Source of the DNA: Hyaloraphidium curvatum
Taxonomy: Eukaryota > Monoblepharomycota > Hyaloraphidiomycetes > Hyaloraphidiales > Hyaloraphidiaceae
Assembly (NCBI GenBank): GCA_025558095.1
Contig: JAIVFI010000014.1
Location: 558,001-622,000, forward strand
Reading direction: 5' to 3'
Length of the DNA: 64,000 nucleotides
Shown: positions 1-64,000 of the stretch, piece by piece
How the letters are laid out: every line of letters starts with the position of its first letter
How positions within the stretch are numbered: position 1 is the stretch's first letter
The notes under the pieces: model-generated
What the model saw: the letters and a program-made list of their open reading frames with translations, nothing else
Database searches by the model: none
Told to the model about the DNA's origin: nothing
Position numbers and translations under genes: made by a program

Positions 1-352
1 ACGGCATCGACGCGCAGGTGCGCGCGGGCCTGGACCTCAAGCGCCGCGGCAAGGGCACGCTGGCGCAAGTGGACGTGGTCCGACTGGACCGGGGACGGAA
101 CAAGTCCAACGGCCGCCTGAGGAACCGGGTGCAGCGGACGTACGAGATCGGCACGGTGTGGCCGGGGGACGTGATCGAGGTGCAGGTGGATCCGCGGGAC
201 AACGTGCACTGCGATACGTTGCGCGCACAGGTGGGTTTCGGCGCGGGCATCCGTTTCGGCGGCTGCGGGCGGCTTCTGACTTTGGCCCCGCGCAGTTTGT
301 CATCTTCAGCTCGAGCAAGCCCGAGGCCGTCGGGGCGGAGAAGGAAGATTAA
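1..352 (+). CDS. 3' end of a gene sharing the C-terminal domain of the large glycosyltransferase at 11.8-15.0 kb (partial)
   Basis: The gene enters from the left edge. Exon 1-230 reads in frame from base 3 and is joined through a 65-base GT-AG intron (231-295) to a last exon, 296-352, ending in TAA. The 95 visible residues resemble the very C-terminus of the protein encoded at 11838-14972: both have a charged stretch, then a segment of the form TYE(I/L)G...PGD.(I/V)EV, then a D/N-rich turn with one cysteine. In both, a phase-0 intron follows a glutamine just before a short final exon. This argues for paralogy of at least this beta-rich domain, probably a carbohydrate-binding or accessory module. 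Whether the missing 5' part encodes a glycosyltransferase cannot be seen. Confidence 0.6.
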   Translation, partial: RHRRAGARGPGPQAPRQGHAGASGRGPTGPGTEQVQRPPEEPGAADVRDRHGVAGGRDRGAGGSAGQRALRYVARTGGFRRGHPFRRLRAASDFGPAQFVIFSSSKPEAVGAEKED

Positions 353-934
353 TCTCTTGTCCTATGTATGCGCTCTGCACACCCGGTCCTGCTGACAAAC
401 CGTGGTTTTGCTTCGTGCTTTGCGTTGAGTCAGTTCGAGGGCCCTGGGTGCCTCGGAACGCAAGGGCTCGGGTGTTGTTTGGCTCCCCAAATCTTCAAAG
501 ACAAACCGGACAGACGGCCAGCTCCTTCCGAGCGAAGAATTTTGAGGTCCTGCGGGAGTTTTGCCAGGCAGCAGCGCCTTCCTGCGGCGCGCGGACCGGC
601 CGGAGCCTGTTACGGCACGGACAAACAGCGGTGCCCGCGTCGCCACAAGCCCCGCGGCTGCCGCACCCCGAATCCGCGCCGGACCACCCGCCGGCATTCG
701 GTCCCGTCTCTCGGAGGAGCATTTAGCTACCTGACAGCGACGGCGCCCCGTTCGGCACGGAAGCGAGCCGCTCGCGCTGGGGATGCTGTGCTGAGCGTCC
801 TAAACACACCACCACCCGGAGCCCGCGCCGCCCGACGAGCCGACAGGCCCGGGCCAGCAGTGCTCAACAACTCTCTACCACCGGCTGGCAGGTCTCCGGG
901 TCCACCGGACGCCTGCGGAACCGGACACACGGAC
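353..934. other. intergenic, no gene seen
   Basis: About 580 bases between the left-edge gene and the sugar dehydrogenase. Open frames here lack family resemblance and run into each other on both strands. It presumably holds the 3' end of one gene and the promoter of the next; no clear TATA box or other motif stands out. Confidence 0.5.
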
Positions 935-3900
935 ATGGCCGACGGGGATTTTCCGCCCGAGGTTCACCCGCGGCGACGGGAGGGCCGGAGGACCGGCTCG
1001 CGGAGATGGCTCGGCCTTTCCAGCCTTGTATGCTTGTTTGCAGCAGCTCTTGCGGGTAGCGGGCTGCCGCGCGGGGCGGTGGCGTATCCGTCGGAGCTTC
1101 CCGAGGGATTCTTCTCGACTGACATCGTCAACAACCTGGGGTGAGATTTGGGCTCGGCTCCGACGCGTACCCGGCTTCTCGCCCTAATTCTGCGTTCTAG
1201 CACGTCCGTATCGGACTTTTGTGTCCTTGATGCCAACCGGGTCGTCGTCCTGCAGCGCATGGGGGTCATGCTGATGGTGCGTCCGCGTTGCGAGCACCTG
1301 TTTTACAGACAACCATATAACTTCTATTCGCTACCTGCGAACAGGTGAAGAACGGCGAGCTTATCTGGGATCCCGTGCTCGACCTGACGGACGTGCTCGG
1401 CGCTGCCCTTGGTGATCGCGGTTTGACATCCTGCACCCTCCACCCCGACTTCGCCGAGAACGGCTGGATATACCTGGGCTACGTCTTCGATGACAACCCT
1501 ACCAATCCTACAGGGACCAAAAAGAACCGCATCTCGCGCTTCACCATCGTGGGCGACAAGATTGACCGCGTGACCGAGCAGGTCATCCTTGGGTCCTGTG
1601 CGGTGCTGCGTGCGGGAGCCAACGATCCCCTCGAGGGAGACGGTCAGTAACATTGGTGTTGCAAGGGCGGTCTGTGGGCTCACGAAGCTACCTTCGCCAG
1701 ACTGCATGCCGACGTTTGGCATCACCCACAACATTGGCTGGCTCAACATCGGGCCCGACAACATGCTTTGGGCGGCCGTTGGGGAAGGCATTGCCTGGGA
1801 GGGTGAGGATTGGGTCAAGTCGGGCTTCCCGCAGAACTGGCTCGGTCCCATGGACCCCGACTACCTCAGTGGCAAGATCCTCAGGATGGACTGGGAGGGT
1901 GAGGACCCCGTGACGCGCCAGCAGACAGCCGGGCTTCAACTCGCGTTCCTTCAGGCAACGGTCTGCCGGACAACCCATGGTACGACGGGAAGCCGCTCTC
2001 GGCCAGGTCACGCGTGTGGGCCGTCGGTCTCCGGAACCCCTTCCGATGCAACCACGTTCCCAACAGCAACTCGTACGATCTGCTGTGAGTGCTCTCTCAC
2101 GTCTGCATCGCGAACAGTTCTGAAGTGGTGCGCAGCTGCGGGGTCGTCGGCTGGTTCACGACCGAGGCGATCCACGTTGTCAAGCGCGGTGCCAACCTCG
2201 GGTGGCCTTGGTCAGTGGAACGGAAGCTGCCTTAGCTTGCCAGGAGATTGACTGACGCAATTGATAGCTTCGAGGGAACAAAACCGCCGACTTTCTTTAA
2301 CCAGTTGACCGAGGGCTGCATGGTAAGCTGCTCCCGGTGCCGATGGTCGAGTGTGCACTAAGTTTAGCCATCAAGAACTTCTACGAAGGCAATTCTCCTT
2401 GGCCGGGGTTCGACCAGGGCTACATTGCCATGGAGTGGGACCACAACGGTGCCAGCGCCTGCGCAATGGGTGGCACTTTCATGACGGACAAGTACCCCGA
2501 AGCCTACCAGGGTTCTTACATCTACGGAGACTTTTCCCTCGAATGGATGTCGACCGTTGCTTGGGATGTCGCGAACAGCAAGCCGGCAGCCGCGCCCATT
2601 GCATTCGCCAAGACGACAGACGGACCAGTTGCCTTCAAAGTCGGCCCGGACGGATGGATCTGGTACTTGGCGCAGTGTGTAACCTGCGTAGGCGGCGGCG
2701 TTCTGCGTGCTATCACTTATGGCGAGGCTTGGACGCCGGCCTGGGGCACAACGTACACGCCCCCGCGTTGCGACCGGCCGTTGGACCTCGTTCTGCCCGC
2801 TCTGCCTCCGGGGTGGCAAACGGCCATGTACCTCAGCGACTTGCCCGCGAGCTACTTCACTCCGATCACCTCGAACGGGGAATGGAGGCCCGTGGCCAAC
2901 GGCACGAGAGCTGCCGGAGGGGACGGGCAGGCGGCACAGGGGCCTGTGTTCTACTCCAAGGATTCCTCGATCGGTACCGGAAACTTGGACGGCAGGCCGA
3001 TGAACATCGGCGGCCACCGCGTCCGCAAGGGTCTCGGTGTCCGAGCGGTCTCCAATATCGAGGTCGACCTCCAGGGTGCATGCTACGGCATGTACTTGAA
3101 AGGTGGGATAACAGAGAAAGGGCCTTGGGAGTGTCTGACATCCCGTTCACGCAGCGGGAATCGACGACGCTCGCGCGCCTGAGGGACACGGCGAGCTCGT
3201 TTTGTTCGCAGACAATAGGGTTCGCTGGAATAGCACGCGAGCCAACCGCGGCAAGTTCCTCAGCAGCGGAATGGCGCCGTTGACATTCGACATCGGGCAC
3301 GCCAGCGGCGTTGGCAACTTGCTCGGCGTCCGCAAGCTGCGCCTGTTTGCGAGGGCTCCCGTTGGATTCACCGCTGGTCCGGCTGATCAGATCGACTGGT
3401 GAGAGTGCGCGAGCACATACCGATGCACGGGACGCTCACTTCCAACCAGGGGCGAGATGAGGGTCTTCTGCGGGCCAGAGGCACCGTATGTGCCGAGGCT
3501 TTTCATCAACGCCCCCGAATCCGACTTGGTCGCGAAACCTGGCGAGCTCGTCTTCTTCACCGGTGGAGCCAAAGGTGCGTGGCATGTGCGACCGTCTTCC
3601 CCTTTGGCACTCATCGCATCCACGACTGCGCAGACTGGAAGGGCAACGCCATCCCCTGGCAGAACCTCGAGTGGACCGTCAACATCGTCCACGGCCAGGG
3701 CGGAGGGTCACACATCCACCCTGCCCTGTTCTACTTCCCCCAGACCGGATGGGGATCCTTCCAGGTCGAGCCGCACACCAACAACGCGCAGGAGTACTAT
3801 TACTTCGAGATCCGCCTCAACGCCTGCGATCCCAACTGCATCCGGTCATGCAACTTCGTGGTGGGTACGCTCTCCGCTTTGCGCATTACGCCGGTCTTAC

Positions 3901-3947
3901 CTGTGATTCATACCTCGCAGACGACCTATGTACGTGTACAGGGCTGA
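935..3947 (+). CDS. secreted PQQ-type glucose/sorbosone dehydrogenase-like protein with NPCBM-like and C-terminal beta-sandwich domains
   Basis: Twelve exons give a phase-consistent 767-residue protein: 935-1140, 1201-1276, 1345-1602, 1688-1898, 1955-2084, 2136-2210, 2268-2322, 2376-3102, 3212-3398, 3450-3574, 3634-3860, 3921-3947. The 1602/1688 junction is the least certain. An N-terminal basic patch and hydrophobic segment (about residues 28-50) look like a signal peptide or signal anchor. The beta-propeller shows family hallmarks: GLTSCTLHPDFAENGWIYLGY, THNIGWLNIGPDNMLW, RVWAVGLRNPF, GANLGWPCFEG, and GPDGWIWYL before an ITY end. Such enzymes oxidise sugars with pyrroloquinoline quinone. 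After the propeller, a region with YFTPITSNGEW and a conserved GLGVRAVSNIEVDL run fits an NPCBM-type carbohydrate-binding module. A last domain with EWTVNIVHGQGGGSHIHP resembles the C-terminal sandwich of bacterial relatives. Substrate and cofactor use are inferred from family only. Confidence 0.8.
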
Positions 3948-5832
3948 TACCATATGTGAAGATATCCGGGCATAATAGAGCACCTGGTCTGGTGGGACGG
4001 GTGTGTTCAAATCACAGTAGTACATCAAGCTGTCCTCGTCCTCGCTCCGGTAACCCCTTTGCTAGACGTCTACAAATCTTGCCGACGGATCACGATCGCA
4101 ACGGCGCGAAGGGCAGCATCCGGATTCCTGGGGAGCAGAATGAGCATCGGCGCTGCGGTCGCAATCAGGCATCTGCAGCCCACCGAGAACAGCCATGAGA
4201 AACCAGAAATCAGCCGGAGGTCCAGGAGGGTGGAGTGAGTAAGCAGCCTAGGCCCCGCGAGGAAGACACACCTTCGATCGCGCTGGTCCACCAGTTGGAG
4301 GCGAGGATCGAGAGCATCGAGCCGCTGGCGTTCGCGCTCCTCTGGTACTGCGGGGCTTTCTGAGAAGCAAAGCCCTCGATGAGTTATTCTGGCTTGAGCT
4401 CGCCGCCGAGGATCCAACTCACGGGCTCTGCCGCGGAACGAGAGGCGGTCGGGGTCCTTCGTCCGTTGACAGGAGTCTCCATGGCAATGCCGGACGCGAA
4501 CGATGGTAACGACTGGCCACCAAATCCGTCCAAAGACGCGATTCGAGGTGATGCTGGCCCGAACTGCGGCCCGGTGCACAGAGTCCGTGCCGAGAAGGCA
4601 AGCGGTGGCGTCCCTCCGTTCCCGTGCGTCAAAGGCCCCCGCGCGACGAGACAGGGATGACTTCGCGGTCTCAAGGATGAAGAAATCGTCCGCGATATTC
4701 CTCTGGATGCCGCAGCCGACATGCTGTGGACGCGTCCAACGGGCGGTTCGGGGTTGAGTGATGCATGGCGGCGGGTGCGCCTGAGTCTGTTTCCACCCTT
4801 CGTCGGACGATGGCAGCGGCAGGATTCGCGCGCGGCGCCGTCGCCGCAATGCACTTTGGCGGCCGCAGCTCCGCGCCGTGTCTCGCGCGGTCCGCGGCGG
4901 CGGGGCCCGCGGCGCGCGGCGGCCAGCTGCGTGGCGTCGCGTCGGCGCCGCTGCGGACGGCGGCGCCCGCATCCGCCTTCGCCGCCCCTGAATCGGACGC
5001 ATCCGGACGGCATCGACAAGGAGCAACGGTGGGAAGCGCTGCGTGCCGGCGGAGACGTCGGAGGCGCGTCGATTCACGGTCCCCTTCTGACACCGCGTCC
5101 TCGACATCAGCCGGCAAACGCGTCGACGAAGGCGAACGCGCCGTTTAGGAGCTTCAGCGAGACAGCCGCGTTGAGTCGGATGCCGACGCGCACGCAGGCT
5201 TCGCATCCGTCCGCGGCCTCCCTCCTGTCGAGCATCTGGCACCTCGGGGGACTCGCAGATGATGGTTAGTATATCATTCCAATCCAACGGCGCAGCCGTG
5301 CGGCGGTGCTTGGCACGTCGCGCCGCCTCTGCGCCGCCTTGCTCCGTGTTCTGGCAACACATTCACTTCCCTTTCATTTCCCTCGGTTTCGCCATCCACG
5401 CCACGCACGCAACAACCGCGACGTCTATTTTGATTTTGATTCCCTGCGGATTGCTGATATCTGCTGCCGCCTTCACCCGACGTCGATCTTGTGGATATGT
5501 AACGACGCGCCGACCTTTCACGAACCCCGCTCCGCGCCGACCTCTTTGCCACTACGGACTTCTGACGTACCCACGTGTACCATGTTCCGCGTCTCCGGAC
5601 ATCTGATGGCGGTGCCTGGTGCAACGTTGTGCTGGCCGCCTCGCTGGATTGGGACAAATGGATCATTGATTCATCCAACGGACCTCTGAATAAGGTTAGG
5701 CGGATGAAGCTCCCCAGCAAGCTGCTGTACATACATAGATGATGTAGCTCTTTCCATCCTCGCGGCCGATCTTGAAGCCGTCCGACCGACGAGGCATGCG
5801 CCTACGACGGCGACGGAACAAACAATTCAACA
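3948..5832. other. intergenic, 1.9 kb, no convincing gene
   Basis: Long open frames exist on both strands (longest on minus, 4070-5362), but they are Arg/Pro/Ala-rich, show no domain or membrane pattern, and overlap in several frames, as expected by chance in GC-rich DNA. The segment from about 5270 to 5830 is visibly less GC-rich and probably contains the EMG1 promoter. Confidence 0.5.
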
Positions 5833-6643
5833 ATGACCTCCAAATCCGGGGCCCCCAAGGTCCCGAAGACCGCGCGGGAGAAGGAAGCTACCTCCCGACT
5901 CATCGTGGTCTTGAGTGCCGCGTCCCTCGAGTCCATTAAGCTGGGGAAGGGCAAGGAGGAGAGATACGCCCTGCTCAACTGCGACGACCACGTCGGCTAC
6001 CTGAAGAAGTTCAACAAGGATGCGGCGGACTACAGACCCGATATCACGCACCAGGTGCGGCTGACTGTCTGCTCCACTGTCCGTTGGCCGTGGTTTGACA
6101 CCTTGTGGTCGGCAGTGCCTCCTGGCTCTACTGGACAGTCCCCTCAACAAGGCGGGCCGACTGCAGGTCTATATCCACACCAAAAAGAACGTCCTCATCG
6201 AAGTCAACCCCCACATCCGAATACCGAGGACGTACAAGCGATTTGCAGGGCTCATGAGTGGGTCTCCTCCATGTTGCCGACTATCGGTCGCTCATGCTGC
6301 CTCCGAAGTCCAACTGCTACACAAGCTGTCCATTCGTTCGGTGAATTCGCCGGAGAAGCTCTTGAAGGTGATCAAGAACCCGGTGACGGACCACTTGCCG
6401 GCCAATTGCCGCAAGATCACCCTGTCGGGGGACGCCAAGGTGGTCCGGCTGTCGGAGTACCTGCCAACGATCCCGACGGACAACAGCGTGTGCTTCTTCA
6501 TCGGCGCTTTCGCGCACGGGCCGGACGACTTTGCCGACGGGATGGTGGACGAGAAGATTGGCATCTCGAACTACAACCTCTCCGCCGCGACGTCGTGTTC
6601 GAAGGTGTGCGAGGCGTTCGAGGAGCTTTGGGGCGTTCTATAG
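5833..6643 (+). CDS. EMG1: rRNA small-subunit pseudouridine N1-methyltransferase EMG1/NEP1
   Basis: Three exons (5833-6054, 6116-6257, 6309-6643) with GT-AG introns of 61 and 51 bases give 232 residues, the normal length for this SPOUT methyltransferase. Signatures of the family are continuous across the joins: [56 protein letters not shown], and the C-terminal [15 protein letters not shown] followed by ISNYNLSAA, the trefoil-knot SAM-binding region. The enzyme methylates a hypermodified pseudouridine of 18S rRNA and is needed for 40S subunit assembly in the nucleolus. The start is an ATG in an A-rich context. Recognition is firm. Confidence 0.96.
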
Positions 6644-7047
6644 ATGGAGGATTGTCGTGTATGATACCCATTGCAAATGTACAGCCTCTTTCTTTTCGTC
6701 GGCGACGCGTCGAAGTGCGTGGCGGGGCAAAGAGGTCGATGTCGCGAGCCAACGGGACCGCATGCCCATGGATCAGGCGTCGGTTCTTGAGGACAGGCTT
6801 TCCATCTTCCGGCCATCTTCACGGGCCGCGCCAGAAACACGCGGCCCGACGACATCGAGGATGTCCGGCGAAAATCAACTTTGGCTGATCACATGCGTCG
6901 CCGCCGGAAGACAACCCCCCGATCCCCCGTCGAAGCTGCTGCCGGGGCGAAGCTAGAGGCCCGCCGAGACCCGATTATCCGCCCGAGAAAGATGTGGACT
7001 CTGTGACTGCGGCTTGGGAATCTGGACGCGGCGTTCGCTCTCCGGAA
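6644..7047. other. intergenic between EMG1 and the DUF2236 gene
   Basis: About 400 bases. The reading frame of the next gene stays open upstream of its first in-frame ATG to about 6889 but without an ATG, so a short spliced 5' exon here cannot be excluded. Nothing else is recognised. Confidence 0.4.
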
Positions 7048-8348
7048 ATGAAGGCGAAGGAGGAAGGGGGGCGCCCCATCGCGGACGCTCTGGCGGACTT
7101 GTGGGGCGGTTCCGCATGGAAACCCGAATGGTCCAAATTCAATGTCCCTCCGGGCGTGCTCGAGAAGCTTCGGAATGTCGGCGACGGACCGGCCGACGAC
7201 CTCCTGGCGGACCTGGACCTGGAAAGCGGGCGGGACATACTGGATCTGATCGAAGAGGCGGCAACGAATGGAACATCAGATGCTGCAAAACAGTTCTGGC
7301 AGTCAGTACAGTCCGCTCCTGCATGGATTGATTGGGAGATTGTCGGTCGAGCGCAGGAAGACGTGTTCTGGCAGTTTGCCGGCCCCATGTTGATGCTGCT
7401 GCTTCACTTCTCGCTCATCGTGGGTGTTTCGGCTCCCAAGGTCAATCGAGTTCTTGTATCTACCGGCTATCTCACGAAGCCGGGGGAAAGGACCTTCAAG
7501 CGTCTGCTGGAAACGACGGCCTGGCTGGCGGCGATTATGGAGCCCGACGCTCTTCGACCCATGGGCTCCGGCTGGAAGGCGTGCCTGCGAGTACGTTTTC
7601 TCCATGCACACGTTCGCTTGAGGCTCCGCAAGCTGGCCCAGAAGCGTCCGGACCTTTACGACGAGGCTAGCTTTGGGGTGCCTATCAACCAGGAGGACAT
7701 GGCCGCGACGATACTTGCTTTCTCCGTAGGACCCATTGCCGGCCTGCAGAGAATGGGCTTGGCTGTCAGCGCAACGCAGGTGGGGCACAGATGGTGGGCT
7801 GGCATCCACACTGGAGATTTAACTCGGCTTTTCTCCAGCGGGAAGACTATTGCCACCTTTGGCGTTACGTTGCGTGGCTCATGGGAGTGCAGGACGTTTG
7901 CAATCCGTGCAACAGCTTTCCAAAAGCATCGGCGTGGGCGATGAGCATCGTCAGGCACATTTCGCAGCCCGATGAATCGTCTCGCCTCATTACGGATGCG
8001 CTTCTCAAGTCTTGCGCTGCGGCAGCCTACGCACGGGAACCGAAATACTCCGAAGACGCGTGGCTCGGGTTTCTTCACGAGCTGACGCGCATTGTCGTGG
8101 GAGACGAGTATGCCGTTGCTGTCGGGGTACCATTGCGCACGGATTTCTGGACCTCGTGGTCGGCATGGCTGCTTTGCAAGTACTACGTTGTTTCAGCTGG
8201 TTACTTGAGTTATTACTCCTCGCGGTGGAGAACATGGCGAGTTGAACGAGCCAAGCGGTATATCCCCAAGATGCTGGCCGAGATGCTCAACGGCATGCCT
8301 CGCTTCCTCCTGGAGCATTCTCCTGCTGCACGCAATTTGTCGTCCTAG
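7048..8348 (+). CDS. DUF2236 / mpaB-type (rubber-oxygenase-like) haem oxygenase family protein
   Basis: Two exons (7048-7779 and 7839-8348, 59-base phase-0 intron) give about 413 residues. The first in-frame ATG is 7048; no earlier ATG exists in the open upstream frame, so the N-terminus may be longer if a 5' exon exists. The pattern matches the ER-bound oxygenase mpaB/latex-clearing-protein family: an aromatic-rich start of the catalytic fold (PAWIDWEIVGRAQEDVFWQF), then a hydrophobic helix, then GYLTKPGERTFKRLLETTAW, then a helix carrying the family histidine and arginine in RVRFLHAHVRLRL, then PINQEDMAATILAFSVG. Members oxidatively cleave double bonds or take part in secondary metabolism. 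Substrate is unknown and no biosynthetic cluster surrounds it. Confidence 0.75.
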
Positions 8349-8517
8349 ATTCCTCGGACTAGAATCGATTCCCTACGGCTTTCAGTATTCGTTCATCTCT
8401 TTTCATTAGCTAGACATCAGATTGTGAGCAGATATCAGGTCCATCTCATTGCACATTCGCCAGAAGAATCTCAATTGACAAAGACCGCACGGTATCGAGT
8501 CCATCCGCATCGCCACC

Positions 8518-9394
8518 CTACGTCTCGAGCCAATACTCCTTGCAGAGCGGCGACCCGTTCCGCATGACCAGCTTCGAACCCTCTGGGCATCGAAACACCT
8601 TCCTCATCTCGCACTGCACATACGCCTTGTTCTGCTGCTCCCCAGGCAGGAGAACATATGGCCAGGTATCGGATATCCTGAGCGCACCGAAGTGGTTAGA
8701 GTCGTGGGGGAATACGGAAAGCTGCACCTCACCTCGCGGACCAGCAATGGACCCAGTCCTTGCCCCAGCTCGCCCACTCGACGCAGCGCGAGTCAAAGAC
8801 CTCGAATTGACCGGAGTCCTCGAGAAAGGAATGGCATGTTTGGTTCGGCGGACAGCCCTGGTCGGTCCCTTCCCTGTTGCACCGCTGCCCAACAACCGTG
8901 GAGCCCTCCTTCTGGCTCCGCTGGCTGAAGTGGCGAAGCCCGCCATCCTGTCGAGCGGAGTCCGCACCAGACGACTCCGCTGCCGTGGCCGCACTGCACT
9001 GCAGGAGTAGTCCGAGAATCAAGGCGCCAAACACGAGTGTCCGCCACACGTAGCCATGTCTGGCCCGAGCAGGCGCGGAGCTCGAGCAAAGCTGCCCTCT
9101 CTGTACGCTTTCCGGGGGCTCAGACTGCAAGCCGCCGTGCACAACACTCCCGAGTCCAATGCTACCCGTTTGGGATGCAAACGAGCAAAATGAATGTTCC
9201 CGCACGCTGTCCGCGCAGACGAGCTCCGAGGCACGAAACGGCCCAAGGCACGAGCGCTTGTCCGCCGATGAATGGTTTGCAGGGGTATCTGCGGCCTTCC
9301 CGCGTCGAACAGCGCATTGTTGTGCTCCGACGCCCGGGTCGGCGGCGTCCTCCTCTGCCCGCAGATGCAGCCGGGCGGGGCGCGTTGCCCCCAT
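8518..9394 (-). CDS. small Cys-rich protein with N-terminal membrane/signal segment, start uncertain
   Basis: The well-supported part is minus strand from about 9060 to 8518. A hydrophobic stretch (VWRTLVFGALILGLLLQC) is followed by a Cys-rich segment with CNREGTDQGCPPNQTC and CVEWASWGKDWVHC. A roughly 55-base GT-AG intron (about 8680-8735, containing a CTAAC branch-like element) joins to a second Cys-rich segment ending CKEYWLET and a stop. The only in-frame ATG found for the upstream part is at 9394, which would put an atypical 100-residue Arg-rich leader before the hydrophobic stretch. A missed 5' exon is more likely. It is probably secreted or a type II membrane protein. I do not recognise the family. 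Confidence 0.45.
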
Positions 9395-9629
9395 GAATCG
9401 AATCTGGGTATCTTCTAAACACCGGCACGGCCGTTTCCTCGGCGGTTGCGACGAAATGCTAGCGTGTGCGGACGTCCGAATCCGATTGTTTGCCAGATTG
9501 GGTCCCGCGCCGCGCCGGCCACGTCCGGACCCTTGCGGAGCGACCCCGACGAAAGGCCTCGCCGGTTGAGGGCGGGCCTGTACAGATGAGCCAAGAGATG
9601 CGATAAGACGGCGCTATCACGAAGTAGCC

Positions 9630-11150
9630 ATGGCCTGCTTCGTTTGTCGAAGGTGGGTGTTTGAACTTCTCCCCTCGTACCGCTGCTGACTCTCGCTCCG
9701 GGTGCCTCAATGGGCTTGCAGCAGGCGCTTCCGGCGCTGTGGATTCTTCGGGATGTTTTTCTTCATAATGGCGCTCTACGGTGTCACCGAGTTTCGGTAC
9801 CATTTCGACCGCTCGCCGCACCAGAGCGGCGACGGTGCGGGGGCGAGAGCGAGCTTCACGTTTTCCACGAGCTTTGACCTCAGCTTGTCGATGATCGACC
9901 GTAAAGCGGGCTCTGGTGGCGGTCGTTCCGGGAAGGACGATTCCGCCGTTCTGGGGAAGGACATGGAAGTGGTGGATGCGGACGACGAGGAAGATGACGA
10001 GACGGACGAGGAACTGGAGCCGCAACGCCAGCCGGAGAAGCCTCCTGGGAGTGCTGTGCTGCAGCGGCAGGACTCGGGTGGCGTGGACCGGCCGGCCCAA
10101 TTGGCGCCGCGAGAGGACGCCGCGGAGCCGGCGCCAAACGCCGTGGAACCTGCGCGCCCAAAGAGGAGGCTCACGATCATCCTGCATACCGGAGCCGCAT
10201 ACTACAACACGCGGCTGAAGTCCCAGCTTGACACCTGGCTGCGGGCCGACCAGTTGCCGAAAGGATTTGACTACCTCATCTACACAACGGACGATGTCCA
10301 GCCGGGCAAGGAATCCGTCATGTTCCGCGTCAACAACACGAAAAAGTTCTCCACGGAGGTCGAAGACTACATCGCCATGAACGAGCGGGTGCTGCAGAGC
10401 TTCGAGCACGCCCTGAACGTGAGCTTCTGGTTACGGGCTTTCGTGCAGGCTCTGCAGACACTGACGGAGCGCCGATTCACGATCTAGACGCACGACTCGG
10501 ATTTCTACATCAAAATTGACGACGATACCTACGTCAACACGACTCTTCTCGCCTCCTTGTTGAACGACCTGGACGCCAACCGGGTTCCCCGCTTCCTGGA
10601 CGCGAATCCGGACGACAACATCAACATGTACAATGCGCGCGTCGCCAAGCAGATCGAAAAGGTGGCCAAGTACGCCCAGCTCGTGACCAAACCCGGCGAG
10701 GGCCGCTACTACGGCGACTGCTCGTGCATCACGCACACGATGAAGATCCCGATCAAACCGCCACCGGACATTGATCTCGCGGGACTTTCTCCGCAACAGG
10801 TCGCGGATCGGACGTTGAAGCTCGGTCGCTGGAAGTACGCCTGCGGCGGACCCGGCTACCTGATCGACCGGATCGGGATGCAGAAACTCGTGGCCTTCGA
10901 ACGCCAGCACACTTGCCACCGTATCCTGGAGGACATTACCGTGGGACTCTGCATGGACTACATCGGCGTCGGATGCACGCACGTGGACTCGTTCATCAAC
11001 TACGAACGGATGGGTTCGAAGAAGCAGCGCGCGATGTTCCACGTCAAGCCTCAGAAGTTCCTGAGCCTCATCAAGAGGAGCGTCACTATTCACAAAGTGC
11101 TGCCGGCGAATATGTACGCGATCCACAAGATGCTGACGGGTCTGGAGTAG
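9630..11150 (+). CDS. fringe-like / GT31 family glycosyltransferase, type II membrane protein
   Basis: Three exons (9630-9652, 9722-10418, 10488-11150; introns of 69 bases each) give 460 residues. The ATG lies in a short first exon that supplies the basic cytoplasmic tail; the next exon supplies the signal anchor (RRCGFFGMFFFIMALYG). A long acidic, Pro-rich stem follows. The catalytic part starts at LTIILHTGAAYYNTRLKSQL and has the metal-binding motif in DFYIKIDDDTYVN, the GGPGYLIDR glycine loop and the catalytic-base region EDITVGLCMDYIG, as in fringe and beta-3-galactosyltransferases. It is expected in the Golgi, elongating O- or N-linked glycans. Donor and acceptor cannot be read from sequence. 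Confidence 0.85.
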
Positions 11151-11837
11151 TTTCTATGTCGTGTGATTCCTTTATCCTGTTGTTGCACAACGATACCCAC
11201 GGAGCAGCTTCCATCCATCAACAGACTGTCCTTTTCCGCGCATCCTGCGTTTCCTGCCGTGAGAAGCGGGTCTACCCGTTGTAGGTTTCATTGCGGGCTG
11301 ACCGGTTTGGGCAAACAGGGCGGGCGGGGTCCCGCTCGAAACGTCAAATCCGTTGCACCCTGTTCCGGGGCCTTTCCGTAGACATGGCGGGCCCGCAGAG
11401 TGCCTAGGTGCCACGGATAAGTTCCGGACAGAACCGCGGCGGCTCTGCACCGTGACCCGTGCCGCTACCGGTCCTGTGCCGGTGTCCGCACGGGCTCGGC
11501 AGCCACCACTCGACGCGGCCGCCCTCTCCGTTCGCCGCGAGATGCTTTGAGCGCCGTATTCTTCTATTTGGAGGCCACCGACGTAGCTTATTACTGATAC
11601 CGAAGCAACCCGGCGTGGGACAACCGCGAGCCAAACATTGGGAGCTCGCGACGCACTTCCGTCGGACTGCCCGCGTTGGACGCCCGGGGGTGCGCAACTC
11701 TTGATTTATCTGTTTCTGTCGGTCGCCTTGACTTGGAGCGGCCATGGCGCGGGACAACGATAAAGAGAAGGACTTTCGGCGACAGGTGAGCTTCGACTCG
11801 AGAGTCGCAGCGGCGTGTACTGAGCTCTCGCCCTCCG
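11151..11837. other. intergenic, 0.7 kb, nothing recognised
   Basis: Spacer between two glycosyltransferase genes transcribed in the same direction. No ORF with domain character and no obvious repeat were found. Confidence 0.45.
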
Positions 11838-14800
11838 ATGAAGCCGCGGACGTCTTTCCTGAACACTCTGGCGGGCTTTCTTCCCGGACGACGAAGGATT
11901 TTCCGCCTCTCCACACTCATCCCTCTCATCTCCGTACTCTACATCTTCTCCAACCTTTCGGCCATCACTCCGAATACCGGAGCGGTCGCATGGATTTCCT
12001 GGCCGGGACAGTGCTTGCAGGCGCTTTTGTGTCTCCATGGGCGAGACAGGCCGCCGTGCGGCGAGGACCCCGCTCTGAAACGGACATTGATAGCGGACAT
12101 CGACGGCAACGTCGCCGGGGGGCTTTCTGCGGAGCCTGCAGAAGAAGCGGGCGAGCCTGTGCTCGCGGACTTGAGTCCCAAAGCGGCACAATCCGAGTCT
12201 GATGTCATCCTCGACATCCTCGGGCCGGCGAACTACGACGAGAACACCCCGACGCCTTCGGAGCCTCTGAAAGTCTGCTTGCTCAATGCGGACACGTACG
12301 GAATCAAAGGCATGGGAGGCACAGCGACTGCTTACTGGCTGCTGGCCAAGACCATCGCCATGCACACCGAGAAGGGGAAGAAGCCCTTTCGCGTGCGGGT
12401 TCTCGCCCCTTCGGCCCCGAGCCTCCAAGAATGCCAGGCGTTGGAGAAGCTTTACACCTCCAACGGGCTCGAGCTGATCTGCATCGATCCGAAAGGGCAC
12501 GACCAGAAGTTCAAGTGGACCTTCTACATGCCGTACCTGACGCAGGGTGCGGCCACGCTCGAATGGTTCCGGCAGAGTTCGAACCGCGAGTGCGACGTCA
12601 TGCACGTCCACGAGTGGGGAGGCTTGGCAGCTCCGATCCTGCAGGCGCGCCTGATCAAGGATCCCAAACTGGACGCCCGACTCCCTCAGTACATTGCCGT
12701 CGAGAGTCACGGCGGACACATGTGGTCCGGGTTGTCTCACTCGCCACGGCGTCCGGCCGATCTGATCGCCCTGGAGGTCGACTACCACGAGAAGTTCACG
12801 CTCGAGCAATCCGATACCACCTTGAGTCCTAGTCGGTACATGCTGAGGTTGGTTTGCTTTTTCTCGCGACTTTTCCGGGTTCTCATTGCGCTCGCGCCTG
12901 CGATCCAGGTACTTCCATGAGCGTGGTTGGCGCCCTACGAACGCAGGCTCCATCCCAAACATCCTCGACCTGGCCGGCCTCCCTCCTTCGGCCATGGTCA
13001 TCACCAACTCGACGTACAAACCTCCGAATCGCATCGTCTTCTTTTCCCGCTTGGAGGACCGGAAGGGGCTTCACGTGTTCGCCCGCGCCATCGATCTGGT
13101 GGCCAACGCGACCTCTGCACCCCTGACGATTGATTTCATGGGCAAGGAAGGCCTGGTTGAGCGTATGAAGGCGCTGACGTACCTTCGGAGCCACCACCTC
13201 AAGTACTGGCCCAAGACTTGGACGATCCGCATCATGACCGAATTGCCGCGGAACGAGGCCCTCGAGAAGCTGACGGCAGACAAGGACAAGACCCTCGTCA
13301 TCCTGCCCTCGCTCGTCGAAAACATGCCCTACGTAGTGGCCGAGTGCGCGATGCTGGGTATGCAGACGGTCATGTTCGACGTCGGTGGCATCAGGGAGAT
13401 GCTCAGCAGCGGTACCGTCGTGCGGAACAGGGACGCGCGGGAGCTCGGCATGACGATCTGGAACATCGTCAATGGCCAGCAGCGCGCCGAGCGGCCTATT
13501 CTGGCCAACAGCGTCACGCAGTCCGACAAGATCTGGATCGAGTGGCACACGCGCGTCTGGAAGACCGGAAAGCTGCCGCGCGTCGACGGACATGCCTGGA
13601 AGCCGCGTCGTCCGGATCCCGTGCCCCATTCGCACGAGCGGCCTATGGACTGCGTCATCGACGGCATCATCGACTGCCCGAGGATCAGCTGGATCGACCC
13701 CAAGGACTACAAAGATGCCTTCGAGATGCACCGCAAAGTCTGCGCGCCCGAGACGGAGGGCGCCCACGGCTTCCTGATCAAGCCTGCCCGGTTCCGCTTC
13801 CTGGGCGGGGACATCAAGCTGCTAATGACCCTGGCCAAACCCCTCTTCAACGACACGCGGATGGTAGCCATCACGGCTGGCCTCCGTGCCGGTACGAGGG
13901 AGTCGGACGCCATTGCGCTGCCTCACGGGCCGTTCTACTACGCGCGGATGACTTGGAAGCGCTGCATAGCGGACTACCCTGTCCTGGTGAAGCGCGGCGC
14001 TTTCTGCCAGGACTTCAGCTCGGAGGCGAGGTCCTTCAGGGACTACCAGGCCTGGTTGCTGATGACGATCCTGGAACAAAGCGGGTTCTCGGTCGGGACG
14101 CTACCGCAACCAATCTTCGAGATCGTCGGGGGCCACGGCGATCACGACGGCATTTACGACGTCTGCAACGAGGAATCGGATCCCGTGCTGCGCCTCGCCC
14201 AGAGCGGTGAGCCCATCGTCATGGACCTCAAGAACGAGGCTGCGGTCGGGCGAATCCGCGAGTACGTCGTGACGACGCCGGCCAAGGGCCAGGAGAAGGT
14301 CATTGCGGACAGCCTGAACGACTTCAGCGCGCTTCAGGGCCAGAACGGATGGAACTTCCTGTTCCGCACCGTTCCCTTGGGGGGCCAGAAGGATCCCAAG
14401 GTGCCCATGAATGAGCTGATGTTCAACCCGAAGCAGAACACCTGGATGTGCCCGCCGGCAAAGGCCGGGGAGGACTCGGTCTGGTTCGGGTTCCCCTACG
14501 TCAAGGCGCACGGGTTCCACCCATGCGCCGCGGCCAAGGGCGAAAAATGCTGCGACGGCAAGGACGCCAACTCGGTCATCATGCGGTGGACGAGCTACAT
14601 GCACGTCGAGATCGCCGCGATCCGGGTTTCGTTCCACCTGATGGGCAAGTGCGGCGACGGCGTGGTGATCGAGGTGCGGTCGACGGCGGGGCGGACGCAG
14701 ACGGACAGGCAGACCAAGATCCTGGAGACGATCAAGTTCGATCGCGACGTGGACGGCGAGGTCACGATCACAAACCCCATGGAGGCGACCTACGAGCTCG

Positions 14801-14972
14801 GCCGCATCCTCCCCGGAGACACGGTGGAGGTCGAGCTCAGCCCCAACTCCAGCATGGACTGCGACTTTATGAGCTCCAGGGTCCAGGTGCGTGGGGCCGC
14901 GTGGCCTTGGCTTGCTTTCTCTCACCGCTACTTCTTATTCAGATCGTCGAGGTCCCGCTGGACTTGTCCTGA
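11838..14972 (+). CDS. large fused glycosyltransferase: GT-B (GT4-like) domain, GT2-like second domain, C-terminal beta-rich module
   Basis: Three exons (11838-12847, 12909-14886, 14943-14972) give 1005 residues with consistent phases. A signal anchor lies at about residues 20-42 (IFRLSTLIPLISVLYIFSNL). The first domain has the N-half features of glycogen-synthase-like GT-B enzymes (GIKGMGGTATAYWLLAKT, MHVHEWGGLA) and the C-half donor site (IVFFSRLEDRKGLHVFARAI; LPSLVENMPYVVAECAMLGM; FDVGGIREML). The next region carries a GT2-like C-terminal part around ARMTWKRCIADYPVLVKRGAF and a EVGGHGDHDG-like acidic loop (IVGGHGDHDGIYDVC). The last 200 residues are a Cys-containing beta-rich module whose extreme C-terminus is shared with the gene at 1-352. 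The likely role is Golgi or cell-surface polysaccharide synthesis; this is inference. Confidence 0.82.
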
Positions 14973-15141
14973 TGTTGTGATTCTCTGTGTCGCGGCTCTC
15001 CTCTCATTCTTTCTTGAGACATGGTTGTAGCGGCAGATAGAGCAGTTTTCTCTGGGATCGGTTGCGATCGTTGGCTTGTCTGCACTGGCGGGCTGGGCGG
15101 GAAGGACGCTGACGTCGGTCCCCGCCCAACCGTCCGTCAAC

Positions 15142-16329
15142 ATGCACCGCGCCGTCCGGGCCCCGAGCCCGACGCCGGCCAGCGACTACGACGGCGACAA
15201 GAGCCCGTACAAGAACGGCGACGTCGGGCTGCTGAACGCGCTGCTGCCGAAGGCGCCGAAGCCGCGCGGCGCGCCGCAGTGGACGGTGCTGGGCACGCTC
15301 GCGGCGCTCGCAAACGCCGCCTTCTTTGCATTCAACGCCTTCTCGCTGCTGGCGGGGCCGCCGCAGCCGCCGCAGCTGGCGGTCTCCGTCGGGGACGGCG
15401 GCGCGCACGTCGCCCGCGCCCCGGTCGCCGTCGCCGTCGCCAACGCGTCCGCCCCGCACCGCATGCTGGTGCTATCGCGCTACCGCGAGGACACGACGTT
15501 TGTGGACCTGTACCTGCGCGACGTGCCGCACGTGGTGTACCAGGGCGGCAACCCGGCCGCCGCACACCCCGTGATCCCGGACGCCGGCCTGGAGGCGCTC
15601 GCGTACCTGCGCTACATCTGCGACAACTACGCCAACCTGCCCGAGAGGATTGCGTTCATACACGCGCACAGGTACTCGCGGCACTACGACGACATTGTGC
15701 CGCTGCTCCAGTACCTGCGCTGGGACGCCTTCCCGTTCTTCAACCTGAACGTGCGCTTCATGGTGCAGCGCTTTATCCGCGCGGACATTGAGCGCGCCGA
15801 GGCCGAATGGAAGGCCCAGTCGAGCGGCGCCAAGGGTGCCTCGGTCCTGGAGGACCAGGCGTGGCAGAAGAAGAACCACGTGCTGGCGCAGGGCGCCTTT
15901 ATCATGGACTTTTGGCGGCGCTTCATCACGCCTTATTCCGGTGTTCCCTTCCCGGACGTTGTGTCGAGCCCGTGCTGCGCTTCCTTTGTCGTGTCGCGGG
16001 AACGCATCCTCAAGCACCCGCTCAAGCTGTACCAGACGATTGCGGACTGGCTGGTGAGCATGGAGCTCCCCTCGCACTGGTCCGCGAGGGTGCTCGAGTA
16101 CACATGGCACGTGCTCTGGTCCGACGGGCCCGTGGAGAAGCAGAAGCACATCTGCCAGATTACGGACGGCCTGTGCTCGGTGGACGCAAAGGGCCGGCCC
16201 AAGGCGCCGCTCATCGTTTCGCCGACGGCCGTGGACATGCCGCCGTCACTCGAGTCGGTGGACGACGCAAAAGAGTGGAAGAGGCTGTGGAAGGAGGATC
16301 GGCACAAGAGGGGTTGGAGGGCGCCGTGA
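15142..16329 (+). CDS. DUF3431 family type II membrane protein (glycosyltransferase-like)
   Basis: A single-exon, 395-residue protein. The first ATG is 15142; the frame is open further upstream but has no earlier ATG. One membrane anchor lies near residues 52-72 (VLGTLAALANAAFFAFNAFSLL). The lumenal part has the DUF3431 pattern: a short R.EDTTFVDLYL start, VVYQGG, GLEALAYLRYICDNYANLPE, FIHAHRYSRHYDDI, SSPCCASFVVSRERILKHP and a final EYTWHVLW. DUF3431 is common in fungi and is thought to be glycosyltransferase-related, but no member activity is assumed here. It begins only 170 bases after the fused glycosyltransferase on the same strand. Confidence 0.85.
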   Translation: MHRAVRAPSPTPASDYDGDKSPYKNGDVGLLNALLPKAPKPRGAPQWTVLGTLAALANAAFFAFNAFSLLAGPPQPPQLAVSVGDGGAHVARAPVAVAVANASAPHRMLVLSRYREDTTFVDLYLRDVPHVVYQGGNPAAAHPVIPDAGLEALAYLRYICDNYANLPERIAFIHAHRYSRHYDDIVPLLQYLRWDAFPFFNLNVRFMVQRFIRADIERAEAEWKAQSSGAKGASVLEDQAWQKKNHVLAQGAFIMDFWRRFITPYSGVPFPDVVSSPCCASFVVSRERILKHPLKLYQTIADWLVSMELPSHWSARVLEYTWHVLWSDGPVEKQKHICQITDGLCSVDAKGRPKAPLIVSPTAVDMPPSLESVDDAKEWKRLWKEDRHKRGWRAP

Positions 16330-16584
16330 GGCCCGGCATCCCCAGCAGCCATGTCGTGATGTTTCGCCGACGCTAGCGTGACATAGATTCGATGCCAGCA
16401 ACATGGGGCCATTCGTCCGCTGCTCGAGGATTCAGCTGCTGAAATGAGATGGGAATCGTTCGATTGATAGTCAACTACAATGACGGAAACCCCTCGAATA
16501 GGGGATAGACAGGGTATGGTTCTCGGGTGTCCTCGGTATCTACAACTCGTTGCGAGAGGCGCAGGAAGCAACGCTCGTCACGTG

Positions 16585-17521
16585 TCATGCGGGTTCGCCA
16601 GCCTGCTCCACGGCCTCGGGTATCGCAAAGCCGTCCGCCGTGGCATAGAGGATGGCTTCCATCTCCTTGAGCATGTCCTTCAAGTCCTCTGAGTGGGCGG
16701 CATCGGCCTGTTCCGCCGGAGACAAGGAGAAGCGACAGTGAGATCTCGGAAGTCAAGCTCAAGCAACATGGTGACGCCAACCTGGAGCTTGCTCTGCATC
16801 AGCACTTCGAGCTCTCGCAGCTTGCCGAAGTAGAAATCCCGCTCGACGATGGCAGCGTCCACCATTTCCTTGAAGGCCGCAAGGTCTTCCTCCAGCTTCG
16901 CGACCCTGTCATCCTTTCCCTTGCCAAGCGCCGGCGCCTTCCTCGCGGGCGGAGGTCGCGGTGCCGGTGGAGGTTGGGCCGCCGGCTCGCTGACCGCCGT
17001 GTTGACACTGGCGGAAGACGAAGGCCGAGCAAGTGCCGGCGCCTCGCCCCTGCGCCCCAAGGCGTCGTAATGCTTGCCTTCCGGGTATCGGGAAACCCAG
17101 AACTTCCGAAGGAATTGGAGGAACTCGAGGTTGGGAGCCATCGACATCTTTGCCTGGAATCGGACAGTTCAGTTCCCATCCCGGTCTTCCGGACGCGCTC
17201 GCACTGACCAGACGCTGGACGGGAATGGGCTTGTCAATCTTGTGCCTCGCGAAAGCGTCCTGCAGCACCCGGAAGTTGGCTAGGTTGTCCACCTCGTTCC
17301 TCGCGTCCCATTTCAGCTTCTGCGGCCGGGGTTGGTTCCTGCGGCGCGACGGCACGGGTGCAGCCCACCTTGAGGGGCAGGTCCTCGAATATCGAGTCAA
17401 GAAGGATGGCGTAGGCGACTCCATTTCCCAAATCCTCTATCCGGTCGACTGCAAGAGCGCAGGTCTCGTTTACCCAGGCGAGGAGCTCGGAGCGGGAGAG
17501 GTTCTCCGAGGACGACGCCAT
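16585..17521 (-). CDS. BIM1: EB1/BIM1/Mal3 family microtubule plus-end protein
   Basis: Four exons on the minus strand (17369-17521, 17209-17319, 16782-17153, 16585-16707) with 49-74 base introns give 252 residues, typical for fungal EB1. The N-terminal calponin-homology domain shows SRSELLAWVN, the DLGNGVAYAILLDSIF helix, KLKWDARNEVDNLANFRVLQ and NLEFLQFLRKFW. A Pro/Ala-rich linker follows. The coiled coil and EB-homology motif include ERDFYFGKLRELEVLMQ, the four-helix bundle that binds +TIP partners. The tail is acidic but ends in GEPA, not the metazoan EEY/F motif. It acts at growing microtubule ends. Confidence 0.93.
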
Positions 17522-18559
17522 TGCGCCGCGAAAAGAAGGAGCACGCGCAAGAACAAAGAGAAGCTCCGAACGGAGCAAGTAGGCCGGGGAAGCCGGGGAT
17601 CCCGGGGACAGCGTGCAGCAAGAAGGGCAGCCGCAGGATGGCCAGCCGCAGCCGCCACGGTGCCGGTCGACGCCCCGAATCACGACGGCACACGCGACGA
17701 TCCCTGCCTGTCGACCACATGGAGGGACATCAAAAATCAATCTATGTCGAGCATAGTGCCAGTTAAAGGAGGCTATCCGGCTTTACCGAACTCCAAGTCG
17801 CCGTTGGACCGGCACCAGGCACCCTATCCCGTCGCCGCGAAACAACCCTCCATGCCATATCAGTGCTGCCCACTGGGGTCCCATGCCCTCTCCATAGTCC
17901 ATGGAATAGACGCCATGTCGTCTCCGTTCAGGCTTGCTCAGGAGAATGTCGGCAAACGCACCCGAAACACCTTTCCAACACTGCCTGCCGAGTCCGTGTC
18001 CGAAAGCTCCCGCTTTCGCAAGCATTCGACACCATGCAGCTCATTTTGCCTCCCGGAAGTCGTCCGCCTTGTCCTTGCTGCCGACCCCAACGGCTGTCAC
18101 CGCCCGGCCGACAGTCTTGGCTACCCCGGAGACACCGTCCATGACAACCGCCCACCCGCCGGTCCGAATGGGTGGTAAGTGGGTGTCATTTGCGGCCTCG
18201 AGGTCTGAGCACGCGAAACACAGCAGAGGGCCGTCAATGGCTGTTGACGCAGCGCGGGGAGCGCACGCAACGCACCGGGTTCCCGCACTTCGCGCGAGCC
18301 TTTGGGGCGGGTGGGCACCGGCATTGTCCTGCTCCGCGAGGGCTTGCTCAATGCATGGGCATGCGGAATGGGTCCGTGCGGCGTTCGCACGACGGTCCTC
18401 CGAAAAGTTGAAAGCGCCGAAAACGGGAACTCACCAGCCCCACTCCAAACAGCGTTGCGTTTCGGAGATCGCCGCGGAGCTTGCAATTCCAAGCTCGTCC
18501 GCGTGGCTTCGGGAGCAGGATCCTCGTCGCATTCTCCCTGCCCTCTACACTTCCAAACC
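17522..18559. other. divergent 1 kb intergenic region with one candidate small ORF
   Basis: This separates the divergently transcribed EB1 and MARVEL-like genes, so it should contain both promoters. The only noteworthy content is a 33-codon minus-strand ORF at 18041-18142 encoding a small amphipathic Val/Ala/Gly/Lys-rich peptide (begins MDGVSGVAKTVGRAV, ends DDFREAK). It might be a genuine small protein; the support is only its compositional regularity. Confidence 0.3.
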
Positions 18560-19261
18560 ATGCCCCGATCCGGCTCCGCCGACGCCCTCCTCGCGATCCG
18601 GGGCGGCACGCTCCTCCCGCCCGCCCGGTCCGAGCGGCACTTCCAGATCCCGCACCGCGCCAGGTCCGCGCTGCGCGGAGCGCAGGCAATGCTCGGGATG
18701 TTCCTGCTGTTCCTCCTCGGGCTGCAGGACGCCAAGCTGCTCGAAGACCGGACGGGCGCCGCGGGCCGCGCGGCGTGGTTCGCGGTCGGGTGGTCGCTGG
18801 CGGTCGTGTGCTGGGGCGCGATGCTGTATCTGTTCCCGCTGTAAGCTGCCGCCGCATGCCGGGCGCATGTACCGCCAGAACTCACCGGCACCCCCGCCGG
18901 CGCAGCTGCATGAAGTGGCCGTCGGTGCGCGTGCTGGTCGTCGAGATGCTCGCCGACGCGAGCGCGCTGCTGATCCTGGGGACCAACGGGTTCGCGCTGC
19001 TGAGCGGGATGGGCGACGCGTGTCCGATTCTCAAGTCGGCCGCGTGCGACAGGTGGGCTTCCGGTGTCGCTCCGGAGGCGGCCCGCGCTGACAGGCCGGG
19101 GCAGGTACAACGCGTTCATGGCCTTCTTGGGCATTGATTCCATCGTCTGGCTCGCGGCAATAGTCAACTCGGCGTGGAACCTGTACCGAGGTCTGAGGCC
19201 AAAGGGGCTCGACGCGTACGAAGAGGACGCGCTGCTCCGGCAGGCGATGCGGAGAAAATAA
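18560..19261 (+). CDS. MARVEL-like four-transmembrane protein
   Basis: Three exons (18560-18840, 18906-19052, 19105-19261; introns 65 and 52 bases) give 194 residues. Four hydrophobic helices are evident: AMLGMFLLFLLGLQDAKL, WFAVGWSLAVVCWGAMLYLF, EMLADASALLILGTNGFALL and FMAFLGIDSIVWLAAIVNSAW. A cysteine pair lies in the loop before the last helix (ACPILKSAAC). The hydrophilic tail is short and charged. The topology, length and Trp/Ala-rich helices fit the MARVEL/Sur7-type membrane organiser group common in fungi. The family call rests on topology rather than a diagnostic motif. Confidence 0.7.
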
Positions 19262-19369
19262 AGCCGTCTGGTTCCAGAGGAGAAGTATGGAATACGAGTT
19301 GACTCCAAAGAGAACCCTTCAGAACACGAGGTGGCGGTTCATAGAGTTCTTCAGGAGAAGTTGACCGCA

Positions 19370-19936
19370 CTAGAGGCGAAGCTTCATGAAGAGGGCCACT
19401 TCCTGCTTGTCAAAATCGTCGTTGCTGTAGAAGGACATGTCGAACTTCTCGATGGTAAACCCCATCGCCCGATACGCCCTAATTGCAGGCACATTTCGGT
19501 TGGCCGTCTCGACCTCGATTACGCGGAACGACCTCTTGCGGGCCTCGTCGGCCAGCGTGGCCATCATGAGCTTCCCGACGCCCCTGCCGCGGTGCCCCTC
19601 GGCGACGTGGAATTCCCAGAGATTTACGGTGCCGTTCCAGGGCGTCGTCCCGGCGATGACCAGCCCAATCGTCGCTTCCCCGTCCTTCGCCAGGAAGCAG
19701 AGCCCGCCGGGCCGCACCAGAGACCCGTAGAAGTTGACGAGCTCGCTGCGGTGTTCCCATCGCTTCACGAAGGGTTCGGGCAGCTTCTCCAGTTCGAAGC
19801 GGAACGTCGTAAGCGCGTCCGCCTCTTCCCTGGTGAGCCTGAGCAGTTCATTCGACACATAGCCCACAGAAAGCGAAAGGAAGATGTCTCTGGAGAAGGA
19901 TTCCCAAGGGACGACAGTGATTTCGCCCGATGCCAT
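19370..19936 (-). CDS. GNAT family N-acetyltransferase
   Basis: A single-exon, 188-residue protein. The acetyl-CoA binding motif A is clear: EGHRGRGVGKLMMATLADEA after a beta strand TVNLWEFHVA. It is followed by the motif B region RVIEVETANRNVPAIRAYRAMGF, where the Asn and Tyr are typical GNAT active-site-proximal residues. The central beta strand LCFLAKDGEATIGLVIAGT matches the GNAT core. The substrate is unknown; length and the IRAYRAMGF ending resemble RimI/small-molecule acetyltransferases. It is divergent from the Zn2Cys6 gene, with only about 134 bases between starts, so the two may share a promoter region. Confidence 0.87.
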   Translation of the reverse strand: MASGEITVVPWESFSRDIFLSLSVGYVSNELLRLTREEADALTTFRFELEKLPEPFVKRWEHRSELVNFYGSLVRPGGLCFLAKDGEATIGLVIAGTTPWNGTVNLWEFHVAEGHRGRGVGKLMMATLADEARKRSFRVIEVETANRNVPAIRAYRAMGFTIEKFDMSFYSNDDFDKQEVALFMKLRL

Positions 19937-20070
19937 GCGGTTCGCGGTTGGTGTCGGAAAAAAAGTCGTTCCGATCCGACCGGCCCAGCTCTTTGGGTGG
20001 CGGGCTGGCACGGACTCCGTGTCCCGCATCGGAGAGCCCCACGAGCGGCCGCCCTCGGACCATCGTCGCG

Positions 20071-22693
20071 ATGTCCGACTACGCGGACGACGTGGCCACC
20101 AACGGCCATTACAACGCGTCGCCGGAGAAGAACGGCGAGAAGCGGCGCCGCGTGACGCAAGGTGGGCTTCGCGGCGTCCCCCGCCGGCCCCGCTGACTCC
20201 CGCGGCCATCCCGCCCCGCCTGCCCGCGCGGCCGACGCAGCATGTGAGCATTGTTTGTTTGCTCCGTGCTGCCGCGGTTCTGACAGTCCCCGCCCCCGGC
20301 CGCCCCGCCGTCCCCCGCCGCAGGCGACCTGTGCTCGGAGCAGCGCGCAAAGTGTGACTCGATGAAGCCGTGCGCGCGCTGCGAGAAGCGCGGCACCGAG
20401 TGCACCTATCTGCGGCAGCCGAAGCGCCGCGGCCCGCCGAAGGGCACCGCAAACAGCATGCGCGAGCGGCTCTCGCGGCTGGAGCAGATTTACGGCGCCG
20501 TCAAGGCTGAGGAGATGCTGATGATGGCCGGCGTCGGCGTCCAGCTGTCGCAGCCGTCGCATATGATGAACGGCGGCCGCGCCCCGTACCGCGGCGTGTC
20601 CGTGGCGGCGTCCGCCGCGGACTCCGTGTCGGGCGACGAGGACGGGATCCGCAGCCCGGACAACTACGGCTCGCCGGCGCCGTACGTTCGTGACATCAAG
20701 CCCTCCGCTGCGGCCCTTGCGGCGGCGAGCGGCGATCCCGCCAGCCGCATGTCGATCGGGTCGCTGCTGGCCCAGCACAGCGCCAACGCCAACGGCCTGG
20801 TCACCTCGCCGCCGGCAAAGCCCAGCTCCTCCGCAACGCCCCCGCTCTTCCTCATGACCTCGGACAGCTCGCTGTCACTCATGCTGCCGCCCGAGGTCTT
20901 TGCCTCGGTCATGGACACCTACTTCACCTCCATCTTCCCCACGATCCCCATCATCCACCGCTACTCGCTCGAGCGCAACCCGCACTTTTACCCGCCCGCC
21001 CTCCTCTTTGCCGTCATGGCCGTTTCCGTGCGGTTCAACAACCACGCCTTTTTCGACACCCCGGCGGTCAGGGAGCAGTGGGCCGAGTGCCTGTTCCAGC
21101 AGGCCCACAAGCTGCTGCAGCCCCTGATCCTGGATCCCAAGCGCGTGCACTACCACCACGTCATCGCGCTGCTGCACGTGGTCAACTACTTCTTCCACAT
21201 GAAGGTTCGCGGCCGTCGTGCAGGCCCTGGCGAACCCCTCTGATCTGGATTCGCCAGACGGCGCTCCTTATTTCGACGCGCGGAACGAGCCTCGTTTTCG
21301 TGCTGCTTCGCGAACTGAGGCTGGATGAGGAGACGATCGCGCAGTGCCCCTTGCCTCGCTGGGTCCAGTACGAGGGTGAGATCACTTGCTTGCTTGCCAG
21401 AGTGCTGCTCACCTCGCGCCCTCAGAGTTCCGCAGGCTTCGCTGGAACATGTACTTTCATGACCGCGTGCTGACCTACGGCGCCGGCGCCGGCATCCGGC
21501 CCTTCGCTCTCGCTCGCAGCTCGCTCATCAACATGCGGTTCCCCGTGGTAGGTTGCTCGCCCGTCGTGCCTGGCCTGTGCCTGACGGCCCGACAGAACGA
21601 CAACCTCTGGCTCAACGGCGACACCACGGAGCCGGTCGCCACGTCGGCACCGATCACGTTGTCCATCTTCGAGCGCGACCTCTCGTCCTACGCCATCTTC
21701 ATGAGCGAGCTGGCACCCCTGTCGCGGATGATCATCCTTTTCTCTATTTTTGTGGGTGCTTCTCCTCCCTTGGCCCGCCAACGTTGTGCTGATTCTTTTT
21801 CCGGCGAACAGGAAAAGATCGTCTGCAACCTCAACGGTCTTCCCGGAGCCGAGTCCAAGGAGACCATCGCGCAGATGCTCGCGACGTGGTACGAGTGCCA
21901 GCCGCCGGAGGACAAGTTGCTCTCGTCGACGTCGGAGCCGTCGTACGGTCTGATCTACCTCATGATCGTTTACGTGGGTTGCCAGCAACACGGAGCAAAA
22001 CTCTTGTCACTGACGACTTGCCCATGATCAGCACACAATGGTGGTCATCATCCACTCGCCTTCCAACCTCGACGACATGTGGGCGGACGAATCGTGGCTC
22101 CTCTCGCAGGATTTCCTGGTCGCCGCCGAGCACGCGGGCCTGTGCACCAACTACCTCGAGGCCAACCCGCGCGCGCTCCAGTTCGCGCCGTACCTGGTCA
22201 AGATCTTCGTGCAGCGGGTTTTCTGCATGCACCTCATGCTGGCCCAGAAGCTGGCGCACGAGCAGACCTTCCAGGAGGACCTGAAGCGCAAGGTGAAGCT
22301 GCACATCCAGGCACTCGCCGTCATGGGGCGGACCGACAAGGTGGGCACGATCCTTTGGCCGGGGTGGAATGAAGCACCGTGCTGATGGGGACCGCAGATG
22401 TCGGCGATCACGGCCAAGCTGCTCGCGGTCACGGCCGAGGGCTCCCTGGGTCAGCTGCAGGGATCCGTCGGCGAGGTGTTCGCTGCCGCCGGGTTCACGC
22501 CGGAGGAGATGGCCATCATGGCCGACATCAACAAGGACTGGATTTCCGAGGTGGGGCGCGTCGCGCTCGATACGTGGCGGCACGCTGACGTTCGCTGCAG
22601 CGCGCGGGATTCCTGTCGCAAATGAGGTCGTTGATGCAGCGCAGCGTTGGGGTCAAGCCTCAGGAGTCCCCGCAGCCGGATCCTGAGCTGTGA
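20071..22693 (+). CDS. Zn2Cys6 fungal-specific transcription factor, with a 3-base exon
   Basis: Ten phase-consistent exons give 695 residues: 20071-20161, 20241-20243, 20324-21204, 21258-21375, 21426-21547, 21596-21751, 21812-21973, 22032-22340, 22398-22550, 22601-22693. The zinc cluster has the spacing CX2CX6CX5CX2CX6C (CDLCSEQRAKC..., CARCEKRGTEC) followed by a basic linker (RQPKRRGPPKG) and a short coiled coil (MRERLSRLEQIYG). The first cysteine appears only if the 3-base exon CAT is spliced in between two GT-AG introns; skipping it gives Gly instead. A long Ser/Ala-rich region leads to the fungal-specific TF domain (VMDTYFTSIFPTIPIIHR; LRWNMYFHDRVLTY). It is a nuclear regulator; targets are unknown, though the cluster sequence is reminiscent of the XlnR/Clr group of carbohydrate regulators. 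Confidence 0.88.
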
Positions 22694-22865
22694 TTTTGGG
22701 GTTCGCTACCGTTTGGTCTACATCTAGGTGCTCTGGGCGCGGGCATGGAAAAAGAGTTTTGGAATGTCTCGGGTCTTTTGCGGCGGCTACATCAAAGATG
22801 CGCCCCTGGGCCATCGCTGACGGGAGGCGTCAACTCCCGTCGATGGCGAGGCAGGGGGCTTTTTC

Positions 22866-24633
<1,768 letters not shown>

Positions 24634-24869
24634 CGTGTTGCACAAATGGGGATCAGCAGTCAACGGTCTGGAGTTGCGCGAGCTGACCAGTTGGTGGCGG
24701 CCCGACCGCGTCGATCAATCGACGAGCCGACCCGCGCACAGCCTCACGACCTGTTGATTCGGGGCTTGATCTGGTACCGTGATGAACGAAAAAAAGCAAA
24801 AGAACATCGTAACCTTGCTAGAGACCACGTGCCGCGCCCACGGCGGCCCAAAGACCGGCTCCTCCCCCG

Positions 24870-27800
24870 CTACGCCGCCTCGGCCACGTCAACGAGCAAA
24901 ACCGTCACGTCGTCGTACACAGTGTGATCGGTGAAGATCTTGAACTCGTTCCTTTGGAGCTCGCCCAGTCCTACAGCAAACGACTTCAGCTTTTGCTGAA
25001 CGACCTCGTCGGGGAGAGAATCGCCAGCATAGGATGCAGATTGGAAGACGTTTCTGTTCACCTGCAAATGGCCATGAGTCCCATTCGTGAAGTGACCAGC
25101 GCGGCAACGTACCTCATCCTGCATCGCGCGCTGAATGATGCCAGCGATCTCTTCCGCCTGCCTCACAAACTGGCTCGTAGGGACCTTGAAAGCGTCCCAC
25201 AAACCATCTGTTGCCATGCCTGCGCACAAGCATGATCAGCATCGATCGGGCCCAAGACTCGCGCATCACTCACAGATTATGTAGCGCCTGTCCGGTTCCA
25301 GCCTCACCCATGTCATGTCCGGCTTGCACTGGAACACGGGGGGATCCAGCTTGAACAGCAGGTCACCCATCGCGTCCCCACAATTGATGTGCTGGGTGAC
25401 GTTGAGCCCGAGCAGCACGGCTTGCGAGTGAGGGCCCAGATACTCTTCCGTCCGCACAACACGGCCCGCGCGAAGCGCCTCAATGTGGCGCTTCTTGGGC
25501 CCTTCCTCCTTCGTCCCAACCTGGGCGTGCAGGCCCTTCGGAATGGTGAGGTTCTGGCCCTGCCCGGGCCGAGACACCTTGATGATGGCGGAGGCCGCGG
25601 TGCCGTGAACGATGTGGTGGGCCTTCTCTGGGTGTCCAGGGTGGTGATCTTCCGAGATAAAGGTGGGTTCGAAACGGAAGCGGGCCCGGTGCTGCGTTTG
25701 GAGCACGCAGGTGCGCGAGTCCCCGATGTTGACGTTGAGAAGCCATTCGCCGCCAGACCAGGGCTCCGCAAAGTCCGGGAAGACGAGGTTGAGCACCAGG
25801 GTCGAGCCGTCGTCGGCGGGCTTCTTGGTCTCGTCAGCCCCGCTCTTCTTCCACTTCTCGAAACGCCTCTTGATCACCTCCAGGTACTCCTTGTCGGTGG
25901 TCTTTATCGCACACTCCACGGCTTCGACGATGCGATTCTGATTCCACTCGTCCGCGTCGACCTTGTCGAGTTCCTTCCGGATCATGTCGGGCAGTTCCTC
26001 GGCCACATACTTTGCGCAATCGGGGCCCCCGTGTCCGTCGGCGACGAGAAACAGGCTGTAGTTGAGCCCCGTCGGCTTATGCTCCATTCGCTCACGTATC
26101 GCGTGGGCGTCCTCCATGTGCTCATGGATCTTGATGGGCCGCGGGTCGTGCCGGGAGCCCATGCGGTAACCCTGCTTCACGTGGTCGGCGTATCGGATGC
26201 TGCGCAGCGGCGGCGCTCGGTAATCGTCCGCCTGCGTACGCGCTGAACCGGGGCGCGAGGCGTCGGGCGAGATCTTGGCCTTGCTTGGAGAATGGCGCAC
26301 GGTGGGCCTCTTGCCGGTCTCGATCCAGGGGATCCGGGGCGAATGCGACTTGGGCTTCTCGACCGTGCGCAGGAACTCAGCGCGCGGCCGAGTCGTGTCC
26401 TGCGGCGTCGCGGGCACGATATCCTCATCAAGTTCGGAGTGCGTGCTGGGCGGGTGTTGCTCGCGGTCGAGCGAGGGCTGGCGCTCCGGGGGCGGATCGA
26501 CCTGCATGATGTCTGAAGCGTCGACAAACTCCTCCTCCGATTCGTTGGGAAGCGGCTGGGTTTCCTGAACGAAGAGTTGCATCGGAGCCCGTTCGTGCGG
26601 CTGCGACGATTCCTCTGGGCTCCCCCGGCCAGGCTCTTCGTACGTCAGCGCAACGGGTGTCAACCGAAACTTTTCAGGCATTGGCAGGCGCCGATCAAAC
26701 TCCGATATCCATTGGTCCAGGGCCTGGAAAGTGCCTTCCTCCTCCGCTGTTTTGCCGACCACCTTGCGTGGATCCGGAGCATGGCCGAGGGCCACAATCG
26801 AGTCCTGCAGGGAATCCTCCGGCATCTGCAGCCTGATGCCGCCGTACGGGATCTGCGAATCCTGCGACGGCGGCGTCCCCGGCTTGCCGCTCCTCCGGCG
26901 CGTGTGCGGCTGCGCCAAGACACGCTCCTCGGTCACCACCGGATCCGGGGAGCTCGACGGGCTTCGCGATCGTGATCCATGCGCCGGGCGCTGCGCAGCG
27001 GGCACCGGCAGATCCTCGGGCTGCATCGCGGGGGTCCGCTCCCTTGGGGTCGCGGGCCGGCGGCCCGACCAGCGCCGGCTGGCGATCGCCGCCTGGCTGG
27101 CCGTGACGGGAAGCTCGATCTCCACCTCCACCTCGTTCGACGGCTTGCGCGACCTCACGGCCCGCGGTACCGGCGGCTGGGACGCTTCCGGCGGGGCAAA
27201 GTACTTCGACGTCTGCGCCTCCGCGGGGGGCGGCACCGCGTCGTTTCCCGAAGGGACGGGCGCCGCTCCTCCCCGCTCCGTGGACACGCTCCGCCTGCTC
27301 GCCGCCTGCCCGGTGTGCCGCCGCACCCTCGCCTTGTTCGGTGTTCTCGCAAACGAGTGCACGACATCGGCCGCGTGGTCCTCGGCCTGCGCGCTCATGG
27401 GCGGCGTGGCCGGCCGCGCAGGCTGGGGAGGGGTGACCCTGCCGAGCAGCTCCGCCGCCGAGGGCAGCTCCTGCATCTCCGTGGTCGAGTCTTCGAGCTG
27501 CGTGTCGTCCATGCGCAGCTCTACCGGTCCGGGCGACGAGTCCATCTCCGTGTCGGGCTCCCCGGCGTCCGATCCGTGCGCCTCGGGCAACTGCATGGCC
27601 TGCGTCCGCTCCGCAGACACCGCGAGGATCTGTTCCACCACGATCTCCGCCTCCCGTGCCTTTTCCTGCTGCGGCGAAGGCACCGGTACCGGCTCCGGCA
27701 CCGGCTCCGGCTCGGGCTCCGGCTGCGCGGGCGGTGGGGCGGCCTCGCTGTCCACGCTCGCCTCCCGCTGCGTCCTCAGGCTCCGCCGGGAAGGCTCCCT

Positions 27801-29876
27801 TGCCGGGCTCGCCGGCTTGCCCGGCGCCGGCGCCGCGCCGTCCTTGCCCTTGCCAGACTTCCGCTTCGAGCGCGGCTTCGTCGCCTCGAATTCACCCCAC
27901 GCATCCGCGACCCCTTGGATGCTCCCCACCCGCGATTTCGCCACCGACGACCAGAACGGCTTCCAGTCCTCGGGCTGTGCATGCTCGCGGAGGAAGGCGC
28001 ACGCCGCAGGGGTGGGCTGGGGGGAGTCGGGCAGCTCGCGGCGGACGGGGGCGCCGAGGGCAAAGGACAGCAGCCTCTCGGCGGTCTCGGATTCTGCGCA
28101 CGCAACACCGTGAGGCCGGCGGCAACGGGCCGCTGAAGGCGACTTACCGATCATCAAAACCGCCATCGCGCAGATCTCCTCGAGCGTCTTCCCGCCCCCG
28201 TCCAGCGCCTTCATCCTGTTCAGCGCATCTCCGACCTCGACCCACCGGGTGTGGCGATTCCGCTCGTATCTGTACCGCAGCCCGAAGTCGCGGAGGGCAC
28301 TTTCGAGCTCGGATTCCGGGGCTTCCGGCGCCCCGCCCGACGACGACCGAGAGCGGTTGGAGGGGCCCGACGCTGCATTCCTCGCGCGCTTGGCGGGCTG
28401 CTCCTCCGCGGCCGACGACGGCCGCTTCCGCGCCGACGTGCTCTTCGGCGGGTGCTGCGACGCAGCGGATGCCGGCGTCCTGCGGGAGGAAGGCGGCCGC
28501 GCGGGGGGATCGGGTTCCGCCGGCCCGGATCGGGGACCGCCCGTGACCGAGGAGTCCGTGTCCACGGATTCGGGCTCGCCGGGATCCGGTGCGGGTGCGG
28601 GTGCGGGTGTCCGTGCCGGGGGTGGGGGAAGCGCGATCCTGGGTGCGGTGGGCTCGACGATCGGGTCGAGCGTCTGCTCGGGCTGCGAGAGCGGCACGGA
28701 AAACACGTCCTTCTCGGCCGCGGGCTCCGGTTCGGGGGCTTCCTCTGGGGCGGCGGGCTCCGGGGTGGGCGGTTTCGGCGGCAGCTGCGGCGTCGCCTTG
28801 ATGGTGAAGGGCGAGAACCTCTTGGCGTTCTTCGCGGGCGCCTTGGCCGCCCGCGTGCGCGCGGGCTTCACGACGTCGTCGTCCTCCTCCGGATTGTCCC
28901 CCGGCTCCGCGTACGACATCGGCGCCGTCCTGCGGCGGTTCCGGTTCGGTGGGCTCGGCGGAAGTGCCTGCGGCGGTGGATTTCTGGGCGCGGGGGCCTC
29001 CTCGTAACGCGGGTCAGAGGGGGAGATGTTCATCGGCGGGGTTTTGCCGCGACGCGGGCGCTCCGCCGTTGCCGGTGGCGGCGCCGTTGGCTGGGGCGCC
29101 GGATCCGGGTCCGCCTTGACGCGCCTGCCGCGCGGGGGAGGGACCACGGGCACGGCAAGATGGTCGGTTTGCGGGGCCGCCGCCTGTCCGTTTGCCGCGT
29201 TCTCGCCCGCCGCCTGCGTTTCGGCGCCGTCCGCCTTTTTCCGTCCGCGGCGCTGCGTGGTCGGCGGCCTGCTTGCTGGCGTCGGGGAAAAGTCCTGCCG
29301 GGCGGCGAGGACAGGCGCGTCCTCCTCGGGCGGGTTCACCAGCGCGGAAATCTCCATCGCGGGGCTCCGTCCTTCAGGAAGACGCTGCTCCGCTGCCCCG
29401 CCGGCATCATTTGAAGGCGCCTCCGGGGCCGCGGGAATTTCGGCCGGGGGTGGAGGCCTCTTTGGCTTTTGCGGGAGCAGGGTCGGCGGCGTCCCCCTCT
29501 CCGGTTTTGGCGACGCCCTCACGGTGCGCAGGTTCACCCGCTTCGGTGGTTGCCGCGGAGGCGTGTCCCCGGGGTGGAAGTCATACGGGTCCTCGGCGGG
29601 CTCCGGCTCCTGTTGTGCCGGGGGGGCCGCAGCCCGGCCGCGCCTCGCGCCGGCGGCCTTGAACATCACCGGCGCGGGGTTCTGCGGCTTGACGGCGCGC
29701 GGCTTCGGCGGCACGATGGCGGCGGGCTTCTGCGGCGCCCTGCGCGTGCGTGGCCCTTCCGGCGTGTCGAACGAGACGGCGTCCCCGGAAGGCTGCACGC
29801 CGCCCGACCCGCGGGTCGGCATTTTCACGCCCGTCCGCGTGACTTTGGCCGCCGCCGCCGCCGGCTTGCGGCCCAT
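24870..29876 (-). CDS. PP2C (PPM) Ser/Thr phosphatase with a very long disordered N-terminal extension
   Basis: Three exons on the minus strand, 28148-29876, 25274-28093 and 24870-25219, give 1632 residues. The 54-base intron 28094-28147 has no stop and a length divisible by three. The C-terminal 400 residues are a PPM phosphatase: MEDAHAIRERM, FLVADGHGGPDCAKYV with the metal-binding DGHGG, the DDGSTLVL strand, NVNIGDSRTCVL, then MATDGLWDAF and DDVTVLLV. The preceding 1200 residues are Pro/Ala/Glu/Arg-rich, low in hydrophobics and probably disordered, except for a compact island at about residues 530-640 (ALRDFGLRYRYERNRHTRW, LREHAQPEDWKPFWSSVA). The chosen ATG 29876 lies 95 bases from the divergent F-box gene; 29942 is an upstream in-frame alternative. 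The extension probably scaffolds substrates; this is inference. Confidence 0.85.
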
Positions 29877-29971
29877 CGTGACCCGCGCCAACTGTTGTGG
29901 GCGAACTTGTCGCCAAGAACGCGCGGGACGACTGTCCCCCAAATCTCAACGCATCTAGCCGGAAGATAGAA

Positions 29972-31063
29972 ATGGAGCCGCCGAATGCTGGGCAGCTCGA
30001 TATTCCGGAACGCGCCGAAGAGGCGGTCGGTGCGGCAGGCGCCGCAGCGAGCCCCTCCGACGCGCCCGAACCCCCCCTGCTCCCCGTCCCCGCTGTCGCC
30101 ACACTCCCGCCCGAAATCCGCAACGCCATTATCAAGGCCCTCATGTCGCACGGCGACCGCGGCTCCGTCTCGAGATTTTCGAGGGCCAGCAAGGCGTGCT
30201 ATCGCGCGTTCTACCCGCTCCTTCTGCGAGACATAACCTTCGAGCCTGGGTGGGCCCGCGGGGCGCGGCTGGAGCAGTTCCTGGACGGCGTGGCCGGGCC
30301 GCAAAAGTATGCCCTCGTCAAGAGGCTGAAGCTACACCACTCCATCTGCTTCGACGACCCCCGGCACGGGACCCGGATCTGGGACCTCCTCAAAAGCTGC
30401 CTGCCCCACCTCAACTCGCTCGAGCTCGTCGGACCGACCGCGTTCCTGTCTGTCGCGTGGAAGCTGGTGCTCGCTGCCAACGTGCAGCAGCTCGAGGAAC
30501 TTTCTTTCGTTGGAGGGTGGAAAGGCCCGAGCTCGGGCCAGGCTCTGCCTCGCTGCGTGCGGAGGCTGACGGTCGTTCCGGAAGACTACTCTTCTCTGCA
30601 CCAGATCGTGGTCATGGTGGACCGGGCTTCGGATCTGGAGGATTTTCACATCAAGGGCCTGAGCCTGGTCGGCATCGAAGACGAGTTCGGTCCGTTCGAA
30701 CACGCGAAGAGAGTGCTGCGGAGCTGCTTCTTCAAGGAAGCGCTGGTGCGGCTGCCAGCCTGGCTGACGGGACTGCGGGTTTTGCGGATCCCAAGGCAGC
30801 TCACGGGTCTCGCCTTCAGAGTGCGGGCCAGCGACCCGCGTTTCCAGCTACCGCCGTCCCTGAAGGAGCTCCGCCTCGAGCAGGTGCAGCTTACCATGAC
30901 TGAGGACCGGTTCGACGCCGTCCGAAAGGTGCTGAAAGCGTCTAACCTGGAGAGCATCTATGTGCGGGTCGCGTGGAACTCGCAACGCACAGATTCCGCT
31001 GTCAAGGAGCTCGCGTTCTGGCGCTCGATCGACATTGCCCGGATCGATTGCCACTGGGCCTGA
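29972..31063 (+). CDS. F-box-like / leucine-rich repeat protein
   Basis: A single-exon, 363-residue protein. The Pro-rich N-terminus is followed by an F-box-like helix set (ATLPPEIRNAIIKALMSHGD, then RASKACYRAFYPLLLRDITF) and a series of irregular LRR-like segments (LKLHHSICF, LNSLELVG, LEELSFVGG, LRVLRIPRQL, LKELRLEQVQL). Such proteins are usually substrate receptors of SCF ubiquitin ligases. The family call rests on layout rather than strict motifs. It is divergent from the PP2C gene. Confidence 0.7.
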   Translation: MEPPNAGQLDIPERAEEAVGAAGAAASPSDAPEPPLLPVPAVATLPPEIRNAIIKALMSHGDRGSVSRFSRASKACYRAFYPLLLRDITFEPGWARGARLEQFLDGVAGPQKYALVKRLKLHHSICFDDPRHGTRIWDLLKSCLPHLNSLELVGPTAFLSVAWKLVLAANVQQLEELSFVGGWKGPSSGQALPRCVRRLTVVPEDYSSLHQIVVMVDRASDLEDFHIKGLSLVGIEDEFGPFEHAKRVLRSCFFKEALVRLPAWLTGLRVLRIPRQLTGLAFRVRASDPRFQLPPSLKELRLEQVQLTMTEDRFDAVRKVLKASNLESIYVRVAWNSQRTDSAVKELAFWRSIDIARIDCHWA

Positions 31064-31210
31064 AGGTGCTCCGCCAGCCCGTTGGCCGCCGTGACTTATC
31101 TAGAGCTAGATTTCATGCTTCACTACATTCACTAAAGATGGAAAGCCGCCCTTTTTCAAAGATCTGCGTTCGGACTCGCGAGCTCCAACCAAACGTGCCC
31201 CCTTGACACC

Positions 31211-32577
31211 TCACGCCGCTCCACACCACACGGTTCCCTGCCCCGCGTAGCACTTCGTTCCCGCTGGGCATGGCTGCGCGACCCAGACGCCGTTGGCGCA
31301 CTGCTCGAACCCGGTGCCGGCGCAGCGGTACGAGCCCGCTGCGCAGGGGCCGGATGCGGCCGAGGTGGTGGTCGTGCGGGTGGTTGCGGATGTGGATGTC
31401 GAAGTGGTCGGCCGGGTTGTTGTAGCCGAGCTCGTGGTCGTCCTGCTGCTCGTCGTCGAGCTCGACGTGCTGGTGCCGGGGATGCCGGCGCCGCAGGCGA
31501 TCTGGCTGCCGGTCTGGATGCACACGGTGTTGGGAGGGCAGCTCAGGAGCACGTACACGCCGTTGGCTGCGGTTCAGGTGCGCGGTCAGGATGGAGAACG
31601 GGATAAGTGGAGCGATCGGACTTACCGCACTGACGGAAGGCGCGCGCGTCACTTGTGGAGCCTCCGGTGCCGCAGAGGTACGTCCCGTCGGTGCACGTGG
31701 CTCCCGCTGCCGACGTCGAGGTCGTCGTTGGCCCGGAAGTGCTTGTCGTCGGGGTTGTCGGACCGGGGTTCGCCGTCGGCGTGCTGCCAGGCACGACGGT
31801 GACCACGCCCCCGCCGGCGTCGACTCTGATCACCGCCCGGCCTTCGAGATACTCGATCCCGGCGTTGCTGACCTCGTACGGGAAGTTGAACTCGCTGATC
31901 CTCGGCACGGGGAGCAGGGCGGCCGGCCAGGGGTTCAGGTCGGGCTGGGCGAGGAGGAGCTGGGGCCCGGTGACGGCGCCCGAGGTCGTGCTGCCCGGGA
32001 ATCGGATGTCGATGCAATTTTCATAGTATTCCCGGGCTCCGATCGCATTGATCCAGTTCCAGCTTATCACCTGTGGACTCGTGTCACAGTGCGCCACACC
32101 TCCGACGCGGCGCGGCCTACCCAGCGTCCGCCGAGTCCTCCCGGGAGGGTAACAGAATACGACATGCCGTCCAGGAAACAGGTCCGTACGATGGTTCGGA
32201 GAACAACCCAATCGTTGGTGGTTTTGAGGACGTCCGAGCCGACGATCGGGGAGATGGCGAACTCTGCGTGGTTCGGGGCGCGATCAGCACCGATAGCATC
32301 GGCGATTGCAGGAACACTCACGGCAATGACCGCCATTGTGCAAGGCGCTGCCTTCGAAGCTGATCGCCAGCGACTGACCAGGTGCCACGTCGTGCACCAC
32401 CTGTCCCGGAGGTTTCCCGCCGCACGGCCAGGGCCTGTCCGCCGCCAGCGGGCTCTTGAGGTCGTAATCGATGGGAGGGTTGCCGTACCGCGAGCCGCGG
32501 GGCAGAGGGCTGCGGACCTCCACGTGCGCCCGCGCCGCGGCGAGGAAGCTAAGCAGGAGGACGAGGGCGAGCAGCAT
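31211..32577 (-). CDS. secreted AA11-type lytic polysaccharide monooxygenase with two CBM19-like chitin-binding modules
   Basis: Four exons (32322-32577, 32121-32263, 31626-32070, 31211-31566) give 399 residues. The signal peptide (MLLALVLLLSFLAAARA) ends just before HVEVRSPLP, so the mature N-terminal His can form the copper histidine brace. The second brace His is in FEGSALHNGGHCQ. The axial aromatic is in the REYYENC segment after WNWINAIGA, as in AA11 enzymes (WTWFN.IGNREMYMNC). A Thr/Pro linker leads to CTDGTYLC...FRQCANGVYVLLSC, a second Ser/Thr-rich linker and CAAGSYRCAGTGFEQCANGVW...CPAGTKC, both matching the CBM19 spacing. AA11 LPMOs cleave chitin oxidatively outside the cell. An intron splits the first module between its third cysteine and ANGV. 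Confidence 0.87.
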
Positions 32578-32861
32578 CGCAGAGACGGGGCGGGGAATGC
32601 TTTGATTGGGCGGAGGTCCGCGTGCCTACCACTTTCCGCAGGCGATCTTCTACGGAACTGGACGAGAGCCGGAGGCGGATAATCTCGAGTGAGGCGGAGG
32701 TGGCACGAGGAGATTCGAGGTCCATCGTCCGTCACTCGATCTTGGCGTCACCGCGAAGACGCCGCCCAAACACTGCGAAGCTCCGTGCTCACACACGCGT
32801 TTTCCCTCTCCTGCGCCTTGACTCACGCGTTTCGGAAGCTCCCTTGCACGGCCCTGCTCGG

Positions 32862-33974
32862 ATGGTGCCGAAACTGCTCGTCCTTGGACTGAATCCGTCC
32901 ATTTCCTTGACCCTCGTGCTCGACGGGCTACAGCTCGGGCAAGTGAACCGGGCGCAGCGCGGGATTCCTTCTTCCGGAGGCAAAGGGCAGAATGCTTCCG
33001 TGGCGGCCCGGACCTGGTTTGATGCTTCCGGAATGCCCGAGGCTGAGGTGCATTTGCTCCAGGTCCTCGGAGGCATGACCGGCGACGCAGTCAGCCAGCG
33101 ATTGCGCGATTCGTACCCCGGCATCGTGCAGCATACTTTGGCGATCGCGTCACCCACGAGGACGACGGTCACTGTGATTGACGAATCGCGCGGGGAGACC
33201 ACGGAGCTGATTGAGCCGAACGCCGGGCCTGTCGGCGCAGAAGAGGCCGAAAAGTTGCTGCAGCTCCTCGCCGAGGTTATTGCGAGCATTTTATCTGACA
33301 GAGGAGAGCCATCGGCTGTCGAACAGGGCCCTCGCTGTGGCCTGTTGCTTATGGGAACGTGCCCGCCCGGCTTGGCTGCTTCCGAAATCTACGCCCGAGC
33401 GGCGCGGACATTCAAGGCGCGACTGCCGGACGGGTTCGTTCTTTTGGATACTTCCAAGGGTCTGGATGCGGTCGTCGAGGCCGCGGAGGGGTGCATCGAC
33501 GCTGTGAAGATCAGCTTGGACGAAGCCGCTGCATTCGTGAAGGCTCGAGGCGCGACAGATTTGGACGGACCGCAGGTGGCAAAGCTGACGCTGGATCTCC
33601 TTGTCGGCGTGGACTTTGTTGGAATTACGGACGGTCCCAGAAGCTCGTACCTGGCCTGTCGAGAAGCCCAACCTGATCGCACGGTGCTCTACGCCTATAC
33701 TCCCCCGTCACTGTCTGCTCTCTTTCCAGACGTTTCGCTGCTAAATCCGATTGGAGCAGGCGATGCTGTCTCTGCAGTCTTTGCGGCCTCCTTTGTGGGG
33801 TCGGATGGAACGGCTGAAGCCGCACGTGAAGCGTTTGCGAACGGATTGTCTGCCGGAAGTGCGAGCTGCCTTGGTTTCGAGACGTCAAAGTTTGATCTTG
33901 TGGCTTGCAATTCCATTCGGAAGCACCTGACGTCAACGGACAACAACGAGGCGGCTAGTTCTTCAAGCATGTAA
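32862..33974 (+). CDS. PfkB/ribokinase family carbohydrate kinase
   Basis: A single-exon, 370-residue protein. The frame is open upstream but 32862 is the first ATG giving a normal PfkB start (PKLLVLGLNPSISLTLVLDG). The substrate motif is RGIPSSGGKGQNASVAAR and the C-terminal signature NPIGAGDAVSAVFAASFVG carries the anion hole GAGD with the catalytic Asp. The NPS.(D/L) start and GGKGQN resemble the 1-phosphofructokinase/tagatose-6-phosphate kinase (LacC/FruK) branch more than adenosine kinase. Substrate is uncertain. It is convergent with the unknown gene that follows. Confidence 0.88.
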   Translation: MVPKLLVLGLNPSISLTLVLDGLQLGQVNRAQRGIPSSGGKGQNASVAARTWFDASGMPEAEVHLLQVLGGMTGDAVSQRLRDSYPGIVQHTLAIASPTRTTVTVIDESRGETTELIEPNAGPVGAEEAEKLLQLLAEVIASILSDRGEPSAVEQGPRCGLLLMGTCPPGLAASEIYARAARTFKARLPDGFVLLDTSKGLDAVVEAAEGCIDAVKISLDEAAAFVKARGATDLDGPQVAKLTLDLLVGVDFVGITDGPRSSYLACREAQPDRTVLYAYTPPSLSALFPDVSLLNPIGAGDAVSAVFAASFVGSDGTAEAAREAFANGLSAGSASCLGFETSKFDLVACNSIRKHLTSTDNNEAASSSSM

Positions 33975-34021
33975 TTCATTTCGAATGAAATCACTTCATG
34001 TACACAGCTCGCTCTGGATAG

Positions 34022-35197
34022 TCAGTACATATCCCAGTAGGCTGATTCGTCTTCGTCCGCATTGTTTGCCCCAGAAGACGTAACAGCTGCAGATGCTTTT
34101 CCAGAACCAGAGCCAAAAGTCCCCTCGTTGTCCTCGTCCTCGTCTGGAAGTAGGTAACTCTCGTAGTACTCCCTCTCGCCGTCGCTCTCATCTCCCCTGC
34201 CGAGCTGCTTCTGTGCGAGCTTCGCAACTTCCGCCTGGAGGGCGGCTGCTCGCTCTTCGGCTCGAAAGGCCTCTTCTGCCTCGGCTTCCGAGTCGAACCA
34301 GATGGCCTTCCCAGGAACCAAGGTGTCGATCAGTTCTCTGCTCCAAAGAGAAGCTGTCCGGCAGAGCAGCAGGTCGTGAAAAACCCAGCCTCTTCTGTCC
34401 GCGGGTTCGAAAAGCATCACGCAAACACCCGAAACCTCGTCCTCGCTTGCAAGAGTGGCGTCGAACGTCCTGCCGAACTCCACGGCGGCATACAGTGTTC
34501 TCCGATCAACGCGGCGGTAACGCGCAAAAGCACTCTCCGAGTCAGCAAGGGCACCGGCGTCGTCGAAACTGGTTACGAGCTGTTCCGCCACCATCGAGCT
34601 CGCGTTCGAGCATGCAAGGCAGTCAAATCCATACACGCGGCGGCGCAAAGTGGCGGCATCAGTGGAGCCACCGGTCGCTCCGATCCGGTCCAAAGGCTCC
34701 GCAGCCGAGTCCGGGGAAGCCAGAAACATGCATCGTTCCCGCAGCGCCGTGGAGGCGAGCGATAGCAGGGCCTGGCGAGCTCCGGCCCTTAGAAGCGACA
34801 GAGAAACAACTGCGAGAGTCAAGGGACAATCGAAAGGGTTGGAGGAGGGCATCGCCGCAAGCCCAGTAACTGCCGTGCCATTCGACGATGCGACCGACGA
34901 ACGGGAGCGGTGCCGCGACAACGGCAATGGCTGCGGCTTCGGTTGGACGATGGAGGCCATTCGAGAAGGGTCCTTCTCCGATAACAAGAGAGTAGAAGTG
35001 TCGCCCAGATAGCGTAACGTCACGGCAACTCCCTCGTTGCGGGCAGCGGCAGAGCTCCGGAAGGCAATGGCCCCCTCAGAAGCAACTGCCTCGCTTTTGT
35101 AATTGCCTTCCGGCGGCCGAACGCTAGAGTTGGCAGGGCGATGACGAACGGCGGCCCGGTGCCACCACCGCGCGCCGACGACGGTCATACGGCTCAT
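34022..35197 (-). CDS. hypothetical protein with acidic C-terminus
   Basis: A single-exon, 391-residue minus-strand protein of unrecognised family. The C-terminal half looks structured: YGFDCLACSNASSMVAEQLV, RYRRVDRRTLYAAVEFGRTF, RGWVFHDLLLCRTASLW. A charged coiled-coil-like stretch rich in Glu/Ala (about residues 310-345) and a strongly acidic, Ser/Gly-rich tail ending DEDESAYWDMY follow. The chosen ATG (35197) is only 25 bases from the start of the divergent pseudouridine synthase. A later ATG (35188 or inside the first 150 residues) is possible. No membrane helix is seen. Confidence 0.55.
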   Translation of the reverse strand: MSRMTVVGARWWHRAAVRHRPANSSVRPPEGNYKSEAVASEGAIAFRSSAAARNEGVAVTLRYLGDTSTLLLSEKDPSRMASIVQPKPQPLPLSRHRSRSSVASSNGTAVTGLAAMPSSNPFDCPLTLAVVSLSLLRAGARQALLSLASTALRERCMFLASPDSAAEPLDRIGATGGSTDAATLRRRVYGFDCLACSNASSMVAEQLVTSFDDAGALADSESAFARYRRVDRRTLYAAVEFGRTFDATLASEDEVSGVCVMLFEPADRRGWVFHDLLLCRTASLWSRELIDTLVPGKAIWFDSEAEAEEAFRAEERAAALQAEVAKLAQKQLGRGDESDGEREYYESYLLPDEDEDNEGTFGSGSGKASAAVTSSGANNADEDESAYWDMY

Positions 35198-35222
35198 CTC
35201 AGAGCCTGTAGATACGTTCGCA

Positions 35223-36263
35223 ATGCCGTCCGCTGCGTCGGCGCGGCTGCCGCCGGAAGTGGTTGCTGGGACCATCATCTCCCACGACGACGACCACGTA
35301 TACCTGAGGAAGCCTGTGGGGCTGCCTGTCTTCCCGGCATCGGGCTCAAACGCCCCCACTCTTGTCGATGCCTACGGAGCCGCATTGCGCACCGTAGCTG
35401 CACGTTCGTCATTTTCGGAACGCGTTCTGTCTGAGTCGTGGCCTGCCGGCTTCGAACTCGGGATAGCGCACCGCTTGGACACGATGACCTCGGGCGTCGT
35501 TGTTGCTGCGCGCACCCTGGCGGGACTGCTGGCCCTGCGATCCCAATTTGCCGCGAAGGAGATCCGCAAGTTCTATCTCTTTCGCTCGGCGGCGCACCGG
35601 CCGTACTGGCCGAACGGACAACGTGTGTGTGCCCTCCCGATTGCTCATCACAAGACCGACAAGAGGAAGATGGTTGTTGGCTTACCCCCGCTCGCGGATC
35701 CTTCCGTGCCGGACCGACGACCGGACATTCCCCATAAGGGGCGTTGGCATCCGGCCTACACCATATTCCGGCCGTTGCCGCCGACGTCGCCGATCCTTCC
35801 GAGTCTCCTGCCGGACAAAGCGGGCGCCAACCGCGTTCTTGCCGATCCCCTGCTGGTTCAGTCGGTCAGAGCCCACCAACGGCGAGCGGAAGATGATGCT
35901 GAGAAGGCAAAGAGGCGGAAACCAGGCGTCGAGTTCGACGGCCCGGCCTTTTTGAAGACTGCGCTGGCGTCGGTGAACTTTGACCGCTTCGAAGGCTTCT
36001 ACACGGCGGAAATGCGGACTGGCGTCACCCACCAGCTGCGTGTTCACGCTCTGGCTTGCGGGATTCCGATCATGGGCGACACCCTCTACGATCCCGACGT
36101 CAGACGGGCAAAGATGGCGGGCGTGACTGCGGCTACCAAGGAGTTTCTGCTCCACTGCTACCAGATGCAGGGGCCGGAAGGCAGCTGGTCGACCCCGTTG
36201 CTGCCTCTCGTCGACGATCTTCGGTTGCCGCCGGACGTGACGACGAAGGGGAACGATGACTAG
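35223..36263 (+). CDS. RluA-type RNA pseudouridine synthase
   Basis: A single-exon, 346-residue protein. The catalytic motif is GIAHRLDTMTSGVVVAART, with the invariant Asp in HRLD. The typical preceding strand VYLRKPVGLPVF and the C-terminal RTGVTHQLRVHALACGIPIMGDTLY are RluA-family signatures. An insertion of about 90 residues rich in Pro/Arg/Lys sits between the catalytic core strands (PPLADPSVPDRRPD to KRRKPGVEFDG). No S4 domain is present. It isomerises uridines in rRNA, tRNA or mRNA; the target is not predictable. Confidence 0.9.
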   Translation: MPSAASARLPPEVVAGTIISHDDDHVYLRKPVGLPVFPASGSNAPTLVDAYGAALRTVAARSSFSERVLSESWPAGFELGIAHRLDTMTSGVVVAARTLAGLLALRSQFAAKEIRKFYLFRSAAHRPYWPNGQRVCALPIAHHKTDKRKMVVGLPPLADPSVPDRRPDIPHKGRWHPAYTIFRPLPPTSPILPSLLPDKAGANRVLADPLLVQSVRAHQRRAEDDAEKAKRRKPGVEFDGPAFLKTALASVNFDRFEGFYTAEMRTGVTHQLRVHALACGIPIMGDTLYDPDVRRAKMAGVTAATKEFLLHCYQMQGPEGSWSTPLLPLVDDLRLPPDVTTKGNDD

Positions 36264-36326
36264 CCATGGCCGTTGTAGTAAACAGACAAACAACGTTTCA
36301 CCTGCCGCCCCGCTGGCGAAGTCTCG

Positions 36327-37475
36327 ATGTCCCGGTCGGAGCCTTCAAACGCCACCGATTCGTCTGAGGAGCTTTCCTCGCTTGCAGATTCGGACGATGG
36401 CAGCGAATCGGAGACGCACTCCCGTCCCTGGCCCGATGGACCGGCGGTCCCCGCCACGGCCATTACCTCTCTCCTCCAGGAATGCGCTCTGTCAGTACGG
36501 GCCCTTCTCTCGGCAGCACCACCATCGCATCTCTCCCGGCCACCCTCGCCGCTTGAGTTCATGAGACTGGTTCATGCGGGGCGTCCGGCCGTTATCCACG
36601 GAGTGCTCGCCCAGCCCGGGTGGGAGCGCGTCCCGGAACTGGAGCTCCGGTCGACGTGGACGCGCTTGCTGGCCGGCAACAGCAAGCAGGGCAAAGTGCA
36701 AGTTAGCGTGACCCCGGACGGACGTGCCGACAGCCTGTGCGGGACGCTTTTTGCCTTGCCGAAGGAGGAGGACATGGACGTCGGCGCCGCGCTCGATGCG
36801 ATCGCCGACATGGCTCGTCCCCTGCGTCCAGGGGAACAGCGGACCGAGATTCGCTATATCCAGTCCCAGGATAACAACCTGCACGGCGATTTCGCCCCTT
36901 TTCTCGGCGTCGTCGTTCCTCCGACCCTGGACTTTGCGGAGGAGGCGCTCGCCCGACCTCCGGACGCCGCAAATCTGTGGCTCGGGGCGCAAGTGAGCAC
37001 GACTAGCCTTCACAAGGATCCGTACGACAACGTTTACGTCGTGCTGCGGGGAAGGAAACAGTTTACTCTCCTGCCGCCGCTTACTTGGATTCCAGAAACC
37101 GACGCCGACGTTGCGCGATGGGACTTGGATGGCGCAGAATGGAAGCTCCGCTCTGAAGAGCCAAGGGTCACTGTTCCTTGGGCAACCGTTGACTTCGATT
37201 CTCCTGAGTCTCTCAGGCGCTACCCTTGGTTGAAGCCGATGAGGGTCACGATCGGCCCCGGCGAAGCCCTTTACCTTCCTTCGCAGTGGTGGCATGCCGT
37301 GAGCCAGGTGTCTCCGGAGGACGAACCGGATGCGCCGCCTCCGGACCCGGAACGGATCGCTGGAACACTGGCTGTGAACTTCTGGTTTGACATGGAATAT
37401 GGTTTGCAGTACGAGTCTCTGCGACTTGTGGAGAACCTTAGCCGGTTGGTCAGGGAGGCTGTAACTACTGACTAG
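36327..37475 (+). CDS. JmjC-domain hydroxylase, JMJD7-like
   Basis: A single-exon, 382-residue protein. After an acidic Ser-rich N-terminus it shows the JMJD7-type layout: FMRLVHAGRPAVIHGVLAQPGW, then IRYIQSQDNNL, then NLWLGAQVSTTSLHKDPYDN, where H and D of HKD are iron ligands. YVVLRGRKQFTLLPP follows, then GEALYLPSQWWHAVSQ with the distal His, and a final NFWFDMEYG. The family is Fe(II)/2-oxoglutarate dependent; human JMJD7 hydroxylates a lysine of the DRG GTPases. It starts 63 bases after the pseudouridine synthase stop on the same strand. Confidence 0.9.
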   Translation: MSRSEPSNATDSSEELSSLADSDDGSESETHSRPWPDGPAVPATAITSLLQECALSVRALLSAAPPSHLSRPPSPLEFMRLVHAGRPAVIHGVLAQPGWERVPELELRSTWTRLLAGNSKQGKVQVSVTPDGRADSLCGTLFALPKEEDMDVGAALDAIADMARPLRPGEQRTEIRYIQSQDNNLHGDFAPFLGVVVPPTLDFAEEALARPPDAANLWLGAQVSTTSLHKDPYDNVYVVLRGRKQFTLLPPLTWIPETDADVARWDLDGAEWKLRSEEPRVTVPWATVDFDSPESLRRYPWLKPMRVTIGPGEALYLPSQWWHAVSQVSPEDEPDAPPPDPERIAGTLAVNFWFDMEYGLQYESLRLVENLSRLVREAVTTD

Positions 37476-37754
37476 AAGACCTTTGTTCCCCGCACGCACT
37501 CTATGTACACAAGCAAGACGACCAAGGATCGGCAAAGCCAGCACGCACGCCGTCCAACAAACCCCACCCACTTCCGTTCTTTCCCGACTTGTGCCGCAAC
37601 TGTTGTGCTTACGCCGCCGGGTTCTCCTCGACAATGAAGTCAACTCCTTCCTGCAATCACGAGCGACAAAGTTAGTGGCCAGTCATTGGAAAGTGCCGAA
37701 CGGCCACGTACCCTGAGGTCAAGAGTGATCATGAAGCTGGAAGAAGATCTCGGT

Positions 37755-40344
37755 CAGTCAAACGTCACAGCACATTTGAAGCCCGCAACGTACCCGTAGC
37801 GTCCCTCGCGCTTCGTGGGGTCCTCGTTCCACACGCCCCACTGTCGGAAAAGGTAAGCACGGAGTCAAGCACATCAGAAGCGTGCTCCGAACCTTGCGCG
37901 GCTCGTTCTCGAGCACCAGGTTGAACTTGAACCTCCGGACCAACGTCGAGATGAACACCACGGCCTCCTGCGTCGCCACTGTAAAGCGAACGTGTTGGCA
38001 ATCATTCACGTTGGCTGTTCGGCGAACTCACTGTTCATGCCCAGGCAGATGCGCGGACCGCAGTTGAACACCGGCCACTTGAACTGGTTCTCTTTGGCCA
38101 GGTTGCCCTTCTCGTCGAACCAGCGCTCCGGCTTGAACTCCTCGCAGTCCGGGCCCCAGACGGCAGGCGAGTGACCCATGACTGGTTTGGTCAAGGTCAG
38201 AAGGCGGAGCAATCAAGTGCCGTTCCGAGCAGGACCCACCGTACGAGGACCACATGACACGCTGGCCAGCGTACACCTTCGTGCCGGTGCCGGGAAGGAC
38301 CGTGTCCTGCAGCGACAACTTCTGGGAGTTGGGAACGTTCGGGTGGATGCGGAGGGTCTCGTTGAAGACGGCCTGGCGATCACGTGAGAAGAAGCGCGGG
38401 TAAAGCTAAGTCCGTGCACGTACGGTCGCGTACTTGAGGTCCTTGAGCTTCTCGTAGCTGGCCTTTCCGGTAGGTCCGCAGACGGCGATGGCCTCCTCGC
38501 GGAGCTTCTTGTACACCTCGGGCCGCTGAGCAATCTCCCAGAATGCCCACTGTAATGGATGGGATGCGATCAAATAACTGTTCTTCTAACAAAGTCAATG
38601 CGATCACAACTTACGCTGAGGGTCTGTGCGGTGGTGTCCCTACCGGCGATGACTGCGAAAAACGAATCAGTCTTTCTCAACGGGAGCAGCCGACAAAAAC
38701 GCACGGAAGTTCATGACTGAAAGGAAACGGGGTTGGAGGTTAACGGCGCAAAGCCAGGCAGAACACGGCGATCGCGACCCACCGATGTCCCTGAGCTCCT
38801 TGAAGCTGAGATCGCGGCCGGCTTCCGCAGCATGACCGATAAAGAAATCGAGCAAATCCGACGACAGGGCATTCGGGTTGCTCGGGTCCCCGGCCTTCTC
38901 GGTGGGCTGCGCACCCTTGGCGGCGCGCGCCTTCTTCTTCTCCTCGATCACCTTGGCAGCAAAGCCGTCCAGCACGTCGATCGCCTTCTTCATCGCCGGG
39001 CCCTTGCCGTCGTAACCCTCGGTCCACTCCCAGAACGGGTTGAAGCCGCGCTGGAGGGTGAGCGAGTTGGCCGAGTCGAAAGCTACCATGAAGTCCTGGT
39101 CCTCGAGTGTGAAGCGCTTGTACGGCTTCCCGTCCTCCTGGCTCGTGCAGTCGATGATGCGGGAAGGGGCGGAAATGCAGCCGACGTCGCGGCCCATTGC
39201 GAGGCGGCACTGGAGGGCGGCACAGGTCAGGTGGTGCAACGACGGCGGGAGGCGTTCAACTCACGAACGAGTCCATCGTGCACCGGTAAAGGAGATCCTG
39301 GAGATCAAGGACGTACTTGTTCTTGGCGCAGGTCGAGAGGAGCTCGGACAGGTGCTCGCATTCCTCGAGGAAGTCGATCGTGAAGCGGTCCTGAAACACG
39401 AGTTAAACATCAGAAACCATTGCACGAGTCGACAGCGTCTTCGCACCCTGAAGTTCCTGTTGAGGGTAAGGGGCGTTAGCTCCGTCAAGTTGGACAACCG
39501 AAAACACCCTACCTGACGTTGAAGACTATGCGTGGTGAATGGAGCAAGACGGGACGATCAGCAGCGATAAAGAGAGCCAAAATCGCAACGCACTGTTCGA
39601 GGCCGTCTTGCGCGCATCCTTCCATGCGTCGCCGTCGCTGGCAAAGATTCCGTGGCCTTCATCGACAGGCGCGTCAGATCGCTGCGAAAGAACGAGCTTG
39701 GAACCAACCGAAAAAGTCGCGCGTGGCAAGCTGGTCCCTGCCGCCGGTGCCCTTCACGAAGTTCCACGGATCCTTCATCACCCATTCGACGTCCTGGACG
39801 TTGAAGGTGAAGATCGCGTCGTTCACGCCCTGGGTGGGGCCGATGAAGGTCTGACGGAAGACGGGGCCTGCGATGGAGAACTGCATCAGCCTTCTGCCTT
39901 TGTCGGCTCGAAAGAGCCGCGGGAAACGGGTCTCCGAGTCGCCTCCGCCCTTGCGCTCCGCACCGTGGGAGACACGTATCTCCGGGCCGCCAAGCCACTC
40001 CCGCACTTCCAGCGCGGTCGGAATAGTGCTCCAGATGGAACCAGCCGCGCAGACCCGGTGCGGCCACCCGCCGAAGCGTGGCCGACGCCGGTGGCAAGGT
40101 GCCCTTCCGCCCGCCTCGGCTACCCACCGAGCTTCTTGTGGAACTCCAGCTGGCGCTCCAGCCGGCGGCGGGCCGCGCGGCGCACGGCGTTGTTGTGGCC
40201 GACGAGCGGCTCGCAGTCGGGGGCCAGCGGGACGTCGGTGCGCCAGCGCGAGAAGATGGCCGTGTCCTTCCAGCGGTAGAAGCGCGCGTAGGCGTAGAAC
40301 AGCGCCAGGGCGCCGCCCAGCGCGAGTAGCACGGTGCCGAACAT
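37755..40344 (-). CDS. cytochrome P450, CYP86/CYP704-like clan (paralog A)
   Basis: Multi-exon minus-strand gene running from the ATG at 40344 (membrane anchor MFGTVLLALGGALALFYAYA) to the stop at 37755. Segments in order: DGDAWKDARKTASN, YKRFTLEDQDFMVAFDSANS, the I-helix VMNFLIAGRDTTAQTLSW, the K-helix AVFNETLR, FKPERW and the haem loop WPVFNCGPRICLGMN with the cysteine ligand. The last exon encodes WGVWNEDPTKREGRYGY. The AGRDTTA I-helix and haem loop are like fatty-acid omega-hydroxylases of the CYP86 clan. VMNFL depends on a 12-base exon (38705-38716), also present in the neighbour at 41110. It is expected on the ER membrane. The 5' exon joins were not all resolved. Confidence 0.86.
38705..38716 (-). 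other. 12-base exon of P450 paralog A
   Basis: The exon TCATGAACTTCC is flanked by an AG acceptor and a GT donor. Joined to a preceding phase-1 G and a following TC, it encodes V-M-N-F-L immediately before IAGRDTT. The same exon at the same phase occurs in the paralog at 42199-42210 with one base difference. Confidence 0.8.
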
Positions 40345-41109
40345 CGCCGTCGCGTGGGCCTGCAGGGGCAGCTGCCGGGGCGGGCGGGAGGCAGAGGGGC
40401 GAGTGAGCGGAGGGACTGAGGTGCCGCCGGGCGGGCGGATACAGCAGAGGCTTCCAACGGAATCGTCTCCCGTCTCCCATCAATCAGAACTACAGCAATC
40501 GCTTGCTCGAGACGCATATGAACAGCTGCTTCCTTTTATTGAGGCACTGGTGTCGTCCAGCAGCGCGCACGGATGCCCTCATCGCATCGTCGGGGCAAGA
40601 TCGACATCATTCATCCCGGCAGAGAAGAGCCATAGAGCCGGCGGCCAGGTCGCTTGGAACCAATCCGTCCTCTTGGAACGTACATCCACGTTCACTTCTC
40701 AGTCCTCGTGACGCGTGACGCGGCCAACGCCGAATGAGCAACCACGGAAAAACGGCTTGCGCCACTTGCCCGCTACCCGCCCGCGAGTCAGTCGCCGCTA
40801 CGCGATTCTGCCGCCTCAGGGCTCCCGGCAGAACAGCACTGGGCGCGTCGGTCTCGCGCGTTCTTTGACGGCCGTACTTTCTCCCTAGTCACGGCGCCAG
40901 CAGCGGTCTCGCCTCGGACTGCGCGGAGCTTCCCGTTCGCCGCGTGAACCTCGCTCCGTTTCTGCGAACAGCGCCCTGGTGCCTGCTTTCCCTGGACACT
41001 CTTGGTTGGGACTGGTCTCGGCTTTGATTCCGGCTCTTGGCCCGCCAACTCCGCCCTAGTGCCTGCCCGTCTCTGCCCATCTGCAGGCACTGTCGACTTG
41101 TTCGCAACG
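40345..41109. other. shared divergent promoter region of two P450 genes
   Basis: 765 bases between the two head-to-head P450 start codons. No ORF with domain character was found. The position suggests a bidirectional regulatory region; no palindrome or known operator was identified by eye. Confidence 0.5.
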
Positions 41110-43104
41110 ATGCTCGCCCTGGCGCTCTCTTCAGCCCCGGTGCTAGCTGTCGCTGTTGTCTTGCTCATTGCAAGCCTCGCCTTCGTCTACCCGAAGACCG
41201 TACTCTTTTCTCGGATCAGGAACGACGTTCCGGTGGCCGACGGCGGTTTACCGCTTGTGGGTCACCAGTTCGCCCTCGGCCGGAACGTCAAGCGCCGCCT
41301 TGAGCGGCTGGTGGATGTAGCAACCAAGTACGGCGAGGTTGTTCGGACCACCATCTTCTCCCCCGTCATGGGAATCATCGAGCTGTACTTCTGCACCAAC
41401 CTGGCCGACGTCGAGTTCATCTACCGCAACCCGGATCTCTTCATCAAGGGACAGAGCGCCTCGAACATTGCCCGCCAACTTCTCGGTTACGGAATCTTTG
41501 TTTCGGACGGGCACGAGTGGCGCGTGCAGCGCAAGACGGCCTCCAACGTGTGTGGGTATTGCATGAGCTCCATCATCCCGATGCCCACAAAGGACTGATT
41601 TCGCTTCCAGTCAACCTCCGGAACTTCCGCGACACTTTCCAGCAAATCTTCATGGCCGAATCGAAGGACCTGTGCGGGCACTTGGGTGCCGCTGCGGACC
41701 GTGGCCTCGTCATCGACATCCAGGACCTGCTCCTCCGCGGCACGCTTGAGTCCTTCGCGCAGCTTGCAATGGGACTGAAAGTGCACGCTTTGGACGGGCC
41801 GTTCGCGGTGCAGGAATCCCGAGACGCGAAGGGAGATTTGCAGAAGAAGTACACGCTGCCGATCGTGGAATACCTCGAGGCCTTCGATCTCGCCAACGCC
41901 ATCACCGCTTCCCGCGGCCCCAACCCCTTCTGGAGGTACACGGAGCGCTGGAACGGTACCAAGGAGAAAATGGAGTGGGCCATTGGTGTCCTCGACGCAT
42001 TCGCGCAAAAGGTGATCACCGCCAAGAGGAAGAGCGGCAAAGCCCCTCCCGAGGGCAAGGGAGATATTTTGGACCTCTTTCTCGCGCTCAGGAAGGAGGA
42101 CGGAAGCGAATGGACTGACATCGAGCTGAGGGACATTGGTGGGTTGCCAGCCGGACCTTGATCGTCGCGGTTCTAATCGGCTGATCGTCCTGCAACAGTT
42201 ATGAACTTCCGTACGTCGCACCCACGTCAGTATAATGAGAGTATGGAAACTGACTCGTCGTGCTTTTCAGTCATTGCCGGCAGGGACACTACGGCGCAGA
42301 CGCTCAGCTGGCTGTTCTGGGAGCTCTCGCGCAACCCCCAGGTGGAAAAGAAGCTGCGAGAGGAGATCATTGCGGTCGTTGGCAAGACGGGCGACATTAC
42401 CTACGATCAGACCAAGGAGATGAAGTATGCTAACGTAAGTCGCTGCCGAACTCGCTGGCATCGCGAGCTGACCATCTTTTGTCAGGCCGTCTTCAACGAG
42501 ACCCTTCGCCTCCACGGTAAGCTCGCGCCCTCCCCAGTCTGAAGCTCTTTCTTACCCCTTTCTCAGCCAACGTGCCCGCGCAAGCCCGCCGCGCGGCCGA
42601 AGACTGCGTACTCCCCGGCACCGGCACACCCATCTACAAGGGCAACGCAGTGCAGGTTTCCTCGTACGCCATGGGCTACCTCGAGCGGATCTGGGGCCCC
42701 GACGCCAAGACCTTCCGCCCCGAGCGCTGGATCGACGAGAAGGGCAGCCTGATCAAGGAGAACCAGTTCAAGTGGTGGGTTACGGCACGTATTGCCGCCC
42801 GGACGCTGCTGATCCACTTCTTCCTAGGCCCGTGTTCAACGCGGGACCGCGGATCTGCCTCGGGATGAACATGGCGACGCAGGAGGGCATCATCTTCCTC
42901 GCCGCCATCCTGCGCGAGTTCACGTTCAACGTCGTCAACGAGGACAAGCCGTCCAAGTGGGGCTCGCCCGAGACCCGCGAGGGCCGCTACGTGCTCGCTC
43001 TGGTGGGTCCACTCCCTGGAAGCGCCGGCCGACCATTGCTGATCTCGGATTTTCAGTCCCTCGGTCTCCGGGACGGGCTCGAGGCGACCGTGTCGAGGGT
43101 TTGA
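41110..43104 (+). CDS. cytochrome P450, CYP86/CYP704-like clan (paralog B)
   Basis: Eight phase-consistent exons give 535 residues: 41110-41551, 41611-42138, 42199-42210, 42271-42434, 42486-42516, 42567-42774, 42828-43002, 43057-43104. The N-terminal anchor (VLAVAVVLLIASLAFVYP) precedes RNDVPVADGGLPLVGHQ. Then come DGHEWRVQRKTASNVF, the I-helix VMNFLIAGRDTTAQTLSW, the K-helix AVFNETLRLH, FRPERWIDEKG and the haem loop PVFNAGPRICLGMNMATQEG. This layout is that of fatty-acid or alkane omega-hydroxylase-like P450s acting on the ER. It is a clear paralog of the divergent neighbour. The TGA lies inside the first copy of the minisatellite that follows. Confidence 0.9.
42199..42210 (+). other. 12-base exon of P450 paralog B
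   Basis: The exon TTATGAACTTCC lies between two 60-base GT-AG introns (42139-42198 and 42211-42270). It encodes the V-M-N-F-L junction of the I-helix and is phase 1 on both sides, identical in position and phase to the tiny exon of the neighbouring paralog. Confidence 0.85.
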
Positions 43105-43196
43105 AGTACACTCAGGGAAGCGACCCTTTCGAGGGTCTAAAGGACTCGAGGGTCTGAAGGACTCGAGGGTCTGAAGGACTCGAGGGTCTGGAGGAC
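43093..43196 (+). repeat. 17-base tandem repeat overlapping the P450 stop codon
   Basis: Four contiguous 17-base units TCGAGGGTCTGAAGGAC (first with TAA, last with TGG at the same place) occupy 43129-43145, 43146-43162, 43163-43179 and 43180-43196. A diverged fifth copy, TCGAGGGTTTGAAGTAC, is at 43093-43109 and contains the P450 stop codon. The array therefore seems to have grown from the 3' end of the gene. Confidence 0.9.
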
Positions 43197-43419
43197 CTGT
43201 TGTGTAGCCCGATGACCTCCCGAGTACGCAGCCGGAATTCCGGAATCCAGGCATTGTAGATATTGCAAGTAACTTGTAGATGCGTGTCGATCTTGTGGAA
43301 CAAAGTGCAATCTTGTCGATCGGTGCGCGCGCGGTGCATGGCGGCGCGAGTGATCGGGCGGAGGATCGACGCGTTGCAATCTTTCCGCGCATCGCGCCCG
43401 GCAGACCGCTCTTGCCATC

Positions 43420-44436
43420 ATGGCCTCCGGCAGCGTCATCCGCCCGAGTCCCGACGCCTCCTTCACCACCGTGAAGGCCGGCCCGTCGGGCTTGAACACG
43501 TACATTTCGCCCAAAATCGACATCCTCCACGGGCACCTCGCGACCCCCCAAGGACATCGCATCTACGTGCAAGTGGTCAATCCTTCGGGCAGGAAGGCAC
43601 CGGTGCTCATCCTCCACGGCGGCCCGGGGATGGCATCGTACTACTGCGAGCCGATGGCCCGGCTCTGCGAGGACAACCGGCCGGTGGTGCTGTACGACCA
43701 GCTCGGGTGCGGGCGGAGCGACCTCGGCCCCGCCGACAGGTCGCTCTACACGATTGACTACTACGTCGAGGAGGTGGACGTCGTCCGGCGCGGGCTGGGG
43801 ATCGGGAGCTCCCCGATCCACCTTCTCGGGCAGAGCTGGGGCACCCTCGTCGCGGTGGCGTACCTCACCAAGCCCGAGAAACCCCCGGGCATCGTCTCGG
43901 TGGTCCTCTGCGCGCCGTGCATCAGCACCCGCGAGTGGGGCGGCGGGATCCGCGCGGAGCTGTTCCCGAAGCTGCCCGCGGACGTGCGCGAGACCATCCT
44001 GGACTGCGAGGCCAGGGGGGACTACTCATCCGAGGCGTGGATGGCGGCCGTGGGGGTGTTTTACGAGCGGCACGTGTGCAGGCTCAGGCCGTGGCCCAAG
44101 TGCGTGACCGAGAGCACTGCCGCGGGCGATTCGAGCCCCGTTTACGGCTACATGTGGGGACCTTCGGAGTTCACCTACACGGGGACCTTGAAGGACGTAG
44201 ACCTCGCGACGCCCGAGGTCCTTGGCAGCCTCGGGGACGTGCCGACGCTCTGGACCTGCGGGGAGGAGGACGAGTGCCGGCCGAGCTCGATGGCGCGGCT
44301 GAAGGAGATGAAGGGCGGTGCGAGGGACAGGATGCACGTGTTCCCGGGGGCCTCGCACTTCCACCACATTGAACGCGAGGACTCCTTCGTCGAGGTGGTG
44401 GGTGGCTTCATCGCCGAGGTCGAGGGCAGCGAGTAG
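43420..44436 (+). CDS. proline iminopeptidase-like alpha/beta hydrolase (S33 family)
   Basis: A single-exon, 338-residue protein. The oxyanion region APVLILHGGPGMASYYCEPM and YDQLGCGRSD, the nucleophile elbow LLGQSWGTLVAVAY (Ser), the late acid TCGEEDECRPSS (Asp or Glu) and the C-terminal FPGASHFHHIE (His) make a complete catalytic triad. HGGPG and GQSWG are hallmarks of prolyl aminopeptidase-type hydrolases, although many such fungal proteins act on amides or lactones. No signal peptide is seen, so it is probably cytosolic. Confidence 0.87.
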   Translation: MASGSVIRPSPDASFTTVKAGPSGLNTYISPKIDILHGHLATPQGHRIYVQVVNPSGRKAPVLILHGGPGMASYYCEPMARLCEDNRPVVLYDQLGCGRSDLGPADRSLYTIDYYVEEVDVVRRGLGIGSSPIHLLGQSWGTLVAVAYLTKPEKPPGIVSVVLCAPCISTREWGGGIRAELFPKLPADVRETILDCEARGDYSSEAWMAAVGVFYERHVCRLRPWPKCVTESTAAGDSSPVYGYMWGPSEFTYTGTLKDVDLATPEVLGSLGDVPTLWTCGEEDECRPSSMARLKEMKGGARDRMHVFPGASHFHHIEREDSFVEVVGGFIAEVEGSE

Positions 44437-44638
44437 GAGCATCCACTTTGACCTCGGGCGCGATAGAGATGACGTGGAAAGGATGGGAATCTAATTCCCG
44501 CGGTCCCTCGCCCCGTCAGCGGCCTACCACGATTTGGCGATCTGAGGTTGCCGCACAGCTCGATCGTCGCATTGGGGCGCCGCACTGCCTCAGCACACGC
44601 GGATCCAAACACTCCCCATATTCCGGCGATTCACAGCG

Positions 44639-45262
44639 ATGCCGCCCTCTCCGGCCCTCCTCCTGGGCCTCTCCATCGCCTTCCTTGCCCTCGCTTTGCC
44701 CTCCCCGGCCACGGCCTCCCCGTCCCCCCTCCTGGCCGCCCGCCAAGCTCCCCCGGTCTGCGGCAACGCGGCGGTGTACGAGGCCGCACGCCGCGTGGGG
44801 TGCTTCCGCGTCGACACGGCGTTCCCGGATCCGGACTGCGTGTGCGTGAATGCGACGTTTTTGGAGACTCTGGGGACCTTCTGTGGGTTGCCGCCCGGGG
44901 AAGTGGAGCGAAGTGGGAACTGAACCTGTCCCTTTGCAGGTCCGGCGGGGTCGGAGCCCATCGTTTACTGGACCGACCTGTGCAAGCCTTATAATTCGTC
45001 GGCGTCGGCGAGCCGGACGGCCACGGGGGTGTCCGCGACGACCAGGTCGACCTCGGCGGGGGTGGCAACCACTGCGGCAGCCACGACGGCGGCGCGGACG
45101 TCTTCCGAGACCCTGACGGTGCGCGCGACGTCGTCGGGGCCGGCTTCGACGGCGTCGACGAGGACGACGACCACGGGCGTGCCGTCCAAGGCGGAGGGCG
45201 CGGGGCCGGGTCGGCCGCTGGTGGCGGCGCTCCTCGCGGGCCTGGCCTGCCTGGCGCTGTGA
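44639..45262 (+). CDS. secreted CFEM-like Cys-rich protein with Ser/Thr stalk and GPI-type C-terminus
   Basis: Two exons (44639-44882 and 44940-45262, 57-base intron) give 188 residues. A signal peptide (LLLGLSIAFLALALPSPATA) is followed by a Cys-rich domain with VCGNAAVYEAARRVGC, FPDPDCVCVNATFLETLGTFC and DLC. The spacing resembles CFEM (the D.CVCVN...F pattern) but only six cysteines are visible instead of eight. A Thr/Ser/Ala-rich stalk of about 70 residues and a final hydrophobic stretch (RPLVAALLAGLACLAL) predict a GPI anchor on the cell wall or plasma membrane. The CFEM assignment is tentative. Confidence 0.7.
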
Positions 45263-45953
45263 ACCTGGACGATCTGGAACATTGATATTGCTATGTCGCG
45301 GCGTCGCAGCATTCGCGCCGCTGAACTTTGATCCATGTATGAAGATACCGGACAACAATATACCTGTGCTCAATCTGGTTTCCAGAGGTCCATCAGGAGC
45401 TTCTTTGCTTGGATCTGTGCCGAAGTCTTCGTGCGGTCCAAGCACACGATCTGCCGCTTGGCGCCCCTTTGCTGATCCCAACCCTCTGGCGGAGCGGTGG
45501 CTTCGTGCGACCGACGGCGCAGAAACCCGGTTCTGGAACAGATCTGGAGCCGATCCCATCGGTCTTCCAAAATCCAGCTATCTCCGAGGGGCAGAGGTGC
45601 CAACGGAACGGCGTTCCCGCCTGTGGGTTCGCCGCGTTCGATTCGAACTCGCCGCTTGCACTCGGGGGACCCCGCTGACCTGTGCGGTGGACCAGTCAGT
45701 CGGACCGCCCACTCACCCACCGCCGGCCCACGCCGGCGCCCCCAGGCTCATCGGCCCCAACCCCGCGTTTGCTCCGTCGCGCGCACGGTGCCGCGTCCGG
45801 CGGGCCGGGCGAGGCGGAGGGGGGCGGGCACAGCAGGCTGCAGTTGCGGGCTCCGGCAGCGCGCTTAGGCGGCCCGCGGGGAGTTAGGGGCCGGTTAAGG
45901 CCGGCCTAAGGAAGACGGCGGGTGTTGCGGGCGCGGAGCGGGGCGCGGCGGGC
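45263..45953. other. intergenic, 0.7 kb
   Basis: Spacer between the CFEM-like gene and the Cid1-like gene. A GTTCGATTC stretch near 45637 is reminiscent of a tRNA B-box, but no cloverleaf can be built around it. No gene is called. Confidence 0.4.
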
Positions 45954-48760
45954 ATGGAGATGTTGGCGGCCGCGGGGACGGACGCGGGGAGGTCTGCCGG
46001 CCGGCCCGGGCAGCCGCACGGCTCGCCGCAGCCGCCGCCGCAAAGACACTGGCGGCACTCGTCGGCCGCGGACAAGGGCGGCGGCGCGGAGGCGGGCTTC
46101 GGCGACTCGGCCGCGACGCTGTCGCCCCCCGCCGCCGGAGTGCCCGGCCACGCCGCCGCGCTGGTCTCGCCGCCGCGCAAGCGCCACGCGCGCCCGAACG
46201 CAAACACAAACGGCACCGGCTTCCACCGCGGCCCGCGGATAGACGCGCCCGCCCTGGGGGCCGGCTGGGAGCTGTCGCCCGCCGCGGAGGCGCGGCTGTC
46301 CGCAGACATCGAGGCGCTGTACGACTCGCTGCTGCCGCCGGGGGACAACGTCATGCGGAGGTTCCAGGTCGGTGGGATGGCGGGCGGCCTCGGCGGTGCA
46401 TCTGACGCGGCGGCCTCGCCGTCGGGCTCCGCCTCCCGCCTCCAGTTCCGGGAGAAGCTGCAGGGCATCTTCGACCGCGAGTACCCGGGCCGCGACATCC
46501 GTGTGCACCTCTTCGGCTCTTCCATCTCGGGCCTGGCGGCGTCCTACTCGGACGTGGACGTGTGCATCGAGACGCCGTGGGACGACCGGATCAACGGCGT
46601 GGCAAACATGTTCGTGCTCGCCGGCACGCTGCGCAGGCACGGCATGTCCATCACCCAGGTGGTCAACTCGGCAAAGGTGCCCGTGTGCAAGTTTTTCGAC
46701 CCGGAGTTTGGCATCTGCTGCGACGCGAACGTCAACAACACGCTGTCGCTCAAGAACACCGAGCTCGTGCGGTCGTACGTCGCGATCGGTCGGTGGAATC
46801 CCGCGAGCGACGTCCTCCTTTCTGACGGTGTCGTTCTTCGGCTGGTTGCACCAACAGATCCTCGGGTTCGCAAGCTCTGCGTCGTCATCAAGCACTGGGC
46901 CAAGCGAAGACAGCTGAACGACGGTATGCTTTCACTTGTCGCCCTGTCCCCGTTTTGCTCACCCGTGCTTTGGTAGCCGCCAAGGGCGGAACGCTCAGCT
47001 CCTACTGCTGGGTCATGATGATCATCCACTTTTTGCAGACGCGCAATCCCCCCCTCCTGCCGTGCCTGCACGCCCTCTACGACGGCCCGCCCGAGCTGTC
47101 GCCCGAGGGCGTCGACACGGCCTTTTACACGGACATCGAGGAGCTGCAGCTCTCTGGATTTTCCCTGCGCAACGGCGAGTCCCTCGGCGGCCTGCTGTTC
47201 CGCTTCTTCCGCCGCTTCGCCATCGAGTTCGACTACGAGACGATGGTCGTGAGCGTGCGCACGGGCGAGCTTTTGCGCAAGTCGGAAAAGGGCTGGGACG
47301 TGGACATGGCCCGGCACAACAACTTCCTCGCGGTCGAGGAACCCTTCGACCCGCGGCGCAACCTGGCCAACTCGGCCGATTTCTACTCGGTCGTCGGCCT
47401 GCGGGGCGAGTTCCGCCGCGCGTTCGAGGTGCTGCTCGGCGGCGGCACGCTGGAGCAGGCCAACGCGCGGTACGTGTTCCCCGGGGACCCTCCCGGGTCG
47501 CCCAACCCGGACGGCGTGCAGCTGCACCTCCAGCTGGCCGGCTCGCTGTTCCCGGGCAAAGGGTACCGCAGCGGCGCGCCGACCCCGAAAAAGGCCAACG
47601 GCGCGCCGCCCGGCGAGCCGCAACCCCCGCCGACGCCCCCCGCGGAGCGCGAGAACGGGGAACACCACGCGCGCTCGGCCTCCTTCGCCGGCATCGAGTT
47701 TGCGGTCGGCAAGGACGGCCTCCCCTTTGTCGTGCAGGCGAACCCGTACCACCACATCAGCTACCGCTTCGTCGCCCCGCAGCCAGGCGAGCTGCAGTTC
47801 CACCCGCCGCACGGCCTGCTCGCGCCGGATTTTTCCTCCATGGGCGCGGCGCAGTACGTCGAGCTGGCGCCGTACTACCAGGCCGCGGCTGCGGAGCGGC
47901 AGGGCCGTTACCTCGCGGTCCACGCCGACGCAGGGAGGCGGCATTCTTCCGTCGACAGGGCGGCCCGGCCCGCGGGGCAGGGGATGCGGGGCGCGCTGCG
48001 CGCGCAGGCGATGAGCGAGACCGCGAGCCCGCAGTGGAAGCCCGCCGCGGATGCCGAACGGGGCGCGGGGAGCCCGCCCAAGGAGGTCGAGGTGCTGGAG
48101 CTCGCGCTGCCCGCGACGGCGCAGGGCCCGTCGCCGGCGAGCGAGTCGTCGTACGCGGATTCGGCGGAGGGGGATCCCGAGTCCAGCTCGTCGGGCGCGA
48201 GCAGGACGCCGTCGCCGCCGCCGGAGCGGCAGGGAAAGAGCCCCAAGGCCGGCGGGAAGCCGCGGCGCACGCTCTTGTGGACCAACAGCTCGGTGCGCGC
48301 GTCGACGGACATGGTGATGGGCGCCGAGGAGCTGTTCACGCCGCGGGCACCGGGGGAGAGGGACAGGGACAGGGACGGGAAAGCGGGTGAGGAACGGAAG
48401 GGAAAGCCGGCGGCCAACGGCAAGCCAAAGGCCAACGGGGCGCCGCCGGGCAAGCCGCAGGCCAACGGGTCCGCGGCGCCCGCCAAGCCGCAGGCCAACG
48501 GATCCGCGGCGCCCGCCAAACCGCACGCCAACGGATCCGGGGCGAAACTGCAGGCCAACGGCACCGCGGCCGCCCCCGCGCGCGCCGGCGCGGCGGCCAA
48601 GCACCGCGCCGCGTCGTTCGGCAACAGCTTCGCGAGCCTCGAGGCGCCCTCCTCGCAGCCCGCGGCGCCGGCGCGGGGGGAGCCGGTGGTCCGCGCCATG
48701 TCGTGGGCGGCGGTGGTCGCCAAGCCGACATCGCGCGAGGCGGCAGAGAGGGAAGAGTGA
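45954..48760 (+). CDS. Cid1-family non-canonical poly(A)/U polymerase
   Basis: Three exons (45954-46788, 46858-46923, 46977-48760; introns 69 and 53 bases) give 894 residues. The nucleotidyltransferase motif is HLFGSSISGLAASYSDVDVC, with the two catalytic Asp; the third is in GICCDANVNN. Then follow NTELVRSYVAIDPRVRKLC, HWAKRRQLND and SSYCWVMMIIHFLQ. The PAP/25A-associated domain has ESLGGLLFRFFRRFAIEFDY and FLAVEEPFDPRRNLANS. The last 350 residues are low complexity, rich in Pro/Ala/Lys/Ser, with degenerate repeats of KPQANGSAAPA (about 48455-48545). Family members add U or A to RNA 3' ends, promoting decay or maturation; uridylation versus adenylation cannot be told. Confidence 0.9.
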
Positions 48761-49124
48761 TGGGGGTGGGAGTGGCGTGGGAAGAAAAAGCTCTGGAGCA
48801 GGGGTGGATCATGGCATGCGCATCTGCATTCGTAGCGCCGGCGTGTTGTAAAACATATCCCGTTAATTTTGGCTGTCCATCGTCACGGTGAATGCTGAGT
48901 GGATTCGGGAAGTCGATCTGCCCTTTGGGGGACGGGCTGGAGGCGATCGTTGCAGGGAAATGCGGTCCGAATTGCACAATGCATCATACGAGATAGAGCG
49001 CCGATAGGTATCTATGCCCCGCAGGGCCGGGATCTAGCGCGCCGCGCGCCCGCGGCGGCGCGAAACGAGTGCCGCAAAGCCCCTCCGCGTCCGAGCGCCC
49101 CCCCAAACCTTCCCCAACCGACGT
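48761..49124. other. convergent intergenic region
   Basis: About 360 bases between the 3' ends of the Cid1-like gene and the kinase gene. It should hold both polyadenylation regions; no gene is seen. Confidence 0.5.
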
Positions 49125-51173
49125 TCAGTGGAATCCCGAGACGACCTTGCCCCAGAACTTCCTCAGCCCGCCCTTCTTCTTCCTCCCCCCGTCCGGCGCG
49201 CCGATCCCGACGGCCGTGCCGTCGCTCTCGAAGCTGTGCCGGTCCGAGTCGTCCCCCCCGCTCGAAGGCATCGACAGCGCGCTGTTGGTGCGCTGCGGGG
49301 CGGCAACGGGCTGCAATGCCGGGGACGAGGGTACGGAGGAGGGTGTGCCGGGGCGGCCCGAGGCGGCAGATGCCGGGCGCGCGGGGACGGCGCTCCCGGG
49401 GGCGGTCGAGGCGCCGAGGTTGCCCCCGCCGAACGGGATGGCGAGGCGCATGTTCCGGCTCTGCATCTTTGCGGCCACGAGGCGGGCCAGCTCGGCGAAG
49501 CAGCGCGCGTAGTTGCCCGCGTCGGCCAGCTCGCGGGTGGGGGTGACGAACGACGGCGTGGGGCGGGAGATGGGCACCCTCGGCGGCTGCCCGCCCGCCG
49601 CGAGCCACGGGTGCGCGAGCAGGGAGCGCGCGGTGATCTTGCCCTCGTTGTCGGGGTCCAGCACCGTCTTGAGGAAGTCCTCCGCCATCGCGCGCCTCTC
49701 GGGGTCCCACGAGTCGGGGAGCGGGAAGGGGCGCTCCTTCTTGCCCTTGAGGATGATCTCGCGCTGCAGCCGCGGGATGTCGGTCTCCTCGAAGGGGAAG
49801 CGGCACGTGGCCAGCCCGTAGAGGGTCACGCCAAAGGCCCACAGGTCCTGGTGGCCCTTTGCGGGGAGCATGCCGCCGTAGCCGTCCTCGAGCATCGCCA
49901 GCAAGGGGGGGGAGGCGTAGCTGGGGGTGCCGATGATCTCGACGAGGCGGACCTGCGGGTGGTAGAAGGTCGCGAGGCCGAAATCGATCACGGTGACCTT
50001 CTGCGTCGCGGGGTCGTAGAAGACGTTGTCGAGCTTGATGTCGCGGTGCAGGACCGAGTGCGTGTGCATGTGATCCAGGGCCGCGAGCAGCTGCGCGGCG
50101 ATGTTGCGGCACTCGTCCTCCGGGGCGCCGCCGATCTTTTCCGCGTACGAAAAGAGCTCCTCGCCGGGGGCGAGGCTCATCACCAGCTCCACGTGCGCGT
50201 CGCTGCGGTGGTACTCGTACAGCGTCGCCACGTTGGGGTGCGGCGGCAGCGCCATCATCACGGCGCCCTCGCGCAGCGCGAAAAAGTGCAGCCTGTCGCG
50301 GGGGTCCGCGGGCTCGGGGAACACGATCAGCTTGCACACGGCGGGCTGGCCCGTGGCGTAGTGCCGCGCCAGGCGGACGGTGGCGAAAGTGCCCGTGCCG
50401 GCGACGGGGCCGAGGTCGTAGTTGCCCACGCGGTCGGGGCCGTAGGCGGCGTCGTCCGAGAGGGATTTGCGGGGCAGCGGGGGTTCCGGCTTGAGGGCGG
50501 CGGCGGGGAGTGCGCCGGGGGGCACGGCGGAGAGGGGCGTCGAGGGCGGGAGGTCGACAGGGGGAACGACGGGCTCGGCGAGCGGGATGGGGAGGATCGA
50601 TGGGCGGCGCGAGCGGGTCGAAGGGAGGGGCGGCGGGGGCGCGGCCTGTGCGGCCGGCGACAGCAGCGATGCGAGCTCCTTCTGAGCGGCGACGAGGTCC
50701 GGCGGCGACGGCAGGATCACGCGCAGCGGCTCCGGCTGTTGTGCCGGGGGCGCCGTCACGTGCTTGCCGGGGGGGCCGTCCCACGCGGGCTCGGCCCTGC
50801 CGGGGTCGCCCGCGTCTGCCGAGACGACGGCAGCGTACGTGCTCGCGGCCTCCCTCGCGGCGTCCCTCTCAGCGTCCGTCCTGTCTTTGGGCACCTCGGT
50901 CGCCGTGCGCGCGTGGCGCGCGGTCGCCGCCCGCACCAGGTCCTCCGACGACGCCGACCGCCCGAAGCCGGCGATCGAGCGGCGCGCCTGCAGCACCGAG
51001 TCGGGCACGGACAGCTGCCGCGCGACCGGCGGCGGCAGCATCGACGCCCGCCGAGAAGGCATCGCTATCGTCACCGCGCGCTCCTCCCACTCGGACAGGT
51101 CGGGCGGCGGCGCCGCCTCGGGGACGGCCATCGCGGGGGCACTGTCGTCGGCCGGCGGCTCCTCCGCGGCCAT
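49125..51173 (-). CDS. CAMK-like Ser/Thr protein kinase
   Basis: A single-exon, 682-residue protein. The Pro/Ala-rich N-terminal 230 residues look disordered. The kinase domain (about residues 245-515) has GTGTFATVRLARHY, the VAIK-equivalent Lys in AVCKLI, HSVLHRDIKLDN, VTVIDFGLATFY, the activation-segment end GTPSYASPPLL and DLWAFGVTLYGLATCRFPF. It is complete. SPP replaces the usual APE. A C-terminal Ser/Pro-rich region ends in a basic KKKGGLRKFWGKVVSGFH that could bind membrane or calmodulin. The upstream frame stays open but 51173 is the most sensible ATG. Confidence 0.86.
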   Translation of the reverse strand: MAAEEPPADDSAPAMAVPEAAPPPDLSEWEERAVTIAMPSRRASMLPPPVARQLSVPDSVLQARRSIAGFGRSASSEDLVRAATARHARTATEVPKDRTDAERDAAREAASTYAAVVSADAGDPGRAEPAWDGPPGKHVTAPPAQQPEPLRVILPSPPDLVAAQKELASLLSPAAQAAPPPPLPSTRSRRPSILPIPLAEPVVPPVDLPPSTPLSAVPPGALPAAALKPEPPLPRKSLSDDAAYGPDRVGNYDLGPVAGTGTFATVRLARHYATGQPAVCKLIVFPEPADPRDRLHFFALREGAVMMALPPHPNVATLYEYHRSDAHVELVMSLAPGEELFSYAEKIGGAPEDECRNIAAQLLAALDHMHTHSVLHRDIKLDNVFYDPATQKVTVIDFGLATFYHPQVRLVEIIGTPSYASPPLLAMLEDGYGGMLPAKGHQDLWAFGVTLYGLATCRFPFEETDIPRLQREIILKGKKERPFPLPDSWDPERRAMAEDFLKTVLDPDNEGKITARSLLAHPWLAAGGQPPRVPISRPTPSFVTPTRELADAGNYARCFAELARLVAAKMQSRNMRLAIPFGGGNLGASTAPGSAVPARPASAASGRPGTPSSVPSSPALQPVAAPQRTNSALSMPSSGGDDSDRHSFESDGTAVGIGAPDGGRKKKGGLRKFWGKVVSGFH

Positions 51174-51383
51174 CTCGCTCGGGCGGATGAGTAAGGGTTG
51201 CCGTGACGTTGTCGGGTTTGCCCTCGTGATCACTGCGGAACAATGGTCCTGCCGCCCCGCTTCCTCGGCTTGAACGATCCCCCGGCCCATCCGGCGTTGT
51301 CCCGGGCCGGCCAAACCCGTGGCCCCGAGCCTTTTTCGCCGGAACCCATCCACCAACGAGCTTGCCCCAACCAGTGCCCGCAG

Positions 51384-51877
51384 CTACCGCCCGCCGCCGG
51401 CCAGCGCCTCCAGCCTGCCCAGGATCTCCTCCAACTCGACCACCTCCCCCCGCATGGCCTCGGCGGCACCCCGCTCCGCACGCAGCCGCCTCAGCAGCTC
51501 GTCGTTGGCCTCGCGGAGATCCGCCAGGACGTCCGGGAAGGCGGGGGCCGAAGGGTCGCCCAAAAGGGAGAGGGGAGGGGCCGAGGGGGACTGCCGGCAC
51601 CAACATCAGCACGAGCTGTCATTTGACGACGCAGGAAAGTTGGACGCACCTCCTCCGGCCTCGCATCGCCCCGCCTCGCGCCGCCGTCGCGCTCCTCCGC
51701 GCGTGACCCGCGTCCCGAGCTCCTGCTTCCCCTCCCCGGTGGGGCCCCGCTCCCCCTCCGCTCCCCGCTGCCCGCGCGCGGATCATCGAAGGGCGTTTCG
51801 CCGGCAGGGAGGGGAGGGGCGGGGTGGGTCTTGGAGGGTACGGGGGAGGGGTCCGAGGGAGGGCGGTCGCCGAGCAT
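51384..51877 (-). CDS. small coiled-coil protein, unknown
   Basis: Two exons (51650-51877 and 51384-51590, 59-base phase-0 intron) give 144 residues. The N-terminal half is Pro/Arg/Gly-rich and disordered. The C-terminal half is a strong amphipathic helix: FPDVLADLREANDELLRRLR and EVVELEEILGRLEALAGG, heptad-like with leucines. It lies 210 bases upstream of the kinase on the same strand and could be a separate subunit-type protein. An alternative is that it belongs to a longer transcript with the kinase. No family is recognised. Confidence 0.6.
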
Positions 51878-52247
51878 TGTCCGAGGGCGGTGCGGAACCC
51901 GCGTGCCAAGCAGAGGGATGAAAAGCGAACGAAGAGAGTCTTGGAGGGCCGTCCGACTTTACTGGTCCGAGAGCGAAAAGAGGTGTCGGCCGCGCGGTGC
52001 GCGGAACGGGAAACGCGTCCACAGGACGCACTACTGTTCGTGTCGCCCACCGGGAGGCGCGCGTCCCGGCCCGTTCCCGCCCGTGCCTCTGAAGGATCGC
52101 GCGTGGATACGCCATTTTCCTGCGCCGCCGGCCCGGGATTCTTCGAGCCGGCCGTCCTGCACTCTGCTTCCGCCCTTTCCCGCTCCGACGTGCACCGTCG
52201 ACGCAGCGCCCGTTCGTCCACCGCTTCTTGCCCACGACCTCGAAAAA

Positions 52248-53456
52248 ATGCCCGGGAGCGCCAACGACGGCGCCGACGCGGGCGCAAACGCGGACACCGT
52301 CACCACCATCCCGCGCTTCAAGTCCCACGTCTCCCCCCCCGCGACGGCCTCCGCCCCCTCCAACCCCCGCCTGCTCGCACCCAGCCCGCAGCTCAACCTC
52401 ACCGTCGCCGCCTCCTTTGCGGGGTTCGCGGACGCCAACTTCCCCCTCGACGACGCCGGCCGCACGTACCACGTCGGCCTAAAGAGGGGAGAAGTCTGCA
52501 ACCGCATCCTCACGGTCGGCGACACCACCCGCGCCCTCCAGATCGCCACCCACCTCGACGCCCACCCGCAGCCCTTTGCCCACACCTCCAAGCGCCACTT
52601 CACCACCGTCACCGGGCGCTTCCGCGGCGTCCCCGTGTCGATCCTCGCGATCGGGATGGGCGGGCCCAACATGGACTTCTTCGTCCGCGAGGTGCGCGAG
52701 GTCGTCGACGGGCCCATGGCGGTGATCCGCCTGGGCACGTGCGGGTGCGTCGGCTCGTTCGAGCTCGCGGGGCCCAACGGCGGCGGGGAGGACAGGACGG
52801 GCAAGGTGGCGGTGGCGGACGAGTGCGTGCTCGTGGAAAGGAACTACGACTACTTCCTCGACGCCGTCGGGGAGCCCTACAGGGTGTCGAGGGCGGTGCC
52901 GGGGGACGCGCGGCTCACCGCCGGGCTGAAGGAGCGGCTCGAGGCGAGGATGGGGAGCGAGAGGGTGATGGTCGGGTTGAACGCGGCCGCGGACTCGTTC
53001 TACGGGTCGCAGGCGCGCAGGGACCGCAACACGGTGGATGCCAACCACGATCTGCTGCGGACCGTGAGGGAGAAGCACCCGGGGCTGCTGACGTTCGAGA
53101 TGGAGACGTACCACCTGTTCAGCTTCGGCTTGGTGTGCCTTGGGAGGGATCTGGAGGGGTCGGCGGAGGAGATCATCAGGAGGAGGAACGAGGGGGGGCT
53201 CAAGCCGACGGTGTTGGCGGCGGGTGCGCACATCGTCGTCGGTGGGTCGCCTGCCGACCGAAATCCGCCGGCTGCCCGTTCACGCCGTTCCGATCCGGCA
53301 GCCGATCGCGTGACCAACGACTTCATCGCGCCCGCGGTGCTGCTCGAGGCGCAGAAGGAGGCGGGGATGGCGGCGCTCGAGGCGCTGGCGGCTTACGAGT
53401 TCGAGGAAGGGGAAGAGGCGCTGCACCCGGAGAGGGGGAGCGTTTGGGAGCTGTGA
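52248..53456 (+). CDS. uridine phosphorylase
   Basis: Two exons, 52248-53241 and 53302-53456; the 60-base intron (53242-53301) has no stop and preserves frame, so retention would add 20 residues. Removing it gives 382 residues and restores AHIVVADRVTNDFI. Conserved features of the NP-I family are the strand HVGLKRGEVCNRILTVGD, the phosphate-binding arginine region, RGVPVSILAIGMGGPNMDFF, the AVIRLGTCGCVG glycine-rich loop and the substrate-binding LLTFEMETYHLF (EMET). It cleaves uridine to uracil and ribose-1-phosphate in pyrimidine salvage. The ATG has an A-rich context. Confidence 0.9.
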   Translation: MPGSANDGADAGANADTVTTIPRFKSHVSPPATASAPSNPRLLAPSPQLNLTVAASFAGFADANFPLDDAGRTYHVGLKRGEVCNRILTVGDTTRALQIATHLDAHPQPFAHTSKRHFTTVTGRFRGVPVSILAIGMGGPNMDFFVREVREVVDGPMAVIRLGTCGCVGSFELAGPNGGGEDRTGKVAVADECVLVERNYDYFLDAVGEPYRVSRAVPGDARLTAGLKERLEARMGSERVMVGLNAAADSFYGSQARRDRNTVDANHDLLRTVREKHPGLLTFEMETYHLFSFGLVCLGRDLEGSAEEIIRRRNEGGLKPTVLAAGAHIVVGGSPADRNPPAARSRRSDPAADRVTNDFIAPAVLLEAQKEAGMAALEALAAYEFEEGEEALHPERGSVWEL

Positions 53457-53870
53457 TTGACGGACGGGTTGGCGGAAATGTACGGGACCGGATGCAGGAG
53501 CGCGAGATGGAGGGAGGTGATCACTCGTTCGCGGCGGGGCGCCCGAGGTAGAGGATGGGCTGCACGTTCGAGCTCCAGACGGGATGAAGTAGACCGTCAG
53601 AATCGTCGGAACAAGTGCTGCGGAAGCCCGGCAAGGCCGATCGTGCGCAACGCCGTTTGGGGCGTTGCGCCCCGAAAGGGGAAGATTGCTGGCCGCGCGT
53701 CGTGCGCCCCGCCGGCCGACTTTCAGGGACCAACAAACACGCGGACGCGGAAGCTCGCAGGCCTCCTCACCGGCCGTTGAGGACCTTCCCGTTTACATTT
53801 CGGGACCCTACTTCCTCCCTGCTCCCACCTCCGGGCGTTCTCCGCCTCCCCCGCCCCCCGCGAACGCGCA
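53457..53870. other. intergenic, 0.4 kb, nothing recognised
   Basis: Between the uridine phosphorylase stop and the beta-helix protein start. It contains an inverted CGCAACGCCGTTTGGGGCGTTGCGC-type palindrome around 53646-53670 that could fold as a hairpin; its function is unknown. Confidence 0.4.
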
Positions 53871-56057
53871 ATGGCCGCCCCGCTCGGCGGACCGCAGATC
53901 CAGGGCAAGGCGCCCATCGTCCCGCTCGACACGGTCGAGAAGCTCTCCGTCCCCGTGGCGGAGCCCGTGCAGAACGGGAACCAGTGGGGGATCGGCGATT
54001 GGGGCGGGGATCCGAACGCACCGGACAACTATGCGGCGTTCGACAAGGTGGGGCCGGTGGGAGGGGATTCGCGGCGCCGGGAGGGCTCACGGACGTCCTC
54101 CGGCACAGGCCATCAAGGATTTTGCCAAGAGCAAGCCCGGGGAGAAGCTCCAGCTCGCTCCTGCGGTCTACAAGTTCACGACGGAGAACATCTTCTATAT
54201 TCGGGTGGGTTCGGCCCCGCCGCCCCCGCAGCAGGTGCCAATATCTTATTCCCGCCCGTCATGGCCCCCGCCAGAACATGCACGACGTCGTCATTGACGG
54301 CCAGGGCGCCACGTTGATGTTCCACCGCGCCACAAAGCCTTGTCCGTTCATTCAGTTTGACAACTGCTATAACGTTAAGCTTGTGAACCTGAATGTGGAC
54401 TGGGACTGGAGCAAATCCCGCGTCGCGAGCCTGGTGCGGGTCATCGCGGCAACTGCAACTAGTTGGACGCTCGATTTCCTCGAGGTGCCCGGTAAGCCTG
54501 CGTCAGGCCCCTCTCTGCGCGAAGCCCTTACGCTCCCCAGACATCAACCCCGCGACCCTGCTGCAGACCGTCGACATGCACCCCGTCAACGAGGCCACCA
54601 TGACCGTGGGCCAGTACGGGATCATCGAGTTCTGGGACCTCAAGGGCACCACGTACGCCAAGGTGCCCGGCAAGCCCAGCCAGCTGGTCGCCACGCTGCC
54701 CCGCGCGATCCCCAAGGGGCCGCCGGTGGGCCAGACGTACCTGCTGAGGCACTACACCTACGAGGGCCACGGCCTGGTGTTCTACAACTCCAACAACATC
54801 ACCTTCGAGAACTTCAACATCTGGTCGACCATCGGCATGGGCGTCGTGCTCGAGAACAACAGCCATTCGTTCGCGTTCCGGAACTTCAAGTGGGATCGCT
54901 CGCTCTGCGCTTTTTGGGCAACCGCTGATCGTTTTCCAGGATCACCAAGCACCCGACCGAGAAGCGGCTGATCTCGGCCGCGGCGGACGGGATCCACTGC
55001 AACAAGTCGCTGGGCAAGATCATCCTCGACAAGTGCGAGATCATGTACCAGGGCGACGACGCGCTCAACGTCCACGACCCCATCAAGAGGGGCTTCACGG
55101 TGACGGGACCCGAGTGGGTGGCAATCGGGCTCGGTTTGCCGGCGGCAGAGCGCTGACGCACGTGCAGCACCATGACCTTGGACAAGCTACCCCACTGGAA
55201 GATGGACTTCATGCCCGGCGACCCGATCGAGATCGTCAAGGGCGACTTTTCCCCCGTCCCGTACGCCTCGCTCGTCAAGGCCGCCACGCAGCCCAAGGGC
55301 GGCGAGACCTGGACGGTGCAGATGTCGGACCCGCTCCCCTTCCCCGCCGGCACCGACACGAGCAAACACATTGTGCTCAACCACCGCTGGAGCGCGGGCA
55401 ACGTCATCGTGCAGAACAGCAAGTTCGGGGCCAACCGCGCCCGCGGCCTGCTGCTCGAGTGCCACACGGTGCTGGTGCAGAACAATCACTTCTGGAGGAC
55501 GCAGCTGTCGGCGATCCGGATCGAGGCGGACGTGGGGGAGTGGGACGAGGGTGTGGGGACGAAGAACGTCGTCATCATGAACAACGTGTTTGAGGGTGGG
55601 TTGCCGTGGGATGTTGATTGGCCCGGCTGACGGTACTTTGGCAGACTGCGACGTTCAAAACTGGGGCCACGGCGTGCTCTGGATGGGTGCCGGCTCGCCG
55701 GCAAAGGAGAACCAGACCACGACGCCGTTCCACTGCAACATCCGGGTCAAGAACAACGAGTTCGTCAACAGTGGGTTTCGCGCCGTCTCGCCGTGCCGAT
55801 CGTGGCTGACCTGCCCGCCAGTGCCCGGTGCCGTCGTCAACGCCCGATCGTGCGGCGACGTGGAGGTGTTTGGTAACAAGATCGTGCCGCCCGGCCAGGC
55901 AGGCACGGTCGGCATCGCCGGGATCGGGAAGCGCGGGCTGCCCGGCGGGGGCGTCGACCCCAATTCGCTGATCAGGATCGATGCCGCGGCGCCGGGTGTC
56001 AAGGTGCAGGGCAACGGCACTAACGTGGAGCTGCCCGTGTTCCAGATCCAGTCGTGA
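53871..56057 (+). CDS. right-handed parallel beta-helix protein (GH110-like / pectate-lyase-like fold)
   Basis: About eight exons, including 53871-54047, 54109-54204, 54275-54491 and 54541-54889, then from 54940 onwards to the TGA at 56057. Each join is a GT-AG intron that keeps frame. The protein is about 560 residues of repeating short strands: VVIDGQGATLMFHRATKPCP, FDNCYNVKLVNLNVDWDWS, NSNNITFENFNIWST, ADGIHCNKSLGKIILDKCEI followed by GDDALNVHD, NVIVQNSKFGANRARGLLLE, NVVIMNNVF. The GDDALNVH element and strand order are like alpha-1,3-galactosidase GH110 proteins. No signal peptide is visible at the chosen ATG, so localisation is unclear. Confidence 0.8.
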
Positions 56058-56419
56058 TCGGACGGATGCGAAGCTGCCCCGCCGACAGCTGCCTGGCGAG
56101 GATAGATTGTTGTCTCTGCTGTATCTAACTCCGTCGTCTTTTGATATCCTCTGAACTGCGCGCCATGTCACTTCCAGTCAGACTCGCCGGGGTCCAGGGT
56201 CCAGCGGTCGCGACGCATTCCTTCTGCGCCACTTGTGAGCGCCATCATCGCGCGTTCGCCCCGCCGCGTACATCCCCGGATCCGCTTTCTCATCGTGCCA
56301 GCCCCGCTCACTGACATGGACGGACCGCCCGGTGGTGTGCGAGAGTGGAAGGCTCGGCTCGTTGCGGCAGCGGAAAACGCAAAGGGCCGCTCAAAGTGCG
56401 TCTAACATGGACGGCCACG
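56058..56419. other. intergenic / possible 5' exon of the LRR kinase
   Basis: About 360 bases before the first in-frame ATG of the LRR kinase. A short ORF from 56316 (MDGPPGGVREW...) ends at a possible GTGCGT donor, but no acceptor joins it to the LRR frame, so it was not included. Confidence 0.35.
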
Positions 56420-58882
56420 ATGGACGCCGACGGCGCAAAGGACCTGGCAGAAGCTCTGGCTGACGACACCGGGGTGGACGTTCTGGAGCTGAAGGACAAC
56501 GAACTAGGAGATGCGGGTGCCGTGGCAATCCTGGAGGCTCTGAAGACGAACACAACCTTGACCGCGGTGAAGCTGTTCAAGAACGGATTGACGGTCCGAA
56601 CGGCGTCGGCGCTTGGCGAACTGCTCCGGAGCAGCAAGACTGTGACGGTCCTTGAGCTTTCGGCGAACGACATTGGACCTGATGGGGCGAAGCTCCTTGC
56701 TTTGGCGCTCCAGGACAACTGCACCCTAGAGGAGCTCAACATTTCTAACAACGACATCGGCGTCGGGGGCGCTAGCGCTCTTGCCGCTCTTTTGGAACGC
56801 AATCGGACTCTGAATCGCGTGAACATGAGCAAGAATGACTTGGGAGACAAAGGCGCAGAGGCTCTACAGGCGGCCCTGACGCTTAATCGGAAGCTGGAGC
56901 ACCTTCACCTCGCTTTCAATGGAATTGGGAGACGCGGATTGTACCAGATCACCCGTGGACTTTGGGACAACGTTCATCTTCGGACCCTTGACCTTCGGGG
57001 GAACACCTTCGGGGAGTCTGGCTGCCAGGCATTCAAGGACCTATAGGACCTATTCTGCTGGGGCGAAGGCGCGTTGAGGGAGCTCGTCATCAGCCACTGC
57101 AAAACTAGGGGATCATGGGATAGAGAGGCTTGCCGAAGCGCTCAAGTCCGACAAGCAGATTCTCCGTAGAATCGACTTGGGCTACAACGGCATCGGGCCT
57201 GTCGGAGCTCGCTACCTGGCCAGCATGCTTGCCGTCAACAGGACTCTCCTCGACCTTACGATGACGGGCAATTTCATCGGGGACTCTGGCACGGAAACGT
57301 TGTCCAAAGCACTGACGTCTAACAGCACCTTGCTGTTCCTGAACTTGGACGGCAACCGAATCGGGAACGCCGGGGCCACAGCCCTCGCCCGGCTGCTGCA
57401 GGTCGATACGGCTTTGCAGATGCTCATTTTGCGGGGCAATCACATCGGAGACGAAGGAGCCGCTTCCTTGGCGGAGGCAGTGAGGACCAACCGAACGCTG
57501 TCGCAGTTGAAGCTGGCTGTCAACGAATTCGGTGACGAGGGATTGCGAGCACTGATGCTTGCTGTTCGGGAGAACCCCGTAATCCGCTGGATTGGCTACG
57601 GGAAAGATGAGGGGTTCTCCGAAGCACTCGTTGACGAAATGGAGGCTACTCAGAAAGACCCGAAAAGGTGGCCTACACCATATGCGAAAGCCGAGGTCGG
57701 GGCCTCCAGCAATCCTTCTTCTGCGGAAACATCGGCTCCGGCCACCCTGTCTGCTCACAGCGTTCCGTCGGTCACCAATCCTGGCTCGGCAACGAATTCG
57801 ACACCATCGACGCCGCGGCGAGCTACGACGACTCCCAGCACTCATTCATTTCCCGGCTCGCGCTCCAAAGACTCATATCTCGTGGAGGACGATGATATCG
57901 AAATCGACAAATCACACCCGCTTGGGAGTGGCGGATTCGGCATGGTTTATCGCGGAACACTTCGCAAGACAACGCCTATAGCCGTGAAGGAAACCGTTGG
58001 AGCCCGAGCCGAACATGTCTTGGAAGCCGAGATGCGGGTCTGGTCCCAAGTGCCTCCTCATGGGAATGGTGGGTGCCCGATCAAATCGAAGCTTCGCATT
58101 ACTCACTGCCGCTTTGCTGTTTTTGCATTCAGTGGTACCTTTGCTTGGTTATCATCTTGATCCACCGTACTTCATTACGGAGCTCTATGCAGGTGGGTCC
58201 CTGAAGGAGTACCTGGAGAGCAAGGGCTGGCATCTCCCAGTATCGATTCGTCTCTTGGCGGACGCGGCTCGCGGCATGGATTTCCTGCATAGCCGAAATA
58301 TTGTGCACTCGGACCTTAAGCCCGAGAACGTTCTGGTCGACGTTTTCCGCGGGGGAGGGGCCGTGGCTAAGGTGTCCGACTTCGGCCTGGCCAAAATCCG
58401 GATCAGGAAGAAGGACAGCAAAGACGGAGAGCGCCAGTACGAGTACCACGGCGAAACCGGAGCCACGACGCGCTATGCGGCTCCGGAGTTCTTGGCCGCC
58501 AACGTGTCTAATCGAGCATCAGATGTCTGGAGCTTTGGCATGATGTGCTATCAGATCGCCAACAAGGGCCACGGCCCCTATGCAGAATACCCCAACTATA
58601 CGGTGAGCTACCTTTGTTGCCTGGGGTAGCTCTTTTGCTTGATGCGCACCTCAGAGTCTTGTCATTGCAATCTCAAACGGGAGAGAACCTGGACCCCGAC
58701 CGTATGGCGTGCCCGACGACGTATGGTCGCTTATACAGCGCTGCATGAGTAAGGAACCGGAGCAACGACCAACGTTCCAGGACATTTTTGTGGAGCTGGA
58801 CGGGAAAGCGAGGAGTTTCGCCGAGGAATTGAAGAGTCGCGCGGCGGCAATGCGAAAAGCGGCAGAAGAAATCAGTATCTAG
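56420..58882 (+). CDS. LRR (ribonuclease-inhibitor-type) TKL-like protein kinase with an interrupted reading frame
   Basis: Residues encoded by 56420-57046 form successive 28-residue RNI-type LRRs (LELKDNELGDAGAVAILEAL and so on). At 57044-57046 an in-frame TAG lies between two copies of GACCTA. The LRR continues in the same frame after it, then shifts by one base at an A-run (57101-57104) and continues from 57105 to about 57600. A Ser/Thr-rich linker leads to the kinase: LGSGGFGMVYRGTL, AVKET, a short intron, VVPLLGYHLDPPYFITELYA, NIVHSDLKPENVLVD, VSDFGLAKIRI, TRYAAPEFLAANVS, another intron, VPDDVWSLIQRCMSKEPEQR. The kinase part is intact. No membrane helix is seen. The frame breaks may be real mutations or sequence errors; no GT-AG intron found removes both. 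Confidence 0.7.
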
Positions 58883-59199
58883 CCCGCGCTAGTGTTTGTA
58901 TTCTTCGTCTTGCATCAAAACGTCCAGTCTGATTTCCCGATCGAAGAACGGCAATGCGCAAGTGCGGCGCAATGGAACGCAAGTGCACAAGTCGCGGCTG
59001 CTCCGCGCGTGTTCCCATAGCGGCCAGTGAGCTACCAAATGAACGGGTTTCAGGCCCTGGTATCGAATCGTCTGGATGGGGTCGTCGAGGGACCGTCCCT
59101 CGGCCGGCCAGCGGCAAGCGGAGCTCCATTGTCCGAACGCGGGACAACAAAGGTCCCTAGCACATTGTCCCCTTCCCAAGAACCGTCCCAAAGAAAGCG
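58883..59199. other. intergenic, 0.3 kb
   Basis: Spacer between the LRR kinase stop and the small basic protein. Nothing is recognised. Confidence 0.4.
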
Positions 59200-59659
59200 A
59201 TGGGCCGCGGACGCCACGGTTACGACTGCAAGAAGGAGCGCTGGTGCCACCGGCAGTGGCGCGCGCACTACGAGGTCCGCGGCCCCGCGATGCAATGTGG
59301 CGCGTCTCAGCCTGACTTGCTTCCGCCCCGTCCGTTACGCCGTGCAGCGCGCCAAAAACCTCGCCGAGGCCAACGGGATCAATGTGGACACCGTGCGCAC
59401 TCGGTCCGGGCAGCTTCAGGTGGGCATCCGGCTACGTCCCCCATTCAACCCGCCCCACCTGACCACTCTGCGACGCCAGGGCCTGCTCCACGCGCTCAAG
59501 AAGAAGGGCCTCGAGGTCAACGGCACCGGCAAGCGGCCGCACCACATGAACTCCCAGCAGGCGCGCCGCGAGGCCCGCCACGCGAGGGGCAGGAGGTCGA
59601 GGAGGAGCAAGGGGCCGAACAAGCCGCACAACAGGCCGGGCAAAGGCCACAAGAAGTGA
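59200..59659 (+). CDS. small very basic protein, unknown
   Basis: Two exons (59200-59274 and 59348-59659, 73-base phase-0 intron) give 128 residues. The start reads MGRGRHGYDCKKERWCHRQW. The second exon is structured-looking at first (AKNLAEANGINVDTVRTRSG, QVGIRLRPPFNPPHLTTLRR), then ends in an Arg/Lys/His/Gly-rich tail (QARREARHARGRRSRRSKGP). The composition suggests an RNA- or DNA-binding protein, perhaps nucleolar or mitochondrial. I do not recognise a family. Strong third-position GC and a clean splice support a real gene. Confidence 0.5.
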
Positions 59660-59837
59660 TCGCGTGTCACGAGCAACCTCGAAGAAGATCACTTTGGCCG
59701 TGTGCACGCCTCCGGACCGGCTTCACCCGTCCAACCATCCGCTTCCGAGCGTCCGATACAATCAGGTGGTGATCTGCCGAGGATCGGTGTTGCAGCTACA
59801 TGGCGACCGAGATCCGGCCGTTTCTGATGGGAGAAAG

Positions 59838-59943
59838 AACTTGGGGAGCAAGGGTTGGCATCTTCCATTATCTCTCCGCCTCTCTGGCGGATGTGGCTCG
59901 TGGCATGGAACTTTCTACGCAGTCCGCACATTGGACTCGGACT
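59838..59943 (+). pseudogene. decayed fragment of the LRR-kinase catalytic domain
   Basis: This stretch aligns with 58210-58312 of the kinase upstream: identical or near-identical blocks GAGCAAGGG(C/T)TGGCATCT, TGGCGGA(C/T)G(C/T)GGCTCG(C/T)GGCATGGA and, at the end, ACTCGGAC. Translation begins SKGWHLP, as in the kinase, then goes out of frame through small indels before the catalytic HSD. Only about 100 bases are recognisable. It is a duplicated and degenerate piece, not functional. Confidence 0.8.
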
Positions 59944-60484
59944 GACGGCAACGGGGCAACTATCTAAAGCATTCCAATCTTGATCTTGCTTCGAAACGTT
60001 CCAATCTGCGCCCGATCGATGTCCGCAGTCCGCTTTGCGTGGGCGTCCTTGAACAGGAGGGTCACATCCACATGCTCAATCCCCCTGTTGTTGTGGATCA
60101 TAAAGTTTAGAGCTCCACTGATCTTGCTCGTGCAAATGCCGCAGCAATTACGGGCGAGTATAGGAAAAACCGTCAAAGGGTCTCGTCGCGAAAGGCAGCA
60201 AACACAAGTCGGGAAGGGGGTCGCGTGCCTCCCGCCAAACAACCCCGACGGTATCACTAACCCCGCCCCGCCGGAGCTTCGTCGGCACCGCTGCACGCAG
60301 GATCAGGCGCATGAATCTCTGAAGCGGCCCCATCGCCCGTCGCAGCTCGTGTGCGGCCCCCGCCGGCCCGCCGCCGAGTTTGACAGGTCGCCCCGCGCCC
60401 GCGCCGAATCCCGCCGGCGCGCCCTCCGCCGCCCTCGACCGGCCGCCGACGGTCCCTGACTGTTTGCTTCCGCCCGCGCCCGCG
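59944..60484. other. intergenic, 0.5 kb, one doubtful minus-strand ORF
   Basis: A minus-strand ORF (59964-60296) has a plausible-looking C-terminal part (SKISGALNFMIHNN, HVDVTLLFKDAHAKRTADID) in a locally less GC-rich stretch. It has no family resemblance and its first half is Cys/Arg-rich noise. It might be the remnant or last exon of a gene; I do not call it. Confidence 0.3.
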
Positions 60485-62272
60485 ATGAGCGTCGGCGTCG
60501 CCATCCCGCACGGCGGGTTCGCCGCCGCCCAACACGGACAACACGCGGCCGCGCTGCCGTCGCCCGCCGCGAGCGACTTGCTTCTTGGCCTGCCGGCGCT
60601 GCCGACCAAGGTGCCGCAGCCGGATCCCGCCGTCGCCGCGCTGCCCGGCCCCGATCGGCCCCGCTTCGACGCCGGCGCGCGCCGCGGCGACCCGGGCCTG
60701 GACATGCTGCTGCACTTCCACGCGACGTCTGCTATCACGCCGCCAGAGTCGCCCAACGACCCGCCCGCGCACGAGATGGAGTGGAGTCCCGCGGAGGAGC
60801 CCGAGGAGCGCAGCGAGGAGGCCGCAATGCCGACGCCGAGGCCGCAGCCGAGGCTCCTGGTCAAGCCGGCCAGGCCGTCGGTCGACGACAGGAAGGACAT
60901 CGACACCGGACTGCTCGAGTACGCCAACCTGGCCCTGAGCTACAACATGAGCAACAAGAGGCACGGCGCGCAGCCGTCGCCCGTGGTGCGCGAGCCTTCT
61001 GCAAAGAAGCCGCGCAAGGGCAAGCCGGTGCGCTCGCTGCCTCCCGAAAGCTCCATGAAGGCGCGGTCGACCGCGTCTGTGGCATCCGACCGCCTCTCCC
61101 TTTCGCCGTCCTTGCAAGGCTTGCTGGGCACGGGCATGCGTTCCGACCATCCGGCCGCAGGAGGGGCCTGGTCGACGTCGTCGCAGGTGTCGGCCGATGA
61201 CAGCTCCAATGCGGACCTTCTGGCACCCCCTGCCCGTTTCGCGTACCGGGAGCGCCGGCCCAGTGGGGGATCGGATCTCGCACTGCCCGACTCTTCGGTA
61301 TCAGAGGCGCGCTCGGTGTCCCCGGAGCACTGGGTCGGCCAGAGGGGGGGCGTTCCCGTCGCCGCCGAGCTGCAGCTCCGGCAGGAACCCGACGGCAGAC
61401 AGGCCTTCATGCCGGCGCTGCCGGAGCTCCTCCCCGCCCTGTACGTGGACCCGGGCAACGCCTCGGACTCGGACGCGGACGACATGGTCGACGACATCCG
61501 GCACAAGATGGACCTGACCTTTACCTTTTCCGCCGTCGACGACATGATCCGGAGGGGGGAACAGTCCCGCCTGCTGCTCTGGAACGACGAGGGCTACCAG
61601 CGCAGCCTGCAGGCCCGCTCCGAATCTGGCCGCGGCGGGCACGCGGGATACGAGGACGAGCCCCCGAGCCCCGTCAAGCGCGGCCGCGCCGACTCGGCCC
61701 CCGCGCTGCCCCGGGACCCTTCGCCCAAGAAGCCGCGCGTCAAGAAGCCGTCGGCGCCGGCGATTCCGCGCACCACGACCAAGGTCTTCCGCTCCGACGT
61801 GGCCTCGCTCCCGCCCATGCCGTCGACGCCCAAGAGCAAGGAGCCGCTGCCGGTGCAGACCCCGCGGGTCAGCTACGACATCGAGAACGTCGAGATCAAG
61901 CGCGTGCGCAGGTCCCTGCCCTCCGAGACGGCCGGCGCGCCGCAGTACACCTGGAACAAGGGTTGGTGTCACGTATCGGATTCTCGATCATTGCCCTGAC
62001 TTTGCATCCGCCCAGGCGACCCGATCAAGTACGGTCCCCAGGACGAGTACTTCGACGTGCTCACGCGGGACGAGGTCAAGCTCTGCGAGACGATCCGGCT
62101 GGCGCCCAAGCTGTACCTCTTCGTCAAGGACACGATGCTCTCTGCGCGCGAGGAGCGTGGCTACTTCAAGAAGCTCGAGGCCAAGAAGTGGTTCCGGCTT
62201 GACGTCAACAAGACGGGCAAGGTGTACGACTGGTTCATGGCGCTGGGGTGGATCCTTGCGGGGCCCGAGTAG
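60485..62272 (+). CDS. SWIRM-domain protein (FUN19/laf-like)
   Basis: Two exons (60485-61961 and 62016-62272, 54-base intron) give 577 residues. The first 490 are disordered, Pro/Ser/Ala-rich with nuclear-localisation-like clusters (AKKPRKGKPVRS, SPKKPRVKKPS). The last 85 form a SWIRM domain: DEYFDVLTRDEVKLCETIRL, APKLYLFVKDTMLSAREERG, YFKKLEAKKWFRLDVNKTGK, VYDWFMALGWI. Stand-alone SWIRM proteins of this design occur in fungi (budding-yeast Fun19, fission-yeast Laf1/2, associated with histone deacetylase complexes). The role is nuclear chromatin regulation by inference. Confidence 0.87.
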
Positions 62273-62601
62273 GCCGAGGTTGGTTGCCGCTCGAGTGGCT
62301 TTTGCAGGGCAGGCATGCTGACGTCTGACTTCCGCAGAAGCCGTTACCAAAACACTGCTTGTAGCGCTGGTTCGCTCACGGAAGCGCCGGACGCCCAATC
62401 TGCACACTAGTTTAGATCTCTTCGGTTCTGTAGACAACTGATTGATTGATTGTACAGGTGACTTTTGGCAGGCTGAAGTTCGCGATTCTAGTCCGCCCGC
62501 AGCCCCCTGTCGCAGAAACCAGAGAAAAGGACTTGACATGAACAGGTAGAGAGATAACGTCGCGCGAACATCGATTAGAACAACGTTACGTAGCACATAC
62601 G
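62273..62601. other. convergent intergenic region
   Basis: About 330 bases between the 3' ends of the SWIRM gene and the ChaC gene, with lower GC content. It presumably holds both polyadenylation sites. Confidence 0.5.
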
Positions 62602-63384
62602 TTATTGAACGTTGCCACCGAAAGGCAGCGGGTCGCCTGACTCCCCGGTAATGGCTGTCACCCGCTCAAACAGTTCCTCGATGTAGTCGTCCCTGATCCC
62701 CAGCCGCACCAGCTCCGCCCTGACGCGGTAGAGGTAGTCCCTGTTTGCCCCGCTTCGCCCGACCGCCTTTGCGATCGTCTCCGCCTTCTTCGCCATCGGG
62801 TACGTGTCCCTCGGGATGATCCTGGGATGCTCCGGGTCCGCCACGAACGCCACGCACGGCAACGCGCCCCCGTCCTCCCCCACGCAGTCCACCCACTCGG
62901 CGACGTAGAACCCCGATATCATCTCCCTCAGCCAGACCACGGAAGTCTCCTCCTCCACGTGCTCCGGCGCGATCCGGTGCGCAACCGCCTCGCACCGCCC
63001 CCCGGGCTCCACCGCCAGCATCAGGCCCGGGCGGTCGGGCGTCCCGCGGCCGAGGAGCATCTCCGCGCAGAAGGAGCGGCGGTAGCCTTCGCACGAGACC
63101 CTGCGGGACTCGGCGACCCGGATCGCGGGGTTGTACATGAGCGAGCCGTAGGCCAAGATCCATATGGAGTCGCCGGGGGACAGCCTGGAGAGTACCATGC
63201 GCCGCGAGGCCTCGCGCTGCTCGGGCGTGGGGAGCTTCCAGGTCGGGTCGATGCGCCGGATCTCGGCCTGCACTTTCTCGACCAGCGAGAGGTTCAGCGT
63301 GTCCCGCTGCAGCAGGCCGTCCTCGCCGCGGACGATGCGCGGGTGCGCAGTGGGCTCGGCATTGCTGTCGGAAGCGTCGGGCAT
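62602..63384 (-). CDS. ChaC-type gamma-glutamylcyclotransferase (glutathione-degrading)
   Basis: A single-exon, 260-residue minus-strand protein. The substrate-binding motif is WILAYGSLMYNPAIRVAES; then RSFCAEMLLGRGTPDRPGLM, LAVEPGGRCEAVAHRI, VWLREMISGFYVAEWV and SGANRDYLYRVRAELVRLGI follow. The order and wording are closer to bacterial ChaC than to the short eukaryotic ChaC1/2: the N-terminal helix before WI, the LREMI.G.Y, and the C-terminal NRDYL extension. The enzyme converts glutathione to 5-oxoproline and Cys-Gly. The ATG 63384 gives the bacterial-like length; 63552 is an in-frame alternative with a Pro-rich leader. Confidence 0.9.
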   Translation of the reverse strand: MPDASDSNAEPTAHPRIVRGEDGLLQRDTLNLSLVEKVQAEIRRIDPTWKLPTPEQREASRRMVLSRLSPGDSIWILAYGSLMYNPAIRVAESRRVSCEGYRRSFCAEMLLGRGTPDRPGLMLAVEPGGRCEAVAHRIAPEHVEEETSVVWLREMISGFYVAEWVDCVGEDGGALPCVAFVADPEHPRIIPRDTYPMAKKAETIAKAVGRSGANRDYLYRVRAELVRLGIRDDYIEELFERVTAITGESGDPLPFGGNVQ

Positions 63385-63772
63385 TTCGGCGGGGCGCGGG
63401 GGCCCGGAAAGGGGAGACAAACGGGGGCGGGGCGCGGAGCCCTGGAGAAAGGGAGAGGGGAGGGCTGCCGGGCGAGGCGGCGGCGCTCTCGTGACGAGGA
63501 GCCCGGGGGGAAGACGGGGACGAGAAGGCTCTTCTTTGCCACCCGACCCCACCGCGGGTTTTACCGGTGACGGCTTTCCCGCCCCGTCCCTTGAGAAGGA
63601 AAGGACAGGAACAACTCCAGAAAGAGAGAAAGTCGCAAGACCAGGTAAGAAAGACGCCCCGGCTGCTGCCCATCTGCCCCCGGACCCGGACCCTGATACC
63701 CCCGATCGCGCGCCGCAAATGGATTGCGATCTACATCATCTACATGCCCATCGTGCCCAGGTATCGGAATGT
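63385..63772. other. intergenic, 0.4 kb
   Basis: Between the ChaC start and the PP2A stop, both on the minus strand. The ChaC frame stays open through part of it (to 63552). No other gene is seen. Confidence 0.4.

Positions 63773-64000
<228 letters not shown>

Follow-up and report, generated by a model that had tools for sequence, protein, structure and literature searches.

Evidence for a three-base exon completing the first zinc-ligand codon of a Zn2Cys6 gene in Hyaloraphidium curvatum

A Zn2Cys6 gene and its deposited model

The gene described here lies on the plus strand of a 64,000-nt window of the genome of Hyaloraphidium curvatum, a species placed in Monoblepharomycota. A protein search identified it as DFJ74DRAFT_86059 (protein P0001), deposited as a hypothetical protein of 742 aa. 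Our ten-exon model, which starts at ATG 20071 (Table 1), encodes 695 aa without an internal stop and matches P0001 with 100% identity over the full query length. The deposited start is ATG 19930, 47 codons upstream in the same exon; the resulting 47-residue N-terminal extension (19930–20070, plus strand) may be 5′ UTR, with ATG 20071 as the true start. A divergent open reading frame of 188 aa on the minus strand (19370–19936), labeled by eye as a GNAT-like acetyltransferase, starts at 19936 and shares 7 bases with the zinc-cluster gene at its deposited start.

Table 1 Features of the zinc-cluster gene, in window coordinates
Feature	Position	Strand	Description
Exon 1	20071..20161	+	91 nt from the conservative ATG; last G is the first base of the Ala codon
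Intron 1	20162..20240	+	79 nt, GTGGGC...CGCAG; one CTGAC, from intron position 32; without internal AG
Microexon CAT	20241..20243	+	3 nt; residues present in P0001
Intron 2	20244..20323	+	80 nt, GTGAGC...CGCAG; one CTGAC, from intron position 37
Exon 3	20324..21204	+	Cys2–Cys6 of the zinc cluster, KRRGPPKG linker, start of Fungal_trans
Exons 4–10	21258..22693	+	Remainder of the protein to the stop; 100% identity to P0001
Exons 4–6	21258–21375, 21426–21547, 21596–21751	+	Ten-exon model
Exons 7–10	21812–21973, 22032–22340, 22398–22550, 22601–22693	+	Ten-exon model

Gal4-type zinc clusters follow the spacing C-x2-C-x6-C-x5-12-C-x2-C-x6-9-C, and the cluster obtained when CAT is included, CDLCSEQRAKCDSMKPCARCEKRGTEC, fits it. 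The full protein scores 36.5 bits against PF00172 (Zn_clus; cut-off 21), aligned from profile position 1, and 32.7 bits against PF04082 (Fungal_trans; cut-off 23). Its best match among solved structures is GAL4 (7uik, E = 4.4e-09), and this alignment runs through the rebuilt cysteine. Judged by these sequence matches, the protein is a transcription factor of the Gal4-type Zn2Cys6 plus Fungal_trans class, and it would be expected to bind DNA. In GAL4, the first cysteine is one of the two that bridge both zinc ions, and its loss should therefore disrupt the cluster.

Junctions and splice signals around CAT

The initial annotation had exon 1 ending in a lone G at 20161, a CAT exon at 20241–20243 and a further exon reading GC-GAC-CTG-TGC from 20324, and these coordinates hold to the base. 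CAT is preceded by an AG (20239–20240) and followed by a GTGAGC donor from 20244, and the second intron ends in an AG at 20322–20323. The three bases complete an alanine codon (G|CA) and provide the first base, T, of the first-cysteine codon (T|GC), such that the included form (junction CAAGCATGCGACC) reads VTQ-A-C-D-L-C in frame (RRRVTQACDLCSEQRAKC). Joining 20161 directly to 20324 (junction CAAGGCGACC) also preserves the frame and gives VTQ-G-D-L-C (RRRVTQGDLCSEQRAKC), in agreement with the earlier claim that direct splicing yields Gly-Asp-Leu-Cys and loses the first ligand. P0001 reads VTQACDLCSEQ, and the residue supplied only by CAT is therefore already part of the deposited model. The presence of a 3-nt exon in that model hints at transcript support, although the model could be homology- or prediction-based instead of transcript-based.

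We enumerated every GT/GC–AG join from ATG 20071 to 20400, with 20 nt as the minimum intron length. The 15 in-frame one-intron joins include none that places a cysteine before DLCSEQRAKC, and a single one of the 625 in-frame two-intron joins yields VTQACDLC, namely 20162–20240 / CAT / 20244–20323. Moving the start to 19933, the codon that follows the deposited ATG, returned the same counts (15 and 625). Longer middle exons were covered as well, and VTQACDLC arose from the CAT solution alone. Dozens of other in-frame two-intron joins place some cysteine before DLC, none of them matching P0001; the reasons for rejecting them were extra residues, loss of the basic stretch, or dependence on a weak or GC donor. 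Among them, a 12-nt middle exon gives ACEHCDLC and an 82-nt exon, built from the AG at 20161 and an upstream GC or GT donor, removes the RRRVTQ stretch, neither being the P0001 sequence. If either of the introns flanking CAT is retained, the reading frame closes prematurely; among these outcomes, a full-length protein results solely when CAT is included or cleanly skipped.

Splice signals in the two flanking introns resemble those elsewhere in the gene. The branch-site pattern CTRAY occurs exactly once in eight of the nine introns, against a window average of 0.14 per 80 nt taken as the expectation. Its start lies at positions 32 and 37 in the introns flanking CAT; of the remaining seven introns, one lacks the pattern and six have it from positions 34–42. 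A further intron of the gene likewise carries donor GTGGGC and acceptor CGCAG, and donor GTGAGC resembles the GTGAGA of a third. Within intron 2, AG dinucleotides end at position 5 and, directly after CTGAC, at position 43; the latter is probably too near the branch site for use. The flanking introns differ in their branch-to-acceptor distances (44 and 40 nt, versus 11–19 nt in the other introns). They had been described as being of ordinary size: the lengths of 79 and 80 nt are correct, but the other seven introns of the gene span only 48–60 nt. Both lengths fall within the 55–188 nt of the motif-like one-intron solutions found at paralogous loci.

How often a CAT-like site would arise by chance was estimated by shuffling the 162-nt gap 20,000 times with its dinucleotides preserved and six bases fixed at each end, using patterns that were chosen after the site had been seen. 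The loose pattern AG|CNT|GT appeared in 2.2% of shuffles, YAG|CNT|GTRNG in 0.105% and YAG|CNT|GTRRG, to which the site conforms, in 0.02%; when introns of 45 nt or more were required on both sides, these values were 1.07%, 0.04% and 0.02%, respectively. Across both strands of the window, with the site itself included, the latter two patterns occur four times and twice, respectively. Counting the site, this corresponds to ~0.5% and ~0.25% per 162 nt, above the shuffle rates.

One alternative is that no microexon exists: a single 162-nt intron would leave a degenerate five-cysteine cluster, and AG-CAT-GT would have arisen by chance. The direct join is in frame, the loose pattern appears in 1–2% of shuffled gaps, and the skipped form (first 148 residues) passes Pfam, scoring 33.7 bits against the PF00172 cut-off of 21 in an alignment from profile position 6. 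Thus the two forms differ by only 2.8 bits, a small gap. However, the deposited protein has the cysteine, CAT is surrounded by full splice signals with a fitting donor-to-branch spacing, and a first cysteine is recovered at every paralogous locus tested (see below), which together make this alternative very improbable. A stwintron, in which one intron is nested in a splice signal of a larger one and all 162 bases leave in two steps, is another possibility; two short introns do lie side by side, and the literature excerpts on this class describe it in many fungi. Yet the splice signals of both introns here are intact, neither being broken up by the other intron, and the deposited protein requires CAT to be kept in the mRNA. 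We regard a stwintron as the remotest of the readings considered.

Zinc-cluster paralogs and relatives

The H. curvatum genome contains 96 PF00172 matches, including the DFJ74DRAFT_86059 gene. As a control set, we took all 16 other matches starting at profile position 4 or later and tested 13 of them; L045 and L046 lacked the cluster pattern and L036 repeats L034/L035. Because L034 and L035 share one solution, the 13 tested loci represent 12 distinct sites. In all 13 (13/13), where the match is broken near Cys1–Cys2, the first cysteine was recovered with one intron, and two introns three bases apart were needed only in DFJ74DRAFT_86059 among the loci tested. In this genome, then, a zinc cluster broken close to Cys1 is nothing unusual.

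The paralogous intron breaks sit at several positions and in several phases, and several paralogs read R.RVT.AC. After a one-intron join, L042 gives KERRRVTRACDSC (RRRVTRACDSC), L033 gives RRARVSRACDSC, L047 reads GKRIGQACDNC and L044 reads HRRVGQACQEC. At L042 (minus strand, around 1507), the putative single intron of 188 nt would split the first-cysteine codon itself (TG|C). Some loci were less clear-cut: L037 and L038 have three one-intron solutions each, with a 238-nt intron at L038 tying in donor score with a motif-like 68-nt intron, and the solutions at L037 and L043 are less like the family motif than those at other loci. Formal microexon solutions of 9 and 11 nt also exist at L044 and L047, respectively. 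The two tests were unequally permissive, as any GT donor and introns of 39–250 nt sufficed in the single-intron test, whereas the microexon test required better donors with exons of 1–15 nt.

Uninterrupted clusters provide a second comparison, with 35 found in L002–L031 (L019, the DFJ74DRAFT_86059 gene, was left out). The initial annotation had called A-C-D the exact family consensus, which proved to be a real tendency in this genome: by hand count over these 35 clusters, alanine precedes Cys1 in 22 and aspartate follows it in 13. One uninterrupted paralog, L027 (KPRERITQACDHC...VKKRGPPKG, with RITQACDHC), carries the motif and the downstream linker as in DFJ74DRAFT_86059 and was used as a length marker free of introns. 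In 1 of the 35 (L023), an AG directly precedes the first-cysteine region where intron 1 would lie; its reading frame, however, stays open further upstream and calls for no intron. Overall, the claim that CAT rebuilds the first cysteine is strongly backed by the deposited protein, the junction enumeration, the branch-site spacing and the paralog consensus.

Several arrangements among the 96 matches were recorded alongside this comparison. By hand count, nine same-strand pairs of Zn_clus matches lie less than 300 nt apart and share their open-frame length, on contigs C35, C8, C26, C4 and C16 (for example, L005, L015, L021, L022, L026 and L030), which suggests proteins with two tandem Zn2Cys6 clusters. 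Three equal-scoring matches on contig C40 (at 80236, 85427 and 90618) are spaced by exactly 5,191 nt, suggesting a 5.2-kb tandem repeat that carries a zinc-cluster gene. Lastly, the zinc-cluster stretches at C10:43906, C51:377 and C51:12084 are identical over the 96 bases compared, reflecting either a recent duplication or an assembly duplicate (C51 is 21.8 kb long).

Protein searches returned the gene itself, one metagenome relative (P0002, 60% identical, from a contig of 1,889 nt) and the distant P0003 (47% identity over 9% of the query). These searches scored 7994 candidates sharing most words, which gave P0003, and 123 candidates. P0002 reads ...GNLPGDLCSEQ and looks like an unspliced translation. 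If the glycine before DLC reflects an intron running into the exon at T|GY, then the position of the intron-2 acceptor would be shared. Using back-translation patterns, no placement of AG|CNT|GTRNG was compatible with the 45 P0002 residues upstream of GDLC. Two placements of the loose AG|CNT|GT did fit this stretch (introns of 104 and 35 nt), and so did a further two that dispense with intron 1 (introns of 35 and 31 nt). Judging from this translated stretch, either intron 2 of P0002 may exceed it or the microexon may be absent, and the comparison lends no support to CAT being conserved.

Probable constitutive inclusion and known ultra-short exons

We propose that CAT is a constitutive 3-nt coding exon that contributes the first base of the first zinc-ligand codon, a reading to which we assign a probability of about 0.92. 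The 3-base exon completing Cys1 is itself almost certainly real, and constitutive inclusion is the likeliest and simplest account of it. Short fungal introns are thought to be recognised as units. Under such intron definition, each of the two introns would be marked out through the donor, branch site and acceptor that it carries, and splicing would probably remove them in succession. Once the first had been removed, CAT would lie within a normal-sized exon, so that no spliceosome would have to recognise an exon of 3 nt. The spliced product would read RRRVTQ-A-C-D-L-C.

It is also conceivable, if unlikely, that inclusion is condition-dependent and switches between a DNA-binding ACDLC form and a GDLC form without the first ligand, the toggle of DNA binding put forward in the initial annotation. 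Skipping would stay in frame and remove a 162-nt GT–AG intron, and introns of comparable size (153, 183 and 188 nt) are predicted at paralogous loci. There is also a documented microexon switch in a Zn2Cys6 gene: excerpts of the report on Xlr2 of Trichoderma virens describe a glucose-dependent microexon of 20 nt. However, the sole deposited protein found is the included form, and according to the same excerpts no Xlr2 reads joined exons 1 and 3, so this precedent is not one of simple skipping. A frame-neutral 3-nt switch outside Dikarya, in which skipping would replace Ala-Cys with Gly and give a full-length form unable to bind DNA, seems slightly less likely still. Were such a switch real, it would be a smaller counterpart of Xlr2, and regulated inclusion would offer a minimal test of how intron definition copes with an exon that cannot accommodate the two splice-site complexes simultaneously.

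At 3 nt, CAT lies far below the 30-nt limit for coding microexons and adds one more case to the few ultra-short exons on record, its included form being already implicit in the deposited model. The literature searched returned no paper on the CAT exon of DFJ74DRAFT_86059. We consider it a clear-cut example of how a codon for a metal ligand can be put together across an exon of three bases (G | CAT | GC).

Closest in context is Xlr2, where the excerpted RNA-seq and functional data describe a glucose-regulated 20-nt microexon (PMC11121469). As with CAT, the exon is tiny and forms part of the Zn2Cys6-coding region of a fungal transcription-factor gene, and without it the Xlr2 protein lacks the DNA-binding domain (PMC11121469). 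The Xlr2 exon encodes two cysteines (PCRRCE) and is missing from the JGI model, in contrast to the 3 nt and one cysteine of CAT, which is in the deposited model. Within this protein family, the CeGAL paper as excerpted attributes a missed short Zn2C6 exon in I1CF81 to a gene-prediction error (PMC10141177). That exon is likewise a very short zinc-cluster exon whose misprediction leaves five of six cysteines but, unlike CAT, it codes for two amino acids. The part of the report on the Pleurotus Zn2Cys6 family that was consulted lists many exons below 50 bp in one group and mentions none as small as 3 nt (PMC7295025).

Exons of similar or smaller size have been described in other genes. In Fusarium CYP621A, the excerpt reports a 1-nt exon in 20 orthologs, confirmed by reads in two species (PMC12940212). 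Like CAT, it is an ultra-small fungal coding exon whose presence was deduced from motif conservation, a gap of excessive length and a relative without introns as length marker; it differs in its length (1 versus 3 nt) and in belonging to a P450. Exon 2 of gpd, the glyceraldehyde-3-phosphate dehydrogenase gene of Ganoderma lucidum, is a fungal exon of 3 bp like CAT, and the passage describing it gives no sign of a metal-ligand codon (PMC8379801). Exons of exactly 3 nt are also described, in the excerpt concerned, for mouse Ncam and Drosophila TnT, the latter being skipped tissue-specifically (PMC8042270); unlike CAT, the TnT exon belongs to an animal gene and its skipping removes one lysine and no metal ligand. 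In plants, 1-nt exons are known from the literature excerpts. Together with the excerpted accounts of Xlr2 and I1CF81 (PMC11121469, PMC10141177), CAT is a further warning that fungal Zn2Cys6 models can lose cysteines via ultra-short exons.
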